Assembly (NCBI GenBank): GCA_021851325.1
Contig: JAJZDZ010000003.1
Coordinates: 62,001 to 126,000 of the forward strand
Source of the DNA: Pseudomonadota bacterium
Lineage (GTDB): Bacteria; Pseudomonadota; Alphaproteobacteria; Micropepsales; Micropepsaceae
Reading direction: 5' to 3'
Length of the DNA: 64,000 nucleotides
Part shown: in pieces, positions 1-64,000 of the stretch
How the letters are laid out: each line of letters begins with the position of its first letter
Numbering within the stretch: the stretch's first letter is position 1
Position numbers and translations under genes: made by a program
Notes under the pieces: generated by a model
The model's database searches: none
Seen by the model: the letters and a program-made list of their open reading frames with translations, nothing else
Told to the model about the DNA's origin: nothing

Positions 1-1
1 A

Positions 2-619
2 TTCGGCCTGGAATTGCCGGTGGTTGAGTGGGCCAAAGAAGAAGGTATTGCCGAGGAAGAGGTGCATGAGCGACTGACCAAGGCCGTTGAGGAGCGCGCA
101 GCCGAGCGCGCCGCCAATTTTGGCCCCGACATCATGCGCTATGTCGAAAAGACCGTCTTGCTGCAGACGCTGGATCACAACTGGCGCGAACATATCGTCA
201 ATCTGGATCATCTGCGTCAGTATGTGGGCCTGCGCGGTTATGGCCAGCTCGACCCGCTCAACGAATACAAGCAGGAAGCTTTCGCCCTGTTCGAGGCGCT
301 GATCTCTAAGCTGCGTACCGATGTAGTCAGCCAGCTGATGCAGCTGCAGATTAATGTCGAGGCGCCGCCGACACTGGAGGAACCCAGTCTGCAGCAACTT
401 CAGGCGCTGCACGTGGACCCCTACACCGGCGAAAACGAATTCGAAAGCGCGGACTACGGTGCCGCCATTACCAGAACCAACACCCCCTTTGTCCACCGCA
501 ACGAGAATGTGCAGGTTGATCCGAACAATCCGCAGACTTGGGGCAAGGTGCAGCGTAACGCCCCCTGTCCCTGCGGCTCTGGGCGCAAGTTCAAGCACTG
601 CCACGGGGCTTTGGTGTAA
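2..619 (+). CDS. secA: Protein translocase subunit SecA, C-terminal part (5' end outside window)
   Basis: SecA is the ATPase motor that drives preproteins through SecYEG at the inner membrane. Only the last about 205 codons are present; the reading frame is open to the left edge, so the apparent TTG start at 14 is internal. The visible part matches the helical scaffold/wing end (TVLLQTLDHNWREHIVNLDH, then LRGYGQLDPLNEYKQEAF). It is followed by a variable linker and the extreme C-terminal zinc motif CPCGSGRKFKHCHG, which binds SecB and phospholipid in known SecA proteins. The gene ends with TAA at 617-619. About 210 bp without an evident gene or clear terminator follow. Identification is secure. 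Confidence 0.97.
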   Translation, partial: FGLELPVVEWAKEEGIAEEEVHERLTKAVEERAAERAANFGPDIMRYVEKTVLLQTLDHNWREHIVNLDHLRQYVGLRGYGQLDPLNEYKQEAFALFEALISKLRTDVVSQLMQLQINVEAPPTLEEPSLQQLQALHVDPYTGENEFESADYGAAITRTNTPFVHRNENVQVDPNNPQTWGKVQRNAPCPCGSGRKFKHCHGALV

Positions 620-830
620 GCAGCAAGAGCGTTCTCGCCGCCCATCCCTGTCCTGACGTGACGTCATCGCGGCGCGCGTTGACGATGTCCAGTCCGACAC
701 TGGGCTGCGGCGTGTCTGCTCGTTCAGGCCTGCCAAAGCTCGGCTTTGAACCCGGCAGGACGACAGGTGGGGCTTTGCAACGGCCGGTTTTGCGGCGCAA
801 GCTGGCCTCGCAGCTCAGAGGCTTACCAGC

Positions 831-1982
831 ATGCCGGAATCCTTTCGTGTTGAAATCGGTCAGTCGACCGTCAATGCCATCCTGCGCAAAGTGCGCGCCT
901 TTGAGTGGCATGAAGCCCCTCAGGGACCTGGACTTGAGAATAGTTGGGCCTACGGCGCCAATCTCAATTATATGCAGGAGCTGTGTCGCTATTGGGTCGA
1001 AAATTACGACTGGTTTCATTGGCAGGATGCGCTCAATCGCTTTGCCCAATACCGGGCCGAGGTCGAGGGCCTCGCCATTCATTTCTATCATGAGCCGGGG
1101 TCAGGGCCTGCGCCGCTCCCCCTTATTCTCAGTCACGGCTGGCCAGGTTCGGTGTTCGAATTTCTTCATCTCATCGATCAGCTGGCTCATCCTGAGCGTC
1201 ATGGCGGGGACGCCCGCGACGCTTTTACCGTGATCGTGCCGTCCCTGCCTGGTTATGGTTTTTCGGACAAGCCCAAGCGACCGATTTCACCGCGTACGAT
1301 CGCCCGAATGTTCGATACCCTCATGACCGAAGTTCTGAATCTGCCTGGTTACATTGCCCAGGGTGGCGACTGGGGTTCGGCGATTTCAGGATGGATGGGC
1401 TATGAAGGCAAGGGATGCCGGGCGATCCACCTCAACATGATGGGATGGCGGACGCCCGGCGATACGCCCCTGAGCGAAGAAGAGAAGGAACATGCCACGC
1501 GCGCCGAACAACTGTTCAATATGGAAGGCGCCTATTTCCGCGAACAGTCAACCAAACCTCAGACCTTGTCCTATGCGATGATGGATTCGCCCGTTGGGGC
1601 CTGCGCCTGGATCGTCGAGAAGTTCTACGGTTGGTCCGACATCCGCACAGACTTTGAGGCCGTCTACACCAAGGATCAGTTGCTCACCAACGTGATGATC
1701 TACCTGGTGTCGCGCAGCTTCAACACCGCCACCTGGCTTTATCGCGGCCTGTTCGAAGACCTAAGCGGCGAGCCAGTACCACCTGGGGCGCGCATCGAAC
1801 GACCGGTCGCAATCGCCCGCTTCCCCGTCGACCTCATCCCCTTCCCCCCACGCAGCCAGGTCGAACGCAGCATGAATGTGGTGCGCTGGAGCGAATTTGC
1901 TGAGGGCGGCCATTTCGCTGCGCTTGAACGCCCCAATGATATCGTATACGATATACAAAGTTTTGGTCGGGGATTCCGCTAG
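831..1982 (+). CDS. Epoxide hydrolase family protein (alpha/beta hydrolase with EHN domain)
   Basis: 383 aa. The N-terminal about 90 residues (FRVEIGQSTVNAILRKVRAF onward, with the WxxxNYDWFHWQ stretch) match the epoxide hydrolase N-terminal domain of the microsomal/juvenile-hormone type. An alpha/beta hydrolase core follows. HGWPGS at 102-107 is the oxyanion HGxP motif, D180 in QGGDWGS is the expected nucleophile, and H361 in EGGHFAALE the catalytic base. The family opens epoxides through an ester intermediate, but the substrate cannot be read from sequence. The stop TAG is directly followed by the ATG of the next gene, so the two are probably co-transcribed. Other alpha/beta hydrolase activities remain possible. 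Confidence 0.88.
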   Translation: MPESFRVEIGQSTVNAILRKVRAFEWHEAPQGPGLENSWAYGANLNYMQELCRYWVENYDWFHWQDALNRFAQYRAEVEGLAIHFYHEPGSGPAPLPLILSHGWPGSVFEFLHLIDQLAHPERHGGDARDAFTVIVPSLPGYGFSDKPKRPISPRTIARMFDTLMTEVLNLPGYIAQGGDWGSAISGWMGYEGKGCRAIHLNMMGWRTPGDTPLSEEEKEHATRAEQLFNMEGAYFREQSTKPQTLSYAMMDSPVGACAWIVEKFYGWSDIRTDFEAVYTKDQLLTNVMIYLVSRSFNTATWLYRGLFEDLSGEPVPPGARIERPVAIARFPVDLIPFPPRSQVERSMNVVRWSEFAEGGHFAALERPNDIVYDIQSFGRGFR

Positions 1983-3014
1983 ATGCGCAGTGCGCGGCTT
2001 GTTCACATCGTCAGCTGTCACGCCGAAGGAGAGGTCGGAGAGGTCATCGTGGGTGGGGTCGCCCCGCCACCTGGCAGCAGTGTGTGGGAACAGTCGCGAT
2101 TTATTGCCAGGGACGGACAGCTGCGCAATTTTGTTCTGAATGAACCACGGGGTGGCGTCTTCAAGCACGTGAGCCTTCTCGTGCCGCCCAAGACTGCCGG
2201 CGCCGACATGGGCTGGATCGTCATGGAGCCGGAAGACACCCCGCCCATGTCAGGATCCAATTCGATGTGCGTGGCCACTGTATTACTGGAGACGGGCATC
2301 CTGCCGATGCACGAGCCGCAGACGGTTGTGCACATCGAGGCTCCCGGTGGCGTGGTGGAAGCAACGGCCGCGTGTCACGATGGCAAGGTGGAATGGGTTC
2401 GCATCCGCAATGTCCCGTCATTCGCAGATCGCCTCGATGCGTCCCTCGAGGTGGAAGGGCTGGGCACCCTTACTGTCGACACCGCCTATGGTGGCGACAG
2501 CTTCGTGATCGCCGACGCTGGGGCACTTGGGTTTGCCTTGCGCCCCGATGAGGCCAGGGATCTTGCCGAGACTGGCATCCGCATCACCAAAGCCGCCAAC
2601 CAGCAGCTGGGTTTTCGTCATCCGGAAAATCGGGACTGGGATCATATCTCCTTTTGCCTTCTGGCTGCGCCCATTATGCGGCACGGCGATGGCTGGATGG
2701 GCCGCAACACTGTCGCTATTCAACCAGGCAAACTGGATCGCTCGCCCTGTGGTACCGGATGCTCGGCACGCATGGCCGTTTTGCATGCGCGCGGCATTTT
2801 GAAGATAGGCGACAGGTTCACAGGCCAGTCGATCATCGATAGCGAGTTTCACTGCCGGATCGAGGACGCGGCCATGGTAGGTCACCGTTCGGCCATCATT
2901 CCCAGCATCCAGGGCCGTGCTTTCATTACCGGCACCCACCAACTAATGCTGGATCCAAGCGATCCATGGCCGCAAGGCTACAAGCTTTCCGATACCTGGC
3001 CCAGGCTCGCCTGA
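1983..3014 (+). CDS. Proline racemase family protein (hydroxyproline epimerase/dehydratase-like)
   Basis: 343 aa, PLP-independent proline racemase superfamily. The two active-site positions are visible: PMSGSNSMC places a serine (S90) where true proline racemases have the first cysteine, and [11 protein letters not shown] keeps the second cysteine (C256). A Ser/Cys pair is known from 4-hydroxyproline 2-epimerases and trans-3-hydroxyproline dehydratases rather than from racemases with the Cys/Cys pair. I therefore infer a hydroxyproline-directed activity without choosing the reaction. The start is fixed by the preceding stop, since TAG and ATG are adjacent. No proline or hydroxyproline catabolic genes are next to it; its only partner is the epoxide hydrolase-like gene upstream. 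Confidence 0.9.
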
Positions 3015-3017
3015 GCC

Positions 3018-3974
3018 TCAGACCAGATCCCGTCCCATCGCCAGATATTTTTCGCGGCGCTGCTGCTTGAGTGCAGCAGGCGACAATGTCCCCAGTTCGC
3101 CAAGCGCCCGGGCTATGGTTTCCCCCACGGCCTGGATGGCGTCGTCCGGCGCCCGATGAGCGCCTCCCAGCGGTTCGGCAACGATGCCATCAATCAGCTT
3201 CAGATCGAGCAGATCCTGAGCCGAAATGCGCATGGCCGCTGCGGCTTCCTGGGCCTTGTCGGAAGACCGCCATAGGATCGAGGCGCAGCCTTCCGGCGAG
3301 ATCACCGCATAGATGGCATGCTCAAGCATGAATACGCGGTTGGCCACCGCGATTCCTAACGCACCACCAGACATACCCTCGCCAATGATCGTCGCAATAA
3401 AGGGAACCTTGAGGTTAAGGCTCTTCTCGGTGGCCCGGGCGATCGCTTCGGCCTGCCCGCGCTCCTCGGCACCAACTCCGGGATAGGCCCCTGCCGTATC
3501 GACAAAAGAAATCACCGGCAGACCAAAGCGCTCGGCCAGATCAAAAAGGCGCACCGCCTTGCGGTATCCTTCCGGCATAGCCATGCCAAAATTATGCTTC
3601 AGGCGCGACTGGGTATCGTTGCCCTTTTCATGGCCAAGCACGGCCACTGCCTGGCCGCGAAACCTCCCGAGGCCAGCCATTACGGCCTGGTCCTCGCCGA
3701 ACAAGCGGTCACCCGCCAGTGGCGTGAACTCATCGATCAAGCCACTCAGATAATCTGAAAAATGCGGCCGCGCCGGGTGTCGGGCGACCAAGGCCTTCTG
3801 CCAAGGCGACAGCTTGGCATAGGTCTCCTTGATCAGGCTCGAGACCTTGGCCTGCAGCCGGCCAACCTCATCGGTGATGTTCATCGACGGGTCTTGCTCG
3901 GCGAGCTGGCGCAACTCGACGATTTTACCTTCGAGCTCGGCAATCGGGCGTTCAAAATCGAGATAAACGTGCAT
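3018..3974 (-). CDS. accA: Acetyl-CoA carboxylase carboxyltransferase subunit alpha
   Basis: 318 aa, the usual AccA length. With AccD it forms the carboxyltransferase that moves the carboxyl group from biotin to acetyl-CoA, giving malonyl-CoA, the first step of fatty-acid synthesis in the cytosol. It starts with the typical helical MxxYLDFERPIAELEGKI and carries the crotonase-like core (SFVDTAGAYPGVGAEERGQ, GEGMSGGALGIAVANRVFML, ISPEGCASILW). It is convergent with the preceding plus-strand gene, with 3 bp between stops. The about 300-bp region upstream holds paired inverted repeats that may be regulatory. AccD and AccBC are not in the window; BirA, which biotinylates AccB, is at 46.9 kb. Confidence 0.97.
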   Translation of the reverse strand: MHVYLDFERPIAELEGKIVELRQLAEQDPSMNITDEVGRLQAKVSSLIKETYAKLSPWQKALVARHPARPHFSDYLSGLIDEFTPLAGDRLFGEDQAVMAGLGRFRGQAVAVLGHEKGNDTQSRLKHNFGMAMPEGYRKAVRLFDLAERFGLPVISFVDTAGAYPGVGAEERGQAEAIARATEKSLNLKVPFIATIIGEGMSGGALGIAVANRVFMLEHAIYAVISPEGCASILWRSSDKAQEAAAAMRISAQDLLDLKLIDGIVAEPLGGAHRAPDDAIQAVGETIARALGELGTLSPAALKQQRREKYLAMGRDLV

Positions 3975-4087
3975 CTTTGCTCAGAAATTCCGTTCCGCGA
4001 GACCTGCGGAAAATGCCGCGGAAAGTGACCCGAGGCCCCGGTAATGTCAACGAAGACGGCCGGACACCTCTCCGCACACTCCCCCCT

Positions 4088-4161
4088 TAAAGGAAAATAT
4101 CCCGATTTCAATCCTTTAGAGCCGCGAGCGGCGCCGGTGCCACCCACCTGCTTGCGGCTCT
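4088..4161. promoter_or_regulatory. Two inverted repeats in the about 300-bp region upstream of accA
   Basis: The 296-bp gap 3975-4270 between mcl1 and accA (both minus strand) has no convincing gene. It contains a perfect dyad TAAAGGA-N17-TCCTTTA (4088-4094 with 4112-4118) and a second perfect 8-bp stem AGAGCCGC/GCGGCTCT (4118-4125 with 4154-4161) sharing its edge. No run of T follows either, so they do not look like simple intrinsic terminators. They may be an operator or a 5' leader structure of accA. The role is inferred only. Confidence 0.3.
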
Positions 4162-4270
4162 CAAGCGCGCCCCTGCCTCGAACGATAATTATTCCCGCCG
4201 GCCCCAATGAGAGCCCAAACCACGCGGCAGGCAGGCAGGAGGATAGCGTGGCCCCTGAGCCCTTCCCTGC

Positions 4271-5260
4271 TCAGGCTGGCGCCTGCCCGGCAATCATCGC
4301 CATCTGCTCGACGATAACCTGGGCCTGCCGAATGGACGCGGCATCGATCAGGACGCCGTTGAGGGTGGCCGCCCCAAGCCCCTTGTCCTGTGCCTCCTTC
4401 ATCGCCGCAAGAATAGCCTGTGCGCGGGCCACCTCCTTTTGCGGCGGTGTGAAAATCTCGTTGGCGAGAGCCACCTGACTGGGGTGGATGGCCCACTTAC
4501 CTTCACAGCCCAGGATTGCAGTGCGCATGGCCTGGGCCCGAAAGCCATCACCATCCGAATAGTCACCAAATGGCCCGTCAATTGGAACCAGACCGCGAGC
4601 CCGTGCTGCCTGACACATGCGGAACAGCGGATAATGCCAAAGATCGTTCCAATGCCGCTTGCGCCGACCATCATCCGCAGCATCGGTCAGCATCACATAA
4701 TCCGCATTACCGCCGCCGATATTGGTGGTGCGCATGCCTTGAGAGGCAGCGTAATCCGCGGAGCCAAAATGCAGGCTCTCAAGACGGGCCGATGCCCCGG
4801 CGATTTCATCAATATTACCAAGGCCAAGGGCGGTTTCGATGATCACCTCAAGTCCAATCTGCTTTTTCCTCCCGACCGCAGCACTAGCCTGGGTGACGAG
4901 CATGTCAATTGCGTAGACATCGGCAGCGCACCCGACCTTCGGAATCATGATTGCGTCCAGACGTTCTCCGCCCTTCTCCACGAGGGCCAGCACGTCGCGA
5001 TAACACCAATGCGTATCCAGCCCATTGATGCGCACCGTTAGAAGCTTGCGACCGAAGTCCACATCGTGAAGTGCCGCCACGATATGATCGCGGGCTTTGT
5101 CCTTGTCCGCAGGGGCCACCGCATCCTCAAGGTCAAGGCACACCACGTCGGCGGCGCTCGCCGCCGCCTTCGCAAACAATTGCGGACGGGAACCTGGCAC
5201 GAACAGCTTGGATCGATAAAGCCTTGGCGGTGTGCGGCGTATCACTGGAGTAAAGGACAC
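4271..5260 (-). CDS. mcl1: L-malyl-CoA/beta-methylmalyl-CoA lyase (HpcH/HpaI, CitE-like family)
   Basis: 329 aa. The protein is collinear with Mcl1-type enzymes: an RSKLFVPGSRPQLFAKA start, DVVCLDLEDAVAP, MIPKVGCAADVYAID, LEVIIETALGL with the metal-binding glutamate, LHFGSADYAAS, PIDGPFGDYSDGDGFRAQA, and EGKWAIHPSQVALANEIFTP near the end. These Mg-dependent lyases reversibly cleave (3S)-malyl-CoA to acetyl-CoA and glyoxylate and beta-methylmalyl-CoA to propionyl-CoA and glyoxylate, as in the ethylmalonyl-CoA pathway. The start is GTG at 5260, preceded by a clear GAGGAG about 8 nt upstream. Methylmalonyl-CoA epimerase, another step of that pathway, is encoded at 43.9 kb. A more general CitE-like lyase is the alternative. 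Confidence 0.85.
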   Translation of the reverse strand: MSFTPVIRRTPPRLYRSKLFVPGSRPQLFAKAAASAADVVCLDLEDAVAPADKDKARDHIVAALHDVDFGRKLLTVRINGLDTHWCYRDVLALVEKGGERLDAIMIPKVGCAADVYAIDMLVTQASAAVGRKKQIGLEVIIETALGLGNIDEIAGASARLESLHFGSADYAASQGMRTTNIGGGNADYVMLTDAADDGRRKRHWNDLWHYPLFRMCQAARARGLVPIDGPFGDYSDGDGFRAQAMRTAILGCEGKWAIHPSQVALANEIFTPPQKEVARAQAILAAMKEAQDKGLGAATLNGVLIDAASIRQAQVIVEQMAMIAGQAPA

Positions 5261-5318
5261 GGATGGGGCTCCTCTGCAGCGTCGCGGCAGCCTAGAGCCT
5301 TGATCGCATAGATCAAGA

Positions 5319-6275
5319 TCACTGTTTGGGCCCCTTATCGCGCTTTGTTCTCCCGCGCCGGGCCAGGGGATGAGCAGAATGGACTACCCGCACCAGACGG
5401 CCGCTAGCCACATGGGTGTAAATCTGGGTTGTTGCGATATCTGCATGACCCAGCATGGTCTGCACGCTGCGAAGATCGGCCCCGCCTTCTACGAGATGGG
5501 TGGCGAAGGCATGACGCAGCACATGGGGGCTGAGCTTGTCCGGATCAATGCCAGCCTTGAGTGCAAGCTGCTTGAGCAGCTTGTGGCAGGCACGTCGCGT
5601 GAGATGCCCGTCTGCACCATGCGAGGGAAACAGGTACGGACTTTGTTTCTCGTCCTTGGCCAGGAATTGCGGTCTCACTTCAAGCCAGCTTGCAATCGCA
5701 TCCCGCGCATGGCTGTTGAGTGGAACGAGGCGCTCCTTGCCGCCTTTGCCACGCACCAGAATGACCCCATCACGCGCCTTGGCCGCCGCAAGCGGCAGGC
5801 TCACCAACTCAGAAACGCGCAAACCCGCAGCGTACAGAATCTCGACCATCGCCAAAAGACGGCGTCCCTGCGCATCGCTGGCAGCCTGCGCCGCAGCACA
5901 CTCAAGCAGTCGGTTCACATCATCAGCGCTGAGCACTTTGGGAAGGGGACGCACCATCTTCGGCGCATCAAGGATCGAGGTTGGATCCTCGCTGCGGATA
6001 CCTTCTTGATAGAGAAAGCCGAAAAACTGTCTGAACGCCGAAAGCTTGCGAGCCTGGGTAGAGGACGCAAATCCCGCCTGGTCAAAGCGCTCCAGAACCT
6101 TGCGCAATGCGGCCCGCGGGGCACTGGCCAGATCCAGGCCCTGGGCCAAGTCCATCAGATCACGCCGGTAAGCCGAGATCGTATTGCTGCTCGCACCACG
6201 TTCTGAACCCATCATGTCCAAAAACGCTTCGATCAACGCGGCATTGTGCACGGCGACTGGCGCGCGCGGGCTCAC
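5319..6275 (-). CDS. xerD: Site-specific tyrosine recombinase XerD
   Basis: 318 aa. XerC/XerD resolve chromosome dimers at dif during division. There is an N-terminal SAM-like core-binding domain (about 10-95) and a catalytic domain with the full tyrosine-recombinase set: R153 (AAGLRVSEL), K180 (GKGGKERLVPL), H251/R254 (SPHVLRHAFATHL), H277 (MLGHADI) and nucleophile Y286 (TTQIYTHV). It starts with GTG overlapping the stop of the 603-aa gene upstream (GTGA, 4 bp), so translation is probably coupled. XerC is closely similar; XerD is preferred from overall motifs and its position beside aroK-aroB. It is a chromosomal resolvase, not evidence for a mobile element. Confidence 0.92.
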   Translation of the reverse strand: MSPRAPVAVHNAALIEAFLDMMGSERGASSNTISAYRRDLMDLAQGLDLASAPRAALRKVLERFDQAGFASSTQARKLSAFRQFFGFLYQEGIRSEDPTSILDAPKMVRPLPKVLSADDVNRLLECAAAQAASDAQGRRLLAMVEILYAAGLRVSELVSLPLAAAKARDGVILVRGKGGKERLVPLNSHARDAIASWLEVRPQFLAKDEKQSPYLFPSHGADGHLTRRACHKLLKQLALKAGIDPDKLSPHVLRHAFATHLVEGGADLRSVQTMLGHADIATTQIYTHVASGRLVRVVHSAHPLARRGRTKRDKGPKQ

Positions 6276-8083
6276 AGCGAGGCCGATCCTCTGACCCGCC
6301 GGGCCGCTCCCTCGTGGCGTGGAGCCCGGTAGTTCAGCAGTTCCGCAGCGCCGATAGCGCGCGCATCCGGACGCAAATTCTCCCGCACCAGATCTCCGAC
6401 CAACGCAACAAATGTTTTGGGAGGCAGATCACCAGGCCCTTGTGCGCCCAGCGCATCCAGGATGAAGGCGATAGCAACACCGCGCTGGCCCGATGCCCGC
6501 ATGGCTTCCGCGAGCCTGTGCATATAGGCCTTGCCCGGTCGCCGCCCGGGCCAGGGAGTGGCAAGCGTGCGCTTCGTCGCACGCGCTACCTGGGCAGGCA
6601 GGGGCTCCCTCAGTACCCCGAACAGTCCGAGAGCCACGGCCGCAAATCGCTGTCCAGGTAGCCCTTGCACCAGTTCGCGACGCAGTTCGGCAAGCATAGT
6701 GGCACGCTGGCCGGGGGTGACGCTGGCCGGGGCTATCAGATCAAGACAGGCGTAAAGGCGGGCCCAGAGCGCAGCATCTGCTGGATGAGCGGGATTGAGT
6801 GTTGCCGCCCATTGGCTTGCCCTCTCGATATTCCCCGTCATCATCAAAGCGCGGGCAAACAGGTCTGTCATCCTGCGGTTCCGCGCTGAGGGCATAATCC
6901 GCATCAGCGCGCCCTGCTGAAGGTCAGCCGCTATGCCCATCAGATCCTGCTTGCGGGCTGTGGCGAGCGCCTCATAGATCAGCGCCGGCTGAGCCTCCTC
7001 TGAGGCCACCTTCACCGCGCGGCGCAGGAGAGCCTGCCCCTCCAGGAAAGGCATCGCCAGAACCTGCGCATGCTCCGTGGCCAGCTGATCGGGCGTAAAG
7101 GTCTGCGCATCGGCTATGGCGCGTAGCTCAGATACGGACAGCGCGCCGGTCCGTACCACGCGCTCAGCCGCCGCGAGACGATCGCGTGGCGGGTTCTGTG
7201 TCGCCGTTGCCGCCAGCAAAAGTCCGGGTGTTCCCAACTCCTCACCAAGGTCGAGGGAAACCGGCAAGCCGTTTTGACGCAGCAGGAATACGGTGAGTGA
7301 ATCGGCGTTCACGATCCTTTTGGGCATACCCACAGAGTGCTGGCTCAGGCCCGCAAGCAGACTGGTAAAACCAGGATCGGCTAACCCCTGAGCCTGCATG
7401 ACCGACAGTGTCAGCTGCACCGCGGGGCCATTGTCCTGGACGCGATAGCAATAGGCCCGCAGCCGGATCCAAAAGGGGCGCGAACTGCGGAGACGCCGGG
7501 TGGTATCTGGGCCACATACGGCTTCTACCTGGTTGGCATAAAGCAGAGCGTCGGCGCGGGCACGGTCGAAATCCGGGTCATGCGGCACCTCAGCAACAAG
7601 CGCGAGAGCCCCTGCGTCGCGCAGAAGACCCGCGTCGAGCAACCGGCGCAAGCGGACGGTGACAAAAGCATGGGGCGCCTGTCCAAGCGGCGCCGCAGCG
7701 GTGGTGAGCAGGAGCCGTCGTGCCAGTGTCCGCAAGGGCGCGATGGTGGTGGCGATGGGAAGCCGGTCCAGGAGCGCTTCGGCTTCAAGTTTGGGAGCAC
7801 CAATCCACAAGGAGCCTCCAAGGCCTCCCTGCCCTGCATCGATGGTGCCCGCTGGCGGACCTTCAACCGCACCCAGGGGGTTTACCGTTACCGCGGGGGC
7901 AAGGGATGAGGCGGTGGCGGCGCCACCAGATGCGGCCCCCAAGCTGCCCAGCTGAGGCGCGCCGAGCCTTTGCGGGGCCGCTGTGGCAAACGCGGGCACA
8001 GCCCGGGCCCAGACCACCCCGGGGCCGAGCAGCCAACCAACCACTAGGGCAGCGGCCAGTGCCTTAGTGCGAAGGCCGTTCAT
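6272..8083 (-). CDS. Hypothetical exported alanine-rich helical protein (603 aa)
   Basis: Not recognised. I chose ATG at 8083, which gives 603 aa and a typical signal peptide (charged MNGLRTK, hydrophobic core, cleavage likely after VWARA). The frame extends upstream to 8317, but that part has no such start. After an Ala/Gly/Pro-rich linker (about 25-80) the remainder reads as regular amphipathic helices (ALLDRL, TRRLRSSRPFWIRLRAYCYR, AQVLAMPFLEGQALLRRAV, MTDLFARALMMTGNIERASQWA), suggesting a TPR-like or solenoid fold in the periplasm. The start lies inside the end of the 47-aa membrane-peptide gene, and the stop overlaps the GTG of xerD, so the three form one unit. Function unknown. Confidence 0.75.
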   Translation of the reverse strand: MNGLRTKALAAALVVGWLLGPGVVWARAVPAFATAAPQRLGAPQLGSLGAASGGAATASSLAPAVTVNPLGAVEGPPAGTIDAGQGGLGGSLWIGAPKLEAEALLDRLPIATTIAPLRTLARRLLLTTAAAPLGQAPHAFVTVRLRRLLDAGLLRDAGALALVAEVPHDPDFDRARADALLYANQVEAVCGPDTTRRLRSSRPFWIRLRAYCYRVQDNGPAVQLTLSVMQAQGLADPGFTSLLAGLSQHSVGMPKRIVNADSLTVFLLRQNGLPVSLDLGEELGTPGLLLAATATQNPPRDRLAAAERVVRTGALSVSELRAIADAQTFTPDQLATEHAQVLAMPFLEGQALLRRAVKVASEEAQPALIYEALATARKQDLMGIAADLQQGALMRIMPSARNRRMTDLFARALMMTGNIERASQWAATLNPAHPADAALWARLYACLDLIAPASVTPGQRATMLAELRRELVQGLPGQRFAAVALGLFGVLREPLPAQVARATKRTLATPWPGRRPGKAYMHRLAEAMRASGQRGVAIAFILDALGAQGPGDLPPKTFVALVGDLVRENLRPDARAIGAAELLNYRAPRHEGAARRVRGSASL

Positions 8084-8207
8084 GGGTGAGCACCTGATGG
8101 TAGGCGCGCTGCGGCGGTGTGAGCGTGCCGGCGTACCAGGCCAGGAATCCGGCCCCGATGATTGCGAGAAACAGAACGCCGAGCCCAATGCGAATTGCCC
8201 AAGCCAT
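8064..8207 (-). CDS. 47-aa small membrane peptide upstream of the 603-aa exported protein
   Basis: ATG at 8207 opens a 47-aa product beginning MAWAIRIGLGVLFLAIIGAG. A single transmembrane helix (about 5-28) is followed by a short polar tail rich in Pro, Arg and His. Its stop lies 20 bp inside the next gene's coding region, so the two are likely translationally coupled. GGGTG about 6 nt before the ATG could be a weak ribosome binding site. The region is divergent from aroK (start 8336), and the 128 bp between them must hold both promoters. I recognise no family. Evidence is limited to the hydrophobic helix and the gene overlap. Confidence 0.55.
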   Translation of the reverse strand: MAWAIRIGLGVLFLAIIGAGFLAWYAGTLTPPQRAYHQVLTHERPSH

Positions 8208-8335
8208 GTGTTCACCCAAGGTTTGCGATGGACGCGAAGTTGCCCCCACCCCCGCGCATCCCCTTTCTGACGGAAACACAGGTGGGATTGCAAGTCCCGC
8301 TGGAAGCTTTCGGGCACTCCGTGTAAGCCAGAAAT

Positions 8336-8872
8336 ATGAGCAGTTTAAGGCGCACGGTCGCCCTGATCGGGATGATGGGTGTGGGCAAGAGTTCACTGGG
8401 GCGACGGCTCGCCACCCGGCTCAAGGTCCCTTTTCGCGACTCAGATGCCGAAATCGAGCTCGCTGCCGGCTGTACCATCACTGAAATCTTCGAACGCTAT
8501 GGCGAAGACGCCTTCCGCAGCTGCGAGCGGAAGGTAATTGCAAGGCTCCTGGAACTCCCGCCTCTCGTGCTGGCAACCGGGGGGGGCTCCTTCGCCGACG
8601 CCCAGATTCGCGCGGCAATTCAACATGGCGCGGTTTCGGTCTGGATTAAGGCCCCGGTTGCGGTTCTTGTCGAGCGTGTCGGGCGCCGCGATACCAGACC
8701 AATGCTGCGCAATGGTGACCCCCACGACATCCTTACCCGGCTTCTGGAGACCCGTGCCCCCCTCTACGGCGAGGCCGATATCCAGGTCGAAACCGAGGAC
8801 GGACCGCATCAGGTCCAAGTCAATCGCATCTTAGCCGCGCTCGTCGCACGCGGCATTGTGGAGGACATGTGA
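8336..8872 (+). CDS. aroK: Shikimate kinase
   Basis: 178 aa. It phosphorylates shikimate at the 3-hydroxyl using ATP, the fifth step of the chorismate pathway. It shows the Walker A loop GMMGVGKS (12-19), the shikimate-binding DSDAEIE with the conserved aspartate, the FRxCERKV segment, the Walker-B-like ATGGGSF triplet glycine and the lid region RRDTRPML. It overlaps aroB by 4 bp (GTGA), the arrangement usual in proteobacteria. The start [12 protein letters not shown] is the only in-frame ATG just before the P-loop strand. Confidence 0.96.
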
Positions 8873-9966
8873 GCGAGACTATCTCTGTAAATTTGGGACC
8901 CCGCAGCTATGACATAGAGGTCGGCTCCGGCCTTCTTTTGCGCGCGGCAGAGTTCGTCAAACCGCTATGCCGGGGTACCATCGCGGTCGTTACCGACGAA
9001 CATGTCGCCGCGCTACATCTGCCAGCCCTGCTGGGGGCATTGCGGACAGCAGGCCTGACCGCAACGCCCCTCATTATCCCGCCAGGCGAAGGCAGCAAGA
9101 GCTTTGAGGGGCTGGCCCAACTTTGCGAAGGCTTGCTCGATCTCGAATTGGATCGTGGCAGCCTTGTCATCGCATTGGGGGGCGGGGTCGTCGGTGATCT
9201 TGCAGGCTTTGCCGCAGGTATCCTCAAGCGCGGTGTGGCGGTGGTTCAGATTCCAACCACACTCTTGGCCCAGGTCGATTCCTCAGTTGGCGGCAAGACC
9301 GGAATCAACACGCGCCACGGCAAGAATCTCATCGGCCTGTTCCATCAGCCCCGTCTCGTCATCGCCGATATCTCAAGTCTGTCCACACTCCCGGCGCGGC
9401 AGATGCGGGCCGGATATGCTGAAATCGTGAAATATGGCGCGCTGGGCGATGCCGCATTCTTTGCCTGGCTCGAAGCGCACGGCGCGGCTGCCCTGGCCGG
9501 CGATCACACAGCGCTCAGCCGTGCTGTCGCCCATTCCTGTCGCATGAAGGCTGACATCGTCGCGCGCGACGAACGCGAGGGCGGCGAACGGGCACTTCTC
9601 AATCTCGGACACACGTTTGGTCACGCGCTGGAGGCAGCGTGTGGTTTTTCCGATCTGCTTCTGCATGGCGAGGCTGTTGCCATCGGCATGGTCCTGGCCT
9701 TTCGCCTGTCCGCCCGCCTCGGTCTCGCGCCAGAAGGCGATGCGGAGCGCCTTTGCCGTCATCTGGCTGCCGTGGGCCTTCCTACCGAGCTGTCGGCTCT
9801 GGGGCCCCAGAGAGTGGATGGGCAGACACTGATCCGGCTGATGAGCCATGACAAAAAAGCCCATGCCGGAGCCCTTACCTTCGTGCTGGCCCGCGGCATC
9901 GGCGCGGCCTTTACCACCCAGAGCGTACCGCCGGCTGACCTCCTGGCGGTACTTTCGGCCGACTGA
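8869..9966 (+). CDS. aroB: 3-dehydroquinate synthase
   Basis: 365 aa. It converts DAHP to 3-dehydroquinate with NAD+ and a divalent metal, the second step of the shikimate pathway. Visible motifs include the NAD-binding [17 protein letters not shown], the [20 protein letters not shown] segment with substrate lysine, [11 protein letters not shown], and the metal-ligand histidines in [11 protein letters not shown] and [11 protein letters not shown]. It starts with GTG overlapping the aroK stop (GTGA), so the pair is translationally coupled. The next gene starts 11 bp after its stop. Confidence 0.97.
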
Positions 9967-9977
9967 CGGAGCCAATC

Positions 9978-11261
9978 ATGACGATAACCCTCGTGGGCAC
10001 TGCATTTGCGATCGTGCTGCTGCTCGGGGTTTCCGGCTTTTTCTCCGGTTCGGAAACCGCTCTGACCGCGGCCTCCCGCGCCCGCATGCACCAGCTAGAA
10101 AAGGAGGGATCGCAGCGTGCCCGTGCCGTCAATCGTCTTATCTCCGACAAGGAAAACCTGATCGGAACCATTCTTCTGGGCAACACCTTCTTCAACATCC
10201 TCCTCTCGTCTTTGGCCACATGGATGCTAGGACACCTGCTTGGCGCCGATGCCGTCGTCGTCGCCACCGCAGCGATGACCATTCTTATTCTGATCTTTGC
10301 CGAAGTCCTGCCCAAAACCCTGGCGATCGCCCGTACCGATCACTTTGCGCTGCGTGTTGGCGGAGTGCTCTGTGTCATCGTCGCCGCTGCCCGCCCGATC
10401 GTGCGTACCGTGCAATGGCTGGTTTGGCGCGTGCTGACTCTTTTTGGGGTACGGCAGGAAGGCAGTGCGTCCATGGTGCCGGCCCACGAGGAAATCCGCG
10501 GCGCCGTGGCCCTTCACCATATCGAGGGTGCCATGGCCCGGGAGCATCGCGATATGATCGGCGGCATACTCGATCTGCGTGAGCTCAAGGTTGGTGATGT
10601 CATGGTTCACCGCAAAAATGTCGCCATGCTGGACGCAGACCTGCCTCGGAGCACGCTTCTGCAGGCCCTGCTGGATGCCCATCACACCCGCGTTCCGGTT
10701 TGGCGCGGAACCAATGACAACGTGATCGGTATCATCAATGCCAAAGAGGTCATGTCCGAACTGGTGCGCCGGCAGGGCCAGCTGGACGAGTTCAATCTGC
10801 TGAGCCTGATGCACGAGGCCTGGTTTGTTCCTGACACGCGCGGGGTCGAAGCCCAGCTGCGGGCATTTCGCGAGCGCCGCACCCACTTTGCCATGGTCGT
10901 GGACGAATATGGAACGATCCAAGGCATCGTTACGCTCGAGGATATCCTCAACGAGATCATCGGGGAAATGCCCGAAGAAACCGATGTTCGCGTACCGCCA
11001 GGTATCCGCCCTCAGCCGGATGGCACCTATAACATCGACGGGACAATGCCGGTTCGGGATATCAATCGCGCCCTGGACTGGTCTTTACCCGATGAAGAGG
11101 CGACGACGCTTGCCGGCCTCATCATCCATGAAGCCCGCGCAATCCCGGAGGTCGGCCAGCGCTTTGCATTTTACGGCTTCCAATTCGAAATTCTCCGCCG
11201 GCAACGCAATCAAATTACCGCAATCCGGGTCACGCCACCTCGTCCGGCGTCCGCGCCGTAA
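9978..11261 (+). CDS. HlyC/CorC family membrane protein (DUF21/CNNM domain, CBS pair, CorC domain)
   Basis: 427 aa. The N-terminal DUF21 (CNNM) region holds about four hydrophobic segments within residues 1-150 (TITLVGTAFAIVLLLGVSGF start, the GNTFFNILLSSLAT loop, AEVLPKTLAIARTD). It is followed by two CBS repeats (VGDVMVHRKNVAMLDAD to IINAKEV, then THFAMVVDEYGTIQGIVTLEDIL) and a C-terminal CorC_HlyC domain (about 345-420). Members act in Mg2+/Co2+ efflux or homeostasis at the inner membrane; the old haemolysin name is not evidence of toxicity. It follows aroB at 11 bp. Its last 32 bp overlap the convergent bolA coding sequence. Confidence 0.9.
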   Translation: MTITLVGTAFAIVLLLGVSGFFSGSETALTAASRARMHQLEKEGSQRARAVNRLISDKENLIGTILLGNTFFNILLSSLATWMLGHLLGADAVVVATAAMTILILIFAEVLPKTLAIARTDHFALRVGGVLCVIVAAARPIVRTVQWLVWRVLTLFGVRQEGSASMVPAHEEIRGAVALHHIEGAMAREHRDMIGGILDLRELKVGDVMVHRKNVAMLDADLPRSTLLQALLDAHHTRVPVWRGTNDNVIGIINAKEVMSELVRRQGQLDEFNLLSLMHEAWFVPDTRGVEAQLRAFRERRTHFAMVVDEYGTIQGIVTLEDILNEIIGEMPEETDVRVPPGIRPQPDGTYNIDGTMPVRDINRALDWSLPDEEATTLAGLIIHEARAIPEVGQRFAFYGFQFEILRRQRNQITAIRVTPPRPASAP

Positions 11262-11508
11262 TGGACAGGGCATGGACCGGTCCCGCGAGTTCCTGCGTGA
11301 GCGTGGCATAGACCAGCTTCTGTCGCGCCACCCGGCTCAAGCCCTCGAACAGCGCGGAAACGATAAGGACCCTGAAATGGCTTTGTCCCCCGGGGCGCGA
11401 GCCCGCATGACCTTCATGCTGCGCGCTGTCGTCGATCACCTCAAGCCGGACCGGTTTCAGAGTACTTGTCAATTTGTCGCGGATCGCTGCTGCAACGTCC
11501 ACTGCCAT
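11230..11508 (-). CDS. bolA: BolA family protein
   Basis: 92 aa, the standard length. BolA proteins partner with monothiol glutaredoxins in Fe-S cluster handling and influence morphology under stress. The sequence shows the class II KH-like fold segments: an N-terminal helix with IRDKLTSTLKPVRLEVIDDS, the loop SRPGGQSHFRVLIVS carrying the invariant SHFxVxIVS motif, then FEGLSRVARQKLVYATL and the EL..VHALSI end. It is convergent with the CorC-like gene, overlapping by 32 bp, and divergent from the J-domain gene with 77 bp between them, a neighbourhood common in alphaproteobacteria. No glutaredoxin gene is in the window. Confidence 0.93.
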   Translation of the reverse strand: MAVDVAAAIRDKLTSTLKPVRLEVIDDSAQHEGHAGSRPGGQSHFRVLIVSALFEGLSRVARQKLVYATLTQELAGPVHALSITARTPDEVA

Positions 11509-11550
11509 CTCCTTCTGCGCCGCAAAGCGTCTGTCAAGTGTTTCGTTTTC

Positions 11551-11578
11551 TTGTCTTTTACCCAGACGATACCATAAT
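11551..11578 (+). promoter_or_regulatory. Candidate promoter for the J-domain gene (short or no leader)
   Basis: TTGTCT (11551-11556), a 16-bp spacer, and CATAAT (11573-11578, five of six bases to consensus). The start codon follows only 7 nt after the -10 box, so transcription from this promoter would give an mRNA with almost no leader. No proper Shine-Dalgarno is placed before the ATG. This is a pattern match only. Confidence 0.45.
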
Positions 11579-11585
11579 TTAGGTT

Positions 11586-12182
11586 ATGGCCTCGACCGAC
11601 TACCGACCGCGCTTTGGCCGCGATATTCGCATCAAACCGGACCGCCCGCAAAATCCGGTCGCGCCACGGTGCTGCGCGCGCGCCGACTGCCCCAACGAGG
11701 GTACGCACAAGGTTCCCAAGTCTCGCGACAACCTGAACGAGCACCTGTGGTTTTGCCTTGAACATGCGCGGGCCCATAACGAAAGCTGGGATTACTTTCG
11801 GGGCATGAGCGATGCACAGATCGAGGCCTTCCGTGTCGCGGCCCTGACCGGCCACCGGCCCACCTGGAAAATTGACGGGCGAGGACGCTGGCGACAGAGC
11901 AGTGGAGCGGAGGCCGAGCGCTATGATGACCCCCATAGCGTTTTTGGCGATGTCGCTGAAGCTGTGCGTCCTCCTGAACGGAGGTTTACCGCGGTCCAGC
12001 TGCGAGCCTTCGAGATACTCAATCTTGACGCAGGGGCTAGCTTGCACCAGATCAAGTCACGGTATAAGGAGCTAGTGAAGCGGTTCCACCCTGACGCCAA
12101 TGGCGGCGACCGGGGGGCCGAGGAGCGTCTCAAACAGGTAATCAAGGCCTATGGCGTCCTGCGCGCGGCCGGCCTGACCTAA
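11586..12182 (+). CDS. J-domain (DnaJ-like) protein
   Basis: 198 aa. The C-terminal about 60 residues form a J domain (AFEILNLDAGASLHQIKSRY then LVKRFHPDANGGD, with the HPD tripeptide that stimulates Hsp70 ATPase). The N-terminal about 75 residues carry cysteines (RCCARADCPNEGTHKVP, WFCLEHAR) that could bind a metal, but none of the full DnaJ zinc-finger repeats or G/F region. It is therefore a specialised co-chaperone, not DnaJ itself. It lies between bolA and cobS, a conserved alphaproteobacterial neighbourhood. The ATG lies 7 nt after a -10-like box, so the transcript may be leaderless. Confidence 0.85.
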   Translation: MASTDYRPRFGRDIRIKPDRPQNPVAPRCCARADCPNEGTHKVPKSRDNLNEHLWFCLEHARAHNESWDYFRGMSDAQIEAFRVAALTGHRPTWKIDGRGRWRQSSGAEAERYDDPHSVFGDVAEAVRPPERRFTAVQLRAFEILNLDAGASLHQIKSRYKELVKRFHPDANGGDRGAEERLKQVIKAYGVLRAAGLT

Positions 12183-12260
12183 AGCCGGCGCCCTTTGTGT
12201 CCCTGCGTGTCAGAGGCAGAGGGCAAAACCATCGTTACCTCGGATCCGGAAAGACGCAAC

Positions 12261-13259
12261 ATGTCCACTGAGCCTCAGGGCCTCGATCCCGCCTCCGCGC
12301 CTGACATCATGGTCGATGTGCGCAAAACCTTTGGCATCGACGCCAATTTGCAGGTACCTGCCTTCTCCAAGCGCAATGCTGAATACGTTCCAGAGATTGA
12401 TCCGGCCTATCGTTTCGATCGAGAAACCACGCTCGCGATCCTGGCCGGATTTGCCCATAATCGCCGTGTCCTTATTCAGGGCTACCACGGAACGGGCAAA
12501 TCGACCCATATCGAACAGGTCGCCAGCCGCCTCAACTGGCCGTGTATCCGCATTAACTTGGATAGCCACATCAGCCGCATCGATCTCATTGGCAAGGATG
12601 CGATCGTGCTCAAGGATGGCCAGCAGGTCACCGAGTTTCGCGAAGGACTGTTGCCGTGGTGCCTGCAGCATCCAGTGGCGCTGACTTTTGATGAATACGA
12701 TGCCGGACGTCCCGATGTGATGTTTGTGATCCAGCGCGTGCTGGAGGTATCGGGCAAGTTGACCCTGCTTGATCAGAATCGCGTTATTCACCCGCACAAG
12801 GCATTTCGTCTTTTTGCCACGACCAACACGATTGGTCTTGGTGATACCTCCGGTCTCTACCATGGCACCCAACAGATCAATCAGGGGCAGATGGATCGCT
12901 GGAGCATCGTCGCTACACTCAATTATCTTCATCATGACGCAGAGGTGGAGATCGTGCTGGCAAAGGTACCAAGCTACAACGAGACCGCCGACGGTCGGAA
13001 GACTGTCGGGGCTATGGTTCGCCTGGCCGACATGACGCGCAACGCATTCATGAATGGAGACCTTTCCACGGTGATGAGCCCGCGTACGGTCATCACCTGG
13101 GCGGAAAATGCCAAAATATTTGGCGATCTTGGTTTCGCCTTCCGCCTCACCTTCCTGAATAAATGTGATGAACTGGAGCGCGCTAGCGTTGCCGAGTTCT
13201 ATCAGCGTTGCTTCGGTGAGGATTTGCCGGAGAGTGCGGCAAAGATTTTGGTCGCATAA
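12261..13259 (+). CDS. cobS: Aerobic cobaltochelatase subunit CobS
   Basis: 332 aa. CobS is the AAA+ ATPase that, with CobT and CobN, inserts cobalt into hydrogenobyrinic acid a,c-diamide in aerobic cobalamin synthesis. It shows Walker A GYHGTGKS (74-81), Walker B-like [13 protein letters not shown] and the sensor region [10 protein letters not shown], with [17 protein letters not shown] between. The frame stays open upstream, but ATG 12261 ([10 protein letters not shown]) has a GGAAAG about 9 nt before it and agrees with family N-termini. CobT follows 7 bp after the stop. CobN is not in the window. Confidence 0.95.
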
Positions 13260-13266
13260 GGCGCGA

Positions 13267-15147
13267 ATGGCGAATAACGATAATCCCGTCGAACCCTTCA
13301 AGCGCGCTGTCGCAGCCGCCGTGCGCAGCCTTGCGGGCGAGCCGGAGATGGATATCAGCTTCGGCGCTGAACCCCCGTCGTTGCGTGGCAATCGGGCCCG
13401 CCTGCCCTTGCCGTCGCGCAATTTGCCGCCAGGGGAAATTGCCGTCGTGCGCGGCGCGGGCGACGCCTATGCTCTGCGCAGGGCGTATCACGAAGATAGC
13501 GTTCACGCCCGGTTTCGGCCTGCAAGCACGGACGCCGCAGAACTGTTTGAGGCGGCCGAGCAGGCGCGCGTAGAGGCTATCGGCGCGCTGGCCATGCAAG
13601 GCGTCAGTGCCAATCTCGCGGCCAATCTCGAAGCCCGCTATCAGCAGAAGCCGGTAACACGAGCCCGTGAACGTGGCGAGGTGCCACTCGCAGATGCGCT
13701 TGGCCTCGTCGTGCGCGAGAGGCTGACGGGGCAAGCCCCACCCGACAGCATGCGCCATGCTGTCGACCTATGGCGGGAATTCATCGAAGAAAAGGCCGGG
13801 GCAGATTTAGCCAAGCTGGAAAGCGCCATGCGCGACCAGGCCGCCTATGCCAAGCTGACCCGGACAATACTGCGCGATCTCAAGGTTGGCGATGAACTCG
13901 CCGAAGAACAGGAAGGCGACGGAGACGCTGACGCGGAAAACTCGGAGCAGTCGGGCGAAGGCCAAGAAGGTTCCGAGGCTGAAACCCAGGAGCAGTCTGG
14001 CGAAGCACAGATGCGCGAGGCCGAGGGTGAAGAAGGCGAAGAGCTGACGACGGAAAGCGAAGCTGAGGGCGCGGAGGATCTCGCCGAGCAGTCGGATAGC
14101 GACGAAGGCAGCAAGCCCTGGCGCCCCGAACAACCCTTCGCGGATCAGGAAAGCTGGGGTTATCGTATCTATACCGCGCAGTTCGATGAGATCGTCCATG
14201 CCACAGAACTGTGCGATGCGGAAGAATTGACAAGGCTGCGTAACTTCCTCGACCAGCAACTACAGTCTCTCCAGGGTGTGGTCTCGCGACTCGCTAACAA
14301 ATTACAGAGACTGCTGATGGCGCAGCAGAACCGGACCTGGGAATTCGACCTCGAAGAAGGCATCCTCGACTCCGCCCGCCTGCCCCGCATCATCATCGAT
14401 CCGATGTATCCGCTTTCGTTCAAACACGAAAAGGATCTGCAGTTCCGCGATACGATCGTCAGCCTGCTGCTGGACAACTCCGGATCAATGCGTGGTCGCC
14501 CCATCATGGTGGCGGCGATGTGTGCCGATATTCTGGCTCGTACGCTGGAACGTTGCGCGGTCAAGACCGAGATCCTCGGCTTCACCACGCGGGCGTGGAA
14601 GGGCGGCCAAGCCCGTGAACGCTGGATTGCGGAGGGCAAGTCGCCTCACCCTGGTCGCCTCAATGACCTCAGGCACATTGTTTACAAGGGCGCTGACGAA
14701 CCCTGGCGACGGGCACGCCGGAATCTCGGCCTGATGATGCGTGAAGGTCTGCTCAAGGAAAATATCGACGGCGAGGCCTTGATGTGGGCTCATACACGGC
14801 TCATCGGGCGCGCGGAGCAACGCAAGATCCTGATGGTGATTTCTGATGGCGCCCCGGTTGATGACTCAACGCTTTCGGTCAATGCGGGTAACTACCTCGA
14901 ACGCCACCTTCGTAATGTCATTCATGACATTGAAGAAAAGTCGCCTGTGCAGCTTGCGGCAATCGGCATCGGCCATGATGTCACCCGCTATTACCGCAAG
15001 GCCGTCACCATCGTTGACGCTGAGCAGCTGGGCGGAGCCATGACAGAACAGCTGATCTCCCTGTTTGCCGAGGAGCCCGGCCACGGCGCGGTGGGTAGCA
15101 AAACGCGCTTGGCGCGTACCCGTCACGGCGGCCGGCGGCGGGCTTAA
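13267..15147 (+). CDS. cobT: Aerobic cobaltochelatase subunit CobT
   Basis: 626 aa. CobT is the VWA/MIDAS partner of CobS in the cobaltochelatase. Three parts are visible: an N-terminal helical domain (about 1-210); a long acidic stretch (about 213-281, almost all Glu/Asp/Ser/Gly with repeated EEGE and EQSGE units); and a C-terminal von Willebrand A domain whose MIDAS motif DNSGSMRG begins at about D403, with a later [14 protein letters not shown]. The start at 13267 ([15 protein letters not shown]) is chosen because an AAGG lies before it and upstream codons run back into cobS. The C-terminus is basic (TRHGGRRRA). Identification is secure. Confidence 0.95.
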
Positions 15148-15234
15148 TTCGCCACAAAGCACAATCGCGCGCTCATTTGTCTGGATAACCTTAGCAGGGA
15201 CAGAGGCGTGGACTGCTCGAACAGCTTTGACAAT

Positions 15235-15528
15235 CTAGTGCGGTGATGCCTTGAAACGGACGCAGGTCAGAAATATCCGTTTGGCCGCGGCACGTGCTTG
15301 GCGACGCGGACGACCGGAAATCTCATCGGCAAAAAGCATGGTGCGGACGGTTGCGCGGGTGGCACTTGCCAGAGCCTGCTTGTCGTTGCAGATTCTGGTT
15401 ATGTCCGAACGCGCCTTGAGTTTGTCGTAGATCTTCTGTGCCACTGGACTGAGCGCTTTCCCCTTTGCCAATCCGCCCAGGGCAAGAACGAGAAGAAAAA
15501 GGCCAAGGAGACGCTTGCAACCGTTCAT
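15235..15528 (-). CDS. Hypothetical secreted small protein (97 aa)
   Basis: Not recognised. The product starts MNGCKRLLGLFLLVLALGGL, a clear signal peptide probably cleaved near AKGKA. A short, highly basic mature part of about 73 residues follows (KIYDKLKARSDITRICNDK, then SGRPRRQARAAAKRIFLT), with two cysteines that could pair. Its ATG lies 2 bp after the stop of the DUF1330 gene, so it is the last gene of the dehalogenase unit. It converges on cobT, with 87 bp between stops and no clear terminator. It is supported by the signal peptide and gene spacing only. Confidence 0.55.
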   Translation of the reverse strand: MNGCKRLLGLFLLVLALGGLAKGKALSPVAQKIYDKLKARSDITRICNDKQALASATRATVRTMLFADEISGRPRRQARAAAKRIFLTCVRFKASPH

Positions 15529-15530
15529 GA

Positions 15531-15950
15531 CTAAATTGCCATGCCGCTGGACACTATTCGGATCAGCAGCTGTCCCTTGAGACCGGCGGCTCGGTGAATG
15601 CCAATGTGCTGAACCTCCGGCAGCATGGCGATGCGAGCAAAATCGGCCGACGAAGGGTATTGTACCAGAGCCACTGCATCCCATAATTCACCAATTTGAC
15701 CAATGATAAGCCCGGTAATATCGCCATAGAACAGAACTTTGCCGCCTTCTCCTTCAACGATTTCGCGCATCCCTTCGCCGTAAAGATTGTAGGCTTCGCG
15801 GCCACTCAGTGTGGTGGAGCGTCCGTCGGAATATTCAGCCAGCTCACGAAATCTGAGCAGATTAAGCATCACAATCGCCGTAGGATCGCTATCTCCGATG
15901 AGCATGCTCATGCGCTCAGGCGTGGGATAAAGCGCGTTCATGATCTCCAT
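15531..15950 (-). CDS. DUF1330 domain protein
   Basis: 139 aa. It looks like a dimeric alpha/beta-barrel (ferredoxin-like) protein of the DUF1330 group: IVMLNLLRFRELAEY, SGREAYNLYGEGMREIVEGEGGK, WDAVALVQYPSSADFARI, then HRAAGLKGQLLIR. No catalytic role is established for the family, although members often sit beside hydrolases and oxidoreductases. It lies 15 bp after the haloalkane dehalogenase and 2 bp before the small secreted protein gene, all on the same strand, so a shared transcript is likely. Confidence 0.75.
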   Translation of the reverse strand: MEIMNALYPTPERMSMLIGDSDPTAIVMLNLLRFRELAEYSDGRSTTLSGREAYNLYGEGMREIVEGEGGKVLFYGDITGLIIGQIGELWDAVALVQYPSSADFARIAMLPEVQHIGIHRAAGLKGQLLIRIVSSGMAI

Positions 15951-15965
15951 ATTTACACCTTCGAT

Positions 15966-16862
15966 CTAGCGGATGAACCGATATAACAGGTCCACGACCT
16001 CATCGGGTTTATCCTCTTGCAGAAAGTGGCCAGCCCCTTCGATGGTTACATGATTCTGTCCACGTGTACCGGGCACGCGCTCAAGAAAGACACGCGCACC
16101 ACCGCGAGTCACCGGATCTGAATCGGAAAACGCCGTCAGAAATGGTTTGTCAAAGGTCTCCAGAACCTTCCAGGCAATTCTGTTCTCTTCCACTGACTTG
16201 TGTGAGGAGGTAATCGGCACCAACGCGGGAAATATACGGGCCCCTTCTTTGTAGATTTCCTGGGGAAATGGTGCGAGATAAGCTCTGCGTTCATCGGCGC
16301 TGAGTTCGCGCACGGTGCCCATGTTGACGATTTCGCCTACAGGCAGATCGGGTATGGTCTGACTCAATTGCAGCCATTGCTCGAAGGCCGGAGTCGCACC
16401 GGTTCCGACAGGAAGCCCGCTATTGGCGACCACCACACGGGCAAAGCGATCGGGAAAAGCCGCAACCAGACGCAGACCGATCAAGCCACCCCAATCCTGG
16501 CAGAACAGCGTGATCTTCTGGAGATTCAGTGCTGTCAGCCACTGGCTCATCCAGGCCACGTGTCGCTCATAGCTGTAATCATTTCGATCAGCCAGCTTGT
16601 CCGAGCGACCAAACCCAATCAGATCCGGTGCGATTGCGCGATGCCCCTTTGCTGCGAGCTTAGGCACGATTTTACGATAGAGATAGCACCAGCTGGGTTC
16701 ACCGTGCATGAGTAGCACCGTGTCCCCATCCGTCGGTCCTTCGTCGAGATAGTGGATCCGCAGCGCCGTGCCATCGGCATCACGGATTTCACAATAGTGT
16801 GGATCGAAGTTGTAGTCGGGCAGATTTTCGAAGCAACTATCGGGCGTACGCAGCACCTGCAT
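15966..16862 (-). CDS. Haloalkane dehalogenase, subfamily I-like
   Basis: 298 aa alpha/beta hydrolase of the DhlA-like group. [12 protein letters not shown] (53-64) gives the oxyanion Glu55, FCQDWGGL contains nucleophile D123 followed by the halide-binding W124, FSDSDPVT holds the candidate acid (D247/D249), and GAGHFLQED contains H279. W163 in the cap could be a second halide ligand. The family cleaves carbon-halogen bonds of haloalkanes hydrolytically; the natural substrate here is unknown. The ATG has an excellent GGAGG 9 nt upstream. It heads a three-gene unit with the DUF1330 gene and a secreted small protein. Confidence 0.85.
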
Positions 16863-16998
16863 GGGTCATTGCCTCCAGCATCGCAGCGGGATGGGATGCG
16901 ATTTATTATGACAGTAGGCGTGCCATTTGTTTGAGAACACGTCAAGTGCCGGCGTGCTGCAGATCCACGCCTCGTCGCGCCAGGATGCTGCTAGGTGC

Positions 16999-17110
16999 TG
17001 ACAGGCAGCATTCCCTGTCACCAGGCAGGTGTCAGCCATAGCCCCGGGAATTCTCAAGTGACCCCATCCGAGAGGACAAACTGCCCTTCATAGGTCACTG
17101 CGGGGCTATG
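16999..17110. other. Structured non-coding region between lpxB and the dehalogenase gene
   Basis: The 317-bp gap 16863-17179 holds no convincing gene but several long dyads. TGACAGG-N8-CCTGTCA occupies 16999-17020. A nested structure at 17037-17110 has an outer perfect 9-bp stem (CATAGCCCC, 17037-17045, with GGGGCTATG, 17102-17110) and an inner perfect 7-bp stem (AGTGACC, 17057-17063, with GGTCACT, 17093-17099). No T-run follows on either strand. It could be the 3' end of the lpx transcript, a leader of the dehalogenase unit, or a small RNA. Confidence 0.4.
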
Positions 17111-17179
17111 ATTTGCGCCAGCGCAGGCAGGCCCCCTGGTCCCCACCGATGGCAAGGCTAACAGATCTGGCAAAGGGAC

Positions 17180-18343
17180 CTATGTCTTTGGCCTGCCGAT
17201 AAATTCAAGAAGAGACTGGGCCGCGCGGAAGGACGGAGCCAAACTGCCTTCACCCAGCTTGTGACAGGCGTCGCCAAGATCGGCGATCTGGCGGTCACGC
17301 GCCGGACCTTCCTCAAGAAGCGGCAACAGAGCGTCAGCCAAAGCCTGTGCTGTACACCGCTCCTGAATGCGCTCAGGTACAGCCTCGCGCTGAAGAAGGA
17401 TGTTCACCAGCGTTGCAAATGGCGCATGTATGAACGGCCGTGCCAATTTATAGGTCAACCAGCCCAGCTTATAACCGACGACGAGAGGCGTACGCGCAAG
17501 AGCAAGCTCAGTGGTTACCGTTCCGGAGGCAGCAAGAGCAGCGTTAGCAGCGGCAAAAGCGGCAAATTTGTCGTCTTCGCGATCAAGGATCGTTAACGGC
17601 GTGGGCCAGTCAGCCGCTCCCAGACGAACCCGGTCAGCGACATGGGGAATGGTTGGAAGCACGCAGTAAAGATTGGGAATTCGTTGCTGCAGCAACGCAA
17701 CGGCATCACGAAACACTGGGAGCAAAAGACGAATTTCATTACTACGGCTACCAGGAAGAACACACAGAAGGCAGGACTCTGCCGAGATGCCAAGACGCTG
17801 TCGCAGTCTTTCTCCACCCTGCATGCGTGCAGCACGCTCGATGACCGGGTGGCCAACAAATACGGTCCTAAGCCCATAAGACTGGAAGAATTGTGCTTCG
17901 AAGGGAAGCAGCGCAAGCAAGAGATCGAAGTAGCGCGCCATAGCCTTAGCCCGATAGGCGCGCGAAGCCCATACCTGTGGGGCGACATAATTGACCGTGG
18001 CGATCTGAGGGGCCCGACGCTTGAGCTTGCGCGCGATACGGTGCGTAAAATCTGGGCTGTCTATAAGCACTACTGCGTCAGGTCGCGTTCGTATCGCGAA
18101 ATCAACGGCTTCATTGACGCGGGCAAGAATTCTAGGAATTTTGGGAACGACTTCCCGCAGCCCCATGACCGCTGTGTCAGAAAGTGAAAACAGCGACGAC
18201 AGCCCTTGCGCCGCCATTGCCTCGCCGCCTACCCCAGTGATCTCCACTTCTGGATCCAGCTCTTTAAGCGCCGCCATCAGCTGTGCGCCCAGCTGATCAC
18301 CTGAGGGCTCACCACAGACGAGCATAAGCCGGGGCGGAGTCAT
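17180..18343 (-). CDS. lpxB: Lipid-A-disaccharide synthase
   Basis: 387 aa GT19 glycosyltransferase that joins UDP-2,3-diacylglucosamine to lipid X at the inner face of the cytoplasmic membrane. It shows the N-terminal MLVCGEPSGDQLGAQLMAAL, the VVLIDSPDFTHRIARKLK segment, NYVAPQVWASRAYRAKAMAR, LLPFEAQFF, VGHPVIER, LLPGSRSNEI and the C-terminal AASGTVTTELAL typical of LpxB. It overlaps lpxI by 4 bp (ATGA) and ends the lpx block. Length is normal. Confidence 0.96.
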   Translation of the reverse strand: MTPPRLMLVCGEPSGDQLGAQLMAALKELDPEVEITGVGGEAMAAQGLSSLFSLSDTAVMGLREVVPKIPRILARVNEAVDFAIRTRPDAVVLIDSPDFTHRIARKLKRRAPQIATVNYVAPQVWASRAYRAKAMARYFDLLLALLPFEAQFFQSYGLRTVFVGHPVIERAARMQGGERLRQRLGISAESCLLCVLPGSRSNEIRLLLPVFRDAVALLQQRIPNLYCVLPTIPHVADRVRLGAADWPTPLTILDREDDKFAAFAAANAALAASGTVTTELALARTPLVVGYKLGWLTYKLARPFIHAPFATLVNILLQREAVPERIQERCTAQALADALLPLLEEGPARDRQIADLGDACHKLGEGSLAPSFRAAQSLLEFIGRPKT

Positions 18344-19185
18344 GATACGGCTTCGCGCGAAAATCCGTAAACAAACAACCCCGCGCGATCGGCCGCTACG
18401 ATTACCTCCTGTCGCCCTAGGATCAGGGTGCGCCCAGCCTCCACCGCGATACCTGCAAGGCCAGCCGCTGCCGCGTTCGTGACGGTCTGAATGCCGATTA
18501 CCGGCAGGTCGGTCTTTCCGTCCTGCTGAGGCTTTGGCGCTTTGACGAGCACGCCACGCGGCTTGCCCGGGATGCCGCGAATGGCAGCGGGAAGGCTAGC
18601 CACACGTTCGATCATGCGATCGGTCCCTTCTGCGGCTTCAACCGCCAGCACCAATCCCTCGCACACCGCCGCTGCCTGCCCGACGTCAAGCGTTCCCATC
18701 AGCCGTACCACCTCAATCGCAACTTTAATGTCTGCGAGATCGCTTTCCGACGGCACGCGCCGGCCTAATGCGCCAGGTCCAATCAGAAGTGATGGTGCGG
18801 CCTCAGCGACACCGATAGCGCGAAACCCTTCATCTTCGAAGAGCGCAACCATACACTTGAGAAGAGCATCATCGCCACGGCGCGCAGCAGCCAGCACGCG
18901 AGGCAACACCCGTGCACCCTTGAAATCGAGCTTGACGTCGCTGAACCGTGGACGGGCTACCTTACCCGCCAGAAGAACTTCATCCACTCGGTGATCACGC
19001 AGCAATTGCATAGCCCGGCCAACCTCACCCAGTGAGTTCCAGGCGTGGCTATACTGTTCTACAGCGGCATCGGCCGCTCCGGCGAGGGCGAGGATAAAGA
19101 CATCGCGCCCCTCGTCGCGCACGGCCTTGGCCACCGCGAGCGGCAGCTCGCCGCCTCCGGCAATGATCCCCAGAACGGCCATCAC
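18340..19185 (-). CDS. lpxI: UDP-2,3-diacylglucosamine diphosphatase LpxI
   Basis: 281 aa, the DUF1009/LpxI family that replaces LpxH in alphaproteobacteria. It hydrolyses UDP-2,3-diacylglucosamine to lipid X and UMP in the fourth step of lipid A synthesis. It shows LGIIAGGGELPLAVAKA, LLRDHRVDEVLLAGKVARP, GDDALLKCMVALFEDEGF, SDLADIKVAIEVVRLMGTLD, VLAVEAAEGTDRMIERV and the C-terminal LPVIGIQTV. It overlaps lpxA upstream and lpxB downstream by 4 bp each, so the three are translationally coupled. Confidence 0.94.
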   Translation of the reverse strand: MMAVLGIIAGGGELPLAVAKAVRDEGRDVFILALAGAADAAVEQYSHAWNSLGEVGRAMQLLRDHRVDEVLLAGKVARPRFSDVKLDFKGARVLPRVLAAARRGDDALLKCMVALFEDEGFRAIGVAEAAPSLLIGPGALGRRVPSESDLADIKVAIEVVRLMGTLDVGQAAAVCEGLVLAVEAAEGTDRMIERVASLPAAIRGIPGKPRGVLVKAPKPQQDGKTDLPVIGIQTVTNAAAAGLAGIAVEAGRTLILGRQEVIVAADRAGLFVYGFSREAVS

Positions 19186-19991
19186 TCAGACTCCACACCC
19201 GTTCGACGACGCGCAGAGCAGACCGGACGCTTGGCGTCCGCCAGTATGAACTCAACTACTTCCTGTACTTCAGCGATTTCTGGCCAGCGTTGCCCCGCCG
19301 CCTGGGCGCGGTTCGCGAGTGTTCCTTTCTCATCCTGGAAGATGACACGAAAGGCGCCACGTAACGCGTGAATATGTGAGCGGGGGATGTTGCGACGTTT
19401 CAGGCCAATCAGATTGAGACCGGTCAGCCGTGCACGTGATCCGATCACCATACCATAGGGAATGACGTCCTCATTAACGCCGGTGACGCCCCCGACGAAG
19501 GCGAAGCGCCCTACCCGCCCGAACTGCTGCACTGCCGACAGGCCGCCGAAATTTGCGCCCTCACCCACTTCGACATGCCCACCCAACTGCACGCCATTAG
19601 CAAAGGTGACGCCGTCACCCACCGTGCAGTCATGCGCGATATGGCTGTAGGCCATAAAGTAGCCACCGCGCCCTACCCGCGTGATGCCATGCCCCTTGAC
19701 GCTGCCAGCGCTCATGGTCACGTGCTCACGGATGACGCAATCCTCGCCAATCACGAGGCGGGGTATCGTGCTGCGCGCACCGCGGATCTGGGCATCTCCG
19801 CCCAGTACCGCATGGGGATAAACCTCTGTGCGCGCGCCTATTCTCGCGGCGGGACCGATTACCACATGGGACTGCAGGCGAACGCCATCAGCAAGTTCAG
19901 CGCCAGCCTGGACCAGACAATACGGGCCGATCTCGACTCCCGCTCCAAGCAGCGCGCCGTCTTCCACGATCGCCGTTGGATGAATGGTCAC
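19182..19991 (-). CDS. lpxA: UDP-N-acetylglucosamine acyltransferase
   Basis: 269 aa. It transfers a 3-hydroxyacyl chain from ACP to the 3-hydroxyl of UDP-GlcNAc, starting lipid A synthesis. The N-terminal about 190 residues are left-handed beta-helix hexapeptide repeats (IHPTAIVEDGALLGAGVEIG, FANGVQLGGHVEVGEGANFG), with the catalytic histidine region FMAYSHIAHDCTVGDGVTFA. A helical C-terminus (LKRRNIPRSHIHALRGAFRV) follows. The start is GTG overlapping the fabZ stop by 4 bp. Confidence 0.96.
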   Translation of the reverse strand: MTIHPTAIVEDGALLGAGVEIGPYCLVQAGAELADGVRLQSHVVIGPAARIGARTEVYPHAVLGGDAQIRGARSTIPRLVIGEDCVIREHVTMSAGSVKGHGITRVGRGGYFMAYSHIAHDCTVGDGVTFANGVQLGGHVEVGEGANFGGLSAVQQFGRVGRFAFVGGVTGVNEDVIPYGMVIGSRARLTGLNLIGLKRRNIPRSHIHALRGAFRVIFQDEKGTLANRAQAAGQRWPEIAEVQEVVEFILADAKRPVCSARRRTGVESE

Positions 19992-20464
19992 GTCGGCGTA
20001 TCCGCATCCCGGATCATGGCACTATATTCCGCCTCCGCACACAGTGTGTCTCCAACATAGGCCTTGCCCTCGAAGCGCCACACCGGTCCGCGCCGCTGCA
20101 ACGCTTTGACTGGAAACCGTAGCATATCGCCGGGAACCACCGGCCGACGAAACCGTGCCTTGTCGATGGTCATGAAATAGACGATCTTCTGCTTGTCGAC
20201 GCCCCCCATAGTATGAACCACGAGAGCCCCAGCAGCCTGCGCCATCGCTTCGACGATCAATACACCGGGCATAACCGAGTAACCCGGAAAGTGCCCAGCA
20301 AAGTGCGGTTCGTTGAACGACACCGCCTTCCAGCCCACGGCACTTTCCCCAGGCACGATATCGCTCAGCCGCTCGACAAAGAGAAAGGGAGCGCGGTGCG
20401 GGAGCAGTCTTTTGATCTGCTCCACATCCAACACCAGAGCATCGTGTTCTTCAGCCATTCCCAT
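19988..20464 (-). CDS. fabZ: 3-hydroxyacyl-ACP dehydratase FabZ
   Basis: 158 aa from ATG 20464 ([10 protein letters not shown]); ATG 20458 is a close alternative, and the open frame further upstream lies inside lpxD. FabZ dehydrates 3-hydroxyacyl-ACP in fatty-acid elongation and competes with LpxA for the same substrate. The hot-dog fold motifs are [17 protein letters not shown], the active-site [20 protein letters not shown] with catalytic His and Glu, then [17 protein letters not shown]. It overlaps the end of lpxD by about 14 bp, as is usual in this cluster. Confidence 0.95.
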
Positions 20465-21491
20465 CTCGCTTGCGACGCTTGGCCAGCAATGCCAACGTCG
20501 CCACTTCCCGCCGCCATTGAATGATCGGACGCAGCGGAAATCCGCCATAATCCTGTCCGCCCGGGTAGGTTCCAGACGGCACACCACCTTTTGCCGCGAT
20601 ACGCGCGCCATCACCGATCAGAGCATGATCGGCGACCCCCACCTGGCCGCCTAGAACCACAAAATCTCCCAACTCGACGCTTCCGGAAAGGCCAACCTGG
20701 GATACGATCACGCAATGTCGACCGATACGGCAGTTGTGCCCAATCTGGACCAGATTATCAATCTTCGTTCCTTCGCCAACGACCGTATCCCCCAGAGCGC
20801 CGCGATCGATTGTGACATTGGCGCCGATCTCGACGCCGTCCTGGATGATGACGCGCCCCAGCTGGGGGATCTTGAGGTGCCCCCGGGGGCCGGAAACAAA
20901 GCCAAACCCCGGCTGCCCTATACGCGCTCCGGGCAGGATGAGAACATTGTCTCCTATATACGCATGGCTGATCGTAACCTGACTGCCAATCTGTGCCTTT
21001 CGGCCGATGGCCACGCCGCGGCCGATGACCGTTCCGGCTCCGATCTGAGAGCCGGCACCAATCTGTGCGCCCGGGCCCACCACGACTCCCGGACCAAGCA
21101 TAACCTCCGAACCGATATCGGCGGTGGGATCGACCGCAGTCTGCTGTGACCAAGCTACCTGCTCATGATCGGGATAAAACAGACGGGCCGCCGCCGCAAA
21201 GGCCGCCAGCGGATCGGCAACCACAATCAGATGGCAGGAGGCAGGAGCAGGCACCTTCGCTTGCACCTGCTTGACCAGGCAAAATCCCGCGGCCGAGTTT
21301 GCAAGCGCCTCGGCTGCTGCCTTGCTGCCGTCACAAAAGGCCAGATGCTGTGACCCCGCTCCATTCAAGGAGGCAAGATCATGGACTAGACTTGGAAGCT
21401 GGCTGTCTGAGACACAGGTTCCAGCTACCGCCGCGCACAGCTGCTCGACTGAAAACGGCCCGTGATTGTCGAAAAAGCGAGGATCGGCCAT
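20451..21491 (-). CDS. lpxD: UDP-3-O-(3-hydroxyacyl)glucosamine N-acyltransferase
   Basis: 346 aa. It adds the N-linked hydroxyacyl chain to UDP-3-O-acylglucosamine in the third step of lipid A synthesis. The uridine-binding N-terminal domain ([18 protein letters not shown]) is followed by a long left-handed beta-helix of hexapeptide repeats ([34 protein letters not shown] with the catalytic His) and a C-terminal tail. I start at 21491 by family similarity; ATG 21527 has a better placed GAGGG and would add 12 residues. It lies between skp and fabZ. Confidence 0.94.
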
Positions 21492-21557
21492 GAGAAACGC
21501 CCGAAGCCCACTTGGGGCCAAACGCATATGCGAATGGCCCTCAAGAGTGCGTGCGGC

Positions 21558-22196
21558 TTACTGTGCCGGTGGCTGAGGCTGAAGCATGTTCTTCGGCGGC
21601 ATCACCAGATCGACCTTGACCGCCGGCAGCTTCTTGTTGAGGCGATCAATGACAACCGGAGTGACATCGACATCCACCGTACCCAGGATGACGACATTGC
21701 GATCAAGGAGCAGATTGGCGCCACGTTCGGCCATGACCCCCTGCAGAATTGGTCCCAGTGCCTGCTCTACCTGCTCGCGGGCCTTAATAACCCCACCCTG
21801 GATCAACTCCTGACGGTGCTCCACCTGCTGCTGGAAGGCTTCGGCTTTCTGCTGGAAATCCGCCAACTTCTTCTGTTTGGCATCCGCGGAGAGAATCGCA
21901 GCCTGCTGCTCAAGCTGAGTGCGCTCACGCTTGAGGGCATCGCTTTCCCCCTTGAATTCCTTCTCGGCCGCGGCGGTGTAGGCCCGCACCTGACGGGCAA
22001 TGTCCTGGCCCACCTTGGACTGGCTCAAAATCGCAGCACGGTCGATCACAAGGATCTTGGGTGCCGGTGTCTTGGTAACTGGGGTGGCGCCGGCTGCCTG
22101 GGCCGAAGCCACATTTGCGGTAAGGGAAAGTGCGGCAGCCATCGCTGCGGCCGCAAAGGTCTTGGCCAGAAGGCCGCGGATACGATTGCTCATCAT
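21558..22196 (-). CDS. skp: OmpH/Skp family periplasmic chaperone
   Basis: 212 aa. A signal peptide (MSNRIRGLLAKTFAAAAMAA onward, cleavage near ASAQA) is followed by the Skp core: KILVIDRAAILSQSKVGQDI, a long charged coiled-coil arm with repeated Gln/Lys/Glu (about 70-140), and the C-terminal strand VVILGTVDVDVTPVVIDRLN. Skp holds unfolded outer-membrane proteins for BamA. The start ATGATGA overlaps the bamA stop. The C-terminus is Pro/Gln-rich. Confidence 0.9.
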   Translation of the reverse strand: MMSNRIRGLLAKTFAAAAMAAALSLTANVASAQAAGATPVTKTPAPKILVIDRAAILSQSKVGQDIARQVRAYTAAAEKEFKGESDALKRERTQLEQQAAILSADAKQKKLADFQQKAEAFQQQVEHRQELIQGGVIKAREQVEQALGPILQGVMAERGANLLLDRNVVILGTVDVDVTPVVIDRLNKKLPAVKVDLVMPPKNMLQPQPPAQ

Positions 22197-24574
22197 TGTT
22201 GTCCCAATCCTGTCTGAGTACTGAAGAGGATGTTTTGTGTTTGATCGTAAGGTGCTTTGATAATCGGTACACCAAAGTCGATTTCGACCGGACCGAACGG
22301 CGATTTCCAGCCGACGCTGAGGCCGACGGACATACGAAACGCCATATTATCCTTCACACAGCTTGTTGGCGTACAGGGCCCCGGCCCCGAATCAATATGC
22401 CCAAGCGTACCGAAATACGAGAACAGCGATAAGCTGATCCCATAGCTGGCTGGCATGAAGTCTGGCAGCCGAACTCGGGTGCTGCCAATGGCATAGGCGT
22501 CGCCACCCACCGCCCCATAGCTTCCCGAGACGATGTCGCGCGGTCCGATGCCGGCTAGCTTGAAGCCGGGGAAGGAGTTGCCACCCCGGAAGAACCGCTC
22601 GTTGAGCGGCACAAACTGTCCGCCATATCCCGTAATATAACCCGCGGTCAGCTTAAGGGAGCCAATCAGGTCTCTCCAGATGATCGGGTAATAGGTGAGG
22701 AATTCGGCCGTGCTGCGCAGATATTTGAGATTGCCGCCCAGGCCTGAAAATTGCTGGCTGAGCGTAAAGGCCATGCCGTGGGTGGGACGAACCGGATCAT
22801 TGAGAGTGTTGTAGGCATAGGAATAGCCGACGGCGGAGGTCTCCTCGGTTCCTGATGCCTCCTGAATGATCAGCGGCGCGTTGGGGTATGGCGTGATCTT
22901 GTTGATACCCCAGGTGTAATTCAGGCCGACACTGCCATATTCGGAAACCGGAAAGCCGAAGCGCAGGCTCGCCGAAGTCGAATCGCCCTGGTAGCTGGCC
23001 TGGGTATAACCATAGACCATCTTATAGAGGTCAATTCCGGCGGACAGCGGCAGATTCAAGAAATAAGGTTCGGTAAAGCTGAGTTCGTAATCCTGCTGAA
23101 TGTACGATTCGGAAACCGAGGCACGGAAGGACTCGCCGGTACCGAAAAGGTCGGACTGAAGATAGCTGAACTGTCCGACGAAGGAACTGAAGGAGGAGTA
23201 GCCCGCACCGAGTTGCAGCTGCCCTGTTGACTGCTCAGTAACGTGAACATTGAGAACGGTCCGGTCAGGCGCAGATCCTGGAGCGGTAGTAATGTCGACG
23301 TTCTTGAAGAAGCCAAGCGACTTGACGCGAGTACGGGAGCGATCAACCAGCACCCGATTATAGGCATCGCCTTCGGCAACCCGGAATTCACGGCGGATCA
23401 CCTTGTCGAGGGTCTTGTTGTTGCCAGTGATATTGATCCGCTCGATGTAAACCCGCGGTCCCTGATCGATCTTGAACACCAGATCAATAGTATGATTTTT
23501 GCGGTCGCGCCGCAGTCGGGGATGCACCTGAGCAAAGGCATACCCCTTGGTGCCTACAGCGTTAGTAATGGCATCGATGCTCTTATCGACAAGCGATGCG
23601 TTATAGAGATCGCCCTTGTGCAGGCGCACCAGCGGCAACAGCTCGCGTGCGGGCAATTCCTTGATGGTTGAATCAATTTCGACTTTGCCGATGTGATAGC
23701 GCGCACCCTCGTGGATGGTGAAGCGGATATAGAAATCCTTGCGATTTGGGGTCAGCTGCGCGACCGAGGTCTTGACCGAAAAATCCGCATAGCCGTGATC
23801 AAGGTAAAAGCGTCTCAGTTGCTCGCGGTCAAAGACCAGGCGATCAGGATCGTAATTGTCATTGGTCGCGAGGATCTTGTACCAGGCGCTCTGCTCAGTG
23901 GCGATGTGACTACGTAACGTGGCGTCACTGTATACCTTGTTGCCAATGAAGACGATGCGGGAAACCCCGGTCGTCGGACCTTCATGGATAGAAAAAATCA
24001 GATCGACCCGGTTCTGCGGTCGCTCGATGATCTCCGGGTTAACGCTAGCTGAAAATTTGCCATTGCGTCGATAGAGTTCAATAATGCGCTGCACATCGTC
24101 CTGCACCTTATTGCGGGTGAAGACCATACGCGGCTTCAGCTGAACTTCCTTCGTCAGATCTTTGGTAGATACCGCGTCATTACCTTCGAACTGAACCTGA
24201 TTGACGATGGGGTTTTCAACCACATTGACGGTCAAAGTCGCAGTCGGCGCATCCCAATTGATCTTCACGTCCGCAAAAAGACCCGTAGCAAACAAGGCTT
24301 TGAGAGAGCGATCGACCTGGACCTCATCGTAGCGGTCGCCCACATGTATCACCATGTAGGACAGCACCGTGGACGGTTCGACACGCTGGGTACCGCGCAC
24401 CACTATGTGCTGGATCACCTCGCCGGTCTTAGGCGCCGACGCTGCCGCCTTGGCCGCAAAATGCGGGTGCAGTTCTTGCGCACTTGTCCGCATAGGCAAC
24501 AAGGCCAGCGCACTGGTTGCAAGAAGAAACACCGCGCGGCTAGGGCGTGCTTTGGGGTGGGCGAAAAGGCTCAT
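22193..24574 (-). CDS. bamA: Outer membrane protein assembly factor BamA
   Basis: 793 aa from ATG 24574, chosen because it gives a normal signal peptide (MSLFAHPKARPSRAVFLLAT, cleavage after TSA); ATGs at 24595 and 24634 are also in frame. BamA is the central beta-barrel insertase of the outer membrane. Five POTRA domains fill about 50-400 (IQHIVVRGTQRVEPSTVLSY, VNQVQFEGNDAVSTKDLTKE, SRIVFIGNKVYSDATLRSHI, KVEIDSTIKELPARELLPLV, YIERINITGNNKTLDKVIRR). A 16-strand barrel follows, with FRGGNSFPGFKLAGIGPRD (the VRGF-like lid motif region) and a C-terminal barrel strand. It lies between rseP and skp, the usual arrangement. Confidence 0.96.
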   Translation of the reverse strand: MSLFAHPKARPSRAVFLLATSALALLPMRTSAQELHPHFAAKAAASAPKTGEVIQHIVVRGTQRVEPSTVLSYMVIHVGDRYDEVQVDRSLKALFATGLFADVKINWDAPTATLTVNVVENPIVNQVQFEGNDAVSTKDLTKEVQLKPRMVFTRNKVQDDVQRIIELYRRNGKFSASVNPEIIERPQNRVDLIFSIHEGPTTGVSRIVFIGNKVYSDATLRSHIATEQSAWYKILATNDNYDPDRLVFDREQLRRFYLDHGYADFSVKTSVAQLTPNRKDFYIRFTIHEGARYHIGKVEIDSTIKELPARELLPLVRLHKGDLYNASLVDKSIDAITNAVGTKGYAFAQVHPRLRRDRKNHTIDLVFKIDQGPRVYIERINITGNNKTLDKVIRREFRVAEGDAYNRVLVDRSRTRVKSLGFFKNVDITTAPGSAPDRTVLNVHVTEQSTGQLQLGAGYSSFSSFVGQFSYLQSDLFGTGESFRASVSESYIQQDYELSFTEPYFLNLPLSAGIDLYKMVYGYTQASYQGDSTSASLRFGFPVSEYGSVGLNYTWGINKITPYPNAPLIIQEASGTEETSAVGYSYAYNTLNDPVRPTHGMAFTLSQQFSGLGGNLKYLRSTAEFLTYYPIIWRDLIGSLKLTAGYITGYGGQFVPLNERFFRGGNSFPGFKLAGIGPRDIVSGSYGAVGGDAYAIGSTRVRLPDFMPASYGISLSLFSYFGTLGHIDSGPGPCTPTSCVKDNMAFRMSVGLSVGWKSPFGPVEIDFGVPIIKAPYDQTQNILFSTQTGLGQQ

Positions 24575-24636
24575 CCGCTCCGTCTCTGGGCTCATCGCCG
24601 GAGGCGGCCGCGGCCTCCAATGCGTTAGGTTCAATT

Positions 24637-25773
24637 TCAGAAGAGGTTTAATCGGACAAGGTCATTCCAGGTGGCCAAGACCATTAACCCCAGCATGACT
24701 GCCAACCCCACGCGAAATCCGACGTCCTGAGCCCGTGCCCCGAGGGGCCGGCCCAGAACGGCCTCGACTCCATAATACAGAAGGTGGCCGCCGTCGAGGA
24801 TCGGAATTGGAAAAAGGTTGACCAACCCGATGCTTACCGAAATGAGGGCGGCCAGATTGACAAGGGCTAGAAATCCGATCGCGGCGACCTGCTCGCTGAC
24901 CTGGGCAATCCCCACAGGGCCTGTCAGCTGGGTGGCATTTTCGTGGCCCCGCACCATCCGCCACAGATAGGTCATGGTGCTGTCGACCACAAACCAGCAC
25001 TGCTTGACCGATTCGCCAAGAGCGCCGACCGGTCCGTAATGTAAAACCTCGATATCGGCCCGGGAAATCCGTGGACGCACTCCGATCAGCCCGATCTTCT
25101 GAACGTCGCCAAAGCTGTCCCGGACACGGGTCAGACGCGGGGTGATGTGCAGGCGCAAAATACGATGGTCCCGGGTGACGAGTATGCTCATGGTGCGGCC
25201 GGGGCTGATTGAAATCACCGCCTGCAGATCCGAGAAGGTGTGGATCGGGGTACCATCCACCCGGGTAATGACGTCGCCAGGCTTCAGTCCGGCGGCAGCC
25301 GCTGCACTGTGCGGTTCTACCGCACCCACCACCGGTCGGATCACTTCCCGGCCTACTAGCATGAAAGTTGCGGTAAAGATGAGGATCGCGAGCACGAAAT
25401 TAGCCACGGGACCAGCAGCCACCACCGCAGCCCGCTGCCAAAGCGGCTTGGCCTGAAAAAGGCGGGTCCGTTCGGACGCACTCATCCGCTCGATCAGGGC
25501 GCGATCGGGGGTCGAGGCCGGTCCGGCGTCGCCCAAGAATTTTACATAGCCGCCGAGCGGCACAACGGAAATTTTCCATCGGGTTCCGTGACCGTCGGTC
25601 CAGCCGATGATTTCCGGACCAAAACCTATCGAGAAGGCCTCAACACCAACGCCACAGGCGCGGGCAACGAGGAAATGGCCAAGTTCGTGGAAAAACACCA
25701 CCACGGTGATGACGAATAGGAAGGCGGGCAGCCCCAGAGGCAGCCATGACAACAAATCGCCCAAAATGTGCAC
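24637..25773 (-). CDS. rseP: RIP metalloprotease RseP (site-2 protease)
   Basis: 378 aa inner-membrane zinc protease that cleaves anti-sigma factors and remnant signal peptides within the membrane. HELGH at 29-33 is the zinc motif in the first transmembrane helix. FSIGFGPEIIGW follows, then one clear PDZ domain (AAGLKPGDVITRVDGTPIHT) and the third-ligand motif NLFPIPILDGGHLLYYGVEA near the C-terminus. It starts with GTG 25773, with AGGAG about 8 nt upstream. It sits between dxr and bamA. Confidence 0.95.
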   Translation of the reverse strand: MHILGDLLSWLPLGLPAFLFVITVVVFFHELGHFLVARACGVGVEAFSIGFGPEIIGWTDGHGTRWKISVVPLGGYVKFLGDAGPASTPDRALIERMSASERTRLFQAKPLWQRAAVVAAGPVANFVLAILIFTATFMLVGREVIRPVVGAVEPHSAAAAAGLKPGDVITRVDGTPIHTFSDLQAVISISPGRTMSILVTRDHRILRLHITPRLTRVRDSFGDVQKIGLIGVRPRISRADIEVLHYGPVGALGESVKQCWFVVDSTMTYLWRMVRGHENATQLTGPVGIAQVSEQVAAIGFLALVNLAALISVSIGLVNLFPIPILDGGHLLYYGVEAVLGRPLGARAQDVGFRVGLAVMLGLMVLATWNDLVRLNLF

Positions 25774-25794
25774 GCGAAAATCTCCTGACGTCCG

Positions 25795-27006
25795 TCACGC
25801 CGCCAATTTGCGACAGAGGCCCATCGCTGTGGCCCGGGCACGTGCATCCACTGCGAGCACTGCATCGAGGTCCTCAGCGTGCGCGATATTGGACGCGTCT
25901 GCATCCAAGGTGGCCTGAACGACACGCGCAATGTCGTAAAAGGCAATGCGACGATCCAAAAAGGCGCCCACAGCGACCTCATTGGCAGCATTGAGGATGG
26001 TAGGGCTCACCCCTCCCGCACGCAAGCAGGCCTCGGCTAGAGCCAGGCAGGGAAAGCGTTCACGATCTGGTGCCTCAAAGGTCAGCCGGCCCAGCGCGGC
26101 CAGATCTAGACGGTTCGCCGGTCCGTCCATGCGCTGCGGCCAAGCCAAAGCGTGGGCGATCGGCGTGCGCATATCCGGCGCCGAGAGATGTGCGAGCATT
26201 GAGCCATCGGCGTAGGTCACCAGCGAATGCACCGCCGATTGGGGATGAACAATCACGTCGAGTTTTTCGGGGGCAAGCGCGAAAAGCACATGGGCCTCGA
26301 TCACCTCCAACCCCTTGTTCATCAAGGTGGCGCTGTCGACAGAAATCTTGGCTCCCATCGACCAATTAGGATGTGCGACCGCCTGTTCTGGCGTCACCTG
26401 CTCCATGCGCTCGCGCGACCATTCACGGAACGGACCACCCGAGGCCGTGAGCGTCACCTTCTCAATGGCATGATGTTGATCGAACTCCAGACACTGAAAA
26501 GCGGCATTGTGCTCGGAATCAACCGGTATCACCGTAGCCCGTGAAGCCCCGAGGGTCCGGCGGAAGAGCTCACCTGCCGCCACTACGCATTCTTTGTTGG
26601 CCAAGGCGAGGATTGCCCCTCGCCGCACGGCCCTGAGTGCCGGCGGTAACGCAGCTGCCCCCACAATCGCGACCATCACGAGCTCGGCCTCCATGTCGGC
26701 CGCAGCCTCTACTGCCGCAGGGCCGCCATCCGTCTCGATCCCCGTGCCGGCTAGGAGCTGTTTTAGTTGGGGCAACAAATCGGCTCTGCCAATCACCGCA
26801 CGCTGCGGCCGGAATTTACGGGCCTGCTCCGCCAGCTGCTCCACGTTGGACTGGGCGGTCAACGCTTCAATCGGCAATGCCTCAGCACCGTAATTGGCCC
26901 GCGCGTGCTCGACCACGCTGAGGGTGGAAACCCCAATGGAGCCGGTACTACCCAGAACGGTCAATCGCCGGGTCAGGGCCCGGCACAGATCGGAGGAAGG
27001 ATTCAT
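25795..27006 (-). CDS. dxr: 1-deoxy-D-xylulose 5-phosphate reductoisomerase
   Basis: 403 aa from ATG 27006, 5 bp after the cdsA stop; an upstream in-frame ATG would lie inside cdsA. It is the second enzyme of the MEP isoprenoid pathway, converting DXP to MEP with NADPH. It shows the NADPH motif TVLGSTGSIGVSTL, ANKECVVAAGELF, VIPVDSEHNAAFQCL with metal/substrate residues, LTASGGPFREW, SVDSATLMNKGLEVIEAHVL and HPQSAVHSLVTYADGS. It supplies precursors for UppS in the same cluster. Confidence 0.96.
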   Translation of the reverse strand: MNPSSDLCRALTRRLTVLGSTGSIGVSTLSVVEHARANYGAEALPIEALTAQSNVEQLAEQARKFRPQRAVIGRADLLPQLKQLLAGTGIETDGGPAAVEAAADMEAELVMVAIVGAAALPPALRAVRRGAILALANKECVVAAGELFRRTLGASRATVIPVDSEHNAAFQCLEFDQHHAIEKVTLTASGGPFREWSRERMEQVTPEQAVAHPNWSMGAKISVDSATLMNKGLEVIEAHVLFALAPEKLDVIVHPQSAVHSLVTYADGSMLAHLSAPDMRTPIAHALAWPQRMDGPANRLDLAALGRLTFEAPDRERFPCLALAEACLRAGGVSPTILNAANEVAVGAFLDRRIAFYDIARVVQATLDADASNIAHAEDLDAVLAVDARARATAMGLCRKLAA

Positions 27007-27011
27007 TTGGG

Positions 27012-27919
27012 TCACAGATTGCCTCCCAAAAGCGCATGGGCGCCAAACGTAACGACGAAAAGAGCACAGCACGGCGCGGCAAACAGGATCGAATCGATGC
27101 GATCGAGTACCCCGCCGTGGCCTGGGATCAAGTGGCCACTGTCCTTTCGGCCAACCCGCCTTTTTACCCAGGATTCAAACATATCGCCTCCGTGACTGAT
27201 AAAGGCGATGATGAGCCCGAATAGGGCACCACGCCAAGCCTCAGCGCCAAGGACGGCGAGAACCGCCGCTGCCGCCACGCTCGCGCTCACACTGCCTCCG
27301 ACAAAGCCCGCCCAAGTCTTGTTTGGCGAGAGCCTGGGCACCAGCTTAGGGCCGCCAATGAGCTTTCCGCAAATCAGTGCCCCGGTATCGCAGCCCCAAA
27401 CCGCCGCGAAAAGCGCCAGGACGAGCCACAGGCCATGATCTGGCGTAGCGCGCAAGGCAAACAGGGAAAGCCCGGGAATACCAAGATATAGCGGCCCGAT
27501 CCCTTGCCACAGAGCGGATTCGGCGCGGAACCGGGCCACTGCGGCAGCTGCAGAGGCGGCGGCCAGCTCAACTGCACCAGCCAGTCCGTAAGCCATCCTG
27601 GCCCACTCCGGCTCTCTGCTCGCCAACAAGGCAAGCCCGAGCCCGACGAGAAGGGCCAGAATCGAAGCTGGTAAAAAGGGACGATAGTCGCGAAGGCTGA
27701 CCATCCGGTGCCATTCCCGCACGCCTGCACTTGTGCCCAGAGCGATGAAGCCGGCAAACCAGATACCTCCCGCCAGCAGGGTACCGACAGCCATGGCAGC
27801 CAGAAGAAGCCCAAAAACGGGGCGAAGCAGCCAGTGCCGAGAGCTGGACGGTGGAGCAGCGGGCCGATCTGACGCCGAACTATCAGGGCCTGCCATATCC
27901 GCCGCCGCCATCACCGCGC

Positions 27920-27923
<4 letters not shown>
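27012..27923 (-). CDS. cdsA: Phosphatidate cytidylyltransferase (CDP-diacylglycerol synthase)
   Basis: 303 aa. It makes CDP-diacylglycerol from phosphatidate and CTP in the inner membrane. Several hydrophobic segments are followed by the CdsA signature near the C-terminus (VKRRVGRKDSGHLIPGHGG then VLDRIDS). I take the TTG start at 27923, because GAGGAA lies about 8 nt before it and it overlaps the uppS stop by 4 bp (TTGA); ATG 27911 is an alternative. The N-terminal about 30 residues are a polar, Ser/Pro-rich extension before the first membrane helix. Confidence 0.92.
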
Positions 27924-28654
<731 letters not shown>

Positions 28655-28688
28655 TGAACTCCGTTCCGGCCGTCAGCCGGGTGCGCGG

Positions 28689-29252
28689 TCAAACCTGCAT
28701 AATCTCTTGCTCCTTGGCATGGAGCGCGTCGTCAATCTCACGGATGTTGCCATCGGTGAGCTTTTGTAACTCATCGCCAAGCTTATGATGCTCGTCCTGA
28801 CCAATCTTGTGGTCCTTTTCGAGCTTTTTTAGAAGCTCCATACCATCGCGGCGGACATTTCTTACCGCAACCCTTGCCTGCTCGGCATACTTAGACGCCA
28901 GCTTGGCAAGTTCCTTGCGCCGCTCTTCGTTGAGTTCGGGAATTGGGATACGCAGCAGCTGACCGTCTACCTGAGGATTAAGACCGAGGCCTGCGTCGCG
29001 AATAGCCTTTTCTGCTGGCTTGACCATCGCCTTGTCCCAGATCTGGACGGTGATCAGCCGCGGTTCGGGCGTTGAGACCGTACCAATCTGGTTGACAGGC
29101 ATTTCGCTTCCGTAGGCCTCGACCACCACTGGATCAAGCAGCGCCGCGCTCGCACGACCGGTGCGCAGACCGGCAAATTCGCTCCGCAGCGTCTGGACTG
29201 CCCCCTTCATCCGCCGGCTCAGGGCTTCCTTATCGAAATCGACTGTGGCCAT
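28689..29252 (-). CDS. frr: Ribosome recycling factor
   Basis: 187 aa, normal length. RRF splits post-termination ribosomes together with EF-G. It has a three-helix bundle with [40 protein letters not shown], then [20 protein letters not shown] and a C-terminal helix rich in Lys/Glu. The start at 29252 ([11 protein letters not shown]) is preceded by GGGAGGG about 6-8 nt upstream; the open frame beyond lies in pyrH. It lies 19 bp after the pyrH stop. Confidence 0.97.
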
Positions 29253-29271
29253 CTGGCCCTCCCTGGTGGTC

Positions 29272-30021
29272 TCAGGCGCCGCGCACCGCCGGTTCGCCGC
29301 GCTCTTCGATGATTGTGCAGCGGCCCTGACCACGCAACACACGCGCCAGGGCGCCGCGATCATGGATCGAAAACACAACGATCGGAATGCCGTTCTCCCG
29401 GGACAGTGCCACTGCTGACGTATCCATCACCTGAAGATCACGCGCCAACACTTCGTAATAGCTGAGCGAATCGAACCGCTGTGCCTGCTTATTATGCTTT
29501 GGATCCATGTCATAGACACCATCTACTTGGGTGCCCTTAAGCATGGCCTCACAATTCATCTCAGCGGCCCGCAGGGCTGCCGCCGTATCTGTCGTGAAGA
29601 AGGGGTTTCCGGTACCCGCGGCGAAAATGACCACGCGTCCCTTTTCCATGTGGCGAATGGCGCGGCGGCGGATATAGGGCTCACACACGCTGGTCATAGG
29701 TATGGCAGACTGGACGCGGGTGGGAATGCCGGCGCGCTCGAGAGAAGCCTGCACCGCCAATGCGTTCATGACCGTGGCGAGCATTCCCATATAATCGGCG
29801 GTCGACCGGTCAATTCCCTTAGCCGCACCGGCGAGGCCCCGGAAAATGTTACCGCCGCCTATTACCAGGCAGATCTGCACACCGGCCTCAACTGCCTCTT
29901 TGACATCAGCGGCTATCCGTTCAACCGTCCCGATATCGATGCCATAGGCAGACTGGCCCATCAGGGCTTCGCCGGAGACCTTCAGCAGGACACGGCGCCA
30001 GCGCGGCGAGGCGTTATCCAT
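29272..30021 (-). CDS. pyrH: Uridylate kinase (UMP kinase)
   Basis: 249 aa, amino-acid-kinase fold. It phosphorylates UMP to UDP and is hexameric and GTP-activated in proteobacteria. It shows [53 protein letters not shown], the [20 protein letters not shown] loop, [20 protein letters not shown] and [17 protein letters not shown] near the end. It is one of the tsf-pyrH-frr set. Confidence 0.97.
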
Positions 30022-30044
30022 TCCGCAGGTCTCCGAACGATGAC

Positions 30045-30971
30045 TCAGTGCCCGGCCATCTTGCTGACTTCTCCAGCGAAGTCACTGTCTTCCTTTTCGA
30101 TCCCCTCGCCAACCTGATAGCGCACGAAGCCAGTCAGTTGGATCGGATGACCGAGCTCCTTGGCTGCCTTTTCGATCACCTTGTTGACTGGAGTTTCTCC
30201 ATCAATCACGAAGGTTTGCTCCAGAAGTACTTGCTCCTGAAAGAATTTCTTCATGCGGCCATCGACCATCTTGGCGATGATATTTTCCGGCTTGCCGCTT
30301 TCGCGGGCCTGTTCGGCGTAGATAGCCCGCTCCCGTTCCACGACATCGGCCGCAACATGGTCAGATGACAACGCGATCGGAGAAGCGGCGGCGACATGCA
30401 TGGCAATTTGCCGTCCTAGCTGGGTCAGAGCAGCCGGATCCGCCGCGGAGGTCAGCGCCACCAATACACCGATCTTGCCGAGCTCTGGGCTTGAGGCATT
30501 ATGAACATAACTGGCCACCACGCCGGGATTGACGCCGAGCACTGTGGCTCGCCGGACGCTCATGTTCTCTCCAATCTTCGCGATCAGAGCGGTCAGTGTG
30601 TCGCTTAGCGAGGCGCCCTGTCCCTCATGGGGATGGGCCATCAGTCGCTCCATGTCCCCCTCAACCTTGAGAGCGATCTCGGCCGCGCGTTTGACGAAGT
30701 CTTTGAACTCTTCGTTGCGGGCAACAAAATCGGTCTCAGAGTTGACCTCCACGAGCGCGCCACTGGCCGCGCCAGTAGCAACCCCGATCAGGCCTTCGGC
30801 GGCGACGCGCCCGGCCTTCTTGGCCGCCTTGGCCAAGCCCTTGGTACGCAGCCAATCAACGGCACTTTGCATGTCGCCGCCGGTTTCGGTCAGTGCGGTC
30901 TTGCAATCCATCATGCCTGCGCCAGTCATGTCGCGCAGTTCCTTGACCATGCTGGCGCTGATATTCGCCAT
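30045..30971 (-). CDS. tsf: Elongation factor Ts
   Basis: 308 aa. It is the nucleotide-exchange factor for EF-Tu. The start at 30971 is chosen over ATG 30977 because AGGAG then sits at 7-nt spacing. It shows the N-terminal UBA-like domain [50 protein letters not shown] and the dimerisation region with IAMHVAA and [20 protein letters not shown]. It follows rpsB, 32 bp downstream. Confidence 0.97.
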
Positions 30972-31003
30972 TGTCATGCTCCTAATGCTGTCAGGTGCCC
31001 GGC

Positions 31004-31795
31004 TTAGGCCGAGGCGTGGTTCGCGGTCGCTGCGCCGGTTTCAGTCGAGAGCCCGGCGAGGGAAACATCTTCAGCGGCGCCAATATCGACGCCGGATGCG
31101 ATCTGGCTTGCCGACAGACCATCAATGATCGACCGTGCCGCCAGTTCGCAGTAGAGGGACAACGAGCGAGCCGCATCGTCGTTACCCGGGATCGGGTAGG
31201 CGATCCCTTCCGGATCCGAGTTGGAATCGAGGATGGCCGTGACCGGAATGTTAAGCTTGCGGGCCTCTGCGACTGCGATCGCTTCCTTATTGGTGTCAAT
31301 AACGAACAGCATATTGGGCAGCCCACCCATCTCCTTGATGCCACCAAGGGAGCGCTCGAGCTTTTCCTGCTCGCGCAGCATTTGCAGCAATTCCTTTTTG
31401 GTCCGCCCCGAACCCTGAGCGGCATTTAAGGTCTCTTCGATCGCGCGCAGGCGTTTGATCGAATGCGAAATCGTCTGCCAATTGGTCAGCGTGCCGCCGA
31501 GCCAGCGGTGATTGACGTAATATTGCGCGCATTTGCGGGCTGCAGTCGCAACCGGATCCTGTGCCTGACGCTTGGTACCGACAAAGAGGATTCGCCCCCC
31601 ACTAGCGGCAACCTCTCGCAATGCCACCAGAGCTTGATGCAGCAGAGGCACGGTCTGGGTCAGATCGATAATGTGCACATCGTTGCGGGCGCCATAGATG
31701 TACGGCGCCATTTTCGGATTCCAGCGTTGCGTGCGGTGACCGAAGTGAACGCCAGCCTCAAGCAGCTGACGCATGGAAAAATCTGGCAGGGCCAT
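31004..31795 (-). CDS. rpsB: 30S ribosomal protein S2
   Basis: 263 aa. S2 binds late to the 30S subunit and stabilises S1 in many proteobacteria. It shows [75 protein letters not shown] and [20 protein letters not shown], ending in a short Ala-rich tail beyond the core. It is first in the rpsB-to-lpxB cluster, with a GGAGA-type site 8 nt before the ATG. The promoter is about 140 bp upstream. Confidence 0.97.
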
Positions 31796-31890
31796 GAAAG
31801 TCGTCTCCTTTTCCGGTTTGGCCTAGCGCGAGGGGTATATCCCGGGTGGGGCCATCCAGACACCGCACCTCGAGACACCGGAGGGGCAGA

Positions 31891-31963
31891 GCAGCCTAGG
31901 CTGCCTGTCCACCCTCGCGCGTGGAATGGCGGGGGTTATACGGGTGTGTCTTGACGGGCGCAA
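31891..31963 (-). promoter_or_regulatory. rpsB promoter and leader palindrome
   Basis: On the minus strand, TTGCGC (31958-31963), an exact 17-bp spacer and TATAAC (31935-31940) form a good sigma-70-type promoter. The implied leader of about 130 nt contains a perfect 14-bp palindrome GCAGCCTAGGCTGC (31891-31904). S2 autoregulation through its leader is known in gammaproteobacteria; whether this leader does the same is only an inference. Confidence 0.55.
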
Positions 31964-32010
31964 GCACGACGGGCGAGGAAGTGCACCATCACCGAAGATC
32001 AGGCCCCGCC

Positions 32011-33207
32011 ATGTCACAATTGGGTTCCCCCTCCTCCGCCATCCGCCCTGCCATTCTCGCGCTTAGGCCCAACGGCATTGGCGCCGTGTCCTCGCTGGGC
32101 CTAGGCGACCCGAGCGTCATCCCCCTCTGGTTCGGCGAAACCGACCTTGTGACCCCTGCCTTCATCCGTGATGCGGCCAAGCGGGCCCTGGACGACGGTA
32201 AGACCTTTTACAGCGGGGCCCGAGGCATGCCGGCTTTGCGGCAGGCGATCGCGGACTTCTATGGTCGCGTCCTGGGAACCACACCAGACGTCTCTCGTAT
32301 TTCCTTGCCAGGGGCCGCAACCCTCGCCCTCGTTACGGCCCTGCAATGCCTGATTGAAGCCGGCGACAATCTAGTGATTGTGTCCCCAGTATGGCCCAGT
32401 ATTTTCCAAGCTGTAACCCAGCTTGGAGGCGAAAATCGCTTTGTACGCCTGCGGGAGGACTGGAAGAGCCAAAGCTGGCACCTTGATCTGGACGAGCTCT
32501 TTGCCGCCTGTACCGACCGCACCAAGGCCATCTTTATCGCCTCCCCTGGCAATCCTACCGGTTGGGTTGCCAGCCGCGAAGAGCAAGGCGCAATCCTAGA
32601 CTTCGCACGCCGTCGAGGGATCGCCGTAATCGCCGACGAGGTCTATGGCACCCTCGTATATTCCGAACGGGCGCACGCGCCCTCGTTCCTCGAAATTGCC
32701 ACGAGCGAGGACAACCTCTTTGTCATCAATGGCTTTTCCAAAGCCTGGGCAATGACCGGATGGCGCATTGGCTGGCTCGTCCACCCTGCGGTTCTTGATC
32801 GCAGCATGGACGTCATGTGCATCGCCAACAATACCGGCCCCACCGCCTTCGCCCAATATGGCGCGTTAGCCGCACTATCGGTCGAGGGCGACAACTTTCG
32901 TGCGCAGATGCGAGCGTACTGTGCGCGTGGGCGTGAGGTTGTGGACGAATGGCTTGCTGCTCAAAACCGATTGCGCTGGATACGTCCCGAAGGGGCGTTT
33001 TACGGCTTTCTCCAGATCGAGGGGCTGCACGATAGCCTGCAGTATGCCAGCCAGCTCGTGCACAGCGCCAAGGTCGGGGTCGCCCCCGGCTCGGCCTTTG
33101 GCCCACCCCACGACATTGCCAGCGATGCATGCGTGCGCATCTGCTTTGGACAGGATCCCGAGCGCCTGCGCGAAGGGCTTGAAAGGCTGGGCCGTGCTCT
33201 GCCCTGA
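32011..33207 (+). CDS. PLP-dependent aminotransferase, class I/II
   Basis: 398 aa fold-type I enzyme of the aspartate aminotransferase superfamily. Visible residues include FYSGARGMPALRQAIADFYG, SPVWPSI, SPGNPTGW (N181), IADEVYGTLVY (D209, Y212), and NGFSKAWAMTGWRIGW with the PLP lysine K244; the substrate arginine is likely in CVRICFG near the C-terminus. The amino donor and acceptor cannot be read from sequence. The start is ATG 32011 (MSQLGSPSSAIRP); upstream in-frame codons overlap the rpsB promoter. It is convergent with dnaE, with 2 bp between stops. Confidence 0.9.
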   Translation: MSQLGSPSSAIRPAILALRPNGIGAVSSLGLGDPSVIPLWFGETDLVTPAFIRDAAKRALDDGKTFYSGARGMPALRQAIADFYGRVLGTTPDVSRISLPGAATLALVTALQCLIEAGDNLVIVSPVWPSIFQAVTQLGGENRFVRLREDWKSQSWHLDLDELFAACTDRTKAIFIASPGNPTGWVASREEQGAILDFARRRGIAVIADEVYGTLVYSERAHAPSFLEIATSEDNLFVINGFSKAWAMTGWRIGWLVHPAVLDRSMDVMCIANNTGPTAFAQYGALAALSVEGDNFRAQMRAYCARGREVVDEWLAAQNRLRWIRPEGAFYGFLQIEGLHDSLQYASQLVHSAKVGVAPGSAFGPPHDIASDACVRICFGQDPERLREGLERLGRALP

Positions 33208-33209
33208 CC

Positions 33210-36200
33210 TTACACCGCTTCCACAGCGGCAACGCCAGGCAGGGACTTTATCGCGCTGCGCAACTGGGCAGTAACGTGAAAGCCCTTAGGCAGGCGAATT
33301 TCGGCCTCCTGCCCATCTGTTGCGGGCACCACGAGCGTGACAATTCCCTTGCCGGCTTCACGCAGTTGGGCCGCGATCGCGCCCAGTGGCTCGACGCCCT
33401 CCAGAAAAATGCGCATTCCCTCGCCCGCCTGCGCTGCCGCCTGTTCCAGATCAGTCGCCGAGATCGCCCGAAGTTTCAACTCCTCGCCTTCGCGTGAAGC
33501 ACTCACCTTGAGCAGCACCGACTTTCCAGGCTCCAGAAGTGGACGGGCAGCTGCCAGCGCCTCGGGAAAAAACATTACTTCAAACATGCCAGAGGCATCC
33601 GAGAATGAGACAAAGGCATACGCCTGATCATTCTTACCCCGACGTTCTGACTTTTTGATAATAGTACCCGCCAGCAGCGTGACGAATGACATTCGGCGGT
33701 CTTCAAGAATCTGGGCATAGTTGGTAACCTGCAGCCTCTTGAGGGCAACATCAAAATTGTCGAGCGGATGCCCCGAGAGATAAAATCCAATTGCTGAAAA
33801 CTCTTCACCTAGCCGCTCATGTGCAGGCCACTCACCAACATTGGCGAGACGGATCTCTACCGTCTCATTTCCAATTTCATCAAACAACGTCGATTGGCCG
33901 CGTTCCCTCTCACGGCTGGTACGCGCCGCGTCACCCAGCACCGCGTCAGCACTTTCGATGAGCTGATGCCGATTAGAGTTCAGTGCATCGAAGGCGCCCG
34001 CGCGGACCAGCATTTCAAAACAGCGCTTATTAACAAGCTTCGGATCAATTCGTCGGGCAAAATCGGCGAGCGAAGTAAATGCGCCGCTGGAATTTCTTAT
34101 CTCGACAACATGATCCATCGCCTGACGCCCGACCCCTTTGACTGCGGCCAAGGCATAAAAAATATTCGCACTCTCATGGTCACAGGAGAACGCTGCTTCA
34201 GAGCGATTTATGTCTGGAGGGCGCACCGTAATTCCAAGACGCTGCGCCTCCTGACGAAAAATATTTAGCCGATCCGTGTTGCCGATATCGAGCGTCATCG
34301 AGGCGGCAAGAAATTCAACCGGATAATTGGCCTTCAAATACGCCGTCTGATACGCGACCTGGGCATAGGCAGCAGCATGCCCTTTATTGAACCCGTAGCC
34401 AGCAAACTTCGCAGCCTGCTCAAAGATCTGCTCGGCAATATTGGGATCAACCCCTTTCTGCTTTGCGCCAGCTATAAACCGTTCGCGATGCAACGCCATT
34501 TCAGAGGGAATCTTCTTTCCCATAGCGCGTCGCAGCAAATCAGCATCACCAAGTGAATACCCGCCCAGTGCTCGAGCAATACTCATGACATCTTCCTGAT
34601 AGGTCATCACCCCGTAGGTGTCCTTCAGGATCGGCTCCAATGCCGGATGCAGGTATTCCGGCTTTTCTCGTCCATTCTTACAGGCGATATATTTGGGAAT
34701 GGAGTCCATTGGTCCGGGTCGATAAAGAGCAACTAGCGCAACAAGATCATTGATATGATCAGGCTTCATCTTGCGCATCAGATCGCGCATGCCCTGACCT
34801 TCGAGCTGAAATACTCCAACACTCTCGCCGCGGGCCAGCATATCAAAGGTGCGACGATCTTCGAACGCTATGGATTGGGTATTGAGTTCTATTCCGCGGC
34901 GAGCCAGAAGTTCCTCTGCCTTGGCGATCACTGTGAGAGTTTTGAGGCCCAGGAAGTCAAATTTTACGAGGCCAGACTTTTCGGCATCTTCGTAATCAAA
35001 TTGAGTTACCGGCATATCCGATCTGGGATCACGGTAAAGAGGGACTAACTCATCAAGAGGTCGATCCCCTATCACAACTCCTGCCGGATGAGTTGATGCA
35101 TGCCTATAAAGGCCTTCAATCTTCCGTACTACATTGAACAGGCGCACCGCTGCGGGCTCAGACTGGGCAATTTCGGAAAGGCGAGGCTCATGACTTAACG
35201 CATCCTCAAGGGAGACCGCCTTACCAGGAGGATTAGGAATTAATTTGGCGATGCGGTCTACCAGACCAAGTGGAAGCTGTAATACGCGTCCAACATCACG
35301 AACCGCTGCACGTGCCTGCAGGGAACCCAAAGCCATAATATGAGCAACACGATCCAGGCCGTACTTATGCTGAACGTAATGAACGACCTCATCGCGTCGT
35401 TCCTGACAGAAATCAATATCAAAGTCCGGCATCGAAATGCGTTCCGGGTTCAAAAACCTTTCAAATAGTAGCCCGAAGCGCAAAGGGTCCAGGTTGGTTA
35501 TATCCAATGACCATGCAACCAGTGAGGCGGCACCAGAACCACGCACGCCCACAGGAATGCGCTGTGCTCTGGTCCACTTCATGAAATCTGATACGATTAG
35601 AAAATACCCCGGAAAATCCATACGGTTGATAATTTCCAGTTCGTATTCCAGGCGCTCATCATACTGCTCGCGTGGTGCGTAGAGTCCACTCTCCGACAAG
35701 CGCCTTTCTAGTCCGCTTTGCGCCAAGCGCTTCAATTCGTCCTGTGGCGAGAGACCTGAAACCGGTTCAAATTTAGGCAATATGGGTTTGTGCTTTTTGG
35801 GCCGAAAAGCACATCGTTGCGCAATCTCCATGGTATTAGCCAAAGCTTCTGGTAAATCAGCAAATTGCGCGCTCATTTCAGCTGGAGATTTGAAGCGATG
35901 CTCACGGGTAAGGCGACGCCGATCGCTTTGCGACACATAGGTACTGTCAGCAATACACAGTAATGCGTCATGTGCTTCATACATGTCCTCACGACCAAAA
36001 TGCACATCATTGGTCGCTACCAGTGGTATGGATTTGTCGTAAGCAAGATCAATAAGAAAATGTTCAGCGGTACGCTCTTCTGCAACACCGTGACGCTGCA
36101 GCTCGACATAAAGCCGATCGCCAAAAATCTCCGTAAGCTGATCGAGGATCAGCGACGCAGTATCCAGCTGCCCACCAGAAAGAAGTGTGTTAAGAGGTCC

Positions 36201-36653
36201 GCCAGGACCACCAGTCAAAGCAATCAGGCCACTGCCGTGGGCTGCAAGAGTTGGGGTATCAACGTGTGGCCATTCTCCGGGACCACAGGTCAGATAGGCC
36301 GCACTTAGCAGCTTCACGAGATTGCGATAGCCATCGGGATTTTGCGCCAATAAGGGAAGTACGGGCGGCCTTTGCCGCATGCCGAGTCCAGAAATCTGGG
36401 GAGTTGGGTCCAGATCGACCGCGACCAAGGCACCAACGATAGGCTGCACGCCTTCTTTGGCCAAGGTCTCCGAAATGTCGAAAACCCCAAACAAGTTATT
36501 GTTGTCGCACACAGCGACCGCAGGCATGGCCAGAGACGCACAGAGCTTGGCAAGTTCTTTGGGGCGAACCGCACCCTCAAGGAGTGAATAGCAGCTCTTG
36601 ACGCGAAGATGGACAAAATTAGCGACTACCCTGCCCAACGCCTTTTCAGTCAT
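33210..36653 (-). CDS. dnaE: DNA polymerase III subunit alpha (replicative, DnaE1 type)
   Basis: 1147 aa. It is the catalytic subunit of the replicative polymerase. The N-terminal PHP domain (about 12-280) begins FVHLRVKSCYSLLEG, where E. coli has H-S-D in place of K-S-C, so metal binding there looks lost. The palm has MPDFDIDFCQERRDEV with catalytic D410 and D412. Finger and beta-binding regions follow (QEDVMSIARALGGYS, GYGFNKGHAAAYAQVAYQTA), then an OB-fold (ITLLAGTIIKK-type strand) and a C-terminal tau-binding part. AAGGA lies about 6 nt before the ATG. Base composition drops sharply upstream of about 33.6 kb within this gene. A 35-aa SOS-box peptide gene lies 97 bp upstream on the same strand. 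Confidence 0.96.
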   Translation of the reverse strand: MTEKALGRVVANFVHLRVKSCYSLLEGAVRPKELAKLCASLAMPAVAVCDNNNLFGVFDISETLAKEGVQPIVGALVAVDLDPTPQISGLGMRQRPPVLPLLAQNPDGYRNLVKLLSAAYLTCGPGEWPHVDTPTLAAHGSGLIALTGGPGGPLNTLLSGGQLDTASLILDQLTEIFGDRLYVELQRHGVAEERTAEHFLIDLAYDKSIPLVATNDVHFGREDMYEAHDALLCIADSTYVSQSDRRRLTREHRFKSPAEMSAQFADLPEALANTMEIAQRCAFRPKKHKPILPKFEPVSGLSPQDELKRLAQSGLERRLSESGLYAPREQYDERLEYELEIINRMDFPGYFLIVSDFMKWTRAQRIPVGVRGSGAASLVAWSLDITNLDPLRFGLLFERFLNPERISMPDFDIDFCQERRDEVVHYVQHKYGLDRVAHIMALGSLQARAAVRDVGRVLQLPLGLVDRIAKLIPNPPGKAVSLEDALSHEPRLSEIAQSEPAAVRLFNVVRKIEGLYRHASTHPAGVVIGDRPLDELVPLYRDPRSDMPVTQFDYEDAEKSGLVKFDFLGLKTLTVIAKAEELLARRGIELNTQSIAFEDRRTFDMLARGESVGVFQLEGQGMRDLMRKMKPDHINDLVALVALYRPGPMDSIPKYIACKNGREKPEYLHPALEPILKDTYGVMTYQEDVMSIARALGGYSLGDADLLRRAMGKKIPSEMALHRERFIAGAKQKGVDPNIAEQIFEQAAKFAGYGFNKGHAAAYAQVAYQTAYLKANYPVEFLAASMTLDIGNTDRLNIFRQEAQRLGITVRPPDINRSEAAFSCDHESANIFYALAAVKGVGRQAMDHVVEIRNSSGAFTSLADFARRIDPKLVNKRCFEMLVRAGAFDALNSNRHQLIESADAVLGDAARTSRERERGQSTLFDEIGNETVEIRLANVGEWPAHERLGEEFSAIGFYLSGHPLDNFDVALKRLQVTNYAQILEDRRMSFVTLLAGTIIKKSERRGKNDQAYAFVSFSDASGMFEVMFFPEALAAARPLLEPGKSVLLKVSASREGEELKLRAISATDLEQAAAQAGEGMRIFLEGVEPLGAIAAQLREAGKGIVTLVVPATDGQEAEIRLPKGFHVTAQLRSAIKSLPGVAAVEAV

Positions 36654-36750
36654 GCCGCATCCTTGCCCCTACCCACCGCACAACTACCCCGGACGGCAGG
36701 TATACGAAACGGTACATAACCGTCTTTCCACAGCCTATCGGCACTGCGCA

Positions 36751-36858
36751 TCAGGCCATTGCGACCAAACCTGCGGCCGCATGGGCCAGAACGAAGGTAG
36801 CCGCGATAAAGGTAATCAGCCCTGCTCCAGCGATCATGTCCGAAATCCAGATTTTCAT
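36751..36858 (-). CDS. 35-aa transmembrane peptide under apparent LexA control
   Basis: ATG 36858 is preceded by GAGGGG about 6 nt upstream and encodes 35 residues: MKIWISDMIAGAGLITFIAA, then a further hydrophobic half ending AAGLVAMA. Nearly the whole peptide beyond residue 8 is one transmembrane helix. The promoter region carries two GTTC-N7-GTTC boxes flanking a perfect TTGACA. I know no family match. By concept it resembles Caulobacter SidA, a 29-aa SOS-induced inner-membrane division inhibitor, but I claim no sequence homology. dnaE follows 97 bp downstream on the same strand and may be partly co-transcribed. Confidence 0.65.
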   Translation of the reverse strand: MKIWISDMIAGAGLITFIAATFVLAHAAAGLVAMA

Positions 36859-36890
36859 TGTGGTCCCCTCTTTGTGTGGCCCAGCTAAAT

Positions 36891-36926
36891 GTTCTTTTTT
36901 TGTTCTGTCAAGAACGGAAGTAGAAC
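36891..36926 (-). promoter_or_regulatory. Double LexA (SOS) box with promoter for the 35-aa peptide
   Basis: GTTC-N7-GTTC at 36891-36905 and its mirror GAAC-N7-GAAC at 36912-36926 both match the alphaproteobacterial LexA operator exactly, in opposite orientation. Between them, at 36906-36911, lies a perfect minus-strand -35 box TTGACA, so LexA bound at either box would block RNA polymerase. A -10 near 36884-36890 is weak (TTAGCT). Chance occurrence of two perfect boxes around a consensus -35 is unlikely. Confidence 0.75.
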
Positions 36927-36972
36927 ATTTTTCGGCTCTGAGCTGTTGCAGGGAAGCTTTCGAATCGTTAAG

Positions 36973-36990
36973 GTGTGTTATATAACACAC
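36973..36990 (+). promoter_or_regulatory. 18-bp perfect palindrome at the HicB-like gene promoter
   Basis: GTGTGTTATATAACACAC is a perfect 18-bp inverted repeat ending 7 nt before the ATG of the HicB-like gene. Its centre contains the likely -10 element (TATATA or TATAAC). HicB-type antitoxins with a DNA-binding C-terminus repress their own promoter, so this is the probable operator. No Shine-Dalgarno fits between palindrome and ATG, so the mRNA leader would be only a few nucleotides. Confidence 0.6.
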
Positions 36991-36997
36991 AATTCCT

Positions 36998-37438
36998 ATG
37001 GCAAAGCGCTACTATCCTGCCGTCATTGAACGATCCGAAGGAGGCACTATCGCCGTCTGGTTTCCGGATTTTCCGGACAGCGTTGCCGCGGCCAGTACGC
37101 AGGAAGCGGCCGTGCAGAAGGCGGAACAAGCTCTTCAGATGTCTGTATCCCGGCTGGCCGAAGCGAACAGGCCGCTTCCCGTCCCCAGCAACATGGAAGC
37201 CATAAAGCTGCCCAAAGCTTGCAGTGCCATTGCTTTCGCGCTGATCGGAGTTGAGCTTCCGGATCCATCCGAGCGGGTTAATATCTATCTGCCCAGAAGC
37301 CTGCTCGCGGAGGCTGACAACTATGCTGCAGCCCTTGGTATGAGCCGGTCCAGCTTCTTCGGCCTGGCAATATCCATCATGCTGGGCCGACGCCCGCCCC
37401 TGCCACAAGGGGGGGGTACTGGCGCTCGCCAGGACTAG
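36998..37438 (+). CDS. HicB family antitoxin-like protein (no HicA adjacent)
   Basis: 146 aa. The N-terminal about 60 residues match the HicB RNase-H-like fold ([40 protein letters not shown]). The C-terminal part [20 protein letters not shown] followed by [16 protein letters not shown] looks like a ribbon-helix-helix DNA-binding domain. HicB normally neutralises the small RNA-cleaving HicA toxin, but neither flank holds a HicA-sized dsRBD gene, so it is an orphan or a stand-alone regulator. It shares its upstream region with the LexA-boxed 35-aa peptide gene, divergently. Its end overlaps the lolD stop by 4 bp, convergent. Confidence 0.8.
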
Positions 37439-38148
37439 TGCAAGGGCCCCGCCGAATCCTGTAGATCCCCGCGCTGCACCAAAGAACCCTCTCTCAGCAC
37501 CAACGCGCGATCCATCTTGGACGCCAGCTCAAGATTATGCGTGGCCACCAATGCCGCAAGTCCCTCTGCCCGCACCATGTTTACCAGCGCGTCGAACACA
37601 CCACCGGAGGTACGTGGATCTAAATTCCCCGTTGGCTCATCAGCGAGCAGCAGGCGGGGTTTGTTGGCTAAAGCGCGTGCGATGGCAACGCGCTGTTGCT
37701 CGCCCCCTGATAGCTGAGCTGGTCGATGTTCAAGGCGAAGGGCAAGCCCCATCTGCTGCAGAAGCTCTGTAGCGCGAGCGCGAGCGGCCCCACGACCAAT
37801 CCCTGCAATGCGCTGTGGTATCATGACATTTTCCAGGGCTGTGAACTCAGGCAGCAGATGATGCGCCTGATAGACAAAGCCGATGAATTCCCGACGCAAA
37901 CGCGTCCGCTCACCATCGCTAAGCTGCGACGCGGCACGTCCAGCTACAAGCACTTCGCCTCCGCTCGGCGTCTCAAGAAGACCTGCCATATGAAGCAGTG
38001 AGGATTTGCCCGCCCCGGAGGGACCTACCAGAGCCACCAGCTCTCCAGGACGTACTTCCAGAGACAGATTCCGGAATACCTCCAGTGTAACCTCGCCTTG
38101 ACGGTAAACCCGGCTGACACGCTCAAGCCGAAGCATCGCCTCACTCAT
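37435..38148 (-). CDS. lolD: Lipoprotein-releasing ABC transporter ATP-binding protein LolD
   Basis: 237 aa ABC ATPase. LolCDE releases outer-membrane lipoproteins from the inner membrane to LolA. It shows Walker [10 protein letters not shown], the Q-loop [20 protein letters not shown] (the Lol-type HHLLPEF), signature [15 protein letters not shown], Walker [13 protein letters not shown] and the switch THN. It overlaps lolC by 8 bp downstream of it. The family is shared with MacB-like exporters, but the pairing with LolC makes Lol the likely role. Confidence 0.94.
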
Positions 38149-39433
38149 AGCGCAGCGCTTCTACCGGATCGAGCCGAGCGGCCCGCCAGGACGGATAAAG
38201 TGTAGCGAGAAAACTCAGAACAAGTGCCATGCCAACCACTGCAATAACCTCGCCACGATTAATCTCCGCCGGCATACGGCTCAGGAAATAGATTTCCGGA
38301 TTGAAGAGATCCGTACCAGTCAGGCGAGAAAGAAAGTTTCGTATGGCATTTATGTTATCGCAGAACACTACTCCCACAATGAAGCCAAGGAACGTACCGA
38401 TTACTCCTACGCTACTCCCGGCAATCAGGAAAACCCGCATGATAGCACCGCGCGTGGCCCCCATCGTCCGCAATATTGCGATATCAGCGCCTTTGTCTTT
38501 TACCAACATGATCAATCCGGAAATGATGTTGAGTGCAGCGACCAGCACGATCAGCATCAAAATCAGAAACATAACATTCTTTTCTACATTGATGGCACCT
38601 ACCAGGCTCGAATTCATATCCTGCCAGGTAAGAACCCGCGTGTTTGGCCCAGCCGCCAGACCAATCGCACCAGCCATGGCATCAGCGCGATCCGGATTCT
38701 TAATCATCACTTCAAGTCCACTGACGCCATTGCTTGTATTAAAGAACAACTGTGCCTGTGCCAGCGGCATGAATATAAACGCCTTATCATACTCGCTCAT
38801 GCCCAAATTGAATGTACCCGCCACGACATAGCTCTTTATTCGCGGTGTTACGCCGAAGGGAGTCACGGTTCCACGTGGAGCCATTAATGTCACTCGCATG
38901 CCAGGAACCAGTTGCAAAGCATCTGCGAGACGCGAGCCAAGGATCACGCTATCCCCGGCTTTAAAACGTGCAAGAGCGTGAGGAGAAAGCGTCGATGCTA
39001 TCGGCTTATCTTCAGCAATGTCCCTAGGTGTCATCCCCCTTACAATAACGCCAGAATTCGTGCTCGATGATGCCGCTACCACCTGCCCGTCGACGATCGG
39101 GTAAACCCTGACCACCCCGGGCACCTTCCGTACGCGCGCGGCTATTGCATTATAGTCATCAAGATTCCCCGCCAGACTTTGAACTATGGCATGTCCGTTC
39201 AGGCCAAGAATCTTGCTCAAGAGTTCATCACGAAAGCCATTCATCACGCTCATCACGATAATAAGGGCGGCTACTCCGATCATGATCCCAAGTAGGGACA
39301 GGAGCGAAATCACCGAGATGTAGCCTTCCTTGCGCTTGGGCCTAAGATAGCGCAGCGCGATCATCCATTCGAAGCTGGAAAATGGCGCAATGCGCTTGGC
39401 TCGAATCTCTGGCTGCGAGCTTAAAATAGCCAT
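38141..39433 (-). CDS. lolC: Lipoprotein-releasing ABC transporter permease LolC/LolE
   Basis: 430 aa. It has an FtsX-like architecture: an N-terminal transmembrane helix after [20 protein letters not shown], a large periplasmic domain (about 60-275), and three C-terminal helices ([60 protein letters not shown]), ending with the [12 protein letters not shown] motif. Alphaproteobacteria usually carry one permease that forms a homodimer in place of LolC plus LolE, consistent with the single gene here. It lies 3 bp after proS and overlaps lolD. Confidence 0.94.
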
Positions 39434-39436
39434 CGG

Positions 39437-40762
39437 TCAAATACCCTGGACCAGGTATTTGACCGCCGCATCAGGAGACATCTCCTGCCTCGCACCACCA
39501 GCGCGCACCTTTATCTCTACTTTGCCAGCGGATAGTCCGCGCGGACCCACCACAAGCTGATAGGGAATGCCGATTAGATCTGCCGTCGCAAACTTTGCAC
39601 CTGGCCGCTCGTCTGTATCGTCATACAAAACCTCGATACCTGCTGCGTTCAACTGGCTATAAAGTGCGTCGCATGCTTGGTCAGTTTCTGCATCGCCTGA
39701 CTTCAGATTGATGAGTGCGACGCGAAATGGGGCGACTGATTCAGGCCAAATGATTCCTGCATCGTCGTGGCAGGCTTCAATGATCGCCCCAACCAAGCGA
39801 GACACGCCAATGCCGTAGGACCCCATCTCTACCGGCACCTCCTTGCCATCGGGGCCGGTTACCACCGCCTTCATTGGAGCGGAATATTTAGTACCAAAAT
39901 AAAATACTTGTCCTACTTCAATTCCACGGGCAGACAACCGCTTTTCCGCTGGCACTTCCCTCTCGAAGCGCGCGGCATCATGTACGTCTTCTGTCGCCGC
40001 GTACAGCTCTGTGCGAGCACGTACAATGGATTCCAGATCTCCGTAGAAATCAGTATCTTCACCAGGTATCGGCATATCGAGTAAATCCTTATGACAGTAT
40101 ACCTGGCTCTCACCTGTTTCTGCCAGCACGATAAATTCGTGTGACAAATCTCCGCCAATCGGACCTGTTTCCGCTCGCATCGGAATACTTTTCAGTCCCA
40201 TGCGAGCAAAGGTTCTCAAATACGCTACATACATACGGTTATAAGCTCGACGCGCCGCGGCAGCGTCGATATCAAAGGAATATGCATCCTTCATTAGAAA
40301 TTCACGCCCGCGCATAACACCAAAGCGTGGACGAACTTCATCCCGGAATTTCCACTGCGTGTGGTACATATTTAGAGGCAGCTGCTTGTAGCTGCGTACA
40401 TAGGCCCGAAAGATTTCAGTGACCATTTCCTCGTTGGTGGGGCCATACAGCAGATCACGGTCATGCCGATCCTTGATCCTCAGCATTTCCTTTCCATAGT
40501 CATCGTAGCGGCCACTCTCGCGCCAGAGTTCAGCTGACTGTAGAGTCGGCATAAGGATTTCAATTGCCCCCGCACGGTTCATTTCCTCGTGAACGATGCC
40601 TTTGATTTTGTTCAACACGCGGATACCCAATGGCAACCATGCATAGATCCCGGCAGCCTCCTGGCGGATCAACCCGGCTCGCAGCATGAGCCGGTGGCTA
40701 ACGATCTGGGCTTCAGCGGGGGTCTCTTTGAGGACGGGTAGGAAGTAGCGGGACAGGCGCAT
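39437..40762 (-). CDS. proS: Prolyl-tRNA synthetase, short alphaproteobacterial form
   Basis: 441 aa, class II synthetase. Motif 1 ([20 protein letters not shown]), motif 2 ([20 protein letters not shown]) and motif 3 ([16 protein letters not shown]) are present, as is the C-terminal anticodon-binding domain. The about 180-residue INS editing insertion of E. coli ProRS is absent, as usual in alphaproteobacteria. The start is ATG 40762 ([15 protein letters not shown]); an open frame extends further upstream without family similarity. The order proS-lolC-lolD is conserved in the class. Confidence 0.96.
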
Positions 40763-41024
40763 GGATGTGTGCTCTCGTGGCAGTGCATCCCTGTGTTCTA
40801 GAGAAGCCGCCGGAAGAGGGCAAATGCATCTGTAGTCCCCGAGGCGAAAGGGAGAAAATTGGCCCAGGTCGGTTGGTTCAGGGACCGGTCCCACTCCATC
40901 AGCTTCCCAGCAGACCGCGCCGGCATGGTTGGCGCCCCTCAGGCGGAAAATCGCGCCATGGTGTCCCTGAGCGGCAGCGCATCATCCCCCTGCACTCCGC
41001 CCGTTCTGCGCGTAGAATGGGGTT

Positions 41025-41774
41025 ATGGTCCAGCCTCCGCAGTTTACCCCCGATGCCCGCCCCATACCCTCTCCCAGGAGGACCAATCTGCGGGGATGGG
41101 GGGCCTCGTTCGTCCTGCATGGCCTGGGGTGCTTTCTCGTCGTTGCTTTCCTCACACAGCATGCTCCTAAGCCAGAAGCCGCACTAAAACCCCTCTACGT
41201 CAGGATCATTCCCGAAATTCCACTCGGCGCTCATTCCGCCGCGCCAGTGGCAATGCCGGCACAAATGCCGCAGGAGCAAGCGACCCGTGGTCCGCGAGCG
41301 GCGCCAAGGCCGCAAGGTGTGCGCAGAAATGGCAGCAGGCCGCTGACTGACCCCTTCGAACTTAAACTTCAACGTTTGGCGCAATTAAGAAATCCGGACA
41401 GTACACTCACCCTGAATACTGAAGGAACATCTGTACAAACCGCAGGAATTTCGGGGCGCACTGGTGATCTGGCCTATAGCGTACGCGACGCTATTCGTGC
41501 ACGCGTGCTGCGTAAATGGAACATTAACTTCACGAGATTAGCCGGACGCCACATCATCATAACACTACATGTCGTACTGACAGGCAGCGGCAAACTCGCA
41601 TCCATCAGGATCGCTGGAGAGCATGCTCATGCCAAGGATCTAACATGGATGGATATTGCTCTCAGCGCGCGAAACGCCGTCATTCTCTCGGCCCCCTTTA
41701 AGCTTCCGGCACAACTACGACGAAAAGGGTACCGCTTCACGCTTACTCTCGACCCCCGGCAGACGCTGCACTGA
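41025..41774 (+). CDS. TonB/TolA-like cell-envelope protein
   Basis: 249 aa. The N-terminal region has a basic stretch and one transmembrane helix (WGASFVLHGLGCFLVVAFLT, about 25-45). A Pro/Ala/Arg-rich periplasmic linker (about 60-115) follows, and then a compact C-terminal domain: DAIRARVLRKWNINFTRLAG, IIITLHVVLTGSGKLASIRI and a final strand YRFTLTLDPRQ. This topology is that of energy-transducing TonB or TolA. No exbB, exbD, tolQ or tolR lies beside it, so the partner is unknown. It is divergent from proS across about 260 bp with no other gene. Confidence 0.65.
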   Translation: MVQPPQFTPDARPIPSPRRTNLRGWGASFVLHGLGCFLVVAFLTQHAPKPEAALKPLYVRIIPEIPLGAHSAAPVAMPAQMPQEQATRGPRAAPRPQGVRRNGSRPLTDPFELKLQRLAQLRNPDSTLTLNTEGTSVQTAGISGRTGDLAYSVRDAIRARVLRKWNINFTRLAGRHIIITLHVVLTGSGKLASIRIAGEHAHAKDLTWMDIALSARNAVILSAPFKLPAQLRRKGYRFTLTLDPRQTLH

Positions 41775-41799
41775 CTAGGCAACTATGCAAACAGGAGTG

Positions 41800-42720
41800 C
41801 TACGGCAGGTCACGGGCGACGCGAAATCCGGCGTAAGCTGAGTAGTCCTGTTCACCACCATCGGGAAGTCCGGCTGCACGAGCTGCCGAGCGGACAAAGA
41901 TGGGGGTATTATCCCACGAGCCTCCGCGGATCACATGCTTCCTGCAATCGCCTCCCGCCCAGACCTTGGCAACATGCGGAGCACCAACATAGTCCTTGTG
42001 CCAGCAATCGGCAGTCCACTCCCACACATTTCCAAGCATTCCATAAAGACCGAAGGGATTTGGCTTAAAGGCATTTACGGGCGCCAGCACACTGTAATCG
42101 TAGGGGCTACCACATCCATTACAGTTCGCATTGTCCTTTCCAATCCCCTCTCCCCACCATCGCGCCGTTGTTGTACCAGCGCGGGCCGCATATTCCCACT
42201 CTGCTTCACTTGGAAGACGGTAAGGACCGCCTGGCCGGTAATGAATTTTGGGATGCGCAATTCGAACCAGATGGTTGATCCAGGCAATATAGGCGTCTGC
42301 ATCATGCCAATCGAGACATACCGCAGGCCAGTCAGGGGGTTCTGTCACTGCCGGTGAATAGACAAGCCCCTGCCGCGTCACCGTCCAGCGTGTATTCAGA
42401 ATCCGATTACAAGGTTTTGGTCGATAGTGGGTCGCGCGCAGAAATAGTCTGAACTGATGGTCACTAACTACATATTTTCCTAGTGCAAACGCCTTTACGG
42501 TTACGACGTGCTGCGGTCCCTCGTTATCGAAGTGTCCGGGTTCGCTTTTGGGACTCCCCATGACAAATCGTCCGCCCGGAATCGCAATCATGATTGGGCA
42601 ATACTTACACTCTTGGAATTGTCGCCCTTTGAGATCCGGAACGGGTCCGGCCGCCGAGCACGCCAATCCCACCAGAGACAGCACGAAGAGAAGCAGGATT
42701 GAGCGCCATAGGGAGGCCAT
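41800..42720 (-). CDS. Formylglycine-generating-enzyme (SUMF1/FGE-sulfatase) family protein, exported
   Basis: 306 aa. A signal sequence (MASLWRSILLLFVLSLVGLA before C21) may be a weak lipobox. The FGE-sulfatase fold is clear: IPGGRFVMGSP, KYVVSDHQFRLFL, PYRLPSEAEWEYAARAGTTT, NPFGLYGMLGNVWEWTADCW, HVIRGGSWDN and AYAGFRVARD. The two cysteines that true FGE places shortly after RGGSW (for copper and catalysis) are absent, since the sequence reads NTPIFVRSAAR. Sulfatase maturation is therefore unlikely, and it may be a structural or PvdO/EgtB-like member. About ten other cysteines (CKYC, NCNGCG) suggest periplasmic disulfides. It is convergent with the TonB-like gene. Confidence 0.85.
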   Translation of the reverse strand: MASLWRSILLLFVLSLVGLACSAAGPVPDLKGRQFQECKYCPIMIAIPGGRFVMGSPKSEPGHFDNEGPQHVVTVKAFALGKYVVSDHQFRLFLRATHYRPKPCNRILNTRWTVTRQGLVYSPAVTEPPDWPAVCLDWHDADAYIAWINHLVRIAHPKIHYRPGGPYRLPSEAEWEYAARAGTTTARWWGEGIGKDNANCNGCGSPYDYSVLAPVNAFKPNPFGLYGMLGNVWEWTADCWHKDYVGAPHVAKVWAGGDCRKHVIRGGSWDNTPIFVRSAARAAGLPDGGEQDYSAYAGFRVARDLP

Positions 42721-42766
42721 GCGAGAAATCCGGCGGGGGGCGGCCTACCATGGCATGAGCGCGCGA

Positions 42767-42973
42767 TCAGTGCACGCTTGCCTGACCCAGATACAGGTCA
42801 GCCACATCAGCCACCTGACACCACAGGGCGGCCGCTTCGCGTTCATCGGCAATAAGGTTCTCCGCAGCGCGCCGGCGAATGATCGAGCTTGCCTCGCTCC
42901 CGAAGGTGACAACAGCCCAGCGTGCTATGGCAGCGATGTCTTCTTGATTCGTGATCATGCCCCACTGAAGCAT
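42767..42973 (-). CDS. Hypothetical small helical protein (68 aa)
   Basis: Not recognised. The product reads as a soluble, helical small protein: EDIAAIARWAVVTFGSEASS, then RRRAAENLIADEREAAALWC and a short end. ATG 42958 (63 aa) is an alternative start, and neither has a strong ribosome site. The amino-acid pattern looks like real coding sequence, and the frame is open across nearly the whole gap between two same-strand genes. It may be a small regulatory protein. Support is moderate. Confidence 0.45.
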   Translation of the reverse strand: MLQWGMITNQEDIAAIARWAVVTFGSEASSIIRRRAAENLIADEREAAALWCQVADVADLYLGQASVH

Positions 42974-43009
42974 GACATCCGGACCTGAATTTTGAGGAGG
43001 CGCAAAATT

Positions 43010-43456
43010 CTAACGCCTCGTCGCTTTGCCCTGCGCTCTAAGGGCCCCCGCAGCTCGCATTTTTTCTTTGATAAGAAGGCGGGAACAGGCATTGGATGCG
43101 GCAAGCCCCTGATTGAGGCCCTGTATTCTAACAGGAATGTAACCTGCGGCCGTGTGCGCCAAAATGATCTGCCCAGGAATTTGAATTGGTGGGGCGGCGT
43201 AAGGTCCCTCTGCTGGCGCAACCTGTTTACCATTTGCATTCGTGCCACCAGCATAGTCGGCGTGGTTCTCAAGGCCGTAGCACGGGCCCGGCGGCGGCCC
43301 CCTGAGAATCGCTTGTTCAGAAACCGAGTTAAGCCCCGCGCCGTAGGCGGCCGCGCCGGCCAGAACCATGGGCAGAAGGGCAAAAAGCAGAGTTAACAAT
43401 AAGAGTGGCACCAGATATCCGCCGCGATGCCGTGCCGATTGCTGCAAAATTTTCAT
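43010..43456 (-). CDS. Hypothetical membrane-anchored protein (148 aa)
   Basis: Not recognised. The N-terminus carries a basic stretch and a hydrophobic segment (GGYLVPLLLLTLLFALLPMV, about 12-35), which could be an uncleaved anchor or a signal peptide. The rest is a Pro/Gly/Ala-rich region (ILRGPPPGPCYGLENHADYA) and a basic C-terminus (RAAGALRAQGKATRR). No conserved motif is evident. It lies on the same strand as the gene at 42767 and after a roughly 200-bp gap from the DUF1467 gene that holds a strong hairpin. Confidence 0.45.
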   Translation of the reverse strand: MKILQQSARHRGGYLVPLLLLTLLFALLPMVLAGAAAYGAGLNSVSEQAILRGPPPGPCYGLENHADYAGGTNANGKQVAPAEGPYAAPPIQIPGQIILAHTAAGYIPVRIQGLNQGLAASNACSRLLIKEKMRAAGALRAQGKATRR

Positions 43457-43576
43457 GGGAGTAGCGCTAAAATTGCGTGACAGAGGCCCGTGACCCCGCT
43501 AACGTTTCACAATTGTAAGGGCGCTTGGATAATAAATAGTAAGCAAGAGCGGCCAAGTTCGGGGAGAGCTTTCGGT

Positions 43577-43601
43577 AGGGGGCCGGTTGATCCGGCCCTC
43601 T
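43577..43601 (+). terminator. Strong GC-rich hairpin downstream of the DUF1467 gene
   Basis: A 10-bp stem (43577-43586 with 43592-43601, one G-T pair) closes a 5-nt loop TTGAT. It sits about 55 bp past the stop of the last gene of the nuo-to-DUF1467 unit. Four T residues follow at 43607-43610, but on the plus strand. On the minus strand, where the transcripts arrive, there is no T-run, so the terminator function is uncertain. Confidence 0.4.
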
Positions 43602-43655
43602 CGTCGTTTTGGGGGGCCGGCTTCCTAGTCTGAGCAACACTCCCCGCAGCGACGA

Positions 43656-43943
43656 CTAGATCCGGATCACGCCAGCAAGCACAAGACCACCGCATATCAG
43701 CCAGACTACCGTGGCGGCGACTGTGGACCACAATATCTTTGCACGCATACTCAGAGCCGGTACCGGTGGCGCTGCGGGCAAGGCTCCTGGGCCTATTTGT
43801 CCTGGCGGATCGTCCTCATAAGGAAGTCCGATCGGCAGCAACATCAGAAATGCCAAAAACCAGACGATGGCATAGACGCCGAATATCATCGCCCACCAAG
43901 CTGCGCGGTCGGCATAGTGCATGAGCACCGCGCCGGTGACCAT
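43656..43943 (-). CDS. DUF1467 family membrane protein
   Basis: 95 aa. Two transmembrane segments (MIFGVYAIVWFLAFLMLLPI and WSTVAATVVWLICGGLVLAG) are separated by a Pro-rich loop with EDDPPGQIGPGALPAAPP. DUF1467 proteins are small alphaproteobacterial membrane proteins of unknown role encoded between mce and proS. The ATG overlaps the mce stop (TAATG), indicating coupled translation. It closes the long minus-strand run that begins with nuoA. Confidence 0.8.
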   Translation of the reverse strand: MVTGAVLMHYADRAAWWAMIFGVYAIVWFLAFLMLLPIGLPYEDDPPGQIGPGALPAAPPVPALSMRAKILWSTVAATVVWLICGGLVLAGVIRI

Positions 43944-44347
43944 TAGCGCTGCTCCAGCTCTATCAGCGTACCAACAAAATCTTTAGGGTGAAGAAATACG
44001 ACCGGTTTGCCATGAGCCCCGATTTTCGGCTCGCCAGTTCCCGTAATGGTCGCGCCCCTAGCCTTCATTTGTGCGACAGCAGCGTGGATGTCATCAACCT
44101 CGTAGCAGATATGATGCATTCCTCCGCTGGGATTTTTTTCGAGAAACTTCGCAATCGGCGAGTTAGCGCCCAGAGGCTCAAGCAATTCAATTTTAGTATT
44201 TGGAAGTTCCACAAAGACCGTCGTGACACCATGATCCGGTTGAGGAACCGGGTCACTAACCTGAGCTCCTAGTGTTAGACGATAGACCGCGGCGGCGGCG
44301 GCAATATCGCGCGTTGCGATGGCGACGTGATTGAGGCGACCAATCAT
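43943..44347 (-). CDS. mce: Methylmalonyl-CoA epimerase
   Basis: 134 aa, glyoxalase/VOC fold. It interconverts (R)- and (S)-methylmalonyl-CoA (also ethylmalonyl-CoA in the ethylmalonyl-CoA pathway). Metal ligands are in GRLNHVAIATRD (H7), SGGMHHICYEVDDI and FVGTLIELEQ (final Glu), with TIELLEPLGANSPIAKFLEK-like substrate loop. It lies 61 bp downstream of rnj and is coupled to the DUF1467 gene. The malyl-CoA lyase at 4.3 kb belongs to the same metabolic context. Confidence 0.93.
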   Translation of the reverse strand: MIGRLNHVAIATRDIAAAAAVYRLTLGAQVSDPVPQPDHGVTTVFVELPNTKIELLEPLGANSPIAKFLEKNPSGGMHHICYEVDDIHAAVAQMKARGATITGTGEPKIGAHGKPVVFLHPKDFVGTLIELEQR

Positions 44348-44408
44348 CCTCGTGCTCCCCGGAAAGCCCTGTCTATCTAAAGCGCCTGATCACATCCGAC
44401 AAGCCGGT

Positions 44409-46064
44409 TCAAACCCAGACTACCTCAACCCGGGTCACCGGCTTCTTATCCCAGACGCTTTGGGCCGCCCTCCTCGCAGAACGCCTGACTGCCTCACCCA
44501 AGGCCTGCTCATCTGCCTTCTTAGGATTGTGGCGTTTTAAGGTTTCCAGAACCGCTGCGCGGACAGGGCCCCCGACCTCATCTGGGATACCCTCCAGAAA
44601 AATAGCCGGTTCCGCACGGACCCTTCCCTTAACGTCAAGAATAAGCGTCACCGCGATCAGACCTGCAAAAGCCATAGCCCGACGCTGCCGACCGATCCCA
44701 TCCCCCTCAGGAACAAGCACCCGACCATCAAGACACATCCTCCCGGACGGAACCTCGTCAACGATCTCAGGCTTTCCGGGGGCCAACCTCAGCATTTGCC
44801 CATTAGCCAGCACCACGGCTTCTGGGACCTGAAGAGAGCGGGCCAATCTGGCATGCTCAGCGAGGTGTCTCAACTCGCCGTGAACCGGAACCGAGATCTT
44901 TGGGCGAATCCAGCTATACATCTCTGACAATTCATCTCTGTAGGGATGGCCAGAGACATGAACAAAGTGATCCTGCTCGGTCAGAATCTCCACGCCCAGA
45001 GAGGCGAGCTGATTGTGCAGCGCGAATATCGCTAACTCATTTCCGGGAATGATGCGTGAAGAGAATATGACAGTGTCCCCGGAACCAAGCGAAACCGTGG
45101 GGTGCTGCCCCTGGGCAATCCGCGCCAGGGCTGCGCGCGGCTCTCCCTGGCTACCTGTAACCAGGTACAGAACGTGACGTCCCGGCATCTCGGCAGCATC
45201 GGCCTCACTGATTAGGGCAGGAAAATCTTTGAGATAACCGCTTGCCCGAGCCGCCGCGATGATCCGATGCATGGATCGTCCGACAAGGCAAACCTCACGT
45301 TCCGCCGCCCTAGCCGCCTTTGCGATTGTGTCCAGCCGGGCAACGTTTGAAGCAAATGCGGTCACCGCTACGCGGCCTTCCAGTCCTTGGATCAGCTCTC
45401 CAATGGAATGACGAACCTTGGCCTCGGAACCCGAGTGCCCCTGCGCAAGAGCGTTGGTTGAATCACAAACCAAGGCGAGTACGCCTTCATCGCCGAGCCG
45501 ACGCAGACGAGCGTCATCGGTCGAAGCGCCCACCAAAGGTTCTGGATCAAGCTTCCAGTCACCCGTATGCACAACCTTGCCTAAAGGCGTGCTAATCGAC
45601 AGTGCGTTAGGCTCTGGAATCGAATGAGTGATAGAAATGAAGTCGACGGAAAAGGGTCCCAGAGCGATGTGTCCTCCAAGAGGCACAACATGCATTGGGC
45701 ACTGCTTTTCAAGACCGGCGTCCAACAGCTTGTTTCGGACAAGCTCCGCTGTGAAAGCTGTCGCATAAACTGGACAGCGAAGCATTGGCCACAAATAGGG
45801 AATAGCGCCAATGTGATCCTCGTGAGCGTGCGTAAGGACTATCCCTAGAACATCCTCGCGCAGTTCGGTCAGGTAGGAAATATCCGGCATGACCAAGTCC
45901 ACGCCCGGAGTTTGTCCCTCGCGTCCGAACACAACGCCACAATCAACTACAAGCCACTTCTTTTCTAGGCCCGAACCGAAGCCGTAGACGTTGAAATTCA
46001 TACCGATTTCGCCCGCTCCACCGAGCGGCAAAAAAACCAATTCCTCGTCTTGCAGCTTTATCAA
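44409..46064 (-). CDS. rnj: Ribonuclease J
   Basis: 551 aa metallo-beta-lactamase/beta-CASP nuclease that matures and decays RNA with 5'-exonuclease activity. The zinc motif HAHEDHIG lies at 79-86, with the PLGGAGEIGMN start, VHTGDWKLDPEP, the beta-CASP region SGSEAKVRHSIGE, and HVSGHPYRDELSEMYSWIRP with VPVHGELRHL. It starts with TTG overlapping the coaX stop by 4 bp (TTGA). It belongs to the coaX-rnj-mce run typical of alphaproteobacteria. Confidence 0.95.
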   Translation of the reverse strand: MIKLQDEELVFLPLGGAGEIGMNFNVYGFGSGLEKKWLVVDCGVVFGREGQTPGVDLVMPDISYLTELREDVLGIVLTHAHEDHIGAIPYLWPMLRCPVYATAFTAELVRNKLLDAGLEKQCPMHVVPLGGHIALGPFSVDFISITHSIPEPNALSISTPLGKVVHTGDWKLDPEPLVGASTDDARLRRLGDEGVLALVCDSTNALAQGHSGSEAKVRHSIGELIQGLEGRVAVTAFASNVARLDTIAKAARAAEREVCLVGRSMHRIIAAARASGYLKDFPALISEADAAEMPGRHVLYLVTGSQGEPRAALARIAQGQHPTVSLGSGDTVIFSSRIIPGNELAIFALHNQLASLGVEILTEQDHFVHVSGHPYRDELSEMYSWIRPKISVPVHGELRHLAEHARLARSLQVPEAVVLANGQMLRLAPGKPEIVDEVPSGRMCLDGRVLVPEGDGIGRQRRAMAFAGLIAVTLILDVKGRVRAEPAIFLEGIPDEVGGPVRAAVLETLKRHNPKKADEQALGEAVRRSARRAAQSVWDKKPVTRVEVVWV

Positions 46065-46852
46065 GAGGCGGGCCGCTCCCGCTTTCCCGAATTTCGGTCA
46101 TAAATGAGGATCAAGCCACGGATCGTCAGGTCGGGATCAAGATGATCTATCACCGATGTCTGCTTGTGAAAAAGGCTGGCCAGACCACCGGTTCCGATGA
46201 CCGTCATGTCCTTTCCGTATTCCGCCTTGATACGACCAATCAATCCCTCAATCAGGCCTACGTAACCCCAGTAGAGCCCAGATTGCATCGCGGGAACTGT
46301 ATCTTTTCCAATGACCGCCTGGGTTCTCTGGATGGCTACACGTGGCAGCATGGCCGCAGCCTGATGCAAAGCTTCAGCTGAAAGATTTACTCCAGGGGCG
46401 ATTACACCGCCTTGATAATCCCCCTTCTCACTTATCACATCGAAGGTGGTAGCTGTGCCAAAATCCACTACGATCAAAGCACCCGGATAACGCTCATGCG
46501 CGGCAACGGCATTTACAAGACGGTCCGCCCCGACAGCTTCTGGACGATCAATTTGGACTCTTATACCCAGATCAACCTCTGGATCTCCGACAACGAGCGG
46601 CTCGCACTTGAGATACCGACGACACAGCTGCCGGAGGTCAAATAAAATTGCGGGTACGACCGTCGCAATGATAGCTGCATCGATATCTTGAAAATTGAGG
46701 CTTTCGGTTTCAAACAGCTGGCGCAAGATAACCGCATATTCATCCGCCGTACGCGCTGTTTTAGTCATTGCACGCCACTCGGCCCGGATTCCGGAACCAT
46801 TATGTACTGCAAATACAATATTTGTATTTCCGGCATCGATAGCAAGTAGCAT
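46061..46852 (-). CDS. coaX: Type III pantothenate kinase
   Basis: 263 aa. It phosphorylates pantothenate in the first step of CoA synthesis, and the CoaX type is not feedback-inhibited by CoA. It is ASKHA-fold: MLLAIDAGNTNIVFAVHNG, the PEAVGADRLVNAVAAHERY core, LIVVDFGTATTFDVI, GGVIAPGVNLSAEAL and VIGTGGLASLF. I start at ATG 46852, one base after the birA stop; an upstream in-frame ATG lies inside birA. It overlaps rnj by 4 bp. Confidence 0.96.
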   Translation of the reverse strand: MLLAIDAGNTNIVFAVHNGSGIRAEWRAMTKTARTADEYAVILRQLFETESLNFQDIDAAIIATVVPAILFDLRQLCRRYLKCEPLVVGDPEVDLGIRVQIDRPEAVGADRLVNAVAAHERYPGALIVVDFGTATTFDVISEKGDYQGGVIAPGVNLSAEALHQAAAMLPRVAIQRTQAVIGKDTVPAMQSGLYWGYVGLIEGLIGRIKAEYGKDMTVIGTGGLASLFHKQTSVIDHLDPDLTIRGLILIYDRNSGKRERPAS

Positions 46853-46853
46853 C

Positions 46854-47588
46854 TCAGCTCCCGAAGTACACATCTGCGGCTGCTATGGTGACGGTAAGCT
46901 GTTCCTGCCGCAACAACAACGCACCGTTCTCATCGATACCTTCGAAAACGCCGCTCATCTCCGACTCCGCAAGACGGGCGCGGATCGGCTCTCCCAATCT
47001 TGCAGCCTGCTTCAGCCATTCTGACCGGATCGACCCAAAACCATCGTCCCGCCATACCTCATACCATCTAGCAAAGCTGGCCGCGAGTTCAGACAGCATT
47101 TCTCCCGCCGATGGCACCGCAACCCCAAGCGCGGCCAGGCTAGTGGCCGGAAACAGACTTTCGCCTGGATGGTTAGCCAGATTTATCCCAACTCCGATCG
47201 CAAGATAATCAGGAGTTCCCGTACCTGCAGTCTCAAGAAGAATGCCAGCAATTTTCCTGGATCGAACCAGAATGTCGTTGGGCCATTTGACCTCGACCTG
47301 AGCAGTGAACGAGCGCACCGCCTGAGCCGCGGCGACAGCTGTAACAAAAGACAACTGCGCACACTGGGCGATGCTGCACTGCGGACGCATAAGTAAAGTC
47401 GCCGCCAAGTTACCGTCACCGCTAGACCAGCTGCGTCCACGGCGACCACGTCCCATAGTCTGACGATCAGCCCTAATCCATAGGGGGACGCACGTACCAG
47501 CCCTCGCCTGGCGCCGCGCTTCTTCATTGGTTGAATCAATTTCGTCGAACTCTATTCGACCATAGCCATGCGGCCAGACTGCGCTCAC
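46854..47588 (-). CDS. birA: Biotin--[acetyl-CoA-carboxylase] ligase
   Basis: 244 aa. It attaches biotin to AccB and other biotin enzymes. Only the catalytic and C-terminal domains are present, without the winged-helix DNA-binding domain of E. coli BirA, so it is a ligase and not a repressor. It shows EFDEIDSTNEEARRQARAGT, the biotin loop GRGRRGRSWSSGDGN, VKWPNDILVRSRKIAGILLE with catalytic Lys, and GVGINLANHP. It starts with GTG overlapping the nuoN stop (GTGA). Confidence 0.95.
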   Translation of the reverse strand: MSAVWPHGYGRIEFDEIDSTNEEARRQARAGTCVPLWIRADRQTMGRGRRGRSWSSGDGNLAATLLMRPQCSIAQCAQLSFVTAVAAAQAVRSFTAQVEVKWPNDILVRSRKIAGILLETAGTGTPDYLAIGVGINLANHPGESLFPATSLAALGVAVPSAGEMLSELAASFARWYEVWRDDGFGSIRSEWLKQAARLGEPIRARLAESEMSGVFEGIDENGALLLRQEQLTVTIAAADVYFGS

Positions 47589-49024
47589 GGCACCAAGGTA
47601 GCAGCAGCAGCCCCTGCCGAAGCAATAAGCGGACCGCCGAAGACTATGAACAAAAGTGTAAAAGCCGCCACCCCGGTTAGGATCAGCCCATTAACGACGC
47701 CCAACCGGCCATCAAACGGCTTTTCCGGCTCGTCAAAATACATGACCTTAACGATACGCCAATAGTAGTAGGCACCCACAACACTTGTCAGCACGCCCAA
47801 GACAGCAAGCCAATACTGCCCGGCCTGGATCACAGCCAAAAAGACGTAAAACTTGGCCCAGAAGCCGGCAAGAGGAGGTATTCCCGCAAGAGAAATCATA
47901 AGTGCTGCAAACACAAAAGCCAGGCGGGGTTGTGTACGTGATAACCCGGCCAGATCTGAAATCGTCTCCAACTGCTTGCCATCACGCTTCATCGCCATGA
48001 TAACGATGAAAACGCCAGCGTTCGAAATCAAATAAATCATTAGGTAAATGAGGACGCCTTTAAAACCGGCCACTGATCCTGCCACCAGCCCAAGCAGTGC
48101 ATACCCCATGTGACCAATCGAGCTGTAGGCCATAAGGCGCTTGATATTGCTCTGACCGATAGCTGCAAAACTTCCCAAAATCATGGAAGCAGCAGAGATA
48201 AAAATGATTATCTGCTGCCACTGAGCCTGGACATGAGGAAATGGCATTACCATCGCACGCAGGAACAGTGCCATAGCCGCAACCTTGGGAGCCATCGCCA
48301 AAAAGCCGGTGATCGGCGTTGGGGCTCCCTCATACACATCCGGGGTCCACATATGAAAGGGCACCGCGGACACCTTAAACGCAAGTCCAGCGATCAGGAA
48401 TACAATGCCGACAATAAGCCCAACTGATACCGTCCCGGCCTGCACGACATGAGCTACGGTGGCAAACTCCGTCGAGCCCGTAAAGCCATAAATCCATGTA
48501 ATGCCGTAGAGCATCATCCCTGATGACAAAGCCCCCAGCACGAAATATTTCATTCCAGCTTCGCTCGAGCGCACACTGTCTCGATTAAACGAAGCTAAAA
48601 CATAGAGGCAGAGACTTTGGAGTTCGAGCCCCATGTAGAGCGAGATAAAGCTTGCCGACGACACCATTAGCATCATGCCGCAAGTCGACAGTAAAACCAG
48701 AACCGGGAATTCAAACCGCATGAGCTTCGCCTCACTCATGAAGTCACGCGACATGAGGAGCGTTAAAGCAGAACCCAGTAGAATGAGTTCTTTGGCGAAG
48801 CGGGAAAAACCATCGACCACGAACGCGCCATGGAATGCGATCGCTGGGCCGGCACTGATAGCAACAAAATAGGCTGCGATCGCCAGCGCTAACACACCAG
48901 CCCAAGAAATGGCGTCAGCAATGCGCTCACCAGAAATTGCGCCAGCAAGAAGCAGCAGCAAGGCGCTGCAGGCAACAATCAATTCCGGGAGCAGTATTAA
49001 AAGATCGCTACCGATTGCGTTCAC
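47585..49024 (-). CDS. nuoN: NADH-quinone oxidoreductase subunit N
   Basis: 479 aa, antiporter-like membrane subunit of complex I with about 14 transmembrane helices. It shows [40 protein letters not shown] with the conserved Glu, [20 protein letters not shown] with the half-channel Lys, and [20 protein letters not shown]. It starts with GTG overlapping the nuoM stop (GTGA) and is followed by birA with a 4-bp overlap. Confidence 0.97.
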
Positions 49025-50556
49025 CGCACTACCCCCTTGGAAATCGGCGTGATCGCCGCATAGGCCTCGTGCCGATCATAGGCAATCGCCACTTTCTGTT
49101 CCTGAATGAGGTTGGCTACCGAAACACTGGTAATATCGAGGATCGGCTTCGGGTAGACGCCGAATGCAATGATCAGGATCACCAAAGGCGCCAGTATGGC
49201 AACCTCACGCAAGGAGAGATCTTTAATAGTCGCCAGAGCAGGCTTTACGAGCGCACCGAGAACCACACGTCTGTAGAGATAAAGCATATACGCTGCTGAA
49301 AAGATCACGCCCGTGGCAGCGAAAATTGCAATCCAAGTATTGGTTGCAAACGCACCTAGCATAGTCAGAAACTCCCCGACAAAGCCCGATGTCCCGGGAA
49401 GGCCGACGTTCGCAAGCGTAAAGACCAGCATGCACGCGGCATAAATCGGCATACGTTGTACTAATCCTCCGTATGCTGAGATTTCACGCGTATGCATACG
49501 ATCGTATATTACGCCCACACTCAGGAATAGTGCGCCAGATACAAGGCCGTGGCTTAGCATCTGAAAAATGCCTCCATCGAGCCCCTGCTGCGTAAGTGTA
49601 AAGATCCCCATCGTCACAAAGCCCATGTGAGCCACTGACGAATACGCCACTAGCTTTTTCACGTCGGTCTGAGCCAAAGCGACCAATGAAGTGTAAATAA
49701 TCGCCACTATCGATAGAACAAAGATCAGCGGCGCATAGGTAGCACTGGCGCTGGCGAACATCGGCAGGGAAAACCGAAGAAATCCATAGCCTCCCATCTT
49801 CAACAATACGCCAGCTAGTATTACCGAGCCCGCGGTCGGTGCCTCCACATGCGCATCTGGCAACCAAGTATGCACTGGCCACATCGGCATTTTAACAGCG
49901 AAACTGGCGAAAAACGCAAACCATAGCCACGTTTGCATGCCTGGCGAAAAATGTGTGTGAAGGAGGGTAACGATATCCGTTGTATGGGCAGTAAGGTACA
50001 TCGTCAGAATTGCCAGCAGCATCAGCACGCTGCCCAACAGTGTGTAGAGGAAAAATTTAAAGCTGGCGTACACCCGACGGGGTCCACCCCACACACCAAT
50101 AATGATGAACATCGGTATTAGTCCGCCTTCAAAGAAGACGTAAAACAGCACCAGATCGAGCGCGCAGAACACGCCGATCATCAGCGTCTCCAGCAGCAAA
50201 AATGCGATCATATATTCGGGGACACGACGCTGAACGGATTCCCAGCTTGCTAGAATGCAAAATGGCATCAGAAATGCGGTGAGCACCAAGAACAGTACGG
50301 ATATGCCGTCCACACCCAAATGATAGGTAATGCCGCCTCCCAACCACTTATGTTGTTCGACAAACTGGAAAGCCGCGGTGTGCCCGTTAAAATTCGCAAG
50401 AATTACAAAGGCGACAACCAAGTCCACTAATGTGGTGATCAGAGCAATCCAGCGGGCATTGCGCGCAGCTGCCTCATCCTTGCCGGGAAGCACCAGGATT
50501 AACAGCGCTCCGGCAAGAGGGAGGAAGGTAACGAGCGATAGTATCGGAAAATTCAT
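49021..50556 (-). CDS. nuoM: NADH-quinone oxidoreductase subunit M
   Basis: 511 aa antiporter-like subunit of complex I. It shows [40 protein letters not shown] with the key Glu, [20 protein letters not shown] with the half-channel Lys, and [21 protein letters not shown] start at ATG 50556, which overlaps the nuoL stop (TAATG); a longer in-frame start lies inside nuoL. It is followed by nuoN with a 4-bp overlap. Confidence 0.97.
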
Positions 50557-52547
50557 TAGTGCACGCCCCCTACCATAAACCACGCCACCAGCCCAACGAC
50601 GCCGATGAGCATCGCGAAGGCATAGTGATAAACGTATCCGGACTGCATCTTTACTACGCCACGGGTCGCATCCATCACCCGTGCCGCAACGCCGTCAGGG
50701 CCAACACCATCTATTATCTCTCCGTCGCCAACCTTCCATAGCGTGCGGGCAATCCAGAACGTCGGTCGTACAAAGATAAAGTCGTAGAGTTCGTCAAAAT
50801 ACCACTTGTTGTACAGGAAGAGGTAAAGCATGCCACGCTTTGCCGCCATTTGGGCAGGCCGTTCCGGATGCAGGATGTAATAGAACCAGGCGACAGCAAA
50901 GCCAGCTACAGTCAGCACAAATGGCGCCACTTCTTCCCATGCAGGCAAACTTACGGGTCCACCGTGCCCGGATACATAGGCTATGGCGCCGTTCCAGAAG
51001 GACTGCGCGCCTTGACCAACAAAAGAATAATCGAAATACCATCCCGCAAAGGCCGCACCAATCGCCAGTACTCCGAGGGGGATCAGCATGGTCAAAGGTG
51101 ACTCATGGATGTCCTCAAGCCGAGGGGCATGATGTCCAGCATGATCAGATCCGTGGCCTTCCGCACCGTGGTCATGATCCAATCCGCGATACCGGCCATG
51201 GAAGGTCATAAGAAATTGACGCCATGAATAAAAGCTCGTCAGTCCAGCAGCGATGAGCGTCATCCAGAACGCATAGGATGCCATCGGCGTGGTCGCCCCA
51301 AAAGTGGCATTTATGATTCCGTCTTTAGAGTAAAACCCGGATGTCCCAATTCCAAGGAAGGGAATACCGAATCCGGTCAGAGCAAGATTGCCAATCAGCA
51401 TCGTCGCCCAGGTAAAAGGGATGCGCTTGGCCAGCCCCCCCATCTTGCGCATATCTTGTTCGTGATGAACCGCGTGTATCACTGATCCGGCTGACAGGAA
51501 CAATAACGCCTTGAAGAATGCATGCGTGAAAAGATGAAATATTGCATTGCCGTAAGCGGACACACCAGCTGCGGCAAACATATAACCCAGCTGCGAGCAG
51601 GTTGAATACGCGATAACCCGCTTTATGTCGTTTTGGAAAAGTCCGATCGTCGCGGCAAAGAATGCGGTCGTAGCACCTATGAATGTGACGACAGAAAGCG
51701 CAAACGGAGCCTGCTCAAACATAGGGGAGCAGCGGCAAACCAAAAACACTCCTGCTGTGACCATGGTCGCAGCATGGATGAGAGCGGAGACAGGTGTTGG
51801 GCCCTCCATGGCATCTGGTAGCCACACATGAAGAAGGAACTGAGCCGACTTACCCATGGCACCAACAAATAGCAGCAGACACAGGGTGGTCATGATGTCG
51901 ACGCTGTGACCTGCGAAAACGAAGGTCTTATCTGCCATATGAGGTGCCGCGGCAAACACAGTCGAAAAATTGAGCGTACCGAAGACGTACCAAACGCCAA
52001 AAATACCGAGGGCAAAGCCAAAGTCACCTACACGGTTTACCACAAACGCCTTGATGGCTGCCGCGCAAGCCTCTGGCTTGGTGTACCAGAATCCGATCAG
52101 CAAGTAGGACGCTAAGCCGACACCTTCCCACCCAAAGAACATCTGCAGGAAGTTATTGCTCGTAACCAGCGCCAGCATCGCAAAGGTGAACAACGAGAGA
52201 TAAGAAAAAAATCGCCACCGGGCTGGATCATCGGCCATGTACCCAAAGGAATACAGGTGAACCAGACTGGAAACCACCGTGACGACCACGAGCATCACAG
52301 CCGTTAGCGTGTCGACTCTCAGCGTCCAGTCAACATTGAAACTTCCTGAATGTATCCATGTAGCAATGTGTACGATGCCGCCATGGTGCAAGAATGCGAC
52401 ATCATAAAACACGTAACAGGATAGCGCCGCGGCAATAAAGAGAAATGCCGTGGTAATGACCTCAGAGGCACGGTGGCCGATCAGCCACCCCCCCAGACCT
52501 GCGATTAGTGCACCAAGGGCGGGCAAAAAGACGATGGCGAGGTACAT
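50556..52547 (-). CDS. nuoL: NADH-quinone oxidoreductase subunit L
   Basis: 663 aa, the distal antiporter-like subunit whose lateral helix couples the pump modules. It shows [20 protein letters not shown]-like N-terminal helices, [60 protein letters not shown] and a long C-terminal amphipathic helix followed by the last transmembrane segment. A His-rich loop ([17 protein letters not shown]) lies before that helix. It starts 3 bp after the nuoK stop. Confidence 0.97.
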
Positions 52548-52550
52548 GCT

Positions 52551-52859
52551 TCAGCCCTTCATCAGGTTCACGTCTTCGACCGCAATCGAACCACGGTTGC
52601 GGAAGTAAACGACGAGTATGGCTAGGCCAATGGCTGCCTCAGCTGCGGCCACCGTGAGCACAAACAGGGCAAAAACCTGCCCAACCAGATCTCCGAGGTA
52701 GGCAGAAAAGGCCACAAAATTTATGTTCACCGCCAGCAAGATCAGTTCGATCGACATCAGGATGACGATGATATTTTTGCGATTGAGAAATATGCCAAAC
52801 ACTCCAATAGTGAAGAGAATGGCGGCAACGGCAAGATAGTCCGACAAACCAATTGCCAT
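52551..52859 (-). CDS. nuoK: NADH-quinone oxidoreductase subunit K
   Basis: 102 aa with three transmembrane helices. It carries the buried glutamates of the E-channel ([20 protein letters not shown] and [20 protein letters not shown]). It is a membrane-arm subunit of complex I next to NuoJ, two bases after the nuoJ stop. Length and sequence are typical. Confidence 0.97.
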
Positions 52860-52861
52860 GT

Positions 52862-53470
52862 TCAGGCTCCCCTACCAGGCTCGATTTCAACGAGCGTCAC
52901 GGCGTCCTGACGGCTACGCGCATTCTGCACAGGAATACTTTGGCGACGTGCGTTTGGCTTATGGCGGAGCGTCAGCACGATGGCTCCGATCATTGCAACC
53001 AGCAGTATAAGACCCGCAGTTTGGAAGTAATAAACGTAGTTCGTGTATAGAATTTGTCCAAGCGCGGCAGTGTTGGTAAGCCCGGAGGGTGTTGCGTGGG
53101 CCAGCGCCTGTGGTGCCCCCGGCGCAAAGAACCAGACACTTCCTACCAATATTAATTCGCAAAGCAGGACAATCCCCACCAAAGTTCCAAATGGCAGATA
53201 TTGCAGGGCGCCACGTTTCAATTCGGCAAAGTCGACATCCAGCATCATCACTACGAACAGAAACAGCACCGCCACTGCGCCGACGTAGACGATCACCAAG
53301 ATCATCGCCAAAAACTCTGCTCCGAGGAGCACGAAAAGTGCAGCGGCATTAAAAAATGTAAGAATCAGAAAAAGCACTGAATGCACTGGATTACGCGCGG
53401 CGATTACCATGAACGCGGATGCGATCATGATCGCCGAGAACAAATCGAAGGCGATCTCCGTTAGCAGCAT
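52862..53470 (-). CDS. nuoJ: NADH-quinone oxidoreductase subunit J
   Basis: 202 aa with five transmembrane helices. It shows [40 protein letters not shown] and [14 protein letters not shown]. The conserved tyrosine/glycine hinge region of helix 3 takes part in the active/deactive transition in related complexes. The polar C-terminal tail (about 165-202) is longer than in E. coli NuoJ and is basic. It is preceded by nuoI with a 33-bp gap. Confidence 0.95.
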
Positions 53471-53503
53471 TGACCCACCGGCCCCCTCGTCTCGCCCGTC
53501 CGC

Positions 53504-53992
53504 TCAGCGGTATGGAGCATCTAGTTCCAGATTTTGAGCGATCTCTCGCTCCCAGCGATCGCCATTGGCGAGCAACCGGTCCTTGTCGTACAGCAGTTCC
53601 TCGCGAGTTTCAGTCGCGAACTCAAAATTCGGCCCTTCCACGATGGCATCGACTGGACAGGCTTCCTGGCATAACCCGCAATAAATGCATTTGACCATGT
53701 CAATGTCATAACGAGTGGTCCGGCGACTGCCATCCGCCCTTGGTTCAGCCTCGATGGTGATCGCAAGGGCAGGACAAACAGCCTCGCAGAGCTTGCATGC
53801 AATGCAGCGTTCTTCCCCATTAGCATAGCGACGCAACGCATGTTCGCCGCGAAACCGCGGACTCAGCGGTCCCTTTTCAAATGGGTAGTTTAACGTAGCC
53901 TTAGGTCGGAAAAAGTAACGCATCGCCAGCCCGAAGCTCGTCACAAACTCCCAAAGGAAAATAGAGCGAGCGCTTCTGTCCAAGACCGCCAT
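53504..53992 (-). CDS. nuoI: NADH-quinone oxidoreductase subunit I
   Basis: 162 aa hydrophilic subunit carrying clusters N6a and N6b between NuoG and NuoB. Two 4Fe-4S motifs are intact: [12 protein letters not shown] and [12 protein letters not shown]. The N-terminal amphipathic helix ([20 protein letters not shown]) anchors it to the membrane arm. I start at ATG 53992, which overlaps the nuoH stop (TAATG); an open frame further upstream lies inside nuoH. Confidence 0.97.
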
Positions 53993-55032
53993 TAGTACGC
54001 TCCAATTCCATGCGGGAAAGCCATTACCCATCCCGCCGTTAGCACTACCCAAACCAAGGAAATTGGCAGGAACACCTTCCACCCCAGCCTCATGAGCTGG
54101 TCGTAGCGATAGCGCGGTACGATGGCTTTCACCATTGCCATCAAGAAGAAAAGCACCGCCATCTTTAGGATGAACCAGACCACTCCCGGCACGTAGGTGA
54201 AGGGAGCGACATGCCAAACTGGTAGCCACCCTCCGAGAAAGAGCACTGTCATCAATCCGCAGAGCATGATGACATTCATGTATTCACCTAGAAAGAACAT
54301 CAAAAATGGGGTCGAGGAATACTCGACCGTAAACCCAGCAACGAGTTCCGATTCGGCTTCCAGCAAGTCAAAGGGCGGACGCTGGGTTTCAGCCAGTGAC
54401 GAGATAAAAAATATGACAAACATCGGGAAAAGCAGCGTGAAGGCAAACCAGCCATGCCGCTGTGCTTCAACGATCGCACTGAGGTTCAGGCTTCCGGCAA
54501 ATAGGAGGACGGTTACCAGAACAAAGCCAATCGAGACCTCGTACGATACCATCTGCGCTGCCGCTCTGAGTGCTGACAAAAACGCATATTTCGAGTTTGA
54601 AGCCCAACCGGCAACAATGACCCCGTAAACCCCCAATGAGGAAACTGCAAACAGATAAAGTATGCCTACATTGATATTGGAGATGACCCAACCTTTGGCA
54701 AAGGGGATCACCGCCCAGGCAATAAATGCCAAAGTCGCTGTCACCACCGGAGCGATCAGGAACAGAACTTTGTTAGCACCAGACGGGATAATCACTTCCT
54801 TGAAAATAAATTTCAATGCATCCGCGATAGTCTGCAGCAAGCCAAAGGCTCCTACCACATTAGGCCCACGGCGCAGCTGCACAGCCGCCCATATCTTGCG
54901 GTCAGCCAGAATGACGGCGGCTACCGAAAGCATGAGGATCAGTGACAGGACCACCATGATGATGGCCTGGCTCAAAAACCAAGCCCAACCATAGGGCACG
55001 CCAATGCTTTGGAACGGTTGAACGAGGAACAT
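53992..55032 (-). CDS. nuoH: NADH-quinone oxidoreductase subunit H
   Basis: 346 aa with about eight transmembrane helices, forming the quinone-access chamber. It shows [60 protein letters not shown] with the loop glutamates and [20 protein letters not shown]. The ATG directly follows the nuoG stop. Length and sequence are normal. Confidence 0.97.
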
Positions 55033-57159
55033 CTATTCCGCCGCAAGTTTGAGATCGCCAGCGACGAAAAGACGGCTACACTCCGCCATCGTCTCGCTCG
55101 CCCGCGCGATCGGGTTGGTCAAATAAAAATCTCTAATGGGACTGGCAAGCGCCATTGCGCCCTCAACTTGGCCAGCAACCCCAATTGCATTCCAGATCTG
55201 GGGATCAGCGCCAGGCTGAACAGGAAGTCCCTGACTTGCATAAACTCCACATTGCGCCGCCAGTGCTTTCCGGACACCATCAATATCATCATATGGCAGA
55301 GGCCGACCCAACACTTCCGACAGTGCCCGCAAAATAGCCCAATCTTCCTTCGCTTCCCCAGGCGGGAAGCTCGCACGATTGGCCATCTGGACGCGACCTT
55401 CGAAATTCGCGTAGAGACCAGATTTCTCCGTATAGGCCGCACCCGGTAGGATTACATCCGCGCGATGAGCTCCAGCATCGCCATGTGTTCCTTGATAGAT
55501 AACAAACGCATTGCCGAGGCGCTCGGTATCGATCTCGTCCGCGCCAAGCAGGTATACCAGCTCAATTTCTCCAGACTGCGCGCCTGCCAGGATTCCGTCC
55601 AGATCACGCCCGCCATCGCCAGGCAAGAAGCCAATATCCATACCTGCTACACGACTAGCCGCAGTGTGGAGGACATTAAAGCCGTTCCAGCCACCCTCGT
55701 GCACACCGGCCGGACCAATCATTCCTGTATCCATGGCCAATCTGGCAGCAAGCTTAAGGATTGCGGCACCATCCGGTCGGCAATACGCCCCTGGGCCAAT
55801 AACCAGCATGGGGCGCTTCGCATCCCTCAGGGTATTGCTGAATTCATGGCGCCCATCAACCAATGCTTGCAGCACATCAGCTGTTTCGCCCAGCTGGGTA
55901 ACGGGATAGGTCAAATCATATGCTTTACCGATGTTGGCGAAACGTACATTGGTGTTAAGCCATAGCTTGCGCATGCGCGCATTAAGAACCGGCGCCTCCC
56001 AGCGCAAATTTGTACCAATAAGCAGAACTAGATCAGCCACCTCAACACCAGCAATCGTGGTGTTAAAGAGATAACCTTGGCGAGGAGATGCAGTAAGTTT
56101 CGCTCCGTCTTGCCGGCAATCTAGGCTGACGACCCCTAATCCCGTCATCAGGTCCTTTAGAGCCTTGATTTCTTCCGCAGCAGCGAGATCACCAACTATT
56201 GCCGCCATTCGCTGCGGCGAACAATTTTTCATGCGCGAGGATATTGCCGCAAACGCCTCTGTCCAACTTGCGGGTACCAGCTTTCCGCCCTTGCGAACAT
56301 AGGGCTTGTCCAGGCGCTGACACGAAAGGCCATCACGAGCGTGTCGCGCTTTGTCTGAAATCCACTCCTCGTTGACCTCATCGTTGTTGCGTGGAAGCAC
56401 GCGCATTACCTGACGCCCACGTGTATCAACGCGGATATTTGCACCCATTGCATCCATTACATCAATGGACTCAGTCTTCTTCAATTCCCAGGGACGGGCG
56501 TTAAATGCGTAGGGCTTACTTGTAAGTGCCCCGACCGGACAGAGATCAACTACATTGCCTGATAATTCAGAAGTGAAAGCCTGTTGAAGATAGGTCGTAA
56601 TTTCCATCTCTTCGCCGCGACCAGTTGCGCCCAATTCGGGAACCCCTGCAACCTCTGTAGCGAAGCGTACGCAGCGGGTACATTGAATGCAGCGGGTCAT
56701 GATCGTCTTGATCAGCGGCCCCATATATTTGTCTTCTACGGCACGTTTGTTTTCATTAAACCGATGGAAGCTGGCGCGGCCATAAGCCATTGCCTGATCT
56801 TGCAAATCGCACTCTCCACCCTGATCGCAGATCGGACAATCAAGTGGATGGTTAATCAGCAGAAACTCCATTGCTCCTTCCCGCGCCTTTTTGACTGGAG
56901 CGGAATTAGTATTGATCTTTGCCGGAGTTCCATCCTTGTTCGGAAAAATATCCCGCACCTGCAGAGCACAGGATGCCTGAAGTTTCGGCGCCCCCACCCA
57001 TTCAACCAGGCACATACGGCAGTTGCCAGCAACCGACAACCGCTCATGATAGCAGAATCGAGGTATTTCAGCGCCAGCCTGCTCGCAAGCCTGCAGCAGT
57101 GTTATCGTCTCTTCTGCCTCGATTTCGTTACCATCAATAATCAGTTTACGGCTTGCCAT
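55033..57159 (-). CDS. nuoG: NADH-quinone oxidoreductase subunit G
   Basis: 708 aa from ATG 57159; GTG 57162 is the only other near start. It carries the peripheral Fe-S chain: a [2Fe-2S] ferredoxin domain (CYHERLSVAGNCRMCLVEW), the His-containing N5 motif (HPLDCPICDQGGECDLQDQ), the N4 motif (CIQCTRCVRF), then a molybdopterin-type fold without cofactor (about 230-700). The ATG overlaps the stop of a 40-codon ORF (TGATG) and is not preceded by its own strong Shine-Dalgarno. This is unusual for a complex I gene and suggests coupled initiation. Confidence 0.96.
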   Translation of the reverse strand: MASRKLIIDGNEIEAEETITLLQACEQAGAEIPRFCYHERLSVAGNCRMCLVEWVGAPKLQASCALQVRDIFPNKDGTPAKINTNSAPVKKAREGAMEFLLINHPLDCPICDQGGECDLQDQAMAYGRASFHRFNENKRAVEDKYMGPLIKTIMTRCIQCTRCVRFATEVAGVPELGATGRGEEMEITTYLQQAFTSELSGNVVDLCPVGALTSKPYAFNARPWELKKTESIDVMDAMGANIRVDTRGRQVMRVLPRNNDEVNEEWISDKARHARDGLSCQRLDKPYVRKGGKLVPASWTEAFAAISSRMKNCSPQRMAAIVGDLAAAEEIKALKDLMTGLGVVSLDCRQDGAKLTASPRQGYLFNTTIAGVEVADLVLLIGTNLRWEAPVLNARMRKLWLNTNVRFANIGKAYDLTYPVTQLGETADVLQALVDGRHEFSNTLRDAKRPMLVIGPGAYCRPDGAAILKLAARLAMDTGMIGPAGVHEGGWNGFNVLHTAASRVAGMDIGFLPGDGGRDLDGILAGAQSGEIELVYLLGADEIDTERLGNAFVIYQGTHGDAGAHRADVILPGAAYTEKSGLYANFEGRVQMANRASFPPGEAKEDWAILRALSEVLGRPLPYDDIDGVRKALAAQCGVYASQGLPVQPGADPQIWNAIGVAGQVEGAMALASPIRDFYLTNPIARASETMAECSRLFVAGDLKLAAE

Positions 57160-57281
57160 CACAGCATCCTATTATCGATCGTGGAAGTGATCGGCTGCGC
57201 GATCTGCATAACAGACAATTCCGCCGTCCGTGCGGCCAATGAAACTAACGACCAGTGATAGCACATATCCTTTGCGGTCAT
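57159..57281 (-). CDS. Candidate 40-aa small ORF between nuoF and nuoG
   Basis: The 128-bp gap between nuoF and nuoG is almost filled by a 40-codon ORF: MTAKDMCYHWSLVSLAARTA followed by a further 20 residues ending DNRML. It has a strong AGGAG 6 nt before the ATG, just after the nuoF stop, and its TGA overlaps the nuoG ATG (TGATG). No transmembrane helix or known family is evident. It could be a real peptide, or an element that couples nuoG translation to nuoF. URFs inside the Paracoccus nqo operon are a known parallel. Confidence 0.5.
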   Translation of the reverse strand: MTAKDMCYHWSLVSLAARTAELSVMQIAQPITSTIDNRML

Positions 57282-57290
57282 GTGGATCTC

Positions 57291-58580
57291 CTACTCGGCC
57301 GCAATTGACGGAGTTACAGATTTATTTTCAGCCATGCGACGCTCCATCTCCGGGCGGAAATGGCGAATAAGTCCCTGTATCGGCCAAGCCGCGGCATCTC
57401 CTAGCGCACAGATTGTGTGCCCTTCGACCTCACGCGTGACTTCATACAGCAAATCAATTTCCGCCGGTGTTGCGTCACCCCTCTGCATCCGCCCCATTAC
57501 TCGCCACATCCAGCCGGTTCCCTCGCGGCAAGGAGTGCATTGGCCGCAGCTTTCGTGCTTGTAGAAATAAGAAAGGCGTTGAATGGCCTTGATGATGTCG
57601 GTGGACTTATCCATGACGATAACCGCCGCCGTGCCCAGGCCCGACTGCACCGCTTTAAGCGAGTCAAAGTCCATCAAAACGTCGTCGCAAATCGACTTCG
57701 GCAACAGCGGGACGGATGCCCCCCCCGGGATCACTGCCAACAGGTTATCCCAGCCCCCACGCACTCCGCCGGCATGACGGTCAATCAGCTCGTGAAGTGG
57801 GATACCCATTTCTTCTTCAACATTACATGGACGATTTACATGACCGGAGATGCAAAACAATTTTGTACCGGTATTGTTTGGGCGGCCCAATCCCGCGAAC
57901 CACTGGGCGCCACGTCGCAAAATAGTCGGAGCAACCGCGATGCTTTCAACATTGTTGACCGTGGTCGGACAGCCATAAAGCCCAACATTCGCAGGAAACG
58001 GAGGCTTCAGACGCGGCTGCCCCTTCTTGCCCTCAAGGCTCTCCAGGAGAGCCGTCTCTTCACCACAGATGTACGCGCCAGCGCCATGATGCAGGTAAAG
58101 GTCAAAGTCCCAGCCGTGTATGTTATTTTTCCCGATTAGCCGGGCGGCATAAGCTTCGTCCACGGCGCGCTGCAGCGCTTCGCGTTCACGAATGAATTCA
58201 CCGCGCAGATAGATATAGGCGACATGCGCCCGCATCGCAAAACTAGCAATTAAACAACCTTCAACGAGGGTGTGTGGATCATGCCGCATAATCTCCCTGT
58301 CTTTGCAGGTACCAGGTTCAGACTCATCGCCATTCACAACCAGGTAATGTGGCCGCTCTTTTACCTCTTTCGGCATGAATGACCACTTCAGGCCCGTCGG
58401 AAACCCAGCACCGCCCCGACCACGCAGACCGGACTTCTTCATCTCATCAATAATAGCGTCTTGGCCTCGTTCGAGGATCTGCTTGGTTCCATCCCAAGCG
58501 CCACGCGCCATGGCCCCTTTTAAGCCTGGATCATCAAAGCCATAGAGATTAGTGAAGATCCGATCTTGATCTGTAAGCAT
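57291..58580 (-). CDS. nuoF: NADH-quinone oxidoreductase subunit F (NADH-binding)
   Basis: 429 aa. It holds FMN, the NADH site and cluster N3. It shows the glycine-rich [18 protein letters not shown] (NADH), the FMN-region [38 protein letters not shown] and [12 protein letters not shown] plus a distal Cys (HTICALGDA) for the 4Fe-4S cluster. The start overlaps the nuoE stop (TGATG). It is followed after 9 nt by the small ORF rather than directly by nuoG. Confidence 0.97.
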
Positions 58581-59299
58581 CAGCGCGCAGTCCCCGGCGA
58601 TATGGGCGCGGCGGTACCAACCTCACCCGAAATTTTGGCATTTCCCTCAATTGCTTGCCCACGATCATGCGCTGCATCCGGCCCCCGAATAATTGCCGCG
58701 CGGTCCAGCAAAGTCGTAGCACCACCAAGCGGTTCAGAAGAGCGACGGCCATTCTGGGGGCCCGGTTGAGGTACCTCTCCCCGGCGCAACGCCTCAATCA
58801 AAGCTTCAGTTTTGGGACCATCGAGATCCTCATAAAAATCGCTTCCGATCTGAAGCATTGGTGCGTTGACGCATGCCCCCAGGCACTCAACCTCCATCCA
58901 TGAAAATTTACCGTCAGATGACACCGTGTGCGGATGAGGATGAATATGCTTCTTGCAAGCTGCGACCACCTCGTCTGAACCACGCAGCATACACGGCGTC
59001 GTCGTGCACACTTGCACAAGAAATTCACCCACGGGCGCCAAATTAAACATGGTATAAAAGGTGGCCACCTCAAGCACGCGAATGAACGGCATACGCAATA
59101 GGCCTGCAATATGCTCAATCATAGCCTTGCTGACCCAGCCTTCCTGCTCCTGACCTATCCAAAGCGCAGCGATCACTGCTGAGGCCTGCCGGCCATCAGG
59201 ATACTTAGCAATCCATTGATCCACCCGATCCTTGTTGGCGGGACTGAATGAAAAGCTGGACGGCTGAACCTCATCAGGAGCCAAGCGACGTACGCTCAC
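58580..59299 (-). CDS. nuoE: NADH-quinone oxidoreductase subunit E
   Basis: 239 aa thioredoxin-like subunit with the [2Fe-2S] N1a cluster ([11 protein letters not shown] and CLGACVNAP). The start is GTG 59299 ([10 protein letters not shown]), overlapping the nuoD stop by 4 bp (GTGA); the longer ATG frame runs back inside nuoD. The last about 65 residues (after [20 protein letters not shown]) are a Gly/Ala/Arg-rich extension. E. coli NuoE lacks it, but the total length matches Paracoccus Nqo2, so it is normal for the class. Confidence 0.95.
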
Positions 59300-60495
59300 C
59301 GGTCTACCTCCCCAAAAACAATATCGAGTGATCCAAGAACCGCCGATACGTCTGCAACCATGTGGCCCTTGCACATGTAGTCCATGGCCTGGAGGTGGGC
59401 ATAAGACGGCGCACGCAACTTAACGCGATATGGTTTATTTGTACCGTTGGCGACCAAGTAAACGCCAAATTCCCCTTTGGGGGCCTCAACCGCTGCGTAC
59501 GCCTCGCCGTGGGGTACGTGATAACCCTCAGTGTAAAGCTTAAAATGATGGATCAATGCCTCCATCGAGGTCTTCATCTCAGACCTACGCGGAGGAGTTA
59601 TCTTCTTGTCCTGCGCGAGCGCCGGTCCAGACGGCATCTTTTCGATGCATTGGATCATAAGCTTGGTTGCTTCACGCATCTCATCCATGCGCATAAGGTA
59701 GCGATCATAATTGTCGCCATTCTTTCCCACTGGAATCTTGAAATCCAGCTCACTATAACATTCATAAGGCTGGTTACGCCGCAGGTCCCAGTGAACGCCC
59801 GCGGAGCGTAACATTACGCCAGTCATGCCCCACATCTCGGCGTCGGCACGGGTAACCTTCCCGATATCAACATTTCGCTGTTTGAAGATACGATTTTCTG
59901 TAAGCAGGCCTTCTATATCATCCAGAGTATTCGGAAATTTCCGGCACCAATCATGGATGTCTTCCAGCAGTTGCGGTGTCACATCCTGATGTACCCCGCC
60001 GGTTCGGAAATAGTTGGCATGCAACCGGGCGCCGGAGGCACGCTCATAGAAAACCATCAACTTTTCACGATCTTCAAAACCCCAAAGTGGCGGGGTCAGA
60101 GCACCAACATCCATGGCCTGCGTCGTGACATTAAGCAGATGATTAAGAATGCGGCCCATCTCGCAGAACAGTACGCGGATGTATTGCGCCCTCTTTGGAA
60201 CCTCCACCCCCAGCAAGCGCTCAACCGCCAGCACGAAGGCATGCTCCTGATTCATTGGGCAGACATAGTCCAGGCGATCAAGATAGGGAGTTGCCTGAAG
60301 GTAGGTCTTGTACTCCATCAACTTCTCGGTACCGCGATGCAGCAGACCGATATGAGGATCGACGCGAGTGACGACTTCCCCATCAAGATCAAGCACCAAC
60401 CTTAACACACCATGAGCGGCGGGATGCTGCGGGCCAAAGTTGATCGTAGTATTGGCGGCTGTATCCACCGCTGCTGTGTCGGGCAACGCACTCAT
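59296..60495 (-). CDS. nuoD: NADH-quinone oxidoreductase subunit D
   Basis: 399 aa, 49-kDa-type subunit forming part of the quinone site. It shows [40 protein letters not shown], the [20 protein letters not shown] segment and [19 protein letters not shown] near the C-terminus. NuoC and NuoD are separate genes here, unlike the fused nuoCD of E. coli. It starts with a 4-bp overlap on nuoC. Confidence 0.97.
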
Positions 60496-61103
60496 TTTTT
60501 GACCTCCGCAGCCTTTTCATCGCCCGGTAATACGTATTGCGCACCTTCCCACGGGCTCATGAAATCAAACTCGCGAAAAGCCTGCTGAAGTTGCACCGGC
60601 GCGTAAACCACGCGCTTGACCTCATCATCATAGCGAACCTCCACAAACCCGGTCAGTGGAAAGTCCTTGCGCAAAGGATGACCCGAAAATCCATAATCTG
60701 TGAGGATGCGGCGCAAATCCGGATGGTCTGAAAACATGACGCCGTACATGTCAAAAACTTCGCGCTCAAACCAATTGGCTGCTGGATACACATCTGTGAC
60801 AGATGCGACAGCAGTGATTTCATCAATCTGCAGCTTTACTCTAAGGCGCCGATTCTTGGAGATCGACAAAAGGTGATAGACGACGTCAAACCGCTTCTCT
60901 CGCTGCGGATAATCTACGCCGCAAATGTCGATCAGGAATTTGAATTCAAACCGTGGATCGTCACGCAATGTGCGCATGACGTGCACTATTTTTCCGGCAT
61001 CGACGCAGAGCGAAAGCTCACCGTTTGCTATTTCGTGGTCAAGCGCCACGCCGGCAAGCGATTCGCTGATCGCGACGGCAAGGTCCTTTAAGTCATCTGC
61101 CAT
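60492..61103 (-). CDS. nuoC: NADH-quinone oxidoreductase subunit C
   Basis: 203 aa, 30-kDa-type subunit that stabilises the Q module. It shows [60 protein letters not shown] and [20 protein letters not shown]. The C-terminus ([14 protein letters not shown]) is normal. It lies 11 bp after the nuoB stop and overlaps nuoD by 4 bp. Confidence 0.97.
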
Positions 61104-61114
61104 AGCACGCCCCC

Positions 61115-61687
61115 TCAGCGCTCGAGCGTGCCGGTGCGCCGGATTTTTCGCTGCAGTAGCAAAATACCGTACACCAGGGCTTCGGCCGTCGGCGGGCAGC
61201 CGGGTACATAGACGTCCACCGGCACAACCCGATCACAGCCACGCACGACGGAATAGGAATAGTGATAGTAGCCCCCGCCATTGGCGCATGATCCCATCGA
61301 GATCACATAACGAGGCTCCGGCATCTGGTCGTAGACCTTGCGCAATGCAGGAGCCATTTTATTTGTCAGCGTTCCAGCTACGATCATGACATCGGATTGC
61401 CGCGGAGAGGCTCGTGGTGCGATGCCAAAGCGCTCGAGATCATAACGAGGCATGGATGCCTGCATCATTTCCACAGCACAGCAGGCAAGGCCAAACGTCA
61501 TCCACATGAGCGAACCGGTTCGCGCCCAGGTCACAAGTGAATCAAAGCTCGCAACAAGAAACCCTTTGTCCGCCATTTCTGCCTGCGCAGCGCGGAAATA
61601 GGGATCGTCATTACTGCGAAACACGCCACCTTCAACTCCGGCTCTGCCGGCGCTGAGAGCTGAGATTTTCTCGGGGCTCACTCCCAT
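61115..61687 (-). CDS. nuoB: NADH-quinone oxidoreductase subunit B
   Basis: 190 aa subunit carrying cluster N2, the last electron donor to quinone. The ligands are visible in [12 protein letters not shown] (tandem Cys), [16 protein letters not shown] and [17 protein letters not shown]. Start ATG 61687 is preceded by GGGAG at about 8 nt and overlaps nuoA by 10 bp; GTG 61681 is an alternative with the usual GTGA overlap. The first about 35 residues are a non-conserved extension. Confidence 0.96.
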
Positions 61688-62043
61688 TCGAGGGCTCCCT
61701 TCTTCCATTCGTAGACAAAACCGATGGTTAACACGGCCAAGAACACAATCATTGACCAGAATGCAAAAGGCCCGCCCTGCTTCAGAGTGATAGCCCACGG
61801 AAACAGAAATGCCACTTCCAAGTCGAAGATTATGAAAAGGATGGACACGAGATAAAATCGAACATCGAATTTCATGCGACTATCGCCAAAGGCGTTGAAC
61901 CCGCATTCATAAGCCGAGAGTTTTTCGGGATCAGGCTTGGACGGAGCGATGAACATCGGCACCACGAGCAGGGCTAAAGAGATCACCCCCCCGACGCCAA
62001 TGAAAAGTAAAATGGGGAGATACTCCATCAAGAGCGCGTTCAT
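61678..62043 (-). CDS. nuoA: NADH-quinone oxidoreductase subunit A
   Basis: 121 aa with three transmembrane helices. It shows [20 protein letters not shown] (the conserved loop with the ECG motif) and [21 protein letters not shown] start at ATG 62043, with GAGGA 7 nt upstream; a longer in-frame start lacks a ribosome site. It is first in the nuo operon, which then runs with mostly overlapping stops and starts to the DUF1467 gene at 43.7 kb. Confidence 0.96.
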
Positions 62044-62109
62044 TGCATGTTCCTCAGGCGGCCGTGAGGCCACAATGATCCAAAGGGATCTAGGTCATTT
62101 CGCGGGCGC

Positions 62110-62137
62110 AGTATAGGCAGGACCAATGCGTACGCAA
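62110..62137 (-). promoter_or_regulatory. Promoter upstream of the nuo operon
   Basis: On the minus strand, TTGCGT (62132-62137), a 16-bp spacer and TATACT (62110-62115) lie about 65 bp before the nuoA start. The -10 matches five of six consensus bases. No other promoter is as good in the gap to the tRNA-Asp gene. Pattern match only. Confidence 0.5.
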
Positions 62138-62270
62138 CGCGCGGTTTAGCGCAAGATTCGTAAGAGGGACAAAGGTTTTCTTGCAGCGTCGCGCGGGATA
62201 CGCGAACGGTTCTCACTATCGACCTTACGCATGCGACAGGATTGCGATGCCATCATCTCCCTAGGGAGGA

Positions 62271-62347
62271 TGGCGGGAGCGACGGGGCTCGAACCCGCGA
62301 CCTTCGGCGTGACAGGCCGACACTCTAACCAACTGAGCTACGCCCCC
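62271..62347 (-). tRNA. tRNA-Asp (anticodon GTC)
   Basis: 77 nt including an encoded CCA (62271-62273, minus strand). The acceptor stem GGGGGCG pairs with CGCTCCC (one G-T), with discriminator G. The D-arm begins TAGCTCAG, and the anticodon loop CTGTCAC gives GTC. The T-arm is GCGGG-TTCGAGC-CCCGT. All four arms fold. Confidence 0.96.
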
Positions 62348-62394
62348 CGCGGCTCACCCCTCGTTTTGTAGCGAGGGACGCGCGAAAGAGCGCC

Positions 62395-62423
62395 CGTGTA
62401 GGCTTCGCAGTGCTCCAAGTCAA
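62395..62423 (-). promoter_or_regulatory. Candidate promoter of tRNA-Asp
   Basis: Minus-strand TTGACT (62418-62423), a 17-bp spacer and TACACG (62395-62400) lie about 48 bp before the tRNA 5' end. The -35 is near consensus and the -10 is weak. The rest of the 62348-62582 gap shows only a 6-bp hairpin. Confidence 0.4.
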
Positions 62424-62582
62424 GGCGCATCCGCAACCCCTTTAAGTAGCTGATCTAATTTTGCTGCCGGGGCCGCTCGGACTTCTGCACGCCCAAGCAA
62501 CCTTGGCCTAACTTTGGCCACCGGCACGGGGGGCCATCCTGAAAAATGACCCAGTCCCTTCCCGACACGCCTACATTGCAGT

Positions 62583-63002
62583 TCACTGGACGAAATAGCC
62601 GATTGGCCTCCACTTTCCGGCCACCCGGTCCATCGTCACGGTTTCACCAGCCTCAGCCTTATGGGCAAAATCGGTATGAAACCGGATCACTGCATAGTGA
62701 CCATCCGGAACTCCCGGCAGGCTTCGCGCAAGCGTTTCGGTGGCTACCCGGCGCCCTAACACTTTACCAAACGGCAAGCGCGCCGTCCGAAGCGCGGCTG
62801 TCCAGCCGGCAGCACTTATCTTGGCTTGAAAGAGAGGGGCGGCCTGTCTCCAGCTGGCCGCGTAGTGGCCGGCGTCAATAAGCCCCAGCCAATGTTCCGC
62901 AGCCACCTCAGCCCGGTTTGAGTGGTCGGCGCTTGCCGGATCCGTGGCAAAAAGTGCCACCACGAGTGCTGCCGCTGTCAACAACATGGAAAACGATCGC
63001 AT
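62583..63002 (-). CDS. DUF4019-like exported protein
   Basis: 139 aa. Start ATG 63002 gives a signal peptide (MRSFSMLLTAAALVVALFAT, cleavage near ASA). The mature part resembles DUF4019: EHWLGLIDAGHYAASWRQAA, FQAKISAAGWTAALRTARLP, GKVLGRRVATETL and YAVIRFHTDFAHKAEAGETV ending in a GKWRPIGYFVQ strand. It probably acts in the periplasm; its role is unknown. It is flanked by tRNA-Asp and the EF-hand gene, all on the same strand. The upstream 170 bp are AT-rich. Confidence 0.65.
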   Translation of the reverse strand: MRSFSMLLTAAALVVALFATDPASADHSNRAEVAAEHWLGLIDAGHYAASWRQAAPLFQAKISAAGWTAALRTARLPFGKVLGRRVATETLARSLPGVPDGHYAVIRFHTDFAHKAEAGETVTMDRVAGKWRPIGYFVQ

Positions 63003-63191
63003 CCGAATGCCCCCCAGACACACGTGATCGTAGCTTTATCCAGCCTGACATCGAACTGGAAGAAATTGCAAATTTAATATATGTAATAATGGGTTATCGG
63101 GAAAACCGAAGACCATATTTTCGCTGAAGGCGCGATCAATGTGCCGCCTTACCTTCCTCTCAAGGAAGACAATGCCGCGCCGCTTTCGCGA

Positions 63192-63644
63192 TCAGTCCCT
63201 GGGCAAGTCTATCCTAGGAATTGCGGGCTTGTTCGGCCTCCCCCGAAGTTCCTTGGCCGTAAGCACGCCGTCACCATTTTTGTCCAGCTCCTCAAACAGA
63301 GACAGTGGTTCGGCAGCAAATTCAGCAAAGGTAAGACAGCCGACGTGTTCCCAGTCAACCAAAGGGGTCGCACTGTGATTCGCCGCCCAGCGCTTGGCGT
63401 TGAGCTCCCTAACCTCTGCTGCGTCCAGGCATCCGGTATGATGTTTGTCGGCTGCATTGAATTCCGCATGCAGTCCTTCCTCAAGTTCTGCCAGCGTGAC
63501 CTTCCCATCATGGTTACGGTCATATTTCAGTAGCGCCAGACCCGGGGGTGGTCCGGGCATTACGGGGATGGGACCATAGTGGTCTGAGCTGGAACAGCCA
63601 GACAGAATAGATGCTGCAAGGGCAAGTATGGCGACACGACGCAT
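63192..63644 (-). CDS. EF-hand lipoprotein
   Basis: 150 aa from ATG 63644. A lipoprotein signal (MRRVAILALAASILSGC with LSGC lipobox, Cys at 17) precedes the mature chain. Three EF-hand loops follow: DRNHDGKVTLAE and DKNGDGVLTAKE keep all calcium ligands, while the middle one, DKHHTGCLDAAE, is degenerate. The protein probably binds calcium at the outer membrane or periplasmic face, by inference. Longer in-frame starts upstream lack the signal. No neighbour suggests a specific function. Confidence 0.8.
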   Translation of the reverse strand: MRRVAILALAASILSGCSSSDHYGPIPVMPGPPPGLALLKYDRNHDGKVTLAELEEGLHAEFNAADKHHTGCLDAAEVRELNAKRWAANHSATPLVDWEHVGCLTFAEFAAEPLSLFEELDKNGDGVLTAKELRGRPNKPAIPRIDLPRD

Positions 63645-63898
63645 AGAGACACGAGGCCAGTAAGCCGGGCCCGGGTCAAGCCTGCCCCTGTCGCGAAGTG
63701 TACTTCGGACCTTTTCAGCCCAGGTTCCAGACGACCGTGGTTGTCGACGGCACCACCGCATCATGGCGCGCCAAGCTAGAGCGGTGGAGGTGGTTCAAGA
63801 CTGCAAGGCCTGGGTCAGTCCACTCAGGGACTTATCTCCTTTGGCGTGGACAATGTACGCTGGGATGAAGCCGGAAATGACGTTGCCGAACCGCAAAA

Positions 63899-63974
63899 TG
63901 GTGGGCGGTGACGGGTTCGAACCGCCGACCCTATCGGTGTAAACGATATGCTCTACCAGCTGAGCTAACCGCCC
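63899..63974 (-). tRNA. tRNA-Val (anticodon TAC)
   Basis: 76 nt with an encoded CCA (63899-63901). The acceptor stem is GGGCGGT paired with ACCGCCC, discriminator A. The D-arm is TAGCTCAGCTGGTAGAGC, and the anticodon stem TATCG-TTTACAC-CGATA gives TAC. The T-arm has GTTCGAA. The fold is complete. The gene lies 26 bp from the window edge, so its promoter is not visible. Confidence 0.96.
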
Positions 63975-64000
63975 GTGCGCAGCCTCATACACCAGAGATT

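Follow-up and report, generated by a model that had tools for sequence, protein, structure and literature searches.

Which process does a predicted 35-residue membrane peptide serve when its gene lies behind LexA-type operator boxes and just ahead of the gene for the replicative DNA polymerase? To our knowledge, most alphaproteobacteria have no assigned damage-induced division inhibitor because such inhibitors are small, evolve quickly and are difficult to annotate. The question was raised by a 64,000-nt stretch of DNA (hereafter, the window) from the genome of an uncultured alphaproteobacterial genus, in which a preliminary description made from the letters alone had noted an SOS-type double operator driving such a peptide.

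Layout of the peptide locus

The minus strand of the locus carries, in this order, a LexA-type box, a TTGACA hexamer, a second box, a Shine-Dalgarno sequence, the 35-codon open reading frame (ORF) and dnaE (Table 1). The preliminary description had reported two perfect GTTC-N7-GTTC boxes flanking a minus-strand TTGACA. Both are exact, with GTTCTTTTTTTGTTC on the plus strand and GTTCTACTTCCGTTC on the minus strand, and the hexamer fills the six-base gap between them completely. The box–TTGACA–box unit stands 32 nt before the ORF, whose product is MKIWISDMIAGAGLITFIAATFVLAHAAAGLVAMA. A 79-aa ORF with a GTG start that runs through the boxes was rejected as the gene; homologues start at the ATG. 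Across the intergenic region, a divergent gene on the plus strand (36998–37438) encodes a HicB-like antitoxin (PF15919, E 9.4e-20), which is a lone antitoxin as far as examined.

Table 1. Features of the peptide locus, in positions of the window
Feature	Coordinates	Strand	Evidence
dnaE, replicative DNA polymerase III alpha, 1147 aa	33210..36653	-	NCBIfam NF004226, 1376.8 bits (cut-off 1002); Pfam domains
TGTGGA shortly past the peptide stop, resembling a DnaA box	36727..36732	-	At most 40 nt from the stop in 58/61 loci; 1.1% in shuffles
Gene for the 35-aa single-helix peptide, including stop (ATG at 36858, stop 36751-36753)	36751..36858	-	Homologues in 61/69 genus genomes; purifying selection in 21 pairs; AlphaFold2 single helix, residues 3-34, pLDDT 95.8
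Shine-Dalgarno sequence AGAGGGG, 6 nt ahead of the ATG	36865..36871	-	Sequence inspection
Candidate -10 TTTAGC (weak), 16-nt spacer	36884..36889	-	By eye against TATAGG/TATACA at this position in the two closest relatives; no promoter from the scanner
Proximal LexA box (the conserved one), minus-strand GAACAAAAAAAGAAC	36891..36905		Exact match; counterpart in 61/61 loci; motif in 30/30 lexA promoters examined
-35 hexamer TTGACA between the two boxes	36906..36911	-	Sequence; GTTCTTG, which includes the hexamer's first three bases, before the box in 57/60 loci
Distal LexA box, facultative	36912..36926		Exact match; exact second box of this orientation in 8/61 loci

Conservation of the peptide, its box and its link to dnaE

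A profile built from 29 homologues and searched against 69 genomes of the genus recovered the peptide in 61 of them, with 47 matches among the 48 genomes of at least 90% completeness and at most 5% contamination. The eight genomes without a match are G019, G443, G425, G444, G428, G431, G031 and G036. Box and dnaE counts were made on one locus per genome (n = 61), leaving out the second copies in G034 and G435. Those second copies are diverged profile matches approximately 1.3–1.4 kb from the boxed copy (L029 in G034, and G435:C13:43737), and the one in G034 has no box.

In 60 loci, the 160 nt upstream of the ORF contain a proximal box (GAAC-N7-GAAC in this orientation), at 21–62 nt from the ATG. 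In the remaining locus (G439) it is found at −212, beyond an insertion, which brings the total to 61 of 61. For comparison, 5 boxes occur in the other 177,113 bp of these loci, or 0.0045 per 160 nt. All 60 loci that reach far enough have dnaE downstream on the same strand, as in the window, where the ORF had been placed directly before this gene. The gap between peptide and dnaE, extrapolated from the tblastn start, is at most 150 nt in 53 loci and 506–1023 nt in the other seven. The conservation is old, since most of the 30 loci of the first set have a dnaE with approximately 59–73% identity to that of the window. The 61 loci come from related genomes, however, and the counts are not independent events.

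Several loci have been interrupted by other sequences. The seven with long gaps before dnaE are those of G032, G007, G010, G025, G424, G420 and G434; the inserted ORF in G032 encodes a DUF3788 protein, and the ORFs in G007, G010 and G025 look similar by eye. In G439, the insertion that separates box from ORF (L283:1302-1478) contains nested CTAGTGTC inverted repeats, which resemble small mobile elements. This insertion is a natural test of how far from its gene the box can tolerably lie.

Sequence and structure of the peptide family

Selection on the ORF was assessed in 42 of the 61 genomes, arranged as 21 non-overlapping close pairs. These pairs had 144 synonymous differences over 457 sites and 108 nonsynonymous differences over 1307 sites (pS 0.315, pN 0.083). 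Between the window species and its closest relative there are 16 synonymous and 2 nonsynonymous differences. By these counts, the peptide is evolving under purifying selection. This supports the assignment of the ORF as a conserved translated gene, so that the claim of a real 35-aa ORF in the window is upheld.

The peptides are 30–36 aa long across the family as assigned; a further ATG upstream in G441 gives a longer N-terminus. Almost invariant positions are W4 (60 of 61), D7 (all 61) and G11 (60 of 61). Among the angles tried, variability over residues 8–28 had its strongest periodicity at 100 degrees (p 0.008, 20,000 shuffles), as calculated from 45 non-redundant peptides after removal of near-duplicates from the 61. 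The conserved residues D7, A10/G11, L14, F17, S21, L24 and A28 form a stripe on the modeled helix, and F22 is conserved but off the stripe. Charge is absent from residues 8–28 in 58 of the 61 peptides, and the net charge is 0 in 51. The conserved stripe suggests a specific helix partner rather than a nonspecific pore.

Database searches with 29 members gave nothing beyond chance in Pfam (best E 0.069, one member) or PHROGs (best E 0.037, one member), no match in NCBIfam at E 1 and none in PADLOC at E 0.1. A description of the peptide was not found in the literature searched, which was mostly without subscription papers. The peptide is a new family of an already known kind.

Relatives beyond the genus are less clear. 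Searching the profile against 385 genomes of the class retrieved 5 genus members at E values of at most 5.2e-10. Another 34 genomes of the class scored E 0.001–0.1, about chance level (E 0.1, 380 genomes). Ten of the outside loci were inspected, and one (L205, genome G076, E 0.0068) has a LexA box upstream; taken by itself, its score against the profile is no better than chance allows for that many genomes. Three alignments were in use, with 29 of the 30 first loci (A1), 25 of the 30 (A2), and 18 of those 29 together with L205 (A3). The E value of 9.1e-10 for L205 is no confirmation because L205 is itself a row of A3. The locus (L205:1400-1581) has a 32-aa one-helix ORF (L205:1483-1578) with the pattern LKDIVAG, whose ATG lies 68 nt downstream of a LexA box and which has no dnaE beside it, the next gene being a different one. 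Genome G076 is the single genome of another, distant order of the class; the locus had no plasmid match, and the search gave no further clear relative. The L205 ORF could be either a remote relative or an SOS peptide that arose by convergence. What looks by eye like a terminator stem comes after it.

Probable LexA control and promoter architecture

The preliminary description took the boxes for LexA sites and proposed the organism's own lexA and recA genes as a check. A LexA match was found in 55 of 60 genomes, and all 30 of the loci examined among them carry the same motif ahead of lexA. In 26 of the 30 the site is the identical 15-mer GAACTAAAGTAGAAC, which also precedes the peptide in four of its 61 loci (G016, G018, G442 and G438). 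The check thus succeeded for lexA and fell short for recA, where an exact box is absent and one-mismatch sites were found, one of them 60 nt before the ATG. This shortfall at recA aside, the refuting outcomes named in the preliminary description that can be read from sequence did not occur. The LexA motif published for Caulobacter, as given in the accessible part of that report, agrees with the motif of this genus (PMC12700426). The peptide loci therefore carry an operator equal to lexA's, the mark of the LexA regulon in this genus, and LexA control of the locus is well supported at the level of the motif. We infer LexA binding and damage induction because the motif is identical to that before lexA.

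The motif by itself is a poor guide. The pattern occurs 5 times in the window against 1.33 expected, and 2 of 100 shuffles also reach 5. A scan for further GTTC-N7-GTTC sites, expected to reveal the wider regulon, found no enrichment across the genome (91 sites versus 126 for the reversed control). Because a single site proves little when the bare motif is not enriched genome-wide, our case rests on position and conservation. In the window genome, 25 of the 91 boxes lie outside long ORFs and close to where an ORF of 80 aa or more begins, and most of these look like chance. Among the 25 are lexA and a DprA-like gene, along with two genes of which fragments score under the respective cut-offs, one ImuA-like (160 residues, 61.6 bits against 150) and one PA0069-like, of the radical SAM type (214.7 bits against 360).

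Boxes near dnaE were also seen in other alphaproteobacteria. Three of 70 dnaE loci (L068, L080 and L084) have a GTTC-N7-GTTC box approximately 80 nt before dnaE, and L043 has one at −320. No peptide-like sequence was present among the short ORFs of L068, L080 and L084, and dnaE itself may be under LexA there.

The motif GTTCTTG, which contains the start of the −35 element, is located 9–22 nt ahead of the box in the 57 loci that have it. In 17 loci, including the near relatives of the window species, the box occupies the −35/−10 spacer, its first base being 10 nt on from that of GTTCTTG. In another 24 loci this offset is 18 nt, and by eye the likely −10 overlaps with the second half of the box (TAGAAC). 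LexA would cover the promoter in either arrangement. Against the promoter proposed in the preliminary description, a sigma-70 scan of the window for at least 9 of 12 consensus bases returned 0 promoters here (shuffle mean 0.3) because the −10 read by eye is poor.

The preliminary description had made much of the paired boxes, and the joint conservation of box and peptide that it called for holds for the proximal box and not for the pair. The double operator was rejected as an essential feature because so few loci have a second box; in five of the eight that do, the distal box starts 21 nt, or two helical turns, from the proximal one. Approximately 97% of Caulobacter SOS promoters have a single box, according to the available text of that study (PMC12700426), and we thus regard the double operator of the window as a local elaboration, which perhaps gives tighter repression.

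Candidate functions of the peptide

With moderate confidence, we propose that the gene encodes an SOS-induced checkpoint peptide that would bind one membrane partner and delay division in the manner of SidA, an explanation drawn from sequence and analogy. LexA on the proximal box, between −35 and −10, would block transcription, and RecA would relieve the repression by triggering LexA self-cleavage. A short mRNA leader (approximately 20–60 nt) would then lead to a peptide of 30–36 residues that would insert in the inner membrane as a single uncharged helix. The conserved stripe would dock onto a single, specific membrane protein, which most likely belongs to the septal peptidoglycan machinery (FtsW, FtsI or FtsN), and this binding would delay division, as with Caulobacter SidA. 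The transcript would probably continue into dnaE. The gene, its box, its linkage to dnaE, the selection on it and the conserved helix face are supported by the sequences; from them we infer LexA binding, induction, membrane insertion, the partner and the effect.

We favor a division checkpoint because the nearest precedents, SidA and YneA, act on FtsW. SidA of Caulobacter crescentus is described in the accessible text as a LexA-controlled, 29-aa inner-membrane protein that inhibits division through FtsW (PMC4211646). Compared by description, the peptide shares with this alphaproteobacterial inhibitor a LexA-type box, a length of approximately 30 residues and a single predicted membrane helix, which places it in the SidA-like class on descriptive likeness. 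It differs from SidA in its link to dnaE and in its genus-wide conservation. The Gram-positive SOS division inhibitors YneA, SosA and ChiZ are also small, damage-induced membrane proteins with one helix. In the available part of one report, YneA reaches and binds FtsW via its transmembrane segment, and low-confidence models also place SidA, SosA and ChiZ on FtsW (PMC13396833). However, YneA has a LysM domain outside the membrane, whereas the window peptide is the helix alone. DidA, another damage-induced, one-helix membrane division inhibitor of C. crescentus, differs in its length of 71 aa and in its induction by DriD rather than LexA (PMC4211646, as far as its accessible text goes).

The checkpoint explanation is weakened by the fact that a conserved helix face is no more telling of the divisome than of any other membrane partner or of self-association. 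The peptide could, for example, be an SOS-induced small subunit or regulator of a respiratory, transport, protease or repair-associated membrane complex, which a single helix with one conserved face would suit equally. We consider such a role rather unlikely, as no neighbor except dnaE was conserved among the genes tested (the HicB-like gene was matched in 4 of 30 loci).

A membrane-depolarizing peptide of the TisB kind, which would lower the proton motive force and leave cells dormant and tolerant, would share the LexA control, the size and the single helix. TisB of Escherichia coli is a 29-aa, SOS-induced type I toxin. Its activity requires charged and polar residues within the helix as well as a positively charged residue at the C-terminus, as stated in the accessible portion of the source (PMC11449926), and the window family has almost no such residues, as the charge counts above attest. 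The same portion notes that the importance of charge varies among type I toxins, IbsC having one dispensable charge (PMC11449926). Furthermore, the leader of the window family is short and its Shine-Dalgarno sequence exposed, and no antisense RNA was recognized at the locus, as positions 36600–37050 gave no match in Rfam, a search that covers described RNA families. We judge a TisB-like activity unlikely.

We also judge it improbable that the operator serves dnaE, with the SOS response raising the replicative polymerase and the peptide acting as a leader or coupling ORF of a peptide–dnaE operon. The invariant downstream position of dnaE, mostly within 150 nt, would be expected of such an operon, and no stem followed by a T-rich run was found in any of the 53 short gaps. 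Yet a mere leader would need neither purifying selection nor an amino acid sequence conserved along a helix face. In the seven loci where insertions split the peptide from dnaE, moreover, the box keeps its distance of 21–62 nt to the ATG, which argues that the peptide is the promoter's own gene. Chance boxes beside a meaningless ORF, a reading to which the lack of genome-wide enrichment of the motif lends itself, are very improbable and were rejected because the box, ORF and synteny are conserved over 61 genomes and the ORF is under purifying selection.

The TGTGGA motif past the peptide stop reads mostly TGTGGATAG or TGTGGATGG in the loci that have it. In other alphaproteobacteria, 13 of 70 loci likewise have DnaA-like 9-mers in the 600 nt ahead of dnaE. 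DnaA may regulate dnaE, judging from these motifs.

Implications for the SOS response

As a checkpoint peptide, the family would provide a candidate inhibitor that is conserved in dozens of species and has both a defined operator and a defined helix face that can be mutated. Its fixed link to dnaE raises the question of whether the genus boosts its replicative polymerase under SOS. As no terminator was found before dnaE in the short gaps, SOS transcripts may reach this gene and raise the level of the polymerase. We tentatively suggest, as a possibility well short of the checkpoint proposal in confidence, a peptide–dnaE SOS operon. A single LexA-controlled transcript would supply both a new checkpoint peptide, which would stop division or hit another single membrane target, and more polymerase, and would so couple a pause in division with the polymerase needed to finish replication. 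Together with L205, the family may hint that SOS membrane micropeptides are a widespread, unannotated layer of the alphaproteobacterial response to DNA damage.
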